Position numbers and translations under genes: made by a program. Of a stretch of 64,000 nt of DNA, positions 1 to 64,000 are shown piece by piece. How positions within the stretch are numbered: the first letter of the stretch is position 1; each line of letters opens with the position of its first letter. The notes under the pieces were generated by a model. The model ran no database searches, had not been told where the DNA came from, and saw nothing but the letters and a program-made list of their open reading frames with translations. Source of the stretch: Polychytrium aggregatum (taxonomy: Eukaryota; Chytridiomycota; Chytridiomycetes; Polychytriales); contig NW_026516208.1 in NCBI RefSeq assembly GCF_025602895.1, forward strand, positions 1,090,015 through 1,154,014, given 5' to 3'.

Positions 1-9
1 ACAGCTTAC

Positions 10-1033
10 CTTCCAATCTCCGCTCGCAATCAACCACGATGGCGTCCTTTTCAGCTTTTGCTTTCTCTTTCTCCAGTGCTAGGATCTGCGTTAGCTCAAG
101 TGCTTTCAAGTGTCTTGTATCGGACTCCTTGTTCAAGGCCGATATGACTTCAAGCTAGGATCGTCAGTACCAAGCATGGAGCAGAGAAGATAAGATTAAC
201 AGGCGAATGTATATCCAAATCCACGTATTTGAGGGCAGGCGGTGCTCTGGTGGCCTTTATATGGCCATGTTATGATGTCGAGCAGGCCGGACCGAATCTG
301 TCCGTGGAGGGGTCTCGTTTGTACATCACCGTACCGCATCGCGCTCCTGCTGCTGACACGTCTCTTGCAAATTCTCATTTGCGTTCACTCTGGCGATTTG
401 ATTCGATGGCATCAGCATGCTGTCTCTGCCCAAAGTCTTGTTGCGGATGCGTATGCTATCGGCATGGACATTGCCGACGAGGATTGTTCAATCGGCCAAT
501 TGCTTGGTACGAACTTACAATCCTTCCACTCGCTCCTTGTAAGACAGCAGCGATCGAGAGGCTGCCTCGAGTCTGAGCCATGTTTTCCAGGAGTCCAGAA
601 ATGGTTAGTGCGTTGTGTCAAGCCAAGCGCTGAGGCGGGCAGCCTTTTAAGCAATTTGGACGCGTGTGTTTGGGCCCATGAGTGCAGTTCGAGTCGTATC
701 CCCACGCTCATATCACGAAGCAAGAATAAGCATTCTATTCTGTGCCATGCCGTGATGTGCCGCGTTATTCTGCAACATGCTGGGCTTCAATGCACTCGCG
801 GTGCTTTGATCGACTATGCAGACTCCGACACTCCAAAATTACTCAATGCGGCCGCCGTAATAGTCTCAGGCAGCTTACTTGTGCTCCAGCAAATATTCTT
901 TTCCCGAAACCAGCTCCCCTTTGGAATTGGTTATCTTGCTGTCATCGCTGCTCTTGGCGTGCTTCTTCTTTCCTTTCTTTTTTCCATCCTTCCCTTTCTT
1001 TTTCCCGGCACCAGCTTTGGCTTTCTTCGCCAT
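10..1033 (-). CDS. BBOF1-like (DUF4515-type) coiled-coil protein, 3' part outside window
   Basis: Four exons can be chained in one frame: 1033-879, 572-519, 389-335 and 154-10, with GT-AG junctions; the gene continues past the left edge. The protein starts MAKKAKAGAGKKKGKDG, a lysine-rich head, followed by a coiled coil with the phrases LEAASRSLLSYKERVEG and ERDALEVISALNKE. This order (basic head, then Arg/Glu helix, then a short D-x-EV-x-S-x-LNKE stretch) resembles basal body-orientation factor 1 and related DUF4515 proteins, which act at ciliary basal bodies. The resemblance is from memory of the family, so the name is tentative; a generic coiled-coil protein is the alternative. Introns phase-match (2, 2, 0), which supports the model. 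It is divergently placed with PRP22 and shares its upstream region. Confidence 0.5.
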
Positions 1034-1539
1034 TGCCTCTGGACTTTTAGCGAGAATGGGCCACTGCCGCCGTGATGTGGCCTTGGTTTAGTTTGGTCAC
1101 TTGCGCTTGCTTTTGAGAGCTTTGGGCCGACTGCTCCTGCGGCCTCTGGGACGATGTGGCCTCTATCGCCGCTGCTGCCTTGGCGCACCCACAGATTTTG
1201 ACCAAAGCGGGCTCGCCCTCAAGGCTATCCTGCACTGGCGGCGCTTCCTGCACTTCCTGCACTGACGACGCTTCCTGCACCACACGATTCGGCCAATCAC
1301 GCTGCTGCGCAGCACATGTCAGCCCCTTGTCGGCGGTTCGAGCCGGGAAGCTGCGTGCGTGTGGCGAAGGAGCTCACACGTGATCTCCACATGACCGTGG
1401 TCTTGCTGTGGCGTCTTGCCGATCCGTCGCTGCCCTGCCGCTCGCCTGTTCTGTCGCCTCCGCCCCTGCAGCAAGATCGTCCAAAAGGGCCGCCTCCGTC
1501 TGTTCGCCCGAACGAGTTGCATCGCCATCGTATCTCCAA
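1034..1539. promoter_or_regulatory. Divergent intergenic region between BBOF1-like gene and PRP22
   Basis: About 500 bases separate the two start codons, so both genes must take their promoters from here. No clear TATA box is visible. Positions about 1230-1285 hold imperfect repeats of CTTCCTGCACT. Open frames on both strands here lack a good start or splice context and look like chance. Confidence 0.4.
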
Positions 1540-4500
1540 ATGGCTGATCTCAAGAAACTCGAGTATCTGTCGCTGGTGTCCAAGATCACAAGCGAGCTGC
1601 TGAACCATACCGGTATCAATGACAAGGTGTTGGCCGAATATATCATCCACATCCACGACACCAGCAGCGATCTTCCTTCCTTTAAGGCTGCGCTGTCCTC
1701 CGCACAGGCCAACTTCCCCGATGCGTTCGTCACCAACGTGGATCGTCTGATTCGGACACTGCGTCCAAAGCCCGAGAAGAAAAAGAAAAGAAAGAAGGGC
1801 GAGGAAGGCAAGCCAAAGACCAACACCGAAAGCGAGCAAAGTGCCTGGGAGCCAAACCGCGAGCACGATCGAGCCGAGGAACGCACAGAGAAAATTGCGC
1901 ATTTCCCTGGATTGGCTCTCCCGGACGACGAGGACCGGGCCCAGCACTTCGACAGCCTCGATAGCAAGGTCGCTGGCGAGACCCTTACCGGCCTCGAAAA
2001 CCTCGTCGAGCGCCTGAAAGACAGCGATGTTGGTCGACATCGAGATAAGCGAAGGAGGAGCCCAAGCCCGGACGAATATCGTCGCCGCAGCCCGAGTCCT
2101 CGTGGGCGGTACGATGATCGCCCGCGCCACGGTGATCGCCACGGTGATCGCCACGGTGATCGCCACGGTGATCCAAGCCGGGACCGCTCGCGATATGACA
2201 GCCGTGACGGCAGTCGGTCTTTGCGGGGCTCGGCTTCCATGGACGACCACGAAGCTGTTCTATACAAGATCTACGATGGCAGGGTGACCAACGTCAAGGA
2301 CTTTGGTGCATTTGTGCAGTTAGAAGGCATCCGAAAGAAAACCGAGGGGCTTGTGCATGTTGGGGCCCTCCGCGCCGGTGTCCGAGTCGACAAGGTTTCG
2401 GACGTTGTTTCGCGAAACCAACGAGTCAAGGTCAAGGTGATGAGCATCGCGGGATCGAGAGTCAGTCTGTCCATGAAGGATGTCGATCAAGTTACCGGCC
2501 AAGATTTGAGCCCTGGGCTGCGAGTTCGCACGAAGGAGGAGATCGAGGCCGAGTCTATGAGAAACCCGGAGCGACCCATCTTGACCTCCTTTGGCGATGC
2601 CCCAGTGATCGAGGATCTGACTGTGCCGACATCCAAGGTCAAGCGCATCTCATCGCCGGAGCGCTTTGAGATCAAGCAGCTCATCGCATCCGGTATTTTG
2701 CAGCCCAAGGACTACCCCGACATTGACGATGAGCAAGGCGTCCTTGCCTACGAAGATGCCGAGGAAGAGCTTGACATCGAGATCAAAGATGAGGAGCCTG
2801 CCTTTCTCAAGGGCCAAACCAAGCAAAGCATCCAGCTAAGCCCCATCAAGATCGTCAAGAACCCAGATGGAAGTCTCAATCGCGCAGCTCTCGCCGGCGC
2901 GGCGTTTGCCAAGGAGCGCCGAGAGATCCGGTCGCAACAGGCGGCTGCAGAGTTCGATACTGTGCCTCGCGACTTCAATTTGCCCTGGATGGACCCGATG
3001 GCCGACGACTCCGATAAGCATTTTGCCCAAGACCTCAAGGGATTCGGATACATGGGCGAGGAGAGCCAGCCCGAATGGAAGAAGAAAACAATCAACGCCG
3101 CAACTACCTACGGCAAAATCACGAGCCTGAGCATAAAGGAGCAGCGCGAGTCGCTCCCAATCTTCCGACTCCGCGACAACATCATTCAAGCTGTGAGCAC
3201 CTCGCAAGTTCTGGTCGTCATTGGCGAAACCGGGTCTGGAAAGACAACACAGATGACGCAGTATTTGATGGAAGAGGGTTTTGCAGACATGGGGATGATT
3301 GGATGCACACAGCCGCGTCGTGTGGCTGCCATGTCGGTCGCCAAACGCGTTGCTGAAGAGGTCGGATGTCGGTTGGGCGAGGAAGTTGGCTATACCATCC
3401 GTTTCGAAGACTGCACGTCGCCACAGACACGTATCAAGTACATGACCGACGGTATGCTTTTGCGTGAGAGCTTGATCGACCCCGAGCTGAAAAAGTACTC
3501 CGTCATCCTTTTGGATGAGGCCCACGAGCGCACGATGCATACCGATGTTCTCTTTGGCCTGCTCAAGAAGACCCTGCTCAGGCGCAGCGATCTCAAGCTC
3601 ATTGTCACGTCGGCCACCATGGATGCCGAAAAGTTCTCAAACTACTTTTTCAAGTGCCCCATCTTTACGATTCCAGGCCGAACTTTTCCTGTCGAAATTA
3701 TGTTTGCAAAGGATCCAGAGTCCGACTACCTCGAGAGTGCCCTGATCACCGTCATGCAGATCCATCTGTCCGAACCCCCCGGTGACATTTTGCTGTTCTT
3801 GACCGGCCAGGAGGAAATCGACACCGCCGCCGAGGTTCTCTACGAGCGTATGAAGGCCCTGGGACCGATGGTGCCAGAGCTCATCATTTTACCAGTGTAT
3901 TCTGCCCTGCCCTCGGAGATGCAGAGCCGAATCTTCGACCCAGCACCTCCCGGATCTCGAAAGGTCGTTTTGGCGACGAACATTGCCGAGACTTCAATCA
4001 CGATCGATGGTATTTACTACGTGGTCGACCCCGGCTTCGTCAAGCAGAACACATACGATCCAAAATTAAGTATGGACGCCTTGGTTGTTGTGCCTATATC
4101 TCAGGCACAGGCGCGCCAGCGCTCCGGACGAGCCGGACGAACAGGACCTGGAAAGTAGGTGTTTCTATCGAGCTACAGTTCCAATCGATCGAGAGGAATG
4201 GTGCCAATGATAGCAACTGGATTCTTCCGCGGCAATTCAGAGCCACATCTGCACTATCCAGCGGCTGAGAATGGCGCGAATGGCGCGAATGCCTGGTGTT
4301 GGCTCGCGGAACGATCAGTGGAATCGTCCGAGCTATGATATTGACTGAGTCTCAATCTCATAGATGCTATCGCCTTTATACCGAGGCTGCCTTCCGCAAC
4401 GAGATGCTTCCAAACTCCGTCCCTGAGATTCAGCGCATGAATCTCTCCAATGTCGTATTGATGCTCAAAGCCATGGGCATCAATGACCTTCTCAACTTTG

Positions 4501-5597
4501 ACTTTATGGACCCTCCGCCGGTCCAGACCCTGATCACGGCAATGGAGCTTCTCTATCAGCTTGGCGCATTGGACAACGAGGGCTTGCTCACGCGCCTAGG
4601 CCGCCGCATGGCCGAGTTCCCGCTTGAACCGTCTCTCGCCAAAATGCTGATCCTCTCGGTCGACATTGGATGTTCTGACGAGATCCTCACGATCGTGGCT
4701 ATGTTATCGGCGCAAAACATCTTCTATAGACCCAAGGAGAAACAGGCTGCAGCCGATCAGAAAAAGGCCCGGTTTCACCAGCCGGAAGGCGATCATCTGA
4801 CGCTCCTCACCGTATACAATGGTTGGAAGGCCAGCAAGTTCTCGAATCCCTGGTGCTTTGAGAACTTTATCCAGGCGCGATCCATGCGCCGTGCACAGGA
4901 TGTTCGAAAGCAGCTGCTAACTATCATGGATCGATATAAGCAGGACGTCATTTCCTGCGGCAAGAACTACAACAAGGTCCGGATTGCCATCTGCGGTGGA
5001 TTCTTCCGCCACGCAGCCAAAAAGGACCCACAGGAGGGCTACAAGACCCTGGTCGAGGGTACCCCCGTATTTATCCATCCAAGCTCAGCCCTCTTCAACA
5101 AACAGCCCGAGTGGGTGATATACCACGAGCTGCTGCTGACAACTCGAGAATATATGCGCGAGGTCACCGCCATCGAGCCAAAATGGCTCATCGACGTTGC
5201 CCCGACATTCTTCCGCAATGCGGACCCCAACAAGATCTCCAAGCGCAAGCGCCAAGAACGCCTTGAACCGCTTTATAATAGGTATGTGCAAGACTGTGGA
5301 GGATGCAGGTGTGCCACGGATAATACCGATGGGCGGCCGCGCTACTTGGCCTCATATGCTGGCCGAAAGCTACAGAAGGGTCAGCGGGTTTTGTCTGCGT
5401 TTCCGCCTGGCCTTTGCTCGTTTCTGCGGCGCTCTGTTACTGCTCCGTATCTGATGGGACCTCGGCTGACTCGATCCCCTCGGTCCTTGTGCCAATCTCC
5501 CTTGCGTTGAATCCCCGCCCTCGACAGATACGAGAAGCCCAACGAATGGCGTATTTCGAGAGTCCAGCGGAGTCATCGGGTCAGCCAGACCTTCTAG
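1540..5597 (+). CDS. PRP22: Pre-mRNA-splicing DEAH-box RNA helicase Prp22/DHX8
   Basis: Exons 1540-4154, 4364-5281 and 5528-5597 give 1200 residues, close to human DHX8. Prp22 releases spliced mRNA from the spliceosome after exon ligation. The N-terminus ([13 protein letters not shown]) matches the DHX8 N-terminal helical domain. An Arg/Asp/Ser-rich stretch follows, then an S1 RNA-binding domain (about residues 250-325), then the helicase core: GETGSGKT near 562, DEAH near 659, SAT near 691 and QxxGRAGR near 860. The C-terminus has the winged-helix, ratchet and OB regions ending in the family phrase [18 protein letters not shown]. The start at 1540 is the first in-frame ATG; the frame is open upstream to about 1408 but only from GTG. 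Both introns (209 and 246 bases) restore the conserved reading exactly. No damage is seen. Confidence 0.96.
2125..2172 (+). repeat. Four tandem 12-base units in PRP22 (Arg-His-Gly-Asp)
   Basis: CGCCACGGTGAT is repeated four times without change and encodes RHGD x4 within the Arg-rich linker between the N-terminal domain and the S1 domain. In-frame expansion in a disordered linker is the simplest reading. Confidence 0.9.
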
Positions 5598-6309
5598 ATT
5601 GTGTGCCGATATCTCCCGCTTTGTGCCTGTATTCGTGATGAGCTATGCTTGCATAAAATCGAAAGCAAACGAGACACTCCAAGCCCCGGGGCCGAAGCGG
5701 CCTCCCTCGGCCGAGGCGCTGTCACTTGCTGACCGTTTGGACATGGTCGCTCTCGGGTACCAACTGCGATGGCGAGGGCAACGGTGATCATTCGATTGGA
5801 AAGTGCAATTGCTTCACGGTGAACGATTGTGCCACCAAGCAGCACTCCGGTGCCGTATCAATACAACCATCGTCGGCCCTGGTCCTCCACATGGTCTGGG
5901 TCCTTTGGAAACGGGCGCTATCTGACCGGCACGAGATGGTACTGCTCGTCCCCAATCCTGTCATCTCAAAGCGAGCAATCGGTAGAGGTGGACAGTAGAG
6001 CAGCGGGGCCAGCATGGTTGGGTTGGCAAGGCGATTCCCACTAGCGTCCAGCCATATGATCCCACTATTGCATTCTGCAAAGTGATGGACACAGCGTGTT
6101 GAAGAAAATGGGGCACATCGTCTCATTGGGACAATGCGGCGTAGTCGGATGATATCACGCACCCGGCCAACAACAATCGAGTGGATCAAATCATCCCCTT
6201 GGGTGTCCGTCTCAAGCGGCCAGTCCAGGAACCCAACAGTGCCGATCGATGCCGTTCAGCCAGGTGGCCGATCAGCGCCAGTCAATCCACACGCTTACAG
6301 GCAATCCAA
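5598..6309. other. Intergenic, no gene seen
   Basis: About 700 bases between the PRP22 stop and the left end of the transposon. Several short open frames exist on both strands, but none has recognisable domain content or splice structure. It presumably holds the PRP22 terminator. Confidence 0.5.
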
Positions 6310-6310
6310 T

Positions 6311-6325
6311 AAAAAACGGGACACC
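6311..6325 (+). repeat. Left terminal inverted repeat
   Basis: AAAAAACGGGACACC, matched by the complement at the right end. It runs into the palindrome ACCCGGGT (6323-6330), which the right end lacks. Confidence 0.85.
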
Positions 6326-6381
6326 CGGGTTTTTGACCATTCATCGAATATTTTGTTACCCAATGTTATCGCGCGCTGGCC

Positions 6382-7479
6382 ATGACCATTCGCCACACAT
6401 CCGACTTTCGCACCGCCGCATTGCGATGCTACGCCCTCATCCATAGCCTGCGTAAGGTCGCCTCCATATTCAGTGTATCCAAGAGCACCATCCATCGATG
6501 GCACCGAGGATGCAAGCTGGATGACCCATCCCGGGTCCCAGCTCGCAGATCCACTTTCTTCGAGCAGGCATGTCCAGTCATCTGCACCCTGATTGAACAG
6601 GACCCGTTCCAGACTGGTCCTGTGTTGCGATGCAAGCTCGAGTCCATCCTCCAGAGGAAAGTATCACTCTCACTCTGCCACACTGCCATCCACCGAGCAG
6701 GTCTCTCACACAAGAGGGCAACACACCTCTACAAGTCCAAGCGACTGGATGAGCGAGTGGCACAGTTCAGTGACCAGGTCCGCTCCATCGACCCGCGGCG
6801 ATTCGTTTTTGTCGACGAGACAGGGATCAGACGAACCACCTTTCCGCTCTACGGATACTCACCGAAGGGCGTCCCACTCCGTCAGCGCAATCACATGAAA
6901 TACAAGTCTGTCTCGGCTGCATTTGCCATCAACCACTCTGGTGTGCTGCATCGCATGTACATCCCCACATCATTCAAGACACACTCGATGGTCGAGCTCT
7001 TTGAGCGAGCGACCTTCCCAGACGACTCTGTGATTGTGATGGACAATGTCAGCATGCACAAGACAAGGGCTGTCCTGGACTGCATCGAGCGCCGAGGATG
7101 GTCAGTGATCTTCACCCCACCTGCCTCGCCCGACTACAATCCCATCGAAAACTTCTTTGGGATTGTGAAGCATCAGTACAGGAAGGCAGCAGCGCTGAAT
7201 GCGTCCGAGGGGTTCAGGGTCGGGATGGTGACCCTGTTTGAGTCTGCCGTTCGGAGGGTGCTTCCAGATGTCTTCCCACGGCTGATTGAGCGATGCGCTT
7301 CTGGGGGGTTGAGTTCCCTCCAATCAAGCCGCCATTTTCACGCTCAAATCCCTGGCTTGAACCTCTCGGCGATTTTTGAACAGGGTCGCTTCCCAACCAG
7401 CCCGCAAAGACGGGCTCCTGCTCTCGGGTATAAATGCCACACCTTCGTCCTGCTGCTTTCTTCCCTCATCTCGCCTTGA
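6382..7479 (+). CDS. IS630/Tc1-mariner family DD34E transposase
   Basis: 365 residues from the ATG at 6382, no introns. The N-terminal third has a helix-turn-helix pattern (LRKVASIFSVSKSTIHRWHRG, about residues 25-45) typical of the paired-like DNA-binding domain. The RNase H-like catalytic core shows Asp145 in FVFVDETG, Asp221 in VIVMDN and Glu256 in YNPIENFF, giving 34 residues between the second Asp and the Glu (DD34E). The phrase SPDYNPIEN is a family hallmark. The enzyme would cut and paste the unit by binding its inverted repeats. About 60 residues after the catalytic core are poorly recognisable, and the Fanzor TATA box lies within this 3' end. The reading frame is intact, so activity is possible. 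Confidence 0.92.
   Translation: MTIRHTSDFRTAALRCYALIHSLRKVASIFSVSKSTIHRWHRGCKLDDPSRVPARRSTFFEQACPVICTLIEQDPFQTGPVLRCKLESILQRKVSLSLCHTAIHRAGLSHKRATHLYKSKRLDERVAQFSDQVRSIDPRRFVFVDETGIRRTTFPLYGYSPKGVPLRQRNHMKYKSVSAAFAINHSGVLHRMYIPTSFKTHSMVELFERATFPDDSVIVMDNVSMHKTRAVLDCIERRGWSVIFTPPASPDYNPIENFFGIVKHQYRKAAALNASEGFRVGMVTLFESAVRRVLPDVFPRLIERCASGGLSSLQSSRHFHAQIPGLNLSAIFEQGRFPTSPQRRAPALGYKCHTFVLLLSSLISP
7399..7416. other. Perfect 6-bp stem-loop upstream of the Fanzor TATA box
   Basis: AGCCCG CAAAGA CGGGCT forms a 6-base-pair stem with a 6-base loop, 13 bases before TATAAA. A role as a binding site or a short terminator-like structure is only a guess. Confidence 0.4.
7429..7434 (+). promoter_or_regulatory. 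TATA box, probable promoter of the Fanzor gene
   Basis: TATAAA lies inside the last codons of the transposase frame, 133 bases before the Fanzor ATG. Its position suggests that the Fanzor has its own transcript rather than being read through from the transposase. Confidence 0.5.
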
Positions 7480-7561
7480 TCTGATCATCGCGCTATTGTA
7501 CGATAAAAAAGTCTCTGCTCTGACCAGTACCACTGGCAGGCATCCAGCATCCTCTGTCCCC

Positions 7562-9934
7562 ATGCCTCCGAAGCGCAAGGGTGCCGGTGATGGCCAGCCT
7601 CGGCCACCCAGGCCCAAGAAAGCCAAGTCACAGTCGGAGCCTGTCTCTGGTTCGTATTCTGATCCCACGCATGCTTGGTCGTCTGTTGCTCCGTCGCTCA
7701 CCACCACTGCTTCTGCAGATCCAATGGATGTCGATCCCACCGAGCCTGGTCCATCTACTTCCTCGAGTACCGGCAAGCGATGTCGCCAGTGCGATGGCAC
7801 CGATCACGAGCGAAGCAACACTAGCAAGTGTCCAAAATACCGGCCCCTCAAGAGTTCTGTCGTCCCACTCGTGGATGGAAGGTCATCGGCCCCTCAGTTC
7901 AGCTGCTTCAAGCAGACCATGGATGGCTGTTGTCTCAATCCCGCTCTCCGCGACAAGATCCAGGCCACCGTCGAGGCCATGACCCAGATCCAGTTCGAGG
8001 CATCCAGGCTGCTCAACCTGCACATCCTCCGGTGCATCGAGCAGGATCTTCCCGTCCCTGTCATCTCCAAGGCCACACCTGCTTTCATCCGCCAATGCTT
8101 CACGATTGTCGAGGCCGGTGCCCTCTCGCCGACCGGGGACAATGAGAAATACAACGAGCATCTGGTCGCTTCCTTTCGCGACTACCAGACCACTCGGCAC
8201 GCAGACCTGCCTCCGGCCCCTCGTCTGCCTGATGGTGCTCACAGTCAGCTTCTCACCCTGGCTGTCAATGCCTATGCTACCAACTGCACCACCCACCTCG
8301 ACCTGGCCTACTGGCGACTCCTTCGCCGCTTCTGTGCTGCCGTCTTCCCAGCCAACAAGCATAAGCACGAAGCCATCGAGGCCTGTCTCGAGCTCTTCGA
8401 GAAACCAGGGCAGACTCCACCCAAGGCCGATCTCGAGTTCCTCTATCCAGACTTTGGCCACATCCTGGACGAGTTTCGGTACAGTAACGACCAGGACCGC
8501 TTCCGGGCCCTCCATCGCCTCTCACACCATGTGAGAATCCTCGCCCGGGACAAGATGGTCGACAATGTCCACAAGTGGATCGACTGTGACATGCCCGCTC
8601 TCCGAGTCACCGAGTTGCAGCGCCAGGCCAAGCTGGACAGCCTCACTGCCCGAGGCATTCCCTCCGACGACAAGAGGTTCACCACGGCCAAGTCTGAGCT
8701 CGGCACCACCAAGGCCAAGATCAACAAGCTGGCATCCAGGATCAAGTGGGCCCTCAAGCAGCTCGCCGTCGACACTCCTCCGGCCGTGTGCACGATGGTC
8801 CCTCTGTGCACAGCCAAGGCCAAGTATGTCAAGATCGACACCGTCGCACTCTGGGAGCTCCTGGGTCCAAAGAAGCGCCTTGGACTCACCCGGGACAAGC
8901 TCAAGGAAGAAGGCGAGGACGGTGTCAACAACCAGGATCGTCTCTGGCGCAGTTGCTTCAAGCTGCGTAGTTCCCTCTTCCAAGAGCAAGTCAGGGACAG
9001 GAAGCTGTTCAACTACGAGATCAGTACCAATGGCATTGGATGCACCATCGGTCTCGTCAAGTTTCTGCCTCGAACCGATCACACCGAGACCATCGAGCCT
9101 CCTCCGACTGCCGAGCAGCGTATCCAGGCCCACATCGGCGACCCAGACCCCAACCGCACCACTTGGATTGGCATCGATCCTGGAGTCGGCCCCATCTTCA
9201 CGGCGGTCATCCAAGCACCGGGCCACCAAGACGAGGTGGTCTCGTTCTCCAATGGCCACTACCAGCACATGTGTGGCCATACGTCCAACACCAAGTGGCA
9301 CAACACCATGAAGTATCGACTCAGCATCGAGACCTGGATGTCAACCACTCCCTCGCCCAAGGTGTCGTCCTCGGAGGCCTTCAAAGTCCATCTCACCCAT
9401 GTCCTGCGACCGGAGCTTCGGGTGCAGCTCGACTTCCACCTTGGCAAGAAGGCCCGTCACCATCGCTTCACGGGCCACAAGAGGCGCCAAGTGGCCGTCG
9501 ACAGGATGTGCAAGGCCGTCCTGAAGCACGCCCCGATACGGACCGATGTGGTGATCGCCTTTGGCAATGCGTCATGGCGCCAAGGCAAGGGCTATGCATC
9601 CAGCCCTCGGAGGCAGCGGTTTGCTCGGTACTTTGAGCAATTCGAGCACCACCGACGCCGTCCCAATCACCATCATGGAAGCGTCAAGGTAGTCTCGACG
9701 AACGAGTTCAACACCTCGCAAGTGTGCTCCAAGTGCCTGGAGCCAGTTCGGTTGGAAGGACTCGATGCGCCCAGTGTTGCGAATTCCCACTTTGTCAGGA
9801 GCTGCAAGAATCCCAGCTGCCGGACAGTGTGGAATCGCGACGTCAATGCGGCGCGCAACATGATCACAGTGTGCAGGTCGATTGTGAAGATCGGAGAGCG
9901 ACCGGCGGTCTTCACTCGGAGGCTGCCAAAGTGA
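7562..9934 (+). CDS. Fanzor (eukaryotic TnpB-like RNA-guided DNA nuclease)
   Basis: 790 residues from the first in-frame ATG (7562); the frame is open further upstream but without ATG. The N-terminus is basic (PPKRKG, RPKKAK: a likely nuclear localisation signal) and is followed by a Cys/His cluster CRQCDGTDHERSNTSKC (zinc-knuckle-like). A long helical region follows. The RuvC-like nuclease shows motif I as IGIDPGV (Asp539), the phrase VVSTNEFNTSQ with a candidate catalytic Glu, a zinc ribbon CSKC (722-725) paired with CKNPSC, and motif III as NRDVNAARN (Asp760). This order is that of Fanzor/TnpB. The usual motif II Glu is not at the expected place (VVIAFGNASW), in line with the rearranged glutamate reported for Fanzors. 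The protein would cut DNA next to a guide RNA made from the element's end. No stop or frameshift is seen. Confidence 0.93.
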   Translation: MPPKRKGAGDGQPRPPRPKKAKSQSEPVSGSYSDPTHAWSSVAPSLTTTASADPMDVDPTEPGPSTSSSTGKRCRQCDGTDHERSNTSKCPKYRPLKSSVVPLVDGRSSAPQFSCFKQTMDGCCLNPALRDKIQATVEAMTQIQFEASRLLNLHILRCIEQDLPVPVISKATPAFIRQCFTIVEAGALSPTGDNEKYNEHLVASFRDYQTTRHADLPPAPRLPDGAHSQLLTLAVNAYATNCTTHLDLAYWRLLRRFCAAVFPANKHKHEAIEACLELFEKPGQTPPKADLEFLYPDFGHILDEFRYSNDQDRFRALHRLSHHVRILARDKMVDNVHKWIDCDMPALRVTELQRQAKLDSLTARGIPSDDKRFTTAKSELGTTKAKINKLASRIKWALKQLAVDTPPAVCTMVPLCTAKAKYVKIDTVALWELLGPKKRLGLTRDKLKEEGEDGVNNQDRLWRSCFKLRSSLFQEQVRDRKLFNYEISTNGIGCTIGLVKFLPRTDHTETIEPPPTAEQRIQAHIGDPDPNRTTWIGIDPGVGPIFTAVIQAPGHQDEVVSFSNGHYQHMCGHTSNTKWHNTMKYRLSIETWMSTTPSPKVSSSEAFKVHLTHVLRPELRVQLDFHLGKKARHHRFTGHKRRQVAVDRMCKAVLKHAPIRTDVVIAFGNASWRQGKGYASSPRRQRFARYFEQFEHHRRRPNHHHGSVKVVSTNEFNTSQVCSKCLEPVRLEGLDAPSVANSHFVRSCKNPSCRTVWNRDVNAARNMITVCRSIVKIGERPAVFTRRLPK

Positions 9935-10020
9935 TCTGTTTTATTTATTGTGGCTTTGCTTGACGGAAGCACAGCACATACTACATGTTCATGGAAGCGG
10001 CTGTGGTGTCCCGTTTTTTT
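9935..10020 (+). ncRNA. Candidate Fanzor guide-RNA scaffold at the right element end
   Basis: The 86 bases between the Fanzor stop and the right inverted repeat are where TnpB/Fanzor systems encode the RNA scaffold. Here CACAGC (9970-9975) can pair with GCTGTG (10000-10005), enclosing CATGTTCATG, a smaller self-pairing hairpin. The guide would come from flanking DNA beginning about 10021. This is inference from family architecture and position; no transcript evidence is available. The seven Ts at 10014-10020 would terminate an RNA polymerase III transcript at the element edge, so polymerase II transcription is more likely. AATAAA at 10024-10029, outside the unit, could serve as a poly(A) signal. 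Confidence 0.35.
10005..10020 (+). repeat. Right terminal inverted repeat
   Basis: GGTGTCCCGTTTTTTT, complement of the left repeat, with one extra T in the run. Confidence 0.85.
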
Positions 10021-10166
10021 CTGAATAAAGTGTACTTTCGAAATGAGGCCGCGACCATTCGTGCCCCAATCACTCACTAGCAACTAGTTGATCTGCGGTC
10101 CGGCTCCATTTTTTCCTTGCTTCACCGCCGAGCATTCATCATACTCCCATCGATAATATCGCCTCC

Positions 10167-11974
10167 ATGAACTCCTTCAAGCCTTCTCTCAAAATGAAGC
10201 CAGTCTCCAAATCTTTGGTCAAGGGCGATAAGATCACTCCAGAGTCGGTCTCCAAGTAGGTTTGCCGACGCCCCGACTTTGCAGCCATGATTACGCGTTT
10301 TCGCATCCTGCCCTTCGGTACTCCCGTGGCCGATGGCACCCTGAAGTTGTGCCTCAAATCATGCTCGGCTGTCACAGGGGTCGTCTTTGAGAGACTCCGA
10401 TCTCGGTCGCGGGCATCACGCATCATTCGGTGACGTCTCCATCGCGCTTTCTGGACTTATCATGATACTCTTGCCTATTGATCTCCCATGAATCGGCCTC
10501 ATCCGACACCAGACTCACGAAGCCGACTGTGGGAGTATGCTACATCGGCTGCCGCATTTACAGCCGTCGATCGCTTCCGCGATTTCTCTCGTGGCTTTAT
10601 GAGTTCCTTGCTTACAGAGCCTTCTGCATACAGTTTCTCTGCCCGATATCTGCCAACCGGCACATCCAGGTGACTTGCACTGAAACCAGCTTTGTTTTCG
10701 TCCACCAGCTACCTGTGGCCGCGTTTTCGTTGACTAGTGTGGGATATGCAGCTCCTGGAAACCATTCTGACCCGTTGTTAATCTCTCACCCGACAGTTTC
10801 TCCAGTTCAATATCCGAGATGTCGCAAACGACAAGGTTAATCTCCGATTGGCAAATTCTATCGCCAATAACACACTCCCAATAACTCAGACATTCCTCTC
10901 AGGTGTATTTTGACATTGCCCGACCGGATATCCCCATCGACTGGGCCGAGCTCGACGCTGGATGGTAAGCTGCGGCATCTCGTGTGATAGTCACAACACG
11001 CTCTCGCGACGTGTCGCTGCGACTCCAATATTATACAGAGTACCGATTCGATTCTCGATTCACCTTTCAAGTGGAGATGAGATTCGAATGGTCCACTACA
11101 AATTTGACCGAGATTTTCTGAAGGCGAAGCGAATCGGAACTCGGTGAGCTAACCTGGTTATCGTTGCCCTCGGAATCGAAGTGACTCTTGCTTGATCCCG
11201 GTACTGCGAGGGAGCTGGCATGTCACTTTAGTATGCGTCTCGGCTGTGTCGACAGAATGTGTGCCTTTACAGTGCATTGCCATTGACCTCAAATATATCC
11301 ACGAATTGAATCACGCTTTGGCATCGGGCTAGACTCACTTTTGCAGTTGGTCCTCAGGAGCTGAAGGGATTTCGAATGATCGAGAGACATTACTTTCGTG
11401 GCAAGCTGATCAAGTCTTTCGACTTTGATTTTGGATTCGGTGTCCGTATCCGATACTGTGCTGGATTCGCACTCGTCGTTCCGGTAGTGCACGATCGTCC
11501 GTGCCCGAAATTCATTGACATTTGATTGTTCTTAGATCCCAAATAGCGTCAATACATGGGAAAACATATATGAGGTTTGTTGACGGCCTCACCAGCAGTG
11601 CCTTGCCTCCGCTCACCGCCTCGGTATCGAACACCAAGCAGTAATGCGGCTATTGCGGATTTACGGAGCTACGCGGTTGCGCGGCATGTCCTATCCGCCT
11701 CCAGAATGATAGCCTCATCTATTCTGACTCGTGATTATCCAACACAGGTTCCTTCACTTGATGCTAGGACAAGTAAGTATGGAGTTGGTTGGGCGAAATT
11801 GCTTAGACGAATTCAAATTACTCTTCAAGCTTGTTCACAAATCACACATTCGTCGGCGCAACCTGTTCAGTTCAAGAAATGATGAAATGCCCAAATGAAA
11901 CCATCTCCGATAGTTTCTACTTTGTCGACGGAAACCTCATCATGCAGAACAAAGCGTACTTTTCCTATATATGA
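10167..11974 (+). CDS. UNC119: UNC119/PDE6D-family lipid-binding ciliary trafficking chaperone
   Basis: Ten short exons chain in phase: 10167-10255, 10618-10669, 10797-10835, 10903-10964, 11072-11143, 11256-11271, 11358-11441, 11536-11574, 11748-11772 and 11871-11974 (stop TGA), about 193 residues. The product shows UNC119 landmarks in order: [62 protein letters not shown] and [20 protein letters not shown]119 binds myristoylated cargo and delivers it to cilia. The protein is shorter at the N-terminus than animal UNC119. One junction is uncertain: exon 7 may end at 11441 (weak donor GTCCGT, best alignment) or at 11483 (better donor, 14 extra residues). Exon 6 is only 16 bases. No long open frame marks this gene, so frame-based searches would miss it. 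It starts 147 bases after the Fanzor unit. Confidence 0.88.
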
Positions 11975-12163
11975 CGGACAAGAACTGAAGTCTCGGGTCG
12001 ATACATGGCCGCTTGGGCGTACCGTTCAGATCGCAGACGAAGCTCTCACCTGTAGTCCATCGTTTCAGCCGTTACACATGACACATGAGCAAACGATGCA
12101 CTGTCCCATTGGAACGAGCATGTAATCTGTGGTGGCCTGTGTCTAGCAAAGCCATATGCAATA
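11975..12163. other. Intergenic, no gene seen
   Basis: Short 3' flank of UNC119. Nothing recognisable up to the Fanzor relic. Confidence 0.5.
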
Positions 12164-12290
12164 AAACAGATCACTGTGGGCAGGTCGATTGCGGAGACCA
12201 GGGAGCGGCCGGAGGTCTTCACTCGGGGGCTGTCGAGGAGAACGCTTTCATTGTATAAGGCTGGGTTGAACGCGAGTTATCTCATACAGC
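12164..12290 (+). pseudogene. Relic of a second Fanzor (C-terminal end only)
   Basis: About 70 bases at 12169-12238 align base for base with the last codons of the intact Fanzor (9862-9931), including GCAGGTCGATT and GGTCTTCACTCGG. The same frame reads ITVGRSIAETRERPEVFTRGLS, against ITVCRSIVKIGERPAVFTRRLP in the intact copy. The frame stays open a little further. Upstream parts of the gene and the inverted repeats are not visible, so this is a 5'-truncated and diverged remnant. Confidence 0.75.
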
Positions 12291-12526
12291 ACTTTGTTCA
12301 GGGGGGAGGAGGAATACGGAGGGATTCCCCTGGACAAAGAGTGTAAGTTTGTGTAAACCCCTCTCGGCACGCCACACCGCCAATCCGCATTCCCAAGCCG
12401 TTTCGGTGCTCTCGTTCCGGGATGTGCCGCTCCATTTGAAAGTTGCGTTTGGGCGAGGTCAAGGTGTTCTGAGCCAGATGCTCTTGCGATTCCTTTCGGT
12501 TGAATTGCACCTCCAAGCCCAGAAAC

Positions 12527-15418
12527 ATGGAAGCGAACACGGATTCGGTGCGCTCGGATATCCAGGTACGGGGGTTTGTTGGCTCCTCAAGTTCGTGTTG
12601 GCAGCGGGCTGACCGTTTTTTCGAATATCGTGGGCTCTGCGTTCCAAGAAATCGCACTTGCCAGTCTAAGCACCCTACTATCCATCGCCACCCCTTCGAA
12701 AAATAATCCACCCCTGCACAGAGATGGAGAGCCATTACCAACACCTGGAATGAAACTGGGCATCTCACCGAAAGAGTTGGGCTGATTCCCAAGAAAAGCC
12801 ACAAAGTCAAAGCCACCCTCCACACCCACAGCAAAGGCACAGCGAAATCGCGGACACAGCCGCCGCGGACACTCAACACATATCTGGATCGACTGGTTGT
12901 GGCCCAGAAAAAGGATATTGACTCGCTCTCCCGCGGGCCCATGAGCGTTCGAAAAATGAACACCACATTCGATGAGGTCAAGGGCATTGATCCGCTTTCC
13001 AAAGTCGTGCCTGGGCCAAGGACCGCAACCGCATCGGCAGCCAACAGTGTTCCCTCACGCCCTCGCACTCAAACAGGCTCCGGCAGCTGCACCATCGCCC
13101 AGAAGCCTGTCTCTGGAAAATCGAGCTCTGCACGAGACTCACGAGCAGCGCCGATCAAAGCACGCTCGGCTCATTCAGAGACCTACAGTCAGGCCACAGG
13201 TCCGCCGATGCCCGATAGGCCCGATATTGCGCCGGATGATACATCGCTGATTCCAAGTGGAGATGGTATTCATCAGGTGCTTGAGCAATACGATCCCGTT
13301 AAGCTGATGGAGGCCAAGGAGAAAGCCCAGCACGAAGCACCCGCAAATGTGGAGCCGCACAAACCTCGCGATGTCACTAATGTCGCGATGGAACTGAAGA
13401 AGACTCGGCGCTTTATCCCGAGTTACCACACAAGCTTCACCAAATCGGACCAGTACCAAACACTCAAAACGATTGACGAAAAGGTCGTCGAGGGATCTTG
13501 GAAATACAGGCAGGGAAGTTTTGCCAAGGCCGATCGCCTTGCCGAGCTCCAGGACTATGTTCAAACGGTAGGCGCACACATGATCCCGGTGGGCCATGCT
13601 GCGAGGCATTGTGACCATGCAATCGGAGGAAATGCGGGCAGGATGGATTGTCGCTGAATCAGCATCTCCGCTCTTCTCCCTCGCGACTCGCTGCTGAAAC
13701 TAGGAAATCAGAGCGCTAGGGTGCGACGGCTCCGGGCCAGATCTGAGGCGTCTTCAGATCTACAGTGTCTGCTTTGACCAAGTGATCGCCGAGTTTAGAA
13801 CTTATGGGCCTTTGCTCGCAGAGATCAAAGTGAGGGTGCTGTCGTCGTTCTGTGCTGGCCTGCTGTCGCTGTATGCTCGCTGTCAGTCATGGGCATGTTG
13901 CGTCATTACTTATGCATGGCTCGGCGTATCCAGCGAGAATACGATAGAGTCATTGCCACATACAAGTATGATGAAAAAGAACGAGACTTTTTGCGATCAA
14001 AAGTTCAAAAGTTGCTGAGTCAAAACGAAAACAGACTGTTGCTGAAGTATGAGCGCAGGAAGTGTATCAAACTGGAGGAGGAGACGGATCGACTGGATGG
14101 TAAGACGGCGATAGCAGCCGGTGATGCTCTTAGTCGCGCGCATGGCCAACCAATAATGAAAGTTGTGCTGAAATTGCAATCTCCTGCATACATGATTTTA
14201 CACAAGCCGAGAATCAATTGTGAGTGATGTCTGCACCATTCAGCACACCGAGAACTGGGCAGCTCCGGCGGCCGCTGCACGTGCTTTTCAGCCACAAGTG
14301 GTAATTGGAACGCTGGCCTTCATTTGATACACCGCCAGCCTCAAGTCCGAGCTTAAGCGCAAGCTCTCTCTCTACGCTGGATATTTGCCGGCATCGGTGT
14401 TCCAGGAGAAAAGGAAGGATGAAATACGTAAGCTTGCTCTTCACAATGCCCCATGTCGCGAATTGCTGCCCGAGAGCATACATTGCAGAGCATCATAGCA
14501 AAACATAGAGGTCTTTCAGATCGAAGATGAAAGCGATATCAAGCCAAGAACGAGGCTGCTTACTTGGTCTGCTTTCCATCCGCACTGACGATGCTGTGAT
14601 ACTCGAGGCAGTGCTCAAAGACTCAAGTATTCGACGTCATGCTATTGGCGAGGATCCCATCACCGTCTATGAGGGGCGCATCGCTAATCTCGAAGCAGAT
14701 AACGAGGCACGATATGTCGATATCAAAGCATTAGAGCGAGCACTCGAAATGGATTATGTTCCGCGCCAGCTACATGAAAAGCTTGACGATGGGTACAGAG
14801 AAGCCGAAAGCGAACTCCGAAGAATTCGCGAGCGCGCCACCCAGCTTGAGAAAGATCTGGCACAGAAGCAGGAAGAGCTCACCAAAACAGAGGCGGCCCT
14901 GCGCGAGAAGGAAGAGCAGTATCTCTTTCTCATCAGCGAATACAAGTAAGCCGATGCCTTTGCTACTTGATATGCCTCGACCAACTATTTGGAGCATAAG
15001 CAGGACTGCAGACATCTCGCACTGTCCACAAGCTATTGCACAGTACTATTAACGCCGCCGACCTCTGTGCCGACCTTTAGTGAACTCTCGGAGGCCATGA
15101 CCAAGCTGGGCAGTACCTCCAATGCCAAGGTCGGTGGTTACTATAGCCGTTCCCGAATGCGATACGTGATAGCAGTGGTGTCCTCGTTATATCCCGAAAG
15201 GCAGTCGATAGAGCGGGGCTATCGTGGGGGGCTACTGAGCTAACATCGGGATTTCATGAACGGGCAGTCGGGATCGGTCGGCAACGCAGCCCAAAATCCT
15301 TCCGGCTCAGGTATCATCAGTACCGCGGCCGGCGTGGATAAATCATCACCTGGGCTTGAAGATGCTCACGCCATCAGCGAACACCGGGAAAGTGCGGTGG
15401 CCCAACCAGATGAATGAT
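12527..15418 (+). CDS. TSNAXIP1: TSNAXIP1-like coiled-coil protein (probable flagellar protein)
   Basis: Firm exons in phase: 12527-12565, 12722-13567, 13704-13829 and 13934-14099. They give an unstructured N-terminal half, then the TSNAXIP1 N-terminal signature: LQDYVQTEIRALG, RRLQIYSVCFDQVIAEFRTY, GPLLAEIK, REYDRVIATYKYDEKERDFL. Further coding blocks follow at about 14339-14427 (SELKRKLSLYAGYLPASVF), 14509-14560 and 14600-14945 (long coiled coil with DYVPRQLHEKL). The last exon is probably about 15269-15418, ending in HRESAVAQPDE. Junctions after 14099 are not all resolved in phase. TSNAXIP1 in animals is a sperm and cilium protein that binds translin-associated factor X. The family call rests on the pattern around RLQIYS...FRTYGPLLAEIK; the remainder is generic coiled coil. 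Confidence 0.7.
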
Positions 15419-15902
15419 CCAACGCCAACGAACACGTCGACAGAGAGATCCTTGTCGACTTAATGACATGCCTTATGTATGGCCCGGTGGGGAGTGTCCT
15501 GGCTGCTCCCTGTTACCCACTGCGATGGTGATGGGCAGTGAAGGAGCGGCTCGAGATAGTCGGAAAGCATCAGGCGACGAGGCGTGGAGCCATTTTCCGT
15601 GACTTGCTTCCGTGGGTGGATGATTATTGCCGTGTATTGTCGTCCCAACAAATGATCCCAACAAGGAGGATGCCCCGCCTCATTTTTGAACGCTGCAAAT
15701 CTATTCATATCGATTGGCTGCAACAGTGGTAGTAGTGACACAATCGATTCGCATCAACCAGCCATCAAATGGAAGCTCTCTATGATGTAACCAAAGAGCG
15801 ACTCGCGGATCCACAATCATGTCCGTGTCCTCGAGCGCACGGAGTATGGTACATTTCCTAACAAGCTTCGGGCTTGCTGCGCCGAACAGGAGGGTTCCCA
15901 GG
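15419..15902. other. Intergenic between convergent genes, no gene seen
   Basis: The 3' ends of the TSNAXIP1-like gene and the golgin face each other here. Open frames are short and unrecognisable. Confidence 0.45.
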
Positions 15903-18900
15903 CGATCACAGAACAAAAGCCTTGCCGGTGCAACTCCGACAGCCAGTGAAATCGCGAACATCTCCGTTGATGAGCATTCCCTTTACAACACCGTTTCGAA
16001 TAGCTTCCTGGGCTCTTCTGAGCAAATCTTCGCGCTGAAGCTGCTCCTTTTCAACCATCTCGCGAGTAATAGCATGCTGTCCAGGGGACAAGGGACCACG
16101 AATGAGGTCTTGATCCTTTTCACTATGGTCCTGACTGTGATCATGGCTATGATCGTGACTGTGATCGTGAGGCTCGTAATAATGGTCGTGATCATGGCCG
16201 TGGCGGCTGTCGTGGTGGTCGTGGTGGTCGCGGTGGTCGCGGTGGTCGTGATCGTGATCGTGGTGGTGATCGTGGTGGTCGTGGACATGGTCATGGTCAT
16301 GGTCGTGGCGGTCGTGGTGGCCATGGTCATTGTTGGCGGTCTGGTGAATTGCATTCGATTGTTTGTTTTCTGCTCTCTCCTTCGAATGTTGCTCCAGCGA
16401 GATCACTCGGGCAATGCTCTGAGTTGGGGTTATCAGGATCTTGGCTGGTTCTTGCTGATGCGATATCGAGGCAGGACGACCGTCAAGGCTGGCGCTCAAT
16501 AAGGCACTAGGGATGGCGCTGGGATCAAGGTGGCCATCCCTTTGAATCCGAACAACAAACTTGCGCAGCTGTTGGATCAGCGCCCGTCGCTCTTGGTGAT
16601 AGAGTTGGATGTAGTCGGGCAGGGCGTCGACTTCGGCTGTTAACGAGAAAATGTGGCAATTAGCTGCGACGGTAAACGTGAACGACACTGCAGTAGCGAT
16701 TTCACTATATGCAGTATTAGCCTACCGGAAAGAAGGACGTTGAGTTTCCGCTCCTTATCCAACTCGCTGGACAAGACTTGATTCGTTTTAATTACTTCCC
16801 CGAGTTGGTGTTTGTACTGTTTTAGGGAGGCTTTCATGGCCGAGAGTTCGTCAGCTTCGCCAGAATCTCCTACCAGGCTACCAGATGCCTGTTTTAACTC
16901 TTGGCTTGCTGCCGATCCGTCCAATGCTTTGTCGAGGGCGGTTGCCGGGTGCTCGGAATCCAAGTCAGCGGGTGAGTCGGCAGGCAGCTGGCTAGTTATT
17001 GAAGCATTCTCGAGGAGTTTTTGGTCTCGGAGGGCTTGTAGCGACTCAAGCTCCAGAAGGTATCTGTTGGCAGAGTCACCATGAAATAGTTAGTATGAAG
17101 CGACTCGAGCTAAGAGCCGTATTCAACTGGCTTGTCTCCGATCGACAGAGATTGAGAAGGGACTTGCCGTTGGATGCGCCGCCTCTCTGTTTCTAGTTCG
17201 CTGGCAAGCGCAGCTTTCTCGTCGTTGATAGCGATATGACGCTCTCGCAGCTCGCCAAGCTGAAATACGAGGCTTTTGTTCTCTGCATAGAGCCTGGAGA
17301 CCTTCTCAGTCATTTCCGTCAGCGTATCGTTCAGTTTCACCTTGGACTCCATATCTTCAAGCCAGCGTTTGCGAAGCTTGTCAAACTCAACGGAAGTGGA
17401 CTCTCTCTCGGCCATGGACTGCTCAAGTTCAAGCAGTCGGACTTGCGTAGAGCCCAGCAGCTCGTGTTTGTCTTGAAGCTGTTGGGTCGTTGATGTTAAT
17501 GCAAATTCCAAATCCTGAACACGCGCTTCAAGGAAGAGCTTCGCGTCGGTCTCGAGAGCGTATTTGACCCGAAGCCCTTCGTTCTCTTCCTCGACTTGGC
17601 GAAAGACTATGGCTTCGTTATCGAAACCTCGCCGAGCCGATTCGAGCTGCGCGGAACAAGCAAGATGTTAGTGTGGGCCATGGAGCCACTCGTATCAGCA
17701 AACTTGACGCACCGCACAGTCATGTTGATGTTATCCAGCCCGTTAGCATCCAGACATCGTTTCGGATTCTACATAGACGCAATTCAGTCCAGTAGCACTG
17801 TTCTTGTCGATAGCCGTACCTCTGCAATTGTGGATTCAAGGCGCTCACGCCAGACATTGGTTTCTGTCTGTGCTTTGTGCAATGCTTGCTCCAGCTCCGC
17901 AACTTGGTGCGCTATTTCTGCGCCACGACCGGGCTCCTCAGCAGAGATAGCGGTTAGGCGCTCGTCTTGTATTCGAAGCCTCTCAAGCAAGGCGAGTTTC
18001 TCAGTCTCCAGCCGAATATTGGCGGTGGCTTGGATTTTGCATTTTTCTGCGAGCTGCTGGTATTCCTGATTCAGTAAGAGAACATCTTGCTGGGCATGCT
18101 GGAGCTCCAGCTTCATGACAGAAAGATCCTGAGAATGGTCAATCTGTGGACTCTTCTCGTCCTTTAGGGTCTGCAACTCGCTTTGAATTTGCAGCAGATA
18201 CTGCTCCAGGGCAATTTTTTCATTCAAGAGATGATGCTTCTCCGATATGAGGGCGTTGCTTTTTTGCTCCAGGCGCGACCGTTCCTCAATCAGCGCATTT
18301 ATCGTTTGAAGATGTGACTGAGCAAGAGAAGACTGGGAAGGCTGAGCGAACTCGAGAACGGGTGCAAATGAGGGTGACGTGGTGCTTGACAGAGGGCTCC
18401 GAGATTGAAGGGAAGGCTGTAGCAAGATGCCCAGGGGCTGGTCAGCATATGAAACAGATCACGGGCTCATGCAACTGCCCCCATGAGTTGGACACAAACA
18501 ACGACAAATTCCAAGACATATGGGAAAGGGAGGACACACGAGGAGACACGAGGACTGGATGAGGCAAGACGATGCTCGAGGAGGCAGTAGGATGCAGTAG
18601 GATGCACAGTTGCATTGGTGGGCAGGGATAGGGCAGGCTGATCGTGTCCGTCACGGTAAGCGAGCCAAGAAGCGAGCGGGTGTAAGGTAAGGCTCGTATA
18701 AATTTCATGGCAATTCGTGTACTCTGGCTACCTCGATGATCGAATGCGGTCTGGGCGAGCCTTCGGTGGAAGCATCAGGCTGAAATGATGCTGATGGAGG
18801 AGGGGGCTATCGAAGAAACGAGTGAGATGGCAAGCCGCGAGAACACAAGCTGCTCCAGAATTGGATCGAAAAAAATGGAAACCCTGCTTGCACAATCATG

Positions 18901-19315
18901 GATGTAAATTCAGGGATGCGAAAAGAAACACAGCCGGTAACGACGAACATGAGACGCAAGGCCTGGAGAGAGTGTTGGCGACTGGGCTTGGATTGCTTGA
19001 AGCTCAGCAGGCAGTGGGTCGCTCACAGGAGAGGGCGACATGACCGCGCGCTGCTTCTTCTGGAAGGACTTGAGCTTATAAAGGCAAGCGGGTATTTGTG
19101 GCGTGAGCGAAGAGCATGGTGGGCCGGCAGTGTGGTGGTGATGCTTCCACACACAAGTAGATGCACGGCGCTCTGGGTCAAGCAGGATCTCTGCACGAAG
19201 CGGCTCTGTTGGATAGCAAGCGCAGGCGAGCTGTCGCCGCAATATCGCTGGCGCCTACCATGCGCTTTGCGGCAAGCAGCTTTTCCTGGCGCTCTTGATC
19301 GGCTGTCGAAGACAT
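15903..19315 (-). CDS. GM130 (GOLGA2)-like golgin
   Basis: Minus-strand gene of several exons: 19315-19259 (MSSTADQERQEKLLAAKRM), 19074-18949 (LKSFQKKQR...), 18437-17820, about 17642-17110, about 17064-16730 and about 16638-15903 (stop TGA 15905-15903). The head (RQEKLLAAKRM-LKSFQKKQR) resembles the p115/GRASP-binding basic head of GM130. QTINALIEERSRLE and long coiled coils follow, and near the end PDYIQLYHQERRALI resembles the conserved golgin YIxLYxxQR motif. Golgins tether vesicles at the cis-Golgi. The C-terminal exon has an unusual His/Asp-rich tract before a short tail ending CRSCTGKAFVL. The exact donor near 17110-17160 is unresolved and one more exon may lie between 18948 and 18438. 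It is divergent from the Aurora kinase gene. Confidence 0.72.
16120..16345 (-). repeat. His/Asp-rich low-complexity tract in the golgin
   Basis: About 70 residues almost entirely His and Asp (HDHDHDHVHDHHDHHHDHDHD and similar), with a (HDHS) repeat section. The DNA is a degenerate GTG/GTC repeat when read on the plus strand. Metal binding is chemically plausible but not shown. Confidence 0.9.
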
Positions 19316-20190
19316 GGCGGCGACGGATTTGCCGGGTGCTGGGGCAGGGGAGTCTGATGGTGGGCCACGCAGGACGCCCAGGACGAGGCGGGCACGGCTA
19401 CGGGGCTGGGGCTGGCAGAGGCAGGGCAAGGGCTCGCAAGGGCTCGCAGGGCTCACGACGCAGGCCCGGATCAATATCGGCCGGATTTGGGCTCCGCGAT
19501 CCCGCTCCTGACACCCACCCGCCGCCATCCTGGCCTTTGGTTTGGGCGTTGCCGACATCGACAACGGCCGCCGCATCATACCAGCCAGCTCGCCAGTGTC
19601 GACAAGAGCCATGCCTCCCCGACCTGCAGAGCCAAGTGATCCCAGAGGCGCAGCCCAGGCATCCATCAAGGCCCTGGCCTCGCATCTGCGACATACTCAT
19701 CTCAAGGAGAACACGGCCGAGTACCACAGGGCAAGTTGGGTGGGATCGCCCCTGCACTTTCTCCACAGGTCGATGGATGTAGATAAACGCAAGCGGAAGC
19801 GCTCCTCCAGCAAACCCATCTACGAGGACTTTGCTTGCATCCCACTTTCCGATCTCGCGGCAAGGACACCTCCGAGCCTTCAATGTGCGCGACCGAGCAC
19901 TGAGCGTATCTCATCCTGATCAACTTGCGCAGATCAACAGACTCGCGGTCGCTGCGAGTGCATCGGGTAAAGCGGCGCCGTTGCAGCAAAATCCTCACAA
20001 GGTCAATATTGCTGATGACACCCAGCCAAGTAGTCATTCAACCACGAGCGCCAAGCCCGTATCGCAACAGGCCTCACAGAGAAGAGCCGGTGCTGCTGTC
20101 CAGGCCTCTGGATACAAGTTGCCGCCAACAGCCGGACTTGCTCCATTGCATCGGCCGCTTGCGCATACGAAGAGCGCGGCAGCGTCGACA
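19316..20190. promoter_or_regulatory. Divergent region between golgin and Aurora kinase
   Basis: About 870 bases between the two chosen start codons. An open frame at 19611-19919 (MPPRPAEPSDPRGA...) looks protein-like but is in a different frame from the kinase, and no splice pair joins them cleanly. It may be an upstream exon of the kinase gene or chance. Confidence 0.35.
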
Positions 20191-21827
20191 ATGACCACCT
20201 CGTCGACACAGAAGACGAGCTTGCCTCAAGATGCTTCCGATCCGACCCAGGCTCTGGCCTCACAGCCCTCTATGGCCCCGACGGAGGACGCTCCCAACTC
20301 TGAAAGTGCTTCGGTGCGCCACAGTCTGAACATCTCGTCGATGGAGCGCTCATGGTCGATCGATGACTTTGACATTGGCAAGCCCCTGGGCCGCGGCAAA
20401 TTTGGGCGGGTCTACCTGGCGCGAGAGAAGCAGAGCGGATATGTAGTAGCTCTGAAGATTCTGTACAAGGACGAAATCACAAAATACAAGGTCGAGAAGC
20501 AGCTGCGTCGAGAGATCGAGATTCAAACAAATCTAAGGTGAGAAGCATGACTATTTGAGGGATCTGAAGTCAAAGGTCACTGTAGGCTCGCGATTACGCT
20601 CAACGGCACGAGAATATGACGTCTCGGCCGCTAAAGCAGACCGGTTGCGCGCTTCCCCTCGACAAGACATGAGAACATCCTGAGGCTCTATGGCTATTTT
20701 TATGACTCCAAGAGGGTTTACCTGATCTTGGAATATGCATCTGGAGGCGAGCTGTTCGATGTCCTGCAAAAGCATCGTCGATTCAAAGAGCATGTTGCCG
20801 CCAAAGTAGGTACCGGCCTGCTTAGCACGAGAGCGAGGGTCTGAGACTCATAGACGGCCGGTTCCACCTTTTCGTCGGGTATCAAGCTGACTGAGATTGA
20901 TTAATATTCACGCCATCATCAGTACATTGCACAGATGGCAAGTGCCCTCAAGTACCTGCACAAGAAAAATGTCATTCATCGCGACATTAAGCCAGGTAGG
21001 AGACTGCTACTTCCGGGTCCGTCGAAAGGACACAGCCCTGACCGCGCCCTTTCGTGGCTCGACCGATCTTGGCCTGCTTTACTAGAGAATATGCTCCTTG
21101 GCATTGGTGGCGAAATCAAACTTGCAGACTTTGGTTGGTCTATCCATGCGCCAAACGCCAGGTCAGGCTCCAGCGCGAGTATTGCATCTGCTTGTCCCAC
21201 CGCAAACATGACTTTCTGGATCTTGCCGTGGCCCATTGAGCGGCCATATTATGGGGGCGATATCCGACTAAAAGCACGTCCGTGGTCGACCTTAGGAGGA
21301 AAACGTTCTGCGGCACTGTGGACTACCTTGCTCCCGAGCTTGTTGCTCGAAATCAGAGCCACGATGCTGGTGTCGATATCTGGGCTCTGGGTGTCCTATG
21401 CTACGAGTTTCTTGTCGGGGATGCACCTTTTGCGAACGAGAAGCAGCAGGTCACATTTCAGCGCATTCAAAACATCGACATCCTCTTCCCTGCTCATGTG
21501 TCTCCGGCGGCTCAGGATCTCATTATCGGGGTAGGCGTCGATGTTCAGTGGCCACGAGGCGTTGTCGGGTCAGCTTGGGCAACCCTACAGACGGCGCGGA
21601 GATCTAACCACTTGTGAATCGGCTCTCTTATTTTCACTCTCGGCAAGCTTCTCCAAAAGGAGCCTCATGACCGCTTGACTCTTGATCAAGTCGCACAGCA
21701 TCCCTGGATTCTTGCGCATACTCAGCCTTTGGACCTCGGGTCACGGCCCCTCAGCTCCAAAGGCAGCCGAAGCAGAGTCCTTGAGAATGATGGCAAAGGG
21801 GATGAGAGTGACGAATGCAACCACTGA
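20191..21827 (+). CDS. IPL1: Aurora-type serine/threonine kinase
   Basis: Six exons in phase: 20191-20537, 20667-20805, 20923-20995, 21086-21161, 21275-21530 and 21648-21827, giving 356 residues from the first ATG in the kinase frame. The kinase domain is complete: glycine loop [12 protein letters not shown] lysine, [12 protein letters not shown], catalytic loop HRDIKPEN, ADFGWS magnesium loop, activation segment [15 protein letters not shown] with the T-loop Thr, [15 protein letters not shown], and the C-lobe phrase [23 protein letters not shown] and the activation segment are Aurora signatures. Aurora kinases act in chromosome bi-orientation and cytokinesis. The N-terminus is uncertain: the frame is open for about 120 residues further up without ATG, so an upstream exon may add to it. 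Confidence 0.9.
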
Positions 21828-22333
21828 TTCATTTGTGACGGATCAATGAAGCTTGGTGACTGCAGCCAGAGTGAGCTATCTTGCCATCAGGGACAAATTT
21901 TATACCAGTCCGGTCCCGGTCCCGGCAAATAACAGTAGACGCAGGGCCAGGAACGAATCGTAAACTGAGCGCTCACATATCATGCTTGAGAGCGATAAGC
22001 AGTGGACAGTGTTCATCAGTGGTCCCTTTGAGATGAAGGCTCATAGACTTACACTCTGCCCGCTGATGTCGTAAGCCACTGTATCCAAGTTCGTCTTTGT
22101 TGGAATGCTCACAGGCCCAACGGTGGAGTAGCTCATATGACCCACGGAATCGCATACCACGAGCTGGCTGTAGCTCTCAGAATAGACAGCTACAGTCGCC
22201 ACGATAAAAAGGTCGATGCCAATCGTTTTTGAAAGACCAACAGGAAGAAACCAGCAAGCCAGCTGACTGGGCGCTTGCATTCACGAACACGCCCGATGGA
22301 GTCTGTAGAATTGTGATATATATTCAGCCAGGC
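21828..22333. other. Intergenic between convergent genes, no gene seen
   Basis: About 500 bases between the Aurora and Cdk stop codons. No supported gene. Confidence 0.45.
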
Positions 22334-25050
<2,717 letters not shown>

Positions 25051-25791
25051 CGGGGGGGGGGAAAGCCGGCGTCGTGCCACTGCCGCTGCTGCTGCCCCTA
25101 CTGCTCAAGATGGACCGCAGTGCTGCTTCTTGTCATGGGGGTGGGAGTTGGATGCGCTGCCCGGTCCCAATCGTGGAGTCGGTGCGTTGTCGGTATCGCC
25201 ATCAAGCCGCCATTCCCAGATTAATGCCCCGAAACAGGCCGACGGATGGCGGTGCACCTGCATGGCGGGTATCGAAGCCGTGTCCCGAAATCAAGGACAC
25301 GGCAGTCCTCGCCCCAGTCCTTCCGAGTGCTGGAGCGTGCCGACCAACCTGGTATTTGTCCATAGCGCAATATGGGCAGCGAGGGCGTTGCGGCGATCGA
25401 GCTGGACCGAAACAGACAGAGACCGCGCCGCGGGCGGTTCGGCATGAGCGAGAACAGGCGAGGGCTCTTCTCGGTCATGTGACAGCGTCAATCGCCTGCG
25501 CCACAGCCAGTCCAGCGTCCTGCAGCTGGCGATGCTGCTCCCTGGGTGTTTCGACCGGGGTGGTCGCCTCGCGTCTGTCGCCTCCTCCTGTTCTTCATCG
25601 GCCTCGCCTTGTCCTCTGCCGTCCACTCAACTCTTTCCTGGCAAGCGTTTCGCCACAACAGCCTCGCCCGACACCTCGAGCAGTCACTGGAAGCCACTAG
25701 AAGCCGACACCCACCGGCCGCCTCTACATATTGTCATTGGCTTTGGGGCGAATTGACGGAGCCTATTGTGCAGGCGCCATAGCTGCTCGCC
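25051..25791. promoter_or_regulatory. Divergent region between Cdk and Rictor genes
   Basis: About 740 bases with a run of ten G at 25052-25061 immediately upstream of the proposed Cdk start. No TATA box is evident. Several overlapping open frames here look like chance in GC-rich DNA. Confidence 0.4.
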
Positions 25792-28700
25792 ATGGATGCG
25801 GATAGAGTAGGAAACAAAGACTGCTGCATCATTGCCAATTTGTGCGATGTGCTCACTTGAGCGCTCAAGGCTCGTATTCGACGGCTAATCTCTTTCGTTT
25901 CCTCTCCAGCTTCACAAGATCGAGGAGGAGCTTGTTACCCAGCTCAAGCTCAAAACAGGTTAGGCTGAGGCGATGACAGCGGCTCGGAGATACAGGCTCA
26001 GATCCCATCGCTCTCAATTCATGGGCAGAAGGTGGCGGCCGGTCTCTGGCTGGGGAGATTAATCAACGTCCGTTATCATCGCATCGACGGACTCATTTCT
26101 TGCTTGCCTCTCGACCATCAGCTGCCGAAAAACTCTTGGCCGCCGCCAACGATCCAAAGACTGGCGGGTCCATCAATCGTCAGGAGGTCGAGGCCCAGTA
26201 CATCGCCGCCGATGCGAAATTCGATGCTCTCGCTCGGATGCTCGATGAGCATCGCCGCACCGTGTTTGAGAGGGAAAGCAAGGCACATTCTGGTCGGCCG
26301 AACCAGGCTTCCGAAACAGACTTGTCACCGCCTTCGACGACCATCAAGAAAGAGGAGAGAAAAGGTATGGCGTGTTCGGAGATTGTACTGTGGCCAGCAC
26401 TCCGCGGTTCGGCCGGCTCAGTGGCGGCTCGGTATAGTCCGTTCGGTATATCCGGTTCGGTTGGCTTGCTCAGCCTGCATGTCCAGTCAATGCCCCAGTC
26501 AATGCCCAGCCAATGCCCTGGAAACCCCGTTGACAGATATGTCGCTGGTTTCGGGAATACAACGAATATCTGCCAGTGGTACTCTACAGCAGCTCGGATT
26601 TGTTGGCCAAAATCCGCGATCCTCAGCAGAAAAGGGAGGTGCGTGTTGATGCGGTCACAAGTTTGGTGAAGCTCATGAAGAAGGTCGGTGATATTGATCT
26701 CGCAACGAATTTCCCACTTGAAGAGTCTGTTCGGAGGTGAGTTGAGCTGCCTTGACCCTGCATCCACGGATACGGAGGAGCCTCACACTGGGCGCCTGTA
26801 ACCAATCCAAGTTGCGTGCACATTGATGATGGCCCTTCGGCGCGATGTTTCTGGAGCCCATCTCCCGAGCTTGGCCCACCGATCTGACCTCCATTTTTAC
26901 CACGTTGCATCCATGATGGTCATGGGGTGCAGCTTGAGGGCCTGTGTTTTGGATCCCTCAAAGGAGCTTCGAATGTATGGCTATCGGGCGCTGAGGCATA
27001 TGACCACCGGGCTCCGCATCATCAAGCTCTTCTTCGAATACCGGCTAGATATTTTCATCGTCAGGTAATCTATGCTCGCTCCGCGGCGTGGGAGGGCGCA
27101 GTGGCGGTGAGATTGCCATGCTCATCGTCAGTGTCACGAGTACCGCGTGAGCTGTTTGTGGGGATGTGAGGCACAGTGGGAAATGCAGTCCCTTGGCGGC
27201 ATAGACGCCGTCTTTCCTGAAGTTATTTTGTTCAGCACATTGGCGCTGAAGCACACTATTCTGGTCCTTAATCCGATGCCATATGCTCTCTCGGACCCAC
27301 ATTCAGGAGCTTGACTCGCGACATTCGGTTCGACGAGGAGCGCGTCCACGCCATCAAGTTGATTCGGTCCATCATCGATGTCCCGGAAGGCGCGGATTAT
27401 ATTCCGCAGAGCATCGTTCGAATTCTCGTCTCAATTGTTGGTCAAGCAGATGAGAGCTTTCGCAACGTTTGCCTTGAGACCCTGTGCGAGATAGGTGAGC
27501 CGAAGAGCCTTTGTTTTCAAGAGTCCACGGATTTGGGCGATGATTCTGGTGGAGATGTATGACAAGTTGACCAGTGTACAGCACAACCGCGCTGGAGTCG
27601 GGTTGTGTCGATGTTGCTTTGCCTAATGCGCCCCTTGGAACTCTCGGTATATCCAGCAATACGTAACGCCAAGATTGTTACATACTGCGGCGGAATGAAG
27701 GCAATATGTCTGGCACTGGCTGAAGGACCAAAACAGCTCAATGATATTGTCGTCAAAACTGTCCTCTATTTGCTGGATCGGCCGTCGACGAGAAAGTATG
27801 TTCGATTGTCCACCGAAGCCGAGGTAATATTGCAACGTGGTTGAGGATAATTGCAGCCAATATTCGACCTTTGGAAGAGGCTAATGAGGTTTACTTGTGG
27901 TCCAGGTCATCGTGTCCTGTTTTATGGATGCCTTCTCGATGGGCATCCAGACTCAAGAGGATCGATTGGCGGCCTCATCCATGTCAATCATCAAGCTTCT
28001 CAAGTCGTGGACCGGACTCATTTATCTTTGCACAAATAACAAGCTGGCGATCCGGTCGATCGTGAATGCACTACAAATGCCAATGGACGACATTCGGGTA
28101 AGGGCACGTCTCTACGAATGGAGGAGTGGAGGATCACACCCACCACAGACATTATGGGTTTCTGCACTGAAGTCAACTCACTCTTGCCTTGGTATACGCT
28201 TTCTAACTCTTGGACTTTGATTGAAATATCTGGAGATAGAAGCTGGTATTGGATATGTTGTTTGATATCTTTAGGGTCGATATTCCGCAGTGGTTTCCGG
28301 AATATGTTGCATCTCGCAAGCACCCAGGTGAGTCATGGATACGATGTCGACAGGCGGCAGCTCCTCGGTGCTTGGATGGCCATATTGGAAGTCCCATCGT
28401 GAGCGCTTACGGATCAGCAAATGTGACATGCAACTGTCATTCGAGAGTTCTGGGATCACCAGAAAACAGTATACAGAAACGTAAGGCGGCACCGCATTGT
28501 TATGTAAAGGCAAAAATTACTGACAGCTGTACGCTGGTTGTTTGCGCCCGTATGCAGGCCAGTTCCCTGTCGCTCTTGATCGACCCCCAAGGCAAGCTGA
28601 GGTCGCCGAGACGAGCCAGGATGAATCCAATCTAGTGGACATGTACATGACCATGCTCTTGACTGCTTTCATTGAAGTCGGCGTTCTAGAGGTAGAGCAG

Positions 28701-31700
28701 TGTGATCAAGGAGCACGTTCAAGATCGCAATGGCCGCCCTTGCCGCCATAATGGCATTTTAATCCGATCTATGATTGTAGGCGCTGATCGAAGTCATCAA
28801 GTCCTCAGCTGGAAAGGCCATCTCGACACGGGCAACGATTCTCATCGGCCAGATCCTGGCCCTCGCTCATCGGCTGTTACCAGCTTCGGTTGCAATCAGG
28901 ATTCAATCCCTGTCGTCGCTCTTCCAGGTGGCCTCTGATTTTGGGGATGAGAAACAGCGATATCGTGCAACTCTGGCCCTCTCGCATATGGACAGATTTC
29001 TACAGAACAAAGACAAGTTGCTGAATATGTCTGAGGACTCGCGCAGGTAGGAGTCTACCCACGACCACGTGGCATCCGAAGAAAACTGCCCATAGCGAGT
29101 AGGATCTCGACACCTAGGCCAGTAATGACTGGGTGCGAGAAGGTCCAAAGCAGACATCCCACTCATTCAATTGCTGTCACATTAACACATGTTCCATTTT
29201 GCGGAACATCGGCTGTTCATCTACCACCGACGATGATATATGTTTGTCCTAGGAGCCACCACGAAGAATATGGCGCAGCTTCGTCACGTCAGTTGGAAGA
29301 CATGCGCACAAAAATGGGTCTCTTCATGGATGATGCACACTTTCGTAATCTTTTAAACGAGTCCGAGGTATGAAGAGTGACGTTATAGAGAAAACTTCCA
29401 TCCTATAGCCACGGTATTGACGGCAATCCTTACTATTCAAGGTGATTGGGACGAAAGAGTATCCTCAGTGGAACTGGGATGCAATTTCGCAGCTCATCCA
29501 AGGCCCGCTCAAGAATCTTCGCCGACTAGACGACACGATCAAAAACACAAAGTTTGTCAGAAGACTCCTTGCCTTCTTCCGTCCCAGCACACATCAATTT
29601 TCGGATATCAAAAAGAGCAAGGTAGGTCATGGTGGACGATGGCCACTCCTCTTCAACTGCGCGGCAGATAAAAAACTATCATGGTGGGGGATTAGAGGCG
29701 TAGAGCCAATCGATGCCAATGCGGCGACAGATTAGCATTGCATTTGCGAAGGAAACGGCAAGCAGCTCAGAGACAGTTGTGGCTTTGATTATTCTGGGGT
29801 TCCACGATGCGATAAGATAGTGATTGGATGACCGAGAGCTGTGGGCGACGTCGGCAACATCCATCAATTATCAGCCAAGATTCGAAAAAAGGTCACTGAT
29901 CTCACCAAATGATGTTTGAATATCGATGGTGCCAGGGGTCGCAAAAGTTTTCGTCAATTGCAAGTGACGTGCTTATTTTACTCTTGCAAACAACCGAAGG
30001 ACAACGAGCCTTAATGGAGTCCAGAATTCTTCAAGAGATCGTCGAGTCTGTAAGACTCCTTGATCCGGTAGGTTTTGCTCTGGAGCTTGCTTCTCATTTG
30101 AGGGCACGGCTGAGTTCAGGAATGCGCTTGTTTGGTCGGGTACACGTTGGTACACCCGATAGATGGATTGGTCGAAGCTCTTGAGGTCCATGTGGGATCA
30201 AGATGCAAATTTGATTTGTGATAGACCTATCAGAGCGTAGGCAATGGGTCTGTTCCTGGAGATTTACGATCTCATACGGTGAACAAAGTCTTGCTCTTAC
30301 TAAGGTTTGGAAGCTGTCCTTATGGCTTTGTGCCTTGTACATCAATAGGGCAACGGGCAATTGTTTGCAGATTCCCTCTTTGGAAAGGATCGAATGGAAA
30401 AGTCACTCACGCCAGAGTACATCAACATGCTGGGGGTGCTGATGAAGCATTCCGGTGGCATAGGGTAAGAAATAATAGTTCTTGAAGCACTTTGCCGCGA
30501 TCTTGGATTTGCTTGGAAGTGCTTGCTTGATTGTGTATATTGACGAATATGTGAATCCTCGGACCCATGGAATCAATAGACTCCTCGAACGCTTTCGAGT
30601 CTTCACGGTACTCTACAAAATCACCGAGCTCCGTGGCCGAGAAGATTTGGTCAAGCTGATGCTTAGCAATATGAACTACGATGTGTGGGTGATTCTCGAA
30701 ATTGCAGGCTTGCTGTCGCAGCAACAACCCTTCCTCTCTAATCCGGTTTGCGACTGCAGCGAAGGGCATCCTCGGATCATTCTCTCAAAGGTCCTCACAT
30801 CCGGAAACAAGGTGTGCCATCGAGCCTTGATTACAGTCTTCTGTCTTCTGCGAATCGAAACCCAGCTAACGCGCGGCCATCTGACCGCAGGAAATGCGAC
30901 TTTATGCAACGGAGCTGCTGTGCAACCTACTACGCGACGGCGCCGAGGGATTCTCCGACTGGGGCGTCCGCTTGATGGTCCCACAGGTAGGATCATGAGG
31001 AGAGGGGTACCGCAACATCATCCATCGAAGGATCAAGAGAGAATCTGTGTCAAATGAGAGCGAGACAAGCTGGAGCAAAAACGAACATCTCCGATCTTGG
31101 ATTGCAATCGCCGAATTACGCAAGGGTCAATAAGAAGCGGAACCCATGGGCGAGGATGCCGTCATCATCGCTATGTTATTAACCTTATATTATTCAATGA
31201 ATTCGATCCCGGGTGCAACTGGAAGTAGATATACGATCCATCAGTCGATATTCGTGAGAAGACATCTGTGGCCCTCAAACTTGCGTGTGAACAAGCAAAC
31301 AGTCTGGAGACAGTGATAGAGCTGAAGCCAAAGTTGGAGCTGTTGGAAGCCAATGCTGAGCCGATACTATTGAGGTGTGCATATCAGAGGCGAGGGGCGA
31401 ATGAACAACGATCATTAATCAAAGATGTCTGTCGCAACCTTGGCCTGTACCAAGGAATGAATTGGGCAACTTGAATGAGGTGACCGACCAATCCAACTCC
31501 TCAACTGATTGCCGATCCAATATCTATCAGAGTCCTGGGTGTGTCGTCTGGCTTTAGCTACCTGCACCAGCTTGGATACGTTCAACAGAAAATTACGGAA
31601 TGGTTTGAGGTCGGTCGCATTGTGCTCTGTTACCTGAATATGACCCCGTATGACGACAGTATACCGACCACAGCTTTCCAACCATACACCCGCATGTCTC

Positions 31701-33284
31701 CATCGTCCCAAAAAGTTCAAGAACATGAGTTATGTTGTCAGCGTGGAATTATCACTCGACCGCACGCTTCATCGCTGTCAAGTTCAAGCAGAGTCGACGA
31801 ATGAAAACTCCATGGAAAATGTGTATGCTCTCGTCTTTGATGAGTTGATTGAGTGAATGGAAGAAGGGAGGGAAAGATATCAGTGCCAAAGAGTGGATCA
31901 AAGACATCAAAGCGATCAATGGTCGTTACCCTGACTTCACTCTCGATATTCTACAACAGCGATGCAAGAGCACAACTCCATTTTTATGGTCAACTCACTA
32001 AAACTGAGGAGGGAACTCGACATCTCCGAGAGACGGGACACTTTGATGTCCTTGCAAACTATGTGCGAAAATTTGGTCTTGTGCCAGATCTCGATAGCAA
32101 TCATTTGATAAGGTTGAAGGCCGCTCTCTGGGCAGTGGTATGTCGAGCATATTCTCGAAAGCAACAGAGCTGGCGTGGATACCAGCTCCAACCAAGGTTG
32201 TGGGAGGGGAAGTGTGGCTGTGCTTCTTTGAAATGGTCGGAGGATAGATCTGATCGCTCGCTATTACAGGGCAACATTGGCTCGACCAAATATGGTCTTG
32301 AACTACTTCAAGAAGCTCAAATCATACAGCATATCACAAAAATAGCGGAAGAGTCGCCAATCCTGTCTTTGAAAGGGTAAATTGTCATATGTGGGCACGC
32401 TACGTTGTATCACGCCGCCTTGTGCTCATGTCGCAATGGTTTCGATGACAGAACGGCCTACTTTGTTATTGGCCTTATTTCGAAGACGGCCAACGGTGCT
32501 GAATCTCTGCTGCACTGCCAGTGGGAGACAGTCAACTCGACCTTTGGACGCATCAAATCAGAGTCATGCATCCCATCGGATCCCAGTCGGTTTCTACAGG
32601 TACTGATGACCGTCAATGCTGTGATCCAGCGACCCACAGGCTAATGTTATCGCTCGTCATTGCGGTAACTATTGGCAGATTCCAGTGGACAAATACGAAG
32701 GCTCGTGGGCAATGCATTTGGTTCAGTCGATACAGCCATCTTACGCACTGGATGACCTTGAGGAGGAGGTTATTCGGCACATTGGAAACATGAGCAACCA
32801 CATTCACAGCTATGGCAGCGGAATGACATCGACCAAAGTTCTGTCACGGTAAGGGCGAGACTATACAACAATTTATTCACACGGCCATAATGCAAATGAC
32901 TCGGGCACTGAGAGTCGATTCAGTCAAAGAAAAATCCGTGAGCCGATCAAGTGAGACTCATCGGCTGATTCTTGTGGCTCCAGGATGTTTGGAGAGGCCC
33001 CAGAGTATTTCCAGAAGCCGGAACTTTATCTGGAGGTATTCAAACTTCAAAGTCTGTACCACTATCGCCTCGCGCCACGGCGGTTCTTTCAGGACCTATT
33101 CGAGCGTGTTGTCTTCGAGAACGACGCACTTGACTATATAGATACGCGATTTGAAATCGAATACGACAAGCGAGAGAGTGGGGGCTACTTCAACAAAACA
33201 ACATACGAAGCCGAGAAAGAAGAAGTTGAATCTGTACGTGAGCACGCTCGAATCGCCTATGCTCCGACAACAGCGACAGCATAG
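25792..33284 (+). CDS. RICTOR: Rictor/Ste20/Avo3, scaffold subunit of TORC2
   Basis: A long gene of some 25-30 small exons. The first three are 25792-25806 (MDADR), 25910-25958 (LHKIEEELVTQLKLKTG) and 26122-26364; together they form an HR1/REM-1-type coiled coil as in fission yeast Ste20. Rictor landmarks follow: about 26550-26736 (LAKIRDPQQKREVRVDAVTS), about 26937-27065 (LDPSKELRMYGYRALRHM), 27309-27494 (RFDEERVHAIKLIRSIID), 28245-28326 (DMLFDIFRVDIPQWFPEY), about 29440-29620 (PQWNWDAISQLIQGPLKNLR, then KFVRRLLAFFRPSTHQFSDI), about 30490-30690, about 31970-32130 and about 32270-32600 (FVIGLISKTANGAESL). The last exon is about 32985-33284 (YLEVFKLQSLYHYR). PQWNWDAI...GPLKNLRRLD is diagnostic. 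TORC2 controls actin, AGC kinases and membrane tension. Individual middle junctions were not all fixed. Confidence 0.88.
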
Positions 33285-34288
33285 CAGTTCGTATGAGGAC
33301 TTGGGGATGATGCATCCCTATGGAATAAACGGAAATCAGCGTCACAGGGCAAGAATTTGGTGGGTACGGGATATACCCAAGAACCCGAATCCGGATAAGG
33401 CATTGAAATTACACAATGAGAGTGCAAGGAGAGGGGAAACTGGAAACTCAACTTCAAAGACCAGAGGGCAGCAGCGCTTGGGAGATATGGATAGATATCC
33501 GGCCAGGAGTCAGGAGATAAAAGTGGGCTCTGCCCCAAACCAAAGCATGCAACCGGAAGGACATAAGAGAGAGCCCGAGGACAATACAGTGAAATGGTGT
33601 GCGAGGATTTAACCACTTCCCGCATCCATCGAGAAACCAATGAGAATGAAGTTCGGAATATAATATGACAAACATCCAATCCGAAACGGCCTGTCTGATG
33701 TGAATGGGCAAAGAAAACAGCAGGATGACTGATGAGGAGTCGTTGGGGGGAGGGCTGAATAGATGATGAGGCCGGGGGTCAGCTGGACAACTCGGGGATG
33801 TCGCAAATCCTCCCGCTGTCAAACCCACATTGGATGTGGTCTTGTTTCTTGGCCGAGGGAATACCGAGGGGAAACTCAGGGGAGTCTCAGCCAAGTCGTG
33901 AAATGAATGTCCGATCCGCCATTGAAGAAATAATCGAAGGAGGTGGTCATACAGAGAGAAAAGATGAGGTGTTCCACCTCGCTTGATTAAATATACATTA
34001 CATAGTCATGATTTATTGCTTGCAGCACGGGTGATGACCCTGGACGAAGCGAAAGTAATAGTAGAAAGATCGCCAAGAAAGCTAGCAGACCGACTTATGA
34101 CAGAATCACAAGCATCACCAGTAGAATATTGACCAGGAACACAACTATACTGTCCTCGAGCCGGGATTTCTGCAAAAGAGGCGGAGGGAGGGATGTGGAC
34201 ATTAATATATAAATGCTCAGATGGTTCGAGATGGAATGAGGAATAAGTCATGTGATGGGATAAACGGAATTCAAGGGGAAATAGATCT
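33285..34288. other. Intergenic between Rictor and the retrotransposon block, no gene seen
   Basis: About 1 kb, more AT-rich towards the right. Only short open frames without recognisable content. Confidence 0.45.
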
Positions 34289-34383
34289 TGTCAGACCACG
34301 GAAGTAAAACGAGAAAAAGTGTGCGACGCACACAGTAACACAAGTGCGACAGTGCAGCCAAGCGGGCAGAGCGATCTGTGACA
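34289..34383 (-). repeat. Short 3' LTR of element A (95 bp)
   Basis: Begins TGTCAGACCACGG and ends GATCTGTGACA, matching both ends of the 466-bp LTR of B but lacking about 370 bases of the middle. Confidence 0.8.
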
Positions 34384-34417
34384 TCCCCCCCAGAAAAATT
34401 GTGCTCAAGTCAAACCA

Positions 34418-36838
34418 TCAATTTTTCGATCCCGAGTTGCGTTGCACTTGTGCTTGGCAAAGGTCGATCAGTGTGTCCATTTCCGGAAGGTTGCGGTTGC
34501 GGCTGAGGAAGTCGTGGATGTCTGCGAGTCCTCCATCCAAGAGTTCGGCCAGTGGTGCCCACGAGTCGTACGATGGGTCGTATCCCTGCCAGCGGAGCAG
34601 GAACTCGTGTCGATATCCAGGAAGTCGACGTCGTCGGTTGATCCTGTGTCCAATGATCGCTTCGAACACTGATTCGTCGTTGTGGTTGGGTCCGGGTTCG
34701 TCAAACACAAGTTGGTCGGTCGATGGTGTGTTGTACGGGACGAGGGCGGATGCTGGGAGTTCGGTTGTGAATCGAAGGGTCCTCGGGAGTCGAAGTCGAT
34801 ATCCAGTCGTCGCGATCTTCTCGATGATCTTGAAGGGTCCCAAGTACGGCATCCGCATCTTGGAGGGTGTGACGTCGTCCGTGCTGAAGTGGTACGCGGT
34901 CGTGTCGATCAGGACTTGGTCGCCAATGTCGTAGCTGATATCGCGTCGATGTCGGTTGGCGTAGTACAGGGCCCGGTCCTGGGCCTTGCCGATGTTGTCC
35001 GAGACCAAGTCCAGAGTCGCTTGCATCTCCTCGATCGACTGTGCTGCAGGGTTGGACTCGGCGATGATGTCGGTGTTGGCAGGGGTGCGAGGATGCTGAC
35101 CGTGCATCAGGAAGAAGGGCGAATGTCCAGTCGATGCTGAGTTGTGTGAGTTGAGCGCGAACTGGATGTATGGCACTTGATCGATCCAGCGGGAGCCGAG
35201 GGCCAGAGTCGAACAGCGAATGGCCTCGGCGACGGTCGCCACAAAGCGTTCGACTTGTCCGGCGGCCTCGTGGTGGTGGGCAAAGGCGATCCGGAGTTCG
35301 GTCTTGAGCAGAGCGTTAAGTCCTGTCCAGAAGGCCGACCGGAAGCGTGTGTCGTGATCCGAGATGAAAGTGCCGGCGAGTCCAAAGTGCACAAAGACAT
35401 CGCGGAAGTACTGGCGGGCGACGTCTTCGGCCGAGTCGGTCTTGTTGCCAGGGACCAGGACGACGTACTTGGTGAGGGAGTCGACAAAGATCGTGATCGA
35501 GTTGAAGGTGCGTCCCGAGAGTGAGTCCGTGACAGGCGGGAGTCCGAGGATGAAGTCGAGGGCGACAGTGTCCATCTTGCGGGTGGCCACAGGGATCCGA
35601 GAGAAGTGGCCGTACGCTTGTTGTCGTCGGATCTTGGCTCGCTGGCAGATGTCGCAGTGCGAGACCCACTCGGCAATGTCCTTGGACATGGCGGGCCAGT
35701 AGTAGTGGGTCGAGATGGCCTTGTAGAGCGTGTTGGTGCCGGGGTGAGCTGCACAGACAGAGTCGTGGTGGTCCTTGATGATCGAGATGCGCAGGTCCTT
35801 GCCGGGGATGCAGATGCGGGTCGAGTCGAAGTAGAGAATCCCGTGTCGAAGTGAGAAGCGGTGCAGCTGTGCCTTCATCCACGGCTTGAGTCCGTCGGTC
35901 GAGTTGTCGCGGAGGGCCGAGATCAGTGCTGACAGGATCGGGTCGGAGCTGTACTGAGTGCGGATGGTGTCCAAGAGATCGTCGGGCGAGGGTCCGAAGT
36001 TGACAATCGCGTTGATGATCGAGACTTGGACGGCCTTGGAGATGGCTGTCGGGGTGCGCGAGAGCACGTCGGCGACCTTGTTCCACGAGCCGGGGATCCA
36101 CTGGATCTCGAGGTCAAAGTCCAGCATCGTGTCGATGGCTCGCTGTTGGCGCTTGTTGAGGGTCTTGGAGTCGAGGATGTGCTTGAGCGCCTTCTGGTCG
36201 GTGTGGAGGAAGACTTTGCGGCCGACGAGGTAGTTCTTGAACTTGTCGAGGTGGCGGGTGATCGACAGCAGCTCGCCGTTGTAGGGCGAGTAGTTGAGCT
36301 CGGATCCGTGCAGTTTCTGCGAGTTGAAGGCGATGGGGCGCACTGTGCCGGATCCGTCCATGTCCTGGCCGATCCATCCACCAATCGATGCGCTTGACTC
36401 GGACCAGTCGGTGAAGAGGTGAATGTCTTTGTCCGGATTGACCATGTGCAGCGACTGAGGCGAGAGCAACTTGAGCTGCTCGAAGGCGGCGATGGCGTTG
36501 TCGTCCCAGACGACGGACTTGGTCGAGTTGGCGGAGCGGGTGGTGATCAGCGTCGAGAGCGGACCGGCGAGGGCAGCGTAGCCGGGGACAAAGCTCATGA
36601 TGGTGTTGGTCAAGCCGAGGAAGCTGCGGAGTTCGTGTTCGGTCGTTGGTCGCGGGTAGTTCTTGATGGCGTCAATGCGCGAGGGATGCACTTGGATGCG
36701 TCCTTCGCCGATGATGAAGCCGAGATAGGTGACGGTCGAGTTGAAGAACGAACACTTCTCGGGTCGGATCTTGAAGCCGTGTCGGTGGATCTTGTCGAGG
36801 ACCAGTTCGATGTGGCGGATGTGCTGGTCCTCGTCCTC
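34418..36838 (-). pseudogene. pol of element A, C-terminal two thirds (cut by element B)
   Basis: An open frame nearly identical to B's pol. It holds the end of reverse transcriptase (HGFKIRPEKCSFFNSTVTYLG), RNase H (FTDWSES), the integrase zinc-binding HHCC region (HPGTNTLYKAISTHYYWP, CDICQRAK), the integrase core and a C-terminal chromodomain (FLLRWQGYDPSYDSWAPLAEL). The frame itself has no stop; it is separated from its N-terminal part by 5.7 kb of element B, so no continuous protein can be made from this locus. Confidence 0.93.
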
Positions 36839-37304
36839 TGTCAGATCACGGGATCAAGAGGAGATCAAAAGAAAAAGATAGAGAAGGGTTTTATTGATCT
36901 TAGCGAGGCTAGGATCTAGAGTCAAGTGTGTCTGGGGTCGAAGGTGATGACCAGAAACATGAGCGGGTGAAGGCGGGCTATTTATCTGTCTGGCGGTCCC
37001 GGAGGCGAAGCCTGCCGCAGCGGGGGCGAAGCAGCGGAGGCGGCGGGACAGCAGCCAGGCAGCAACGGCTAACCGGAGAAACATGTGAAAGTCTGACAAA
37101 TGCTCGGTGGCTGACAAATGCGGGTGACACAGCGTCTGACTAATGCATGGTCGATGACAAATGCAGGGAAAACAGAGCGGCGTGTGCAACATGAGAGCAA
37201 GGAAAAAGGAAAGGCGTCACAGGACAAAGGAAAAGGAAAGTGTGCGACGCAAACAGTGACACAAGTGCGACGGTGCAGCTAGGCGGGCAGAGCGATCTGT
37301 GACA
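36839..37304 (-). repeat. 3' LTR of element B
   Basis: 466 bases with TGTCA/TGACA ends. In the element's orientation it carries a TATA-like AGATAAATAG and an AATAAA further on. Confidence 0.95.
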
Positions 37305-37338
37305 TCCCCCCCAGAAAAATTGTGCTCAAGTCAAACCA

Positions 37339-40300
37339 TCAATTTTTCGATCCCGAGTTGCGTTGCACTTGTGCTTGGCAAAGGTCGATCAGTGTGTCCA
37401 TTTCCGGAAGGTTGCGGTTGCGGCTGAGGAAGTCGTGGATATCTGCGAGTCCTCCATCCAAGAGTTCGGCCAGTGGTGCCCACGAGTCGTAAGATGGGTC
37501 GTATCCCTGCCAGCGGAGCAAGAACTCGTGTCGATATCCAGGAAGTCGACGTCGTCGGTTGATCCTGTGTCCAATGATCGCTTCGAACACTGATTCGTCG
37601 TTGTGGTTGGGTCCGGGTTCATCAAACACAAGTTGGTCGGTCGATGGTGTGTTGTAGGGGACGAGGGCGGAAGCGGGGAGTTCGGTTGTAAATCGGAGGG
37701 TCCTCGGGAGTCGAAGTCGATATCCAGTCGTTCCGATCTTCTCGATGATCTTGAAGGGTCCCAAGTACGGCATCCGCATCTTGGAGGGTGTGACGTCGTC
37801 CGTGCTGAAGTGATACGCGGTCGTGTCGATCAGGACTTGGTCGCCAATGTCGTAGCTGATATCGCGTCGATGTCGGTTGGCGTAGTACAGGGCCCGGTCC
37901 TGGGCCTTGCCGATGTTGTCCGAGACCAAGTCCAGAGTCGCTTGCATCTCCTCGATCGACTGTGCTGCAGGGTTGGACTCGGCGATGATGTCGGTGTTGG
38001 CAGGAGTGCGAGGATGCTGACCGTGCATCAGGAAGAAGGGCGAATGTCCAGTCGAAGCTGAGCTGTGTGAGTTGAGCGCGAACTGGATGTATGGCACTTG
38101 ATCGATCCAGCGGGAGCCGAGGGCCAGAGTCGAACAGCGGATGGCCTCGGCGACGGTTGCCACAAAGCGTTCGACTTGTCCGGCGGCCTCGTGGTGGTGG
38201 GCAAAGGCGATCCGGAGTTCGGTCTTGAGCAGAGTGTTAAGTCCTGTCCAGAAGGCCGACCGGAAGCGTGTGTCGTGATCCGAGATGAAAGTGCCGGCGA
38301 GTCCAAAGTGCACAAAGACATCGCGGAAGTACTGGCGGGCGACGTCTTCGGCCGAGTCGGTCTTGTTGCCAGGAACCAGGACGACGTACTTGGTGAGGGA
38401 GTCGACAAAGATCGTGATCGAGTTGAAGGTGCGTCCCGAGAGTGAGTCCGTGACAGGCGGGAGTCCGAGGATGAAGTCGAGGGCGACAGTGTCCATCTTG
38501 CGGGTGGCCACAGGGATCCGGGAGAAGTGACCGTATGCTTGTTGTCGTCGGATCTTGGCTCGCTGGCAGATGTCGCAGTGCGAGACCCACTCGGCAATGT
38601 CCTTGGACATGGCGGGCCAGTAGTAGTGTGTCGAGATGGCCTTGTAGAGCGTGTTGGTGCCGGGGTGAGCTGCACAGACAGAGTCGTGGTGGTCCTTGAT
38701 GATCGAGATGCGGAGGTCCTTGCCGGGGATGCAGATGCGGGTCGAGTCGAAGTAGAGAATCCCGTGTCGAAGTGAGAAGCGGTGCAGCTGTGCCTTCATC
38801 CACGGCTTGAGTCCGTCGGTCGAGTTGTCGCGGAGGACCGAGATCAGTGCTGACAGGATCGGGTCGGAGCTGTACTGAGTGCGGATGGTGTCCAAGAGAT
38901 CGTCGGGCGAGGGTCCGAGGTTGACAATCGCGTTGATGATCGAGACTTGGACGGCCTTGGAGATGGCTGTCGGTGTGCGCGAGAGCACGTCGGCGACCTT
39001 GTTCCACGAGCCGGGGATCCACTGGATCTCGAGGTCAAAGTCCAGCATCGTGTCGATGGCTCGCTGTTGGCGCTTGTTGAGGGTCTTGGAGTCGAGGATG
39101 TGCTTGAGCGCCTTCTGGTCGGTGTGGAGGAAGACTTTGCGGCCGACGAGGTAGTTCTTGAACTTGTCGAGGTGGCGGGTGATCGACAGCAGCTCGCCGT
39201 TGTAGGGCGAGTAGTTGAGTTCGGATCCGTGCAGTTTCTGCGAGTTGAAAGCGATGGGGCGCACCGTGCCGGATCCGTCCATGTCCTGCCCGATCCATCC
39301 ACCAATCGATGCGCTTGACTCGGACCAGTCGGTGAAGAGGTGAATGTCCTTGTCCGGGTTGACCATGTGCAGCGACTGAGGCGAGAGCAACTTGAGCTGC
39401 TCGAAGGCGGCGATGGCGTTGTCGTCCCAGACGACGGACTTGGTCGAGTTGGCGGAGCGGGTGGTGATCAGAGTCGAGAGTGGACCGGCGAGGGCAGCGT
39501 AGCCAGGGACAAAGCTCATGATGGTGTTGGTCAAGCCGAGGAAGCTGCGGAGTTCGTGTTCGGTCGTTGGTCGCGGGTAGTTCTTGATGGCGTCGATGCG
39601 CGAGGGATGCACTTGGATGCGTCCTTCGCCGATGATGAAGCCGAGATAGGTGACGGTCGAGTTGAAGAACGAACACTTCTCGGGTCGGATCTTGAAGCCG
39701 TGTCGGTGGATCTTGTCGAGGACCAGTTCGATGTGGCGGATGTGCTGGTCCTCGTCCTCGGATGCGATCAGGATGTCGTCGATGTAGACGAACACAAAGT
39801 CGTCGATGAACTCGCGGAAGATGTCGTTCATCGCGGCTTGGAACACGGAGGGACTGTTGGCGAGGCCGAAGGGCATCACAAGCCACTCAAAGTGGCCGTA
39901 CTTGGTCCTGAAGGCCGTCTTGGGGGTGTCGGCGTCGGCAATGCGGATCTGGTGGAATCCGCGTTGCAAGTCGAGCTTGGAGAAGACACGGCACTTGGAC
40001 AGGCGGTCGATGATCTCGCGCATGTTGGGCAGCGCGGTGCGGTCCTTGACGGTGATCTTGTTGAGGGCGCGGAAGTCAAAGACGAGTCGGAACTTGTCGC
40101 CCTGCTTGACCCAGAAGATCGGTGCGCCGAAGGGCGAGACGGACTTGCGGATGTGGCCGATCCGGAGCAATCGGTCGAGTTCGTCTTTGAGACGAGCGAG
40201 TTCTTCGGCCGACATTTGGTAGAGCGACGACCAGGTTGGCTTGGCAGAGTCGTCGAGTTGGATGTTCATGTCGATGCCGGGTCGGTGAGGCGGGAGTTCC

Positions 40301-41148
40301 TTGAGTTCGTTGAAGGCATCGCGGTACTTTGCGATGATGGATCGGTGTTCGGGGGTCAGTGGTTCGAGGACACGGGCAAGTTGGGCAACGGGGTCGTAGG
40401 GTTCAACAGCAACTGTATTCAAGTCACTGCTCAGAGTACAAACATACACGGCGCCGGGAGTCGAAGCCAGTGCGTTGATCTGCTGGGTCGACATGTGGTA
40501 CTGGGATCGGAGTTCGAGGGTCGTGAGTGGCATTCCGGTGTCGGGTCGCGATGCCGTCCAAGTGTGGTGCTTCCCGTCGATCGAGAACTTGATTCGGTTG
40601 GAGGGCCAGTCGATCTCGGGGTTGGTCTGGTCGAGCCAGTTCTTGCCGAGGATAACGTCCCAGGTGAGTGGCGCGGTGAAGAGGTTGATGCGGGCGTGGT
40701 AGTCGTGGATGGTGAGGTCGACGGGATCGGTGACGGAGGACGGGAAGGACTTGCCGTTGGGCATCGTGACGGCGTTGGCGGTGGTCTTGGTTCGAAGGTC
40801 GAGGGTCGAGGCGAGGGTCTCGGAGATGTGCGAGTTGGTCGCACCAGGGTCGATGAGGACGGTGATCGGGGAGCCGTTGAGGGTGGCGTCGATCACAAGC
40901 AGTCCCTTGCCGTGGTTGGCGGCAATGCGGTGGGGTTCGTCGATGAGAGAGTTGATCAGGTGAGGTCCGGTGGCGAGAGTCAATAGTTCAGCGTCGGGGG
41001 TCGGAGTCGGATGGCGGCAACTCGCCGGGTCCTTCAGAGGTCGTAGTATCCAGGGGTTGCCGCCTCGTCGTTTCCCTGATCTTCGTAGAAGGTGGCCTGG
41101 TCGGCGGTCTCGACGATGGCGTTGATGCGGGGCTGGTTCAAGGGACAC
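37339..41148 (-). CDS. pol polyprotein of element B (protease, RT, RNase H, integrase, chromodomain)
   Basis: 1269 codons open. Protease motif VLIDPGATNS about residue 100; reverse transcriptase with FVYIDDILIAS (YIDD near residue 455) and LVFDFRALNK; RNase H FTDWSES; integrase HHCC and catalytic core (DFILGLP...FVDSLTKY...DHDTRF...EAAGQVERF); then a chromodomain, RHEFLLRWQGYDPSYDSWAPL, which in this class targets insertion to marked chromatin. The first part overlaps the end of gag (41148-41036) in the -1 frame and has no clear ATG, so expression by -1 frameshifting is likely. Confidence 0.95.
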   Translation of the reverse strand: MSLEPAPHQRHRRDRRPGHLLRRSGKRRGGNPWILRPLKDPASCRHPTPTPDAELLTLATGPHLINSLIDEPHRIAANHGKGLLVIDATLNGSPITVLIDPGATNSHISETLASTLDLRTKTTANAVTMPNGKSFPSSVTDPVDLTIHDYHARINLFTAPLTWDVILGKNWLDQTNPEIDWPSNRIKFSIDGKHHTWTASRPDTGMPLTTLELRSQYHMSTQQINALASTPGAVYVCTLSSDLNTVAVEPYDPVAQLARVLEPLTPEHRSIIAKYRDAFNELKELPPHRPGIDMNIQLDDSAKPTWSSLYQMSAEELARLKDELDRLLRIGHIRKSVSPFGAPIFWVKQGDKFRLVFDFRALNKITVKDRTALPNMREIIDRLSKCRVFSKLDLQRGFHQIRIADADTPKTAFRTKYGHFEWLVMPFGLANSPSVFQAAMNDIFREFIDDFVFVYIDDILIASEDEDQHIRHIELVLDKIHRHGFKIRPEKCSFFNSTVTYLGFIIGEGRIQVHPSRIDAIKNYPRPTTEHELRSFLGLTNTIMSFVPGYAALAGPLSTLITTRSANSTKSVVWDDNAIAAFEQLKLLSPQSLHMVNPDKDIHLFTDWSESSASIGGWIGQDMDGSGTVRPIAFNSQKLHGSELNYSPYNGELLSITRHLDKFKNYLVGRKVFLHTDQKALKHILDSKTLNKRQQRAIDTMLDFDLEIQWIPGSWNKVADVLSRTPTAISKAVQVSIINAIVNLGPSPDDLLDTIRTQYSSDPILSALISVLRDNSTDGLKPWMKAQLHRFSLRHGILYFDSTRICIPGKDLRISIIKDHHDSVCAAHPGTNTLYKAISTHYYWPAMSKDIAEWVSHCDICQRAKIRRQQAYGHFSRIPVATRKMDTVALDFILGLPPVTDSLSGRTFNSITIFVDSLTKYVVLVPGNKTDSAEDVARQYFRDVFVHFGLAGTFISDHDTRFRSAFWTGLNTLLKTELRIAFAHHHEAAGQVERFVATVAEAIRCSTLALGSRWIDQVPYIQFALNSHSSASTGHSPFFLMHGQHPRTPANTDIIAESNPAAQSIEEMQATLDLVSDNIGKAQDRALYYANRHRRDISYDIGDQVLIDTTAYHFSTDDVTPSKMRMPYLGPFKIIEKIGTTGYRLRLPRTLRFTTELPASALVPYNTPSTDQLVFDEPGPNHNDESVFEAIIGHRINRRRRLPGYRHEFLLRWQGYDPSYDSWAPLAELLDGGLADIHDFLSRNRNLPEMDTLIDLCQAQVQRNSGSKN

Positions 41149-42092
41149 TGCGAGGCGATGTGGCCGAACTTGCGGCAGCGGAAGCAGCCTCCGTTACGGC
41201 GGAGGTACTCCTTCTCGCGGTCGGTGAGCTTCTTGATCGGGCGCATGTCGACGTTGTCGAGGTCCATGGCGTTGGGGTCACGTGCGGGAGGCTGGGTCGG
41301 CTGGAAGGCGGGACGAGGAGGACGGACCATTGGGCGGAACTGCGGCTGACCAGGTGGAGCGCGGAAGAGAGGAGGTCGCTGGAACTGGAGCTCGCGGAAG
41401 GGTTGATCGCGGAACTGAGTGCGAGCGGGCTGCTGCATCAGGGGTTGCGATTGACCCATAATGGACTCGTATCGCTCGGCGAGGGCCATGGCATCTTCGA
41501 GGGTGGCTGTGTTGGAGTCAAGCTTCCATTCGACTTCGATGCGCACCCTGTGCTTGAGCTTGGTGAGGTAGCGCTGCAGGTTCTGGCGGTTGTTGCTGAA
41601 GTGGGGCAGCTCGAGGAGGAGATCGCGGAAGCGAGAGTTGAACTGCTCGACGGAGCCGGTGTGGCGCAGTGCTTCGAACTCATCCTCGGTGGTGCGCAGC
41701 GAGGTGGACGGAAGGAAGGTGTCGCGGACGAGGGACAGGACGGCGGCCGGGGTCAGGTTGTCGAGTTGCTTGCCCTGGGACCAGAGGCGCCACCAGGTCT
41801 TGGCCTTGCCCTTGAGGTTCATGGCGACGGTGGCGACAGCGGTGGCGTCATCGAGACTGTGGAAGGCAATGTACTCGGTCATTGAGAAGACAAACTCGTC
41901 AACGACAGCAGCCTTACGCTCGCCAGTGAAGGCGTCGGGGAGCGGGATCTTGGGACGCTTGAAACCGGGAGGGACCGTGGGGAGATTCGGCTGGGCAGTC
42001 AGGGCGGAGAGGACCAGGGCGCGGTCCTCGAGCGATAGTTGTTCAAGGGCCTGGAGACAGGCATTGACGGCGGGATCGACCGATGCTACCAT
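41034..42092 (-). CDS. gag of element B
   Basis: 352 residues. The central region (AMNLKGKAKTWWRLWSQG, then FLPSTSLRTTEDEFEALRH) is the retrotransposon gag fold, and CFRCRKFGHIASQC is a CCHC zinc knuckle that binds RNA. The ATG at 42092-42090 uses the last base of the 5' LTR and the first two of the primer site, so there is essentially no leader between LTR and gag. The next in-frame Met is far inside the conserved domain, which supports this start. Confidence 0.9.
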   Translation of the reverse strand: MVASVDPAVNACLQALEQLSLEDRALVLSALTAQPNLPTVPPGFKRPKIPLPDAFTGERKAAVVDEFVFSMTEYIAFHSLDDATAVATVAMNLKGKAKTWWRLWSQGKQLDNLTPAAVLSLVRDTFLPSTSLRTTEDEFEALRHTGSVEQFNSRFRDLLLELPHFSNNRQNLQRYLTKLKHRVRIEVEWKLDSNTATLEDAMALAERYESIMGQSQPLMQQPARTQFRDQPFRELQFQRPPLFRAPPGQPQFRPMVRPPRPAFQPTQPPARDPNAMDLDNVDMRPIKKLTDREKEYLRRNGGCFRCRKFGHIASQCPLNQPRINAIVETADQATFYEDQGNDEAATPGYYDL

Positions 42093-42557
42093 GTCAGATC
42101 ACGGGATCAAGAGGAGATCAAAAGAAAAAGATAGAGAAGGGTTTTATTGATCTTAGCGAGGCTAGGATCTAGAGTCAAGTGTGTCTGGGGTCGAAGGTGA
42201 TGACCAGAAACATGAGCGGGTGAAGGCGGGCTATTTATCTGTCTGGCGGTCCCGGAGGCGAAGCCTGCCGCAGCGGGGGCGAAGCAGCGGAGGCGGCGGG
42301 ACAGCAGCCAGGCAGCAACGGCTAACCGGAGAAACATGTGAAAGTCTGACAAATGCTCGGTGGCTGACAAATGCGGGTGACACAGCGTCTGACTAATGCA
42401 TGGTCGATGACAAATGCAGGGAAAACAGAGCGGCGTGTGCAACATGAGAGCAAGGAAAAAGGAAAGGCGTCACAGGACAAAGGAAAAGGAAAGTGTGCGA
42501 CGCAAACAGTGACACAAGTGCGACGGTGCAGCTAGGCGGGCAGAGCGATCTGTGACA
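42092..42557 (-). repeat. 5' LTR of element B
   Basis: 466 bases, same sequence as the other LTR as far as can be read. Confidence 0.95.
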
Positions 42558-43951
42558 TCCTCGGATGCGATCAGGATGTCGTCGATGTAGACAAAGACAA
42601 AGTCGTCGATGAACTCGCGGAAGATGTCGTTCATCGCGGCTTGGAAAACCGAGGGACTGTTGGCGAGGCCGAAGGGCATCACAAGCCACTCAAAGTGGCC
42701 GTACTTGGTCCTGAAGGCCGTCTTGGGGGTGTCGGCGTCGGCAATGCGGATCTGGTGGAATCCGCGTTGCAAGTCGAGCTTGGAGAAGACACGGCACTTG
42801 GACAGGCGGTCGATGATCTCGCGCATGTTGGGCAGCGCGGTGCGGTCCTTGACGGTGATCTTGTTGAGGGCGCGGAAGTCAAAGACGAGTCGGAACTTGT
42901 CGCCCTGCTTGACCCAGAAGATCGGTGCGCCGAAGGGCGAGACGGACTTGCGGATGTGGCCGATTCGGAGCAATCGGTCGAGTTCGTTTTTGAGTCGAGC
43001 GAGTTCTTCGGCCGACATCTGGTAGAGCGACGACCAAGTTGGCTTGGCAGAGTCGTCGAGTCGGATGTTCATGTCGATGCCGGGTCGGTGAGGCGGGAGT
43101 TCCTTGAGTTCGTTGAAGGCATCGCGGTACTTTGCGATGATGGATCGGTGTTCGGGGGTCAGTGGTTCGACGACACGGGCGAGTTGGGCAACGGGGTCGT
43201 AGGGTTCAACAGCAACTGTATTCAAGTCACTGCTCAGAGCACAAACATACACGGCGCCGGGAGTCGAGGCGAGTGCGTTGATCTGCTGGGTCGACATGTG
43301 GTACTGGGATCGGAGTTCGAGGGTCGTGAGTGGCATTCCGGAGTCGGGTCGCGATGCCGTCCAAGTGTGGTGCTTCCCGTCGATCGAGAACTTGATTCGG
43401 TTGGAGGGCCAGTCGATCTCGGGGTTGGTCTGGTCGAGCCAGTTCTTGCCGAGGATGACGTCCCAGGTGAGTGGCGCGGTGAAGAGGTTGATGCGGGCGT
43501 GGTAGTCGTGGATGGTGAGGTCGACGGGATCGGTGACGGAGGACGGGAAGGACTTGCCGTTGGGCATCGTGACGGCGTTGGCGGTGGTCTTGGTTCGAAG
43601 GTCGAGGGTCGAGGCGAGGGTCTCGGAGATGTGCGAGTTGGTCGCACCAGGGTCGATGAGGACGGTGATCGGGGAGCCGTTGAGGGTGGCGTCGATCACA
43701 AGCAGTCCCTTGCCGTGGTTGGCGGCAATGCGGTGGGGTTCGTCGATGAGAGAGTTGATCAGGTGAGGTCCGGTGGCGAGAGTCAATAGTTCAGCGTCGG
43801 GGGTCGGAGTCGGATGGCGGCAACTCGCCGGGTCCTTCAGAGGTCGTAGGATCCAGGGGTTGCCGCCTCGTCGTTTCCCTGATCTTCGTAGAAGGTGGCC
43901 TGGTCGGCGGTCTCGACGATGGCGTTGATGCGGGGCTGGTTCAAGGGACAC
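42558..43951 (-). pseudogene. pol of element A, N-terminal third
   Basis: Protease (VLIDPGATNS) and the first half of reverse transcriptase up to YIDDILIASED, where element B splits the gene. The frame runs on into B's LTR, so a translated product would end in unrelated sequence. Confidence 0.9.
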
Positions 43952-44186
43952 TGCGAGGCGATGTGGCCGAACTTGCGGCAGCGGAAGCAGCCTCCGTTGC
44001 GGCGAAGATACTCCTTCTCGCGATCGGTGAGCTTCTTGATCGGGCGCATGTCGACGTTGTCGAGGTCCATGGCGTTGGGGTCACGTGCGGGAGGCTGGGT
44101 TGGCTGGAAAGCGGGAGGAGGAGGACGGACCATTGGGCGGAACTGCGGCTGGCCAGGTGGAGCGCGGAAGAGAGGAGGTCGCTGGA
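43837..44186 (-). pseudogene. gag of element A, C-terminal fragment
   Basis: Proline-rich stretch and CCHC zinc knuckle nearly identical to B's gag. Truncated at its N-terminal side by element C. Confidence 0.9.
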
Positions 44187-44650
44187 TGTCAGATCACGGG
44201 ATCAAGAGGAGATCAAAAGAAAAAGATAGAGAAGGGTTTTATTGATCTTAGCGAGGCTAGGATCTAGAGTCAAGTGTGTCTGGGGTCGAAGGTGATGACC
44301 AGAAACATGAGCGGGTGAAGGCGGGCTATTTATCTGTCTGGCGGTCCCGGAGGCGAAGCCTGCCGCAGCGGGGGCGAAGCAGCGGAGGCGGCGGGACAGC
44401 AGCCAGGCAGCAACGGCTAACCGGAGAAACATGTGAAAGTCTGACAAATGCTCGGTGGCTGACAAATGCGGGTGACACAGCGTCTGACTAATGCATGGTC
44501 GATGACAAATGCAGGGAAAACAGAGCGGCGTGTGCAACATGAGAGCAAGGAAAAAGAAAGGCGTCACAGGACAAGGAAAAGGAAAGTGTGCGACGCAAAC
44601 AGTGACACAAGTGCGACGGTGCAGCTAGGCGGGCAGAGCGATCTGTGACA
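44187..44650 (-). repeat. 3' LTR of element C
   Basis: As B's LTR, but missing one G and one A in the AAAGGAAAGG section near 44550-44580. Confidence 0.93.
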
Positions 44651-44684
44651 TCCCCCCCAGAAAAATTGTGCTCAAGTCAAACCA

Positions 44685-45795
44685 TCAATTTTTCGATCCC
44701 GAGTTGCGTTGCACTTGTGCTTGGCAAAGGTCGATCAGTGTGTCCATTTCCGGAAGGTTGCGGTTGCGGCTGAGGAAGTCGTGGATATCTGCGAGTCCTC
44801 CATCCAAGAGTTCGGCCAGTGGTGCCCACGAGTCGTAAGATGGGTCGTATCCCTGCCAGCGGAAGCAAGAACTCGTGTCGATATCCAGGAAGTCGACGTC
44901 GTCGGTTGATCCTGTGTCCATGATCGCTTCGGAACACGATTCGTCGTTGTGGGTTGGGTCCGGGTTCATCAAACACAAGTTGGTCGGTCGATGGTGTGTT
45001 GTAGGGGACGAGGGCGGAAGCGGGGAGTTCGGTTGTAAATCGGAGGGTCCTCGGGAAGTCGAAGTCGATATCCAGTCGTTCCGATCTTCTCGATGATCTT
45101 GAAGGGTCCCAAGTACGGCATCCGCATCTTGGAGGGTGTGACGTCGTCCGTGCTGAAGTGATACGCGGTCGTGTCGATCAGGACTTGGTCGCCAATGTCG
45201 TAGCTGATATCGCGTCGATGTCGGTTGGCGTAGTACAGGGCCCGGTCCTGGGCCTTGCCGATGTTGTCCGAGACCAAGTCCAGAGTCGCTTGCATCTCCT
45301 CGATCGACTGTGCTGCAGGGTTGGACTCGGCGATGATGTCGGTGTTGGCAGGGGTGCGAGGATGCTGACCGTGCATCAGGAAGAAGGGCGAATGTCCAGT
45401 CGATGCTGAGTTGTGTGAGTTGAGCGCGAACTGGATGTATGGCACTTGATCGATCCAGCGGGAGCCGAGGGCCAGAGTCGAACAGCGGATGGCCTCGGCG
45501 ACGGTTCGCCACAAAGCGTTCGACTTGTCCGGCGGCCTCGTGGTGGTGGGCAAAGGCGATCCGGAGTTCGGTCTTGAGCAGAGCGTTAAGTCCTGTCCAG
45601 AAGGCCGACCGGAAGCGTGTGTCGTGATCGGAGATGAAAGTGCCGGCGAGTCCAAAGTGCACAAAGACATCGCGGAAGTACTGGCGGGCGACGTCTTCGG
45701 CCGAGTCGGTCTTGTTGCCAGGAACCAGGACGACGTACTTGGTGAGGGAGTCGACAAAGATCGTGATCGAGTTGAAGGTGCGTCCCGAGAGTGAG
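44685..45795 (-). pseudogene. pol of element C, C-terminal fragment with frameshifts
   Basis: Compared with element B there are at least five single-base indels (around 44864, 44935, 44950, 45055 and 45506), so integrase and chromodomain sequence is spread over different frames. The 5' side is lost at element D. Non-functional. Confidence 0.92.
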
Positions 45796-46105
45796 TGTAG
45801 GAGATGGTATCTCCGACGCTGTGCTGCGCGTACTGCGCGTACTGCGCGGCGCAGTGGGTCGTGACCTGTGCTGCGCTTTGCGTTTTCACGCACCGCAGGC
45901 AGGCCACCGCAGGGTATACCTGCGGGTTGCCCCCGTTCCCCCCGTTTGTCTGGAGTTCGGTTTTATCGTGAATAAACGTAAGTGCTCCCCGAGCTCACCC
46001 GTCCGCTAGAGTAGCCTAGCACCGCCCTGTTCTGCCCCGTCCTGTCTTGTCTTGTACCCCCCTCCCTCCCCGTCTTGCCCCAACGTCCCAGTAGTGGACG
46101 TTACA
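45796..46105 (+). repeat. 5' LTR of element D
   Basis: 310 bases, TGTA...TACA ends, with a short repeat of GCGTACTGC near 45828-45850 and GAATAAACG near 45969. Confidence 0.85.
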
Positions 46106-46227
46106 TGGTAGCATCGGAAATCCTCGTCTTGTTTTCGTCCTGTTTGTCCTCTTTCTAGATCCTCAAGCTGGATCCCGCCTCTCTTGCCGACCGACTCTCC
46201 TCTCTGTCCCTGGAGCCTGCCCCTGCC

Positions 46228-47051
46228 ATGAGCAACCCCCGCCCACTTCCGGAAGCCTTCCTCAAGACCTTCCGTGCCCCAGTGTTTACTGGGAAGAGCC
46301 GCTCCTCCTCGGTGGAGGACTGGCTGCAGCAACTCGAGGACTACCTCGATGCTGCCCAAGTCGCCCCCCACCCACCACATCGTCGCCGCCAAGCTCTGCT
46401 TAAAGGACCAGGCGTACCGTTGGTACCGCCGCCAAGGGTTCGACGAGCAGAGCGAAGGTGTGTTTGACGACTTCAAGGACCGCCTCCGTCGCCGCTTCGG
46501 CAGCCCCAATGCCTGAACTCATTGCCCGTGACAAGCTATACTCTCTCGTGCAGCGTGGTTCTGTGACCCGCTACATCGAGGAGTTTGAAGACCTCTCCTC
46601 CCAGATTGAGGAGCTGGGCTCTGCTGATGCGATGTACCTCTTCCAGAAGGGCCTCAAGCCCAAGATCAGAGAGTACATCGCCAGCAACCCTGATGCCCGC
46701 AAGTCCCTGGACGTGATGATGGACGTTGCCGAGAACCTCGACAACGTCCAGTACCATGGCCGCCAGTTCTACCCGCAGCTGGCAGGCGGCCATCGGTCTC
46801 ATCACGTCCCAGCCCGTCCGCCTCGCCCGGCCCCGCCCGCAAGACCCATGCCTGAGCCCATGGACGTTGACGTCAACGCCATGGAGGCTCGTGGCCCTCC
46901 CCGCTCCCGGTTCCAGCAAGCTGCCACTGTCTCCCCCAAGGACAGACAGAAGCAGGAGGACCTCCGCCATGGTTCCTGCTTCTTCTGTCACCGACCGGGA
47001 CACCAGGCCAAGGAGTGCCCCATGAAGTCGGGAAACGGCCGACCCTACTAG
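46228..47051 (+). pseudogene. gag of element D, two frameshifts
   Basis: The start MSNPRPLPEAFLKTF opens one frame; after a C run near 46360 the sense passes to a second frame (LKDQAYRWYRRQGFD) and near 46505 to a third (RDKLYSLVQRGSVTRYIEEF). The last part ends in a CCHC knuckle, [14 protein letters not shown], and the stop at 47049. Each single-base change would abolish full-length gag. Confidence 0.9.
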
Positions 47052-50000
47052 GTGGCTCTGGAGCCCTAGTAGGAGACCAACGCCGTGGATTGCTCAATGC
47101 AGTCCACGCGTCTCCAGAGGAAGTTCACCTCGCCCCCTCCCCCGAAGGAGAAACAAACCAAGTGTTGTGCGTCGTGCGAGAGGTGCATGGTGGCGCAAGC
47201 CGCCTGCCTCTCCACGAACGTGAAGAGAAAACCAAAATTGAAAACCAAAACAAAAAAGAAAATCAAGAACCCTTGAGGGACAGGACCGCCTGTGCCCTCA
47301 CCCCTGTCAAGTCGTGTGTGTCGGATGCTTCCGACATGTGTCCGCAAGCCGTGGACGTCGTGTGCAATGGCGTGCTGACGCCGCAGGCCCCCGCAATGGC
47401 CGAACCCTATCCAAAATGTCCGAGTGGCCGTGATGAAGCCAACCAAGACCAAGTGTCGCCCGTTCCCCCAAGTCAAGTCATGGTGCAGGAGGCTGTGCAG
47501 GAGGACCATGAAGAGTCCCTGCTGTACCTCCCTGCCACCGTCCAAGGTCACACCGTCCGAATGATGGTGGACTCTGGAGCAAGCTGCAACTTTGTCAGCA
47601 GACGCTTGCTCCAGGAGCTCAACATACATGCAACCAAGAAGAAGTCGCCGATGAGTGTGGCGCTTGCAGACGATCGTGTGCAGCAGTGCACACACCAAGT
47701 GGTCCTGCGAGTGGCCCTCCATCCCAAGTACCATCCTGTCCTGTTGTTCCAAGTGATCGACACCAAGTTCGATGCCATCCTCGGCATGAGCTGGCTTGCT
47801 CGTGCCGAGCCGACTCCAGTCGTCGACTGGAAAGGCCGCACTGTCCGTGTTGGCCCTGACATTGTCCTGCAGGGCATGGCCTCACCCAACATGCCACCTC
47901 TCCTCTCAGCCATGCAATTCAAGAGGCTGATCAAGAAGGACACGTCGTTCCTCTGTGTCGTGCGTGAGGTCGACGACACCGACCAAGCCGGTCCCGGTCC
48001 CCCGCCTGTGGTGACCAAGCTGCTCGACGAGTACAAGGACGTATTCCCCGACCAGTTGCCACAATGCCTGCCACCCCAACGCACCGTCGATCATCGCATC
48101 GACATCGAACCAGGCTCGTCGCCTCCGTCAAGACCGACGTACCAACTGTCGCTGACGGAGATGGACGAACTCAAGCGCCAGTTGGATGACCTCCTCGCCC
48201 ATGGGTTCATCCGCCCGAGCCAGTCACCGTATGGTGCACCAGTGCTCTTTGTCAAGAAGAAAGAAGGTGATCTCAGGATGTGCGTCGACTATCGCGCACT
48301 AAACAAACAGACCATCAAGAACACCTACCCGTTGCCCAGGATCGACGAGTTGATGGATCGTCTGAGTGGAGCAAAGGTCTTTAGCAAGATAGACCTCCGC
48401 TCAGGCTACCATCAGATCCGCATCCACGAGGATGATGTCCACAAGACCGCCTTCAGGACTCGCTACGGACTGTACGAGTTCCTAGTGCTGCCGTTCGGAT
48501 TGACGAACGCACCTGCCACGTTCATGCAGCTGATGAACGATGTGTTCCGCCAAGAGCTCGACAACTCTGTCATCGTGTACCTGGATGATATCCTTGTGTA
48601 CAGCAAGGATGAAGCGACCCATGAAGGTCATGTCGCCCGCGTGCTGGCCAAGCTACGCGAGCACAAGTTGTATGCCAAACTGTCCAAGTGTGAGTTCTTC
48701 AAGAATCAAGTCCCGTTCCTGGGACACGTTGTCTCAGGAAGAGGAATCGAAGTCGACCCCGCCAAGGTCAAGTCTGTGGTCGAGTGGCCGCCGCTCGCAT
48801 GCGTCTCTGACGTGCAGTCGTTTCTCGGTCTCGTCAACTACTACCGCCGATTCATCCCCGATCTGGCGCGCACTGCCGGTCCACTCACAGACCTACTCCG
48901 CAAAGAGTGCCCCTTCGTGTGGGACCACCCACAACGCCAAGCGTTCGAGACCCTCAAGCACGCCTTGACGAACGCTCCTGTCCTCGCTGTGTTCGACCCG
49001 AACACGGATGTCTCCGTGCACACCGACGCCTCCGACTTTGCGGTGGGAGCTGTTTTGATGCAGGAGGGAAGGCCCGTTGCCTTCGAGTCGCGCAAACTGT
49101 CCCAACACGAGATCAACTATCCCGTGCACGAGAAGGAGCAGCTTGCGATCATCTACGCGCTGCAGAAGTTCCGAGTGTACCTCCACGGTACCGCCAAGCC
49201 CTTCAAGATTGTGACGGACCACCAGTCACTGCGTTACCTCGACACCAAGAAGAACCTGAGCCGACGCCAAGCGCGATGGATGGAGTTCCTCGCCGAGTAC
49301 AACTACGAGGTTGTATACCAGAAAGGCAAACTCAATGTGGTGCCTGACGCACTGTCCCGACGCCCCGACTACCAATTGGCGTCACTGTACGAGTCGACTG
49401 TCAGTGTCGACAACACGATGCTGGATGTTGTCCGAGACAACATCGCCAACGACAAACAGTTCGGAGAACTGTTCCGAAAGGTGTCTAAGCTCCCCAAGGA
49501 CGACGAATCATCCGAGTACACAGTGCGTGATGGCCTGCTCCTCCTGAAGAAGGACAGCCGTGTCTGTGTGCCGGACATTCCGTCGTTGAAGACCAAGTTG
49601 CTCCAAGAGGTCCACGACTCGCCCCTCGCTGGACACTTTGGAGTCGAGAAGACATACGACCGACTGGCCAAAGTCGCATACTGGCCTGGAATGAAGCGCA
49701 CCGTCGAGAAGTACATCGAGTCCTGCCATACCTGCAAGATGGTCAAGTCACGCACGACCCGAGAGCAAGGATTGCTGCAACCCCTGCCTGTTCCCGACCG
49801 CCCCTGGACCAGCATGTCCATGGATCTCATCACGCATCTACCGACGACCAAGTTGGACCACGATGCAATCGCTGTCTTTGTCGACAGGTTCAGCAAGATG
49901 GCACACTTTGTGCCGTGCCAGACGACATGCTCCGCGCCTGACCTTGCACTGCTGTTCTTCAAGCATGTGTTCAAGCACCACGGCCTCCCAAAGTCCATCG

Positions 50001-50682
50001 TCAGTGATCGAGACCCCCGATTCACCTCCTTGTTTTGGACAAGTCTGTTCGACCATCTCGGCACCAAGCTGAACATGTCAACCTCGCACCACCAACAAAC
50101 GGATGGACAGTCCGAGCGGACGATCCGCACCCTCGAGCAATACCTGAGGACATACGCCTCGACCAGCCAAGACGACTGGGACATACAGCTGAGTCATGCA
50201 GAGTTTGCATACAACACCGCCAAGTCGAGCACAACTGGCTTGAGCCCCTTTGAGGCGCTCTACGGATTCCAGCCTGATGTTCCCACCTCCTTGACACTGA
50301 CCGAGTCCACGGCTGGATTGCCTCCCAAACCAAGTGCCTTTGTCAAAGATCATCAAGTCCGACACAAGATGATCGCCGACGCGCTCACGGATGCGCAACA
50401 AGTGATGGCGAAGTACTACGACCGCCGACACCAGGATGTCTCCTTTGAAGTTGGAGACCTTGTCTACCTGGACGCCGACAACATCAAGGTCCCCGAAGCC
50501 CAGTCAAAGAAGTTGTTGCCCAAGTACCGAGGACCGTTCAAGATAGCGGCCCGACCCAGTCCCCTCAACTACCTGTTGGACTTGCCACCTGGAAGCAAGC
50601 TCCATCCTGTCTTCCATGTGTCCAAGCTGCGTCGCCACACGACCCGCAGTCCAGCACAGTTCCCCGACGCCGACGAAGGTGT
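47015..50682 (+). CDS. pol polyprotein of element D (C-terminus lost at element E)
   Basis: An uninterrupted frame. Aspartic protease [13 protein letters not shown], reverse transcriptase with [10 protein letters not shown] (YLDD near residue 522), RNase [14 protein letters not shown], integrase zinc region ([28 protein letters not shown]), catalytic core ([35 protein letters not shown]), and the start of the C-terminal tail ([12 protein letters not shown]). The open frame runs on into E's LTR. The Met at the start is not certain; it overlaps the end of gag. Confidence 0.92.
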
Positions 50683-51265
50683 TGTTAGGGATAGCTTCTG
50701 CTTGTTCTCCACTTTGACTGCACACTTGGCTGTTCTTTTGCCTTTCTGTTTGTTTGTGTGTAGCTTTGCAGTTCCCCTCCAATTTTCCGCCTTTTGCCTG
50801 CCATTTCCGCTCCTTCCGCACTTCCGTTTCCCCGCGCTGCTCCGCTTCCTTTGTCTTCTTCGCACGCGCCGGTTTGTTTGTGCACGCGCCTTGCTGCGAT
50901 TGGTTGCAATTCGGCTGCCGGTCATGTGTCCCACCACCGGTGACTCATGACCTGCCTGACCGCCCCGATCTCTTGTTCATCTCGCATGCATTTGCCCCAA
51001 CCTTATACTTGACCAATCCGCTTCTTGGACGTTGAGTCACATTGCTTCGCCTTTGCACGTTTCTCCTGCCAGGTGCTTCGCTTTTGCTTGCGCCTCCCTC
51101 GCTTTGGTTCTCTGCCTGTCTCGGTGGTCCTTCTCGGCCCTCGTTCGTGCATCGCCCCCTTCGCCCTGCTCGATCGCCCACTTTTCCCTCCCTTGGCCGC
51201 CCTTCGCTGCCAAGTCCGGACTTGTCTATAAATAGCCTGACCCCCGCGATGTGTAGTCGAACCTC

Positions 51266-51277
51266 AGCGTTCAAAAT
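51266..51277 (+). promoter_or_regulatory. Predicted self-primer: start of the E transcript
   Basis: AGCGTTCAAAAT lies 39 bases after the start of the TATA box and is perfectly complementary to 51476-51487, three bases inside the internal region. If the RNA starts here, its first 12 bases can fold back and prime reverse transcription, as in Tf1. Confidence 0.6.
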
Positions 51278-51324
51278 AGGACTAAATAAAGTGCCTTCTA
51301 CTTTATTCTCTGAGTGTTCCTCAC

Positions 51325-51468
51325 GTCTCATTTCGAGACAAGTCTTATCTTGAACGGATCTTTGCTTCCCTCGCTCCCTCTCCGAGTCCACTTCGGACTC
51401 TACCCTTGCTTTCCCTGAGCTCACTTCGAGCTCACTTCTTCTTTTGCCGTTGAGTCCCCTTTGGACTC
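51325..51468 (+). repeat. Array of four similar hairpins in the transcribed LTR of E
   Basis: GTCTC-ATTTC-GAGAC (51325-51339), GAGTCC-ACTTC-GGACTC (51384-51400), GAGCTC-ACTTC-GAGCTC (51417-51433) and GAGTCC-CCTTT-GGACTC (51452-51468). Stems are perfect and loops are all five bases. The same array is in every E/F LTR. Confidence 0.85.
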
Positions 51469-51475
51469 TAACATC

Positions 51476-51487
51476 ATTTTGAACGCT
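51476..51487 (+). promoter_or_regulatory. Primer-binding site of element E
   Basis: ATTTTGAACGCT, just after the 5' LTR. It does not start with the TGG expected for a tRNA primer, but complements 51266-51277 exactly. Confidence 0.65.
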
Positions 51488-51544
51488 CCCTCTTGGCTTC
51501 CCGGCCTTTCTTCTTCTTTCGCCTCTCTTTCCCTCGTCGATCCG

Positions 51545-52499
51545 ATGGCTGAGCCTGCTGCACCCCCGGCAGATCTCAATGCGTACCTGGCGCGCATGGA
51601 GGAGCGTATGAACGCCCTCATGACCCAGAACGCTGCTCTCCATCGTCAGATCCAAGATCTGCAAGCTCCCGCCGCCGCTCCCCGCCAGGTCTACCAGGTG
51701 AACAAGCCCAAGGAGTTCCTAGGTTCCCGCGACGAGACGACGGCCTTCCTCGCCCAGTGCCACCTCGTCTTCCTCGCCGATCCTGCCTTCTTTGCGCCCG
51801 AGCGCCAGAAGGTCCTTTATGCCACCTCCTTCCTCCGCGGCGAAGCTTTCAAATGGTACGAGGCCGCCTTTTATATGGCCAACCGCTTCCCGGCTTCCTT
51901 CGCGGATTTTGAAGTTGCCCTCAAGTCGACCTTCGGTGAGGACACGGCCTCCTCGCAAGATAAGGCCTTGAACGACCTCAAACAGCTTGGTCCAGCTCAA
52001 GTCCTGCCAAGCCTTCGCCACCCGCTTCGTCCAGCTCGCCGCCCGCGTCCAGACTGACGAACCCACCAAGATGCACTTCTTCAAGGAGGGTTTGAAGTCT
52101 GAGGTCAAGTTCCACCTCATCGGTCTCCGCCCCGCTCCCGCTTCCTTGCCCGAGTTGATCAAGGCAGCGGTCGAGTACGACGATGCCCTCCATCGTCTCA
52201 AGGTCTCCTCCCGTTCCCAACCTCCTCCTCCTTCTTCTCGCTCTGCTCCCCATCACCACCATTCTCCCGCGCATGTTTCTTCTTCCTCCTCTTCTGCACC
52301 CACTCCCATGGACCTTGACTCTGTCTCGGTCCGCCCTGCTAAGCTCTCCGACGTCGAGAAAAAGCGACGTCGTGAGCAGGGTCTCTGCTTGTACTGCGGG
52401 GAAAAGTCTTGTCCCGGCAGTCGCGATGTTCAGCAGTGCCCGGTTCTGGTCAAACGGAACTCGGGAAATGCTCACAGCCGAGCAGCACCTCGCAAGTAA
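51545..52499 (+). pseudogene. gag of element E, one-base frameshift
   Basis: Starts MAEPAAPPADLNAYLARMEE with a coiled-coil start, then the gag core (FLRGEAFKWYEAAFYMANRF). One extra A at about 51984 relative to element F shifts the frame; the downstream part with the Cys-rich box CLYCGEKSCPGSRDVQQC is in another frame up to 52499. Confidence 0.92.
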
Positions 52500-53619
52500 G
52501 CGAGGTGGTCTGTTCGGCGATACGAACATCTTCCCCCTCTGACTCGTCACTATCGGACGATAAGCTTCTTCTTCCGGCCACTCTTATCGTCATGAGTCTT
52601 TCTGGCCCGGTCTCCATCTCCCTTTCTGTTTTTATTGATGATGGATGTTCCGCTCTTGCCCTCATTGATCCTGCCTTTGCCGATCTCCATAAACTCTCTC
52701 TTATCCCTCTTTCTACTCCTTACTCCGTTTCCCTTGCTGATGGTTCTTCGGCCGGTTTCATTCGTTTCCAAACCGCGCCTTTGACTCTGACCATTGGTTC
52801 CCACACCGAGTCGATTTCTTTTCTTGTGACTCGACTCTCCACCACTCCCATCACTCTTGGTCTTCCCTGGATGCGCTTGCATAATCCAGTTGTTAATTGG
52901 AAGTCCCTCTCCCTTTCATTCTCCGATCCCTCTTGCCTTGCTGATGGACACATCCTCGCGGATGTCTCTGCTTCTTCCTTGGACACTCCGTCCGCTTCCG
53001 GCTCCTCGCCTCCCCCTTCGGGCACTTCGCCTTTGACTCCTCCTCCCTCCGGTCCTTCCCTTACACCGGTTCCCTCCTTTGGCACTTCGCCTTCCCTTTC
53101 TTCCCGCCTTGACTCTGCTTCGCTTTCTGAAGAGCCAACGGCTTTATCTTCACCCGACATTGAGCTCGTTAATGCGGCGAGTCTTCTCCGTCTTGCACGG
53201 GAAGACAAGCTCGACATTTTCGCTGCCCAAATGGATATCCGTCCTCCTTCGCCGGAGACGTATCCTACGGTGTCGATAAGGTCCGTGCTCACGACGAAGG
53301 TGTATGCCGAGTCTGGCACCCCTGTTGACTCTCGAGGCGTCCCACTCAAATACAATGAGTTTGGCGACGTTTTCAGCCTCAAGTCTGACCCTCCTTCTTC
53401 CTTGCCTCCTCATCGTCCGTATGACTTGTCCATTGAGTTTGTACGGACCGAGGATGGAAAGGAACCTCGTTTGCCAAAGCCGGGGAAAGTCTATCCTTTG
53501 TCCCCGGCCGAGGAATCTGCTCTTTCGGAGTATCTGACCAACGCCCTCGCACGTGGTTGGATCTCCAAATCCTCTTCTCCCGTTGGTGCTCCCTGCTTCT
53601 TCGTGAAGAAGCCCAATGG
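52409..53619 (+). pseudogene. pol of element E, N-terminal part (cut by element F)
   Basis: Protease region (VFIDDGCSALALID, with the bases around the active Asp-x-Gly) and the first part of reverse transcriptase (KPGKVYPLSPAEESAL). The frame passes into F's LTR. Confidence 0.9.
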
Positions 53620-54410
53620 TGTTAGAGTCCAAAGGGGACTCAACGGCAAAAGAAGAAGTGAGCTCGAAGTGAGCTCAGGGAAAGCAAGGGTAGAGTCCGA
53701 AGTGGACTCGGAGAGGGAGCGAGGGAAGCAAAGATCCGTTCAAGATAAGACTTGTCTCGAAATGAGACGTGAGGAACACTCAGAGAATAAAGTAGAAGGC
53801 ACTTTATTTAGTCCTATTTTGAACGCTAAGGTTCGACTACACATCGCGGGGGTCAGGCTATTTATAGACAAGTCCGGACTTGGCAGCGAAGGGCGGCCAA
53901 GGGAGGGAAAAGTGGGCGATCGAGCAGGGCGAAGGGGGCGATGCACGAACGAGGGCCGAGAAGGACCACCGAGACAGGCAGAGAACCAAAGCGAGAGAGG
54001 CGCAAGCAAAAGCGAAGCACCTGGCAGGAGAAACGTGCAAAGGCGAAGCAATGTGACTCAACGTCCAAGAAGCGGATTGGTCAAGTATAAGGTTGGGGCA
54101 AATGCATGCGAGATGAACAAGAGATCGGGGCGGTCAGGCAGGTCATGAGTCACCGGTGGGGGGACACATGACCGGCAGCCGAATTGCAACCAATCGCAGC
54201 AAGGCGCGTGCACAAACAAACCGGCGCGTGCGAAGAAGACAAAGGAAGCGGAGCAGCGCGGGAAAACGGAAGTGCGGAAGGAGCGGAAAAGACAGGCAAA
54301 AGGCGGAAAATCGGAGGGGAACTGCAAGGCTACACACAAACAAACAGAAAGGCAAAAGAATAGCCAAGTGTGCAGTCAAAGTGGAGAACAAGCAGGAGCT
54401 ATCCCTAACA
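53620..54410 (-). repeat. 3' LTR of element F
   Basis: 791 bases; polypurine tract GGAAGGGGATGA directly inside it on the minus strand. Confidence 0.95.
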
Positions 54411-54422
54411 TCATCCCCTTCC

Positions 54423-57400
54423 TTAGCGACGAACTCCGGACGTCGCCTTCGGCTTTGAGGGATAGCGAAGGTGGAAGTCAGCAACAAGATCAGTGGCGTG
54501 GGAAACATTGGCAGCGGGCTCCCAAGACCGGTCAGTCTCGGAATAGCCCTTCCACTGAACCAAGTACTGTAAGCGACCACGGAAGAGCCGAGAATCGAGA
54601 ACAGTCTCGACCTCAAACTCTTCCTGGGAGTTAACAAGAATGGGAGGTGGTTCTGGTTGGGTGAACTCGGGAACAATGTCCTTCGTTCGGGGTTCAAGGA
54701 GGGATACATGGAAAACGGGGTGAACTTTAAGTGTGGAAGGGAGTTTAAGCTCAAAGGCAACGGGGTTGATGCGGCGAAGAACTTTAAAGGGGCCAAGCTT
54801 TTTCTGGTCAAGCTTGTTGGAGGGACGAAGGGTGCGAATGTGGCGACGATCCAGAAAAACGAGGTCGCCAACGGAGATGTCGGGAGTGGGGAGACGGGAT
54901 TTGTTGGCCTGCACAGTGTAGGACTCTTGGGCAACCCGGAGGTTGGCCTTGAGATCCTCGAGAACGGTCTGAAGTCGGTCGACACGTTCTTCGGCAGAGG
55001 GCACAACAGAGGGATCACGAATGATAGAGGGATCGAAAATGGGGTGATGGCCATGGACTGCAAAGAAGGGAGTCATGCCAGTGGAGGTGTTTTCCGAGTT
55101 GTTGTAAGTGAACTCGGCAAGGGGAAGGTGAAGGGTCCAGTCGTCTTGCAGGTAATTGCAATGGATACGCAAATACTGCTCGATGACCTGGTTGAGAACC
55201 TCGGTCGAACCGTCGGTCTCGGGGTGGAAGGCAGAAGAAAGGGAAATCTTCGTCTTCAGAAGCTCATTGAAGCGCCTCCAGAAGGCCGAAGTAAACTGAG
55301 TTCCTCGGTCCGAAACAATAGACCGGGGACAACCATGCAAGCGGAAGATGTGGGAGAGGAAGAGTTCGGCGGTTTGCTCGCCTGTAACCGTCTTCGTGGT
55401 GGGCACAAAGTGTGCTTGTTTGGACAGGCGGTCCTTAACCACGAAGATCGAGTCAAAACCGTTCGAAGGTGGGAGATCCGTGATGAAGTCCATCGACAGG
55501 TCCCACCAACGTTCGGAAGGAACGGGGAGAGGATGAAGTAAACCATAAGGGGAGTGACGGGACGGCTTGGCTCGCTGGCACGCTTCACAATTAGCAATGA
55601 AGCGACGCACAGACTTACGAAGCCGGGGCCAGTGAAAGTCCCGGGAGACGAGCTCAACGGTCTTGGCAAGACCAAAGTGACCAGCGGCAGCGGAGCAGTG
55701 ACGTTGCTCAAACACTTTGAGCTGGAGCTCGGGGGAAGGGACAACGATCAGGTCTTTAAAGTAAAGGAGACCGTCACGGAAGGAGTAATCGCCATCAAGA
55801 CGTTTGGCGTTAAAGTCAGAAAGGAGGGAACAAGAAAGGGTGGCAGCTCGAATCTCGGAAAGAAAGTCGGGATTCGAGCCGATAACAGTGATGCTGTCGA
55901 GAGAAATAGACTCGAACAGCTGAAGGAAGTTGGTGGAGTGGAGGGAGTCACCAGGCTTTATCTCAAAGTCAGAACGGCGACTGAGAGCATCGGCTTTGGT
56001 GTTGAGACGACCAGGGCGGTGGTAAATGCGAAAAGCAAAGTCAGAAAGGAATTGGGCCCACCGGAACTGGCGGCGAGAAAGTTGAGAAGCGGCAGTGAAC
56101 CGGGTAAGGTTCTGATGATCAGAGAAAACAAGAGTGGGAATATCAGGGTCGGCAGCCATCAAGTAATGACGCCAGGCGGTAAAGGAATCGACAATGGCGA
56201 GGAGCTCTTTGTCGTGAGTGTCATAATTCACCTCGGCGGGACGGAATTGCCGAGAGTGAAAAGCAACGGGGTGAAGAGCGCCGTCAGGGTCAAACTGAGA
56301 AAGGACGGCACCCAAAGCAAAGTCAGAAGCATCGGGCTCGATGACAGCGGGTTTAGAGAAATCAAAGTATCGAAGAATAGGTGCGGAAGTGAAGGAAAGT
56401 TTAAGAGAATCAAAAGCCTCTTGGGCCTCGGGAGACCAAGAGAAGGTGGAGGATTTGGTAGTGAGGGAAGTCAAAGGACGAGCAAGTGCGGAAAAGTCCT
56501 TGACGAAGCGGCGGTAAAAGTTTGCGAAACCAATAAAGACTTGGATATCGCGAGCAGAAGAGGGAACAGGCCAAAGGGAAACGGCCTCGACCTTGGCAGG
56601 GTCCATTTTGATGCCATCGGCAGAAATGATCATGCCGAGAAAGTCAACTTCAGAAAGGTCAAAAGAACACTTGGCCGGATTGACCTTAAGGGAGTGTTCA
56701 CGAAGGCGAGAGAGAACAAGCTTAACATGCTCCTCATGCTCCTGGGGATCTTTTGAGAAGATCAGGATGTCGTCAAGATAAATGACAACACAGACACCAA
56801 GGAGGTCCGAGAAGATGTCGTTCATAAAAAACTGAAAAGCAGCGGGGGCATTCGAAAGACCAAAGGGGATAACATTGTACTCAAATGAGCCAGATTTGCA
56901 AACAAAAGCAGTCTTCCACTCATCGCCCTTCTTGACACGAACCAAGTGGTAAGCATCAGGAAGGTCGAGGTGTGAGAAGACGCGGGCAGAAGAAAGTTTA
57001 TCCAGAAGATCCTGGAAGAGGGGAAGTGGGTAACGGTTCTTCTTCGTGATGGCATTGAGGCCTCGGTAGTCGACGCAAAGGCGAAGACCACCATTGGGCT
57101 TCTTCACGAAGAAGCAGGGAGCACCAACGGGAGAAGAGGATTTGGAGATCCAACCACGTGCGAGGGCGTTGGTCAGATACTCCGAAAGAGCAGATTCCTC
57201 GGCCGGGGACAAAGGATAGACTTTCCCCGGCTTTGGCAAACGAGGTTCCTTTCCATCCTCGGTCCGTACAAACTCAATGGACAAGTCATACGGACGATGA
57301 GGAGGCAAGGAAGAAGGAGGGTCAGACTTGAGGCTGAAAACGTCGCCAAACTCATTGTATTTGAGTGGGACGCCTCGAGAGTCAACAGGGGTGCCAGACT

Positions 57401-58301
57401 CGGCATACACCTTCGTCGTGAGCACGGACCTTATCGACACCGTAGGATACGTCTCCGGCGAAGGAGGACGGATATCCATTTGGGCAGCGAAAATGTCGAG
57501 CTTGTCTTCCCGTGCAAGACGGAGAAGACTCGCCGCATTAACGAGCTCAATGTCGGGTGAAGATAAAGCCGTTGGCTCTTCAGAAAGCGAAGCAGAGTCA
57601 AGGCGGGAAGAAAGGGAAGGCGAAGTGCCAAAGGAGGGAACCGGTGTAAGGGAAGGACCGGAGGGAGGAGGAGTCAAAGGCGAAGTGCCCGAAGGGGGAG
57701 GCGAGGAGCCGGAAGCGGACGGAGTGTCCAAGGAAGAAGCAGAGACATCCGCGAGGATGTGTCCATCAGCAAGGCAAGAGGGATCGGAGAATGAAAGGGA
57801 GAGGGACTTCCAATTAACAACTGGATTATGCAAGCGCATCCAGGGAAGACCAAGAGTGATGGGAGTGGTGGAGAGTCGAGTCACAAGAAAAGAAATCGAC
57901 TCGGTGTGGGAACCAATGGTCAGAGTCAAAGGCGCGGTTTGGAAACGAATGAAACCGGCCGAAGAACCATCAGCAAGGGAAACGGAGTAAGGAGTAGAAA
58001 GAGGGATAAGAGAGAGTTTATGGAGATCGGCAAAGGCAGGATCAATGAGGGCAAGAGCGGAACATCCATCATCAATAAAAACAGAAAGGGAGATGGAGAC
58101 CGGGCCAGAAAGACTCATGACGATAAGAGTGGCCGGAAGAAGAAGCTTATCGTCCGATAGTGACGAGTCAGAGGGGGAAGATGTTCGTATCGCCGAACAG
58201 ACCACCTCGCTTACTTGCGAGGTGCTGCTCGGCTGTGAGCATTTCCCGAGTTCCGTTTGACCAGAACCGGGCACTGCTGAACATCGCGACTGCCGGGACA
58301 A
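54423..58301 (-). CDS. pol polyprotein of element F (protease, RT, RNase H, integrase, chromodomain)
   Basis: 1292 codons open. Protease FIDDGCSALALID; reverse transcriptase with VIYLDDILIFS (YLDD near residue 508); RNase H EPDASDFALGAVLSQ; integrase HFGLAKTVELVSRDFHWPR and CEACQRAK, core MDFITDLPPS, SDRGTQFTS, ETDGSTEVLNQVIEQYL; terminal chromodomain YLVQWKGYSETDRSWEPA. It overlaps gag in the -1 frame, so frameshifting or re-initiation is needed. Domain order and chromodomain fit the Tf1/sushi branch of chromoviruses. Confidence 0.95.
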   Translation of the reverse strand: MSRQSRCSAVPGSGQTELGKCSQPSSTSQVSEVVCSAIRTSSPSDSSLSDDKLLLPATLIVMSLSGPVSISLSVFIDDGCSALALIDPAFADLHKLSLIPLSTPYSVSLADGSSAGFIRFQTAPLTLTIGSHTESISFLVTRLSTTPITLGLPWMRLHNPVVNWKSLSLSFSDPSCLADGHILADVSASSLDTPSASGSSPPPSGTSPLTPPPSGPSLTPVPSFGTSPSLSSRLDSASLSEEPTALSSPDIELVNAASLLRLAREDKLDIFAAQMDIRPPSPETYPTVSIRSVLTTKVYAESGTPVDSRGVPLKYNEFGDVFSLKSDPPSSLPPHRPYDLSIEFVRTEDGKEPRLPKPGKVYPLSPAEESALSEYLTNALARGWISKSSSPVGAPCFFVKKPNGGLRLCVDYRGLNAITKKNRYPLPLFQDLLDKLSSARVFSHLDLPDAYHLVRVKKGDEWKTAFVCKSGSFEYNVIPFGLSNAPAAFQFFMNDIFSDLLGVCVVIYLDDILIFSKDPQEHEEHVKLVLSRLREHSLKVNPAKCSFDLSEVDFLGMIISADGIKMDPAKVEAVSLWPVPSSARDIQVFIGFANFYRRFVKDFSALARPLTSLTTKSSTFSWSPEAQEAFDSLKLSFTSAPILRYFDFSKPAVIEPDASDFALGAVLSQFDPDGALHPVAFHSRQFRPAEVNYDTHDKELLAIVDSFTAWRHYLMAADPDIPTLVFSDHQNLTRFTAASQLSRRQFRWAQFLSDFAFRIYHRPGRLNTKADALSRRSDFEIKPGDSLHSTNFLQLFESISLDSITVIGSNPDFLSEIRAATLSCSLLSDFNAKRLDGDYSFRDGLLYFKDLIVVPSPELQLKVFEQRHCSAAAGHFGLAKTVELVSRDFHWPRLRKSVRRFIANCEACQRAKPSRHSPYGLLHPLPVPSERWWDLSMDFITDLPPSNGFDSIFVVKDRLSKQAHFVPTTKTVTGEQTAELFLSHIFRLHGCPRSIVSDRGTQFTSAFWRRFNELLKTKISLSSAFHPETDGSTEVLNQVIEQYLRIHCNYLQDDWTLHLPLAEFTYNNSENTSTGMTPFFAVHGHHPIFDPSIIRDPSVVPSAEERVDRLQTVLEDLKANLRVAQESYTVQANKSRLPTPDISVGDLVFLDRRHIRTLRPSNKLDQKKLGPFKVLRRINPVAFELKLPSTLKVHPVFHVSLLEPRTKDIVPEFTQPEPPPILVNSQEEFEVETVLDSRLFRGRLQYLVQWKGYSETDRSWEPAANVSHATDLVADFHLRYPSKPKATSGVRR

Positions 58302-59164
58302 GACTTTTCCCCGCAGTACAAGCAGAGACCCTGCTCACGACGTCGCTTTTTCTCGACGTCGGAGAGCTTAGCAGGGCGGACCGAGACAGAGTCAAGGTCC
58401 ATGGGAGTGGGTGCAGAAGAGGAGGAAGAAGAAACATGCGCGGGAGAATGGTGGTGATGGGGAGCAGAGCGAGAAGAAGGAGGAGGAGGTTGGGAACGGG
58501 AGGAGACCTTGAGACGATGGAGGGCATCGTCGTACTCGACCGCTGCCTTGATCAACTCGGGCAAGGAAGCGGGAGCGGGGCGGAGACCGATGAGGTGGAA
58601 CTTGACCTCAGACTTCAAACCCTCCTTGAAGAAGTGCATCTTGGTGGGTTCGTCAGTCTGGACGCGGGCGGCGAGCTGGACGAAGCGGGTGGCGAAGGCT
58701 TGGCAGGACTTGAGCTGGACCAAGCGTTTGAGGTCGTTCAAGGCCTTATCTTGCGAGGAGGCCGTGTCCTCACCGAAGGTCGACTTGAGGGCAACTTCAA
58801 AATCCGCGAAGGAAGCCGGGAAGCGGTTGGCCATATAAAAGGCGGCCTCGTACCATTTGAAAGCTTCGCCGCGGAGGAAGGAGGTGGCATAAAGGACCTT
58901 CTGGCGCTCGGGCGCAAAGAAGGCAGGATCGGCGAGGAAGACGAGGTGGCACTGGGCGAGGAAGGCCGTCGTCTCGTCGCGGGAACCTAGGAACTCCTTG
59001 GGCTTGTTCACCTGGTAGACCTGGCGGGGAGCGGCGGCGGGAGCTTGCAGATCTTGGATCTGACGATGGAGAGCAGCGTTCTGGGTCATGAGGGCGTTCA
59101 TACGCTCCTCCATGCGCGCCAGGTACGCATTGAGATCTGCCGGGGGTGCAGCAGGCTCAGCCAT
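58211..59164 (-). CDS. gag of element F
   Basis: From ATG 59164, 317 residues, intact. A short N-terminal coiled coil (NAYLARMEERMNALMTQNAAL), gag core with FLRGEAFKWYEAA, a Ser/Pro/His-rich stretch, and a Cys-rich box CLYCGEKSCPGSRDVQQC, which departs from the standard CCHC knuckle. The frame is open further up into the LTR but only from non-ATG codons. Confidence 0.92.
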   Translation of the reverse strand: MAEPAAPPADLNAYLARMEERMNALMTQNAALHRQIQDLQAPAAAPRQVYQVNKPKEFLGSRDETTAFLAQCHLVFLADPAFFAPERQKVLYATSFLRGEAFKWYEAAFYMANRFPASFADFEVALKSTFGEDTASSQDKALNDLKRLVQLKSCQAFATRFVQLAARVQTDEPTKMHFFKEGLKSEVKFHLIGLRPAPASLPELIKAAVEYDDALHRLKVSSRSQPPPPSSRSAPHHHHSPAHVSSSSSSAPTPMDLDSVSVRPAKLSDVEKKRRREQGLCLYCGEKSCPGSRDVQQCPVLVKRNSGNAHSRAAPRK

Positions 59165-59235
59165 CGGATCGACGAGGGAAAGAGAGGCGAAAGAAGAAGA
59201 AAGGCCGGGAAGCCAAGAGGGAGCGTTCAAAATGA

Positions 59236-60026
59236 TGTTAGAGTCCAAAGGGGACTCAACGGCAAAAGAAGAAGTGAGCTCGAAGTGAGCTCAGGGAAAG
59301 CAAGGGTAGAGTCCGAAGTGGACTCGGAGAGGGAGCGAGGGAAGCAAAGATCCGTTCAAGATAAGACTTGTCTCGAAATGAGACGTGAGGAACACTCAGA
59401 GAATAAAGTAGAAGGCACTTTATTTAGTCCTATTTTGAACGCTAAGGTTCGACTACACATCGCGGGGGTCAGGCTATTTATAGACAAGTCCGGACTTGGC
59501 AGCGAAGGGCGGCCAAGGGAGGGAAAAGTGGGCGATCGAGCAGGGCGAAGGGGGCGATGCACGAACGAGGGCCGAGAAGGACCACCGAGACAGGCAGAGA
59601 ACCAAAGCGAGAGAGGCGCAAGCAAAAGCGAAGCACCTGGCAGGAGAAACGTGCAAAGGCGAAGCAATGTGACTCAACGTCCAAGAAGCGGATTGGTCAA
59701 GTATAAGGTTGGGGCAAATGCATGCGAGATGAACAAGAGATCGGGGCGGTCAGGCAGGTCATGAGTCACCGGTGGGGGGACACATGACCGGCAGCCGAAT
59801 TGCAACCAATCGCAGCAAGGCGCGTGCACAAACAAACCGGCGCGTGCGAAGAAGACAAAGGAAGCGGAGCAGCGCGGGAAAACGGAAGTGCGGAAGGAGC
59901 GGAAAAGACAGGCAAAAGGCGGAAAATCGGAGGGGAACTGCAAGGCTACACACAAACAAACAGAAAGGCAAAAGAATAGCCAAGTGTGCAGTCAAAGTGG
60001 AGAACAAGCAGGAGCTATCCCTAACA
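59236..60026 (-). repeat. 5' LTR of element F
   Basis: 791 bases. Differs from E's LTR at a few places, including T for C just ahead of AGCGTTCAAAAT, while those 12 bases are unchanged. Confidence 0.95.
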
Positions 60027-62699
60027 AATGGTGGTCTTCGCCTTTGCGTCGACTACCGAGGCCTCAATGCCATCACGAAGAAGAACCGTTACCCACTTCC
60101 CCTCTTCCAGGATCTTCTGGATAAACTTTCTTCTGCCCGCGTCTTCTCACACCTCGACCTTCCTGATGCTTACCACTTGGTTCGTGTCAAGAAGGGCGAT
60201 GAGTGGAAGACTGCTTTTGTTTGCAAATCTGGCTCATTTGAGTACAATGTTATCCCCTTTGGTCTTTCGAATGCCCCCGCTGCTTTTCAGTTTTTTATGA
60301 ACGACATCTTCTCGGACCTCCTTGGTGTCTGTGTTGTCATTTATCTTGACGACATCCTGATCTTCTCAAAAGATCCCCAGGAGCATGAGGAGCATGTTAA
60401 GCTTGTTCTCTCTCGCCTTCGTGAACACTCCCTTAAGGTCAATCCGGCCAAGTGTTCTTTTGACCTTTCTGAAGTTGACTTTCTCGGCATGATCATTTCT
60501 GCCGATGGCATCAAAATGGACCCTGCCAAGGTCGAGGCCGTTTCCCTTTGGCCTGTTCCCTCTTCTGCTCGCGATATCCAAGTCTTTATTGGTTTCGCAA
60601 ACTTTTACCGCCGCTTCGTCAAGGACTTTTCCGCACTTGCTCGTCCTTTGACTTCCCTCACTACCAAATCCTCCACCTTCTCTTGGTCTCCCGAGGCCCA
60701 AGAGGCTTTTGATTCTCTTAAACTTTCCTTCACTTCCGCACCTATTCTTCGATACTTTGATTTCTCTAAACCCGCTGTCATCGAGCCCGATGCTTCTGAC
60801 TTTGCTTTGGGTGCCGTCCTTTCTCAGTTTGACCCTGACGGCGCTCTTCACCCCGTTGCTTTTCACTCTCGGCAATTCCGTCCCGCCGAGGTGAATTATG
60901 ACACTCACGACAAAGAGCTCCTCGCCATTGTCGATTCCTTTACCGCCTGGCGTCATTACTTGATGGCTGCCGACCCTGATATTCCCACTCTTGTTTTCTC
61001 TGATCATCAGAACCTTACCCGGTTCACTGCCGCTTCTCAACTTTCTCGCCGCCAGTTCCGGTGGGCCCAATTCCTTTCTGACTTTGCTTTTCGCATTTAC
61101 CACCGCCCTGGTCGTCTCAACACCAAAGCCGATGCTCTCAGTCGCCGTTCTGACTTTGAGATAAAGCCTGGTGACTCCCTCCACTCCACCAACTTCCTTC
61201 AGCTGTTCGAGTCTATTTCTCTCGACAGCATCACTGTTATCGGCTCGAATCCCGACTTTCTTTCCGAGATTCGAGCTGCCACCCTTTCTTGTTCCCTCCT
61301 TTCTGACTTTAACGCCAAACGTCTTGATGGCGATTACTCCTTCCGTGACGGTCTCCTTTACTTTAAAGACCTGATCGTTGTCCCTTCCCCCGAGCTCCAG
61401 CTCAAAGTGTTTGAGCAACGTCACTGCTCCGCTGCCGCTGGTCACTTTGGTCTTGCCAAGACCGTTGAGCTCGTCTCCCGGGACTTTCACTGGCCCCGGC
61501 TTCGTAAGTCTGTGCGTCGCTTCATTGCTAATTGTGAAGCGTGCCAGCGAGCCAAGCCGTCCCGTCACTCCCCTTATGGTTTACTTCATCCTCTCCCCGT
61601 TCCTTCCGAACGTTGGTGGGACCTGTCGATGGACTTCATCACGGATCTCCCACCTTCGAACGGTTTTGACTCGATCTTCGTGGTTAAGGACCGCCTGTCC
61701 AAACAAGCACACTTTGTGCCCACCACGAAGACGGTTACAGGCGAGCAAACCGCCGAACTCTTCCTCTCCCACATCTTCCGCTTGCATGGTTGTCCCCGGT
61801 CTATTGTTTCGGACCGAGGAACTCAGTTTACTTCGGCCTTCTGGAGGCGCTTCAATGAGCTTCTGAAGACGAAGATTTCCCTTTCTTCTGCCTTCCACCC
61901 CGAGACCGACGGTTCGACCGAGGTTCTCAACCAGGTCATCGAGCAGTATTTGCGTATCCATTGCAATTACCTGCAAGACGACTGGACCCTTCACCTTCCC
62001 CTTGCCGAGTTCACTTACAACAACTCGGAAAACACCTCCACTGGCATGACTCCCTTCTTTGCAGTCCATGGCCATCACCCCATTTTTGATCCCTCCATCA
62101 TCCGTGATCCTTCTGTTGTGCCCTCTGCCGAAGAACGTGTCGACCGACTTCAGACCGTTCTCGAGGATCTCAAGGCCAACCTCCGGGTTGCCCAAGAGTC
62201 CTACACTTTGCAGGCCAACAAATCCCGTCTCCCCACTCCCGACATCTCCGTTGGCGACCTCGTTTTTCTTGATCGTCGCCACATCCGCACCCTTCGTCCC
62301 TCCAACAAGCTTGATCAGAAAAAGCTTGGCCCCTTTAAAGTTCTTCGCCGCATCAACCCCGTTGCCTTTGAACTTAAACTCCCTTCCACACTCAAAGTCC
62401 ACCCCGTCTTTCATGTATCCCTCCTTGAACCCCGAACGAAGGACATTGTTCCCGAGTTCACCCAACCCGAACCTCCACCCATTCTTGTTGACTCCCAGGA
62501 AGAGTTTGAGGTCGAGACTGTTCTCGATTCTCGGCTCTTCCGTGGTCGCTTACAGTACTTGGTTCAGTGGAAGGGCTATTCCGAGACTGACCGGTCTTGG
62601 GAGCCCGCTGCCAATGTTTCCCACGCCACTGATCTTGTTGCTGACTTCCACCTTCGCTATCCCTCAAAGCCGAAGGCGACGCCCGGAGTTCGTCGCTAA
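60027..62699 (+). pseudogene. pol of element E, C-terminal part
   Basis: Reverse transcriptase from GGLRLCVDYRGLN onward, RNase H, integrase and chromodomain, stop at 62697-62699. The frame is open and nearly identical to F's pol, but it is parted from its own N-terminus by F. Confidence 0.92.
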
Positions 62700-62711
62700 G
62701 GAAGGGGATGA

Positions 62712-63502
62712 TGTTAGGGATAGCTTCTGCTTGTTCTCCACTTTGACTGCACACTTGGCTGTTCTTTTGCCTTTCTGTTTGTTTGTGTGTAGCTTTGCAG
62801 TTCCCCTCCAATTTTCCGCCTTTTGCCTGCCATTTCCGCTCCTTCCGCACTTCCGTTTCCCCGCGCTGCTCCGCTTCCTTTGTCTTCTTCGCACGCGCCG
62901 GTTTGTTTGTGCACGCGCCTTGCTGCGATTGGTTGCAATTCGGCTGCCGGTCATGTGTCCCACCACCGGTGACTCATGACCTGCCTGACCGCCCCGATCT
63001 CTTGTTCATCTCGCATGCATTTGCCCCAACCTTATACTTGACCAATCCGCTTCTTGGACGTTGAGTCACATTGCTTCGCCTTTGCACGTTTCTCCTGCCA
63101 GGTGCTTCGCTTTTGCTTGCGCCTCCCTCGCTTTGGTTCTCTGCCTGTCTCGGTGGTCCTTCTCGGCCCTCGTTCGTGCATCGCCCCCTTCGCCCTGCTC
63201 GATCGCCCACTTTTCCCTCCCTTGGCCGCCCTTCGCTGCCAAGTCCGGACTTGTCTATAAATAGCCTGACCCCCGCGATGTGTAGTCGAACCTCAGCGTT
63301 CAAAATAGGACTAAATAAAGTGCCTTCTACTTTATTCTCTGAGTGTTCCTCACGTCTCATTTCGAGACAAGTCTTATCTTGAACGGATCTTTGCTTCCCT
63401 CGCTCCCTCTCCGAGTCCACTTCGGACTCTACCCTTGCTTTCCCTGAGCTCACTTCGAGCTCACTTCTTCTTTTGCCGTTGAGTCCCCTTTGGACTCTAA
63501 CA
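62712..63502 (+). repeat. 3' LTR of element E
   Basis: 791 bases, same as the 5' LTR by eye, TGTTAG...CTAACA. Confidence 0.95.
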
Positions 63503-64000
63503 GGACTGGGTCTTGGTCTTGGGGACGGCAGGAGGCAAGGCAGGACTGGGCTTGGGCACGGCAGGAGGCAAGGCAGGGAGGATCTCGGGCACGGCTGGGG
63601 ACTTGGCTGGGGACTCGGCAGGAACAATCTTGGACTCGGGCAGGGACACGGCAGGCTCGGCGGGGACCTCAGCAGGGGACTCGGCAGGGCTGGACCTAGA
63701 GGACTGTGGCTCGGGAGAGAACGGGGAGGCCAAACTGTGGATAGAGGTGCAAGGCAAGAAAATAGAGTCATGGTGCCAGTCAAAGTAGGGTTTGTGTTTC
63801 TTGATCCAATCCATACCCAAGATGATCGGGTATGAAGCCAAGGGAATCAGCGCGAACGAGATTTGTTCATAGTGGCTGATGCCTGTGATCATAGAAACAC
63901 AAACTCCAAGACTAGACTCCATCGAAGAGCCATCGGCAAGAGTGATGACGAAAGAAGTTTCAAAGGTGGGGAGAGCGTGGGTTGCGGCGAATCCAGTGTC
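63503..64000 (-). pseudogene. Fragment of another Ty3/gypsy element (G), protease region
   Basis: On the minus strand the frame reads LPTFETSFVITLADGSSMES near the right edge, then LIPLASYPIILGMDWIKKHK and PYFDW, the flap and end of a retrotransposon aspartic protease. It then enters a Pro/Ala/Ser/Glu-rich linker and stops at E's LTR. Both neighbours are outside the window or lost. Sequence differs from B, D and F. Confidence 0.75.

Follow-up and report, generated by a model that had tools for sequence, protein, structure and literature searches.

The present study analyzes a transposon of 3735 bp at positions 6298–10032 of the window, i.e. the whole stretch of 64,000 nucleotides, with its ends set by alignment of 39 genomic copies and their flanks; the element and its parts lie on the forward strand, except for the TA duplications, which have no strand. 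In this alignment the left end begins with CAGGCAATCC at 6298, the right end closes with AAAGTG, its last base at 10032, and TA adjoins the element outside each end. These TA target-site duplications (6296–6297 on the left, 10033–10034 on the right) were present on each side at 33/33 unique sites and on both sides of 39/39 copies, including one (L038) whose altered left end was placed by hand, as a first-pass annotation had anticipated for further copies of an active element. The terminal inverted repeats, 28 bp each at 6298–6325 and 10005–10032, were delimited by a repeat search together with the copy alignment and match at 21/28 positions. Inverted repeats do occur where the first-pass annotation had put them, but the element ends about 12 nt farther out on each side (6298 and 10032). 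Between them lie the two ATG frames without internal stops that it had reported, at 6382–7479 (365 aa) and 7562–9934 (790 aa), and profile matches for both proteins bear out its identification of an IS630/mariner-type transposon carrying a full-length Fanzor.

The first frame encodes an IS630/Tc1-mariner DDE transposase, of which amino acids 1–304 (6382–7293) are in the family frame. It matches PF13358 (DDE_3) with E 2e-23, above the Pfam cut-off, and NF033545 with 120 bits, where the cut-off is 100. The catalytic triad D145, D221 and E256, as originally named, is present with 34 residues separating D221 and E256, and these two residues align with Sleeping Beauty SB100X in a weak match (E 0.12). 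Among the features expected for membership in IS630/Tc1-mariner, a DDE transposase (NF033545, DDE_3), TA duplications and terminal inverted repeats were found. Against every one of the 38 other aligned copies, however, the window copy shows a loss of 4 nt and a gain of 2 nt, so that its transposase departs from the family frame past residue 304 and runs into an out-of-frame tail of 61 aa and a stop (7294–7479) that is particular to this copy. The majority sequence of the other copies ends in RAMRFWG and a stop, giving 310 aa. P0001, a relative from another source, ends in RAIRFW, matching the family RAMRFW, and the alignment of the window transposase to it breaks off at residue 273. In the window copy the two partners are thus not both intact as claimed, given its out-of-frame transposase C-terminus.

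The second frame encodes, in a single exon (7562–9934), a Fanzor of 790 aa recognized by profile matches and sequence hallmarks. The TnpB zinc-ribbon profile Cas12f1-like_TNB matches it with E 2e-9, above the Pfam cut-off, and D539, D760 and the zinc-ribbon cysteines are present as first read. An alignment of the window copy with two sister and four other copies (A1) places catalytic Asp539, within DPG, at 9176–9178 and catalytic Asp760, within RD, at 9839–9841, together with the third catalytic residue, unnamed in the earlier reading, the alternative Glu715 at 9704–9706 (as defined in PMC10711439). When the profile of A1 was compared with the PDB, SpuFz1 was the best match over residues 455–789, at a weak E of 0.0017, followed by Guillardia theta Fanzor1 at E 0.043. 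The motif given for Fanzor/TnpB by Bao and Jurka (2013, PMC3627910) consists of D, 125–275 residues, [TS][TS]XX, a C4 zinc finger, 5–50 residues and RD; here D539 is followed by 178 residues, T718 S719 Q V and the zinc-finger cysteines C722, C725, C748 and C753, and then, after five residues, by R759 D760. Two further fingerprints of Fanzor, DPG in RuvC1 and an alternative Glu six residues ahead of the zinc ribbon (PMC10711439), are likewise present, the first as IDPG with D539 and the second as E715, then FNTSQV, then C722, and the sister Fanzor described below (FzB) has the same two. It had been foreseen that a profile search might put the 790-aa protein outside Fanzor/TnpB; rather, such searches place it as Fanzor/TnpB-like. 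It may be a Fanzor1 rather than a Fanzor2, being carried by an IS630/mariner element and not by IS607, and having two Fanzor1 chains as its best PDB matches, albeit with weak E-values.

An N-terminal CX2CX4HX7C knuckle (C74, C77, H82 and C90; 7781–7831), seen in A1, had no Pfam match. A homologue search with the single Fanzor sequence found none among 8000 candidates scored, and with the alignment as query it found one weak, distant protein (P0006) among 8000 scored. By eye, the knuckle also occurs in P0006 and is doubled in the sister Fanzor. Short exact patterns found no relatives of transposase or Fanzor in viral contigs. The most variable stretch of the element is at element positions 2501–2600 (window positions about 8798–8897), with 9.4% minor alleles, and there are 37 different haplotypes in 38 copies over element positions 2490–2620. 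This stretch directly precedes the part that aligns with SpuFz1 and is possibly the WED region contacting the target-adjacent motif (TAM).

Several other features occur in the window. A rearranged relic of a Fanzor 3′ end and a right end, its two parts oppositely oriented, lies at 12116–12232. Upstream of the transposon, a frame at 1540–4158 combines an S1 domain with DEAD/DEAH helicase domains and is taken from its domain order to be Prp22-like, and the next frame after it is at 4335–5510. Several Ty3/Gypsy frames, some with chromodomains, occupy 34300–63000, and in three of the eight direct-repeat families of that region copies are 100% identical over 300 nt; these repeats near the Ty3/Gypsy frames are probably LTRs, and their identity suggests recent activity.

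Copies, short derivatives and constraint

The assembly of the host, probably a fungus (64.7 Mb in 418 contigs), contains 310 right ends at no more than two mismatches and 394 left ends at no more than three, with no match to reversed control patterns for either end, and the absence of any other copy, which would have spoken against the first reading, is clearly not the case. Identity among copies had a median of 96.2% within the 38 others and 95.9% to the window copy. The expectation of many near-identical intact copies was partly borne out, in that there are hundreds of copies, but identity is about 96% and both frames are at family length in only 9/39 of the copies ranked by similarity. Within that sample the transposase is at family length (310 aa) in 15/39, and the Fanzor frame is intact in 30/39 and has stops in 9/39.

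Among 100 listed exact right ends, 51 could be paired with an exact left end among those listed, giving 42 elements of at least 3.1 kb, three of 1110 bp and six of 279–381 bp; for the remaining 49, no left end was among those listed. The short forms are internal deletions retaining both element ends, and six that were fetched (L048–L053) retain at least element positions 1–97 and 3570–3735. The right-end stretch kept by all six, at 9867–10032 in the window, likely holds the omega-RNA scaffold. Folding gives weak support, with hairpin z-scores of −1.3 over the terminal 58 nt in the window element's family (family A) and −2.5 over the terminal 52 nt in the sister family (family B), while four longer right-end stretches ranged from −1.3 to 0.3; an Rfam scan of the window gave no match. 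By analogy with SpuFz1 (PMC10432273), the predicted guide is the right flank directly after TA (10035–10055, its length being assumed), a region that varies from copy to copy.

Patterns of variation show purifying selection on both genes. The ratio pN/pS was 0.31 for Fanzor and 0.29 for the transposase, with each distinct variant scored a single time relative to the majority sequence of 38 copies, i.e. per allele rather than per copy, and values near 0.3 imply that both were constrained during spread of the family. Distinct stop variants in the 38 copies numbered 11 in Fanzor and two in the transposase. The lack of frame-breaking Fanzor indels in these copies (0/38) could be taken as strong protection of the frame, but it reflects at least in part the ranking of copies by similarity; in 10 copies anchored instead on the right end (the first listed on the plus strand that were new to the sample, with none known to be short) Fanzor was intact in seven, carried a stop in one and was frame-shifted in two.

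The one-sided TTA flank and the sister family

The base preceding the left TA is T at 31/33 unique sites, while the mirror position at the right looks random, with A at 6/33 (Fisher p 3e-10). In a search of left ends whose pattern demanded a base other than T five bases before TA (123 matches), T preceded TA in 97/100 listed ends and in 58/61 after removal of repeated 5-mers, and TTA was present in all seven deletion derivatives fetched, from six sites. A one-sided TTA would not be expected from a symmetric transposase but is expected from a target motif of Fanzor, and we predict from these one-sided flank counts that TTA, at 6295–6297 in the window, is its TAM. The flanks suggest that Fanzor may help decide which insertions survive.

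The element belongs to a high-copy IS630/mariner-type DNA transposon family carrying a captured nuclease that is probably of Fanzor1 type and probably favors retention at TTA. The transposase would cut the element out and paste it into TA, and the right-end transcript would become an omega-RNA, with the host sequence past the right TA serving as guide. Fanzor with this RNA would recognize TTA plus guide, a combination present only in the element-free site, and cut there, after which repair templated by a sister or homologous chromosome that carries the insertion would restore or spread the element. Insertions at TA without a preceding T would be unprotected and lost, such that survivors would remain at TTA, and short derivatives with both ends would be served in trans. 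Cutting of the empty site and repair from the filled one, for which bacterial TnpB provides an experimental precedent (PMC11870625), would lead to a one-sided TTA, to TTA in the short derivatives as well, and to a weaker preference where the nuclease differs.

A second Fanzor in the same genome bears on the last of these. FzB, of 855 aa in L055, is 42–43% identical to the window Fanzor and belongs to a sister family, B, with at least 150 matches (e.g. L055, L056 and L057 in G000; C99:20697–21080) and 360 right ends at no more than two mismatches. In the one copy compared, L055, the first 1008 bases, comprising the left end and transposase region, are 95.4% identical to the window element. At ten distinct sites with B-type (CAGCC) left ends the base before TA was T in five, C in two, A in two and G in one. 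These flanks comprise seven from a pattern search (10 matches, of which three were repeats) plus L055, L060 and L064; L062 was excluded for the alteration of its end, and the flank common to L066, L070 and L071 for its lack of a TA. The 5/10 with T differs from 97/100 with p 1e-4, from 58/61 with p 9e-4 and from 31/33 with p 4e-3. Seven of the ten sites are accompanied, at the expected distance, by a B-type Fanzor match or right end, and three of these seven have T. The B left end also differs from the A left end at one base. A testable consequence is a TAM of TTA for family A and of little or nothing beyond TA for family B. In L060 (C2:38346–38420) about 43 nt separate a B-type right end from the B-type left end that follows it, the two elements being almost back to back.

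An alternative explanation could be that the one-sided T comes from the transposase or from its unequal ends (CAGG on the left and AGTG on the right), with Fanzor as a passenger. The terminal repeats are imperfect (21/28), which would allow for an asymmetric transposome, and TTA is likewise found at derivatives that retain no intact gene. This would not readily account for sister elements whose transposase region and left end are almost unchanged and which yet have T at only 5/10 sites, nor does it sit well with a Fanzor under purifying selection or with SpuFz1, in which the one-sided flank equals the biochemically measured TAM (PMC10432273), and we consider it unlikely.

Versions at one site and linkage among copies

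Copies at the same site were often not the same copy. The window site is also found on a second contig (C93), with one flank difference in 451 bases but with a 1110-bp version inside, which has one difference from the window copy in the 447-nt right part and 21 in the 663-nt left part. That version has the same deletion junction as L054, located at another site; its origin by a recurrent identical deletion is unlikely, as the junction is without microhomology. The L014 site holds 3738 bp on one contig and about 3614 bp on another. Six pairs of sampled copies had flanking sequence in common: one was identical except for one base, four had flanks with 0–5 differences in about 940 bases and element interiors with 78–131 differences, and one (L018/L032) had the left flank alone in common. 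For L010, two further contigs carry the left flank of the site and a third carries its right flank. In four of seven same-site pairs (window/C93, L020/L026, L030/L035 and L012/L040) differences appear less than 70 nt into the element from the identical left flank. Allelic copies were often as divergent as unrelated ones, a pattern that simple homing with the homologue as template would not produce. A search of three sites turned up no empty allele and the assembly may blend copies, and on this evidence the element is no more than a candidate for an active system.

Linkage among copies was nearly absent. Mean r2 in 38 A copies was 0.115 below 50 bp and 0.03 beyond, against 0.028 in shuffled data, and in family B (21 copies, 384 bp) it was 0.066–0.069 beyond 50 bp, against 0.053 shuffled. 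Hypermutation is unlikely as the cause, since for transversions alone linkage in the A copies is also gone, beyond 20 bp. Polishing with short reads would by itself explain only imperfectly that linkage is lost within 20–50 bp and that differences lie no more than 70 nt from unique flank, whereas graph-based blending is a possible cause. The missing linkage and the differing versions at one site reflect either intense copy-to-copy conversion, of which repeated breakage at element sites could be the source, or blending of similar repeats by the assembler. The counts of ends, the TA duplications and the letters of the flanks depend little on which of these applies, but the integrity of frames in each copy does depend on it.

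A further explanation raised by blending is an essentially dead family, in which the copies that look intact were created by the assembly. The near absence of linkage beyond 20–50 bp in both families, the chimeric flank combinations at L018/L032 and the L010 site, and the many broken transposase frames would fit, but pN/pS near 0.3, even if per allele rather than per copy, still shows constraint, 7/10 right-end-anchored copies are open in Fanzor, and 4/7 same-site pairs differ close to an identical left flank, where reads should anchor. We regard a dead family as decidedly improbable. It is most improbable that Fanzor was domesticated or spread for some other reason, such as regulation or attack on rival elements, with retention as a side effect, for although 8/13 right ends read among the 360 of family B have nearly the same flank after TA, within a larger repeat, and those copies would therefore share one guide, in family A every one of the 33 unique sites has its own flank as guide, and nothing seen in the window points to another target.

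A wider reading may be offered tentatively, though we rather doubt it. One transposase lineage would have carried two exchangeable Fanzors, 42–43% identical, with the flank preference changing along with the nuclease, a natural swap showing a role of Fanzor in vivo in the persistence of insertions. Breaks would feed repair between copies, and the family would behave like a freely recombining population with versions replacing each other at one site.

Comparison with known systems

The bacterial IS200/IS605 elements transpose as single strands by means of an HUH enzyme and their nuclease belongs to another clade. Their TnpB, associated with retention and gene drive, resembles the present system in that a flank-guided nuclease cuts the empty site and so favors the element, but there retention was shown experimentally (PMC11870625), whereas here we infer it. 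Fanzor1 in Mariner elements has been known since 2013 (PMC3627910). PGv-1 and PUl-1, like the present element, pair Fanzor1 with a Mariner transposase inside a single element that has TA duplications, but for PGv-1 only one copy is described, and it encodes a GIY-YIG nuclease as its third gene, and the available text of PMC3627910 gives no one-sided flank preference for either.

There is also a likeness to SPu-1 of Spizellomyces punctatus, which has a Fanzor1-type nuclease (SpuFz1), TA duplications, terminal inverted repeats, conserved bases ahead of the left end and short “ghost” derivatives (PMC3627910, PMC10432273). In SpuFz1 the left repeat is preceded by CA and the measured TAM is CATA (PMC10432273). 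The two differ in that the flank is CA(TA) in SPu-1 and T(TA) here, in that the protein has 633 aa in SpuFz1 and 790 aa here, and in that no transposase was found within the repeats of SPu-1, whereas the present element carries one. SPu-1 was credited with 17 full-length copies in 2013 and 19 in 2023, compared with 310 right ends here (PMC3627910, PMC10432273). A family this large with both genes was not found in the accessible portions of the literature surveyed, which included PMC3627910, PMC10432273, PMC10711439 and PMC11423790. The biological role of Fanzor remains unknown according to PMC10432273. For this question the present family offers a sample beyond that of SPu-1, with hundreds of insertions whose left flank reports the motif and with short derivatives, and the sister element, which has nearly the same transposase and another nuclease, adds to the value of this genome.
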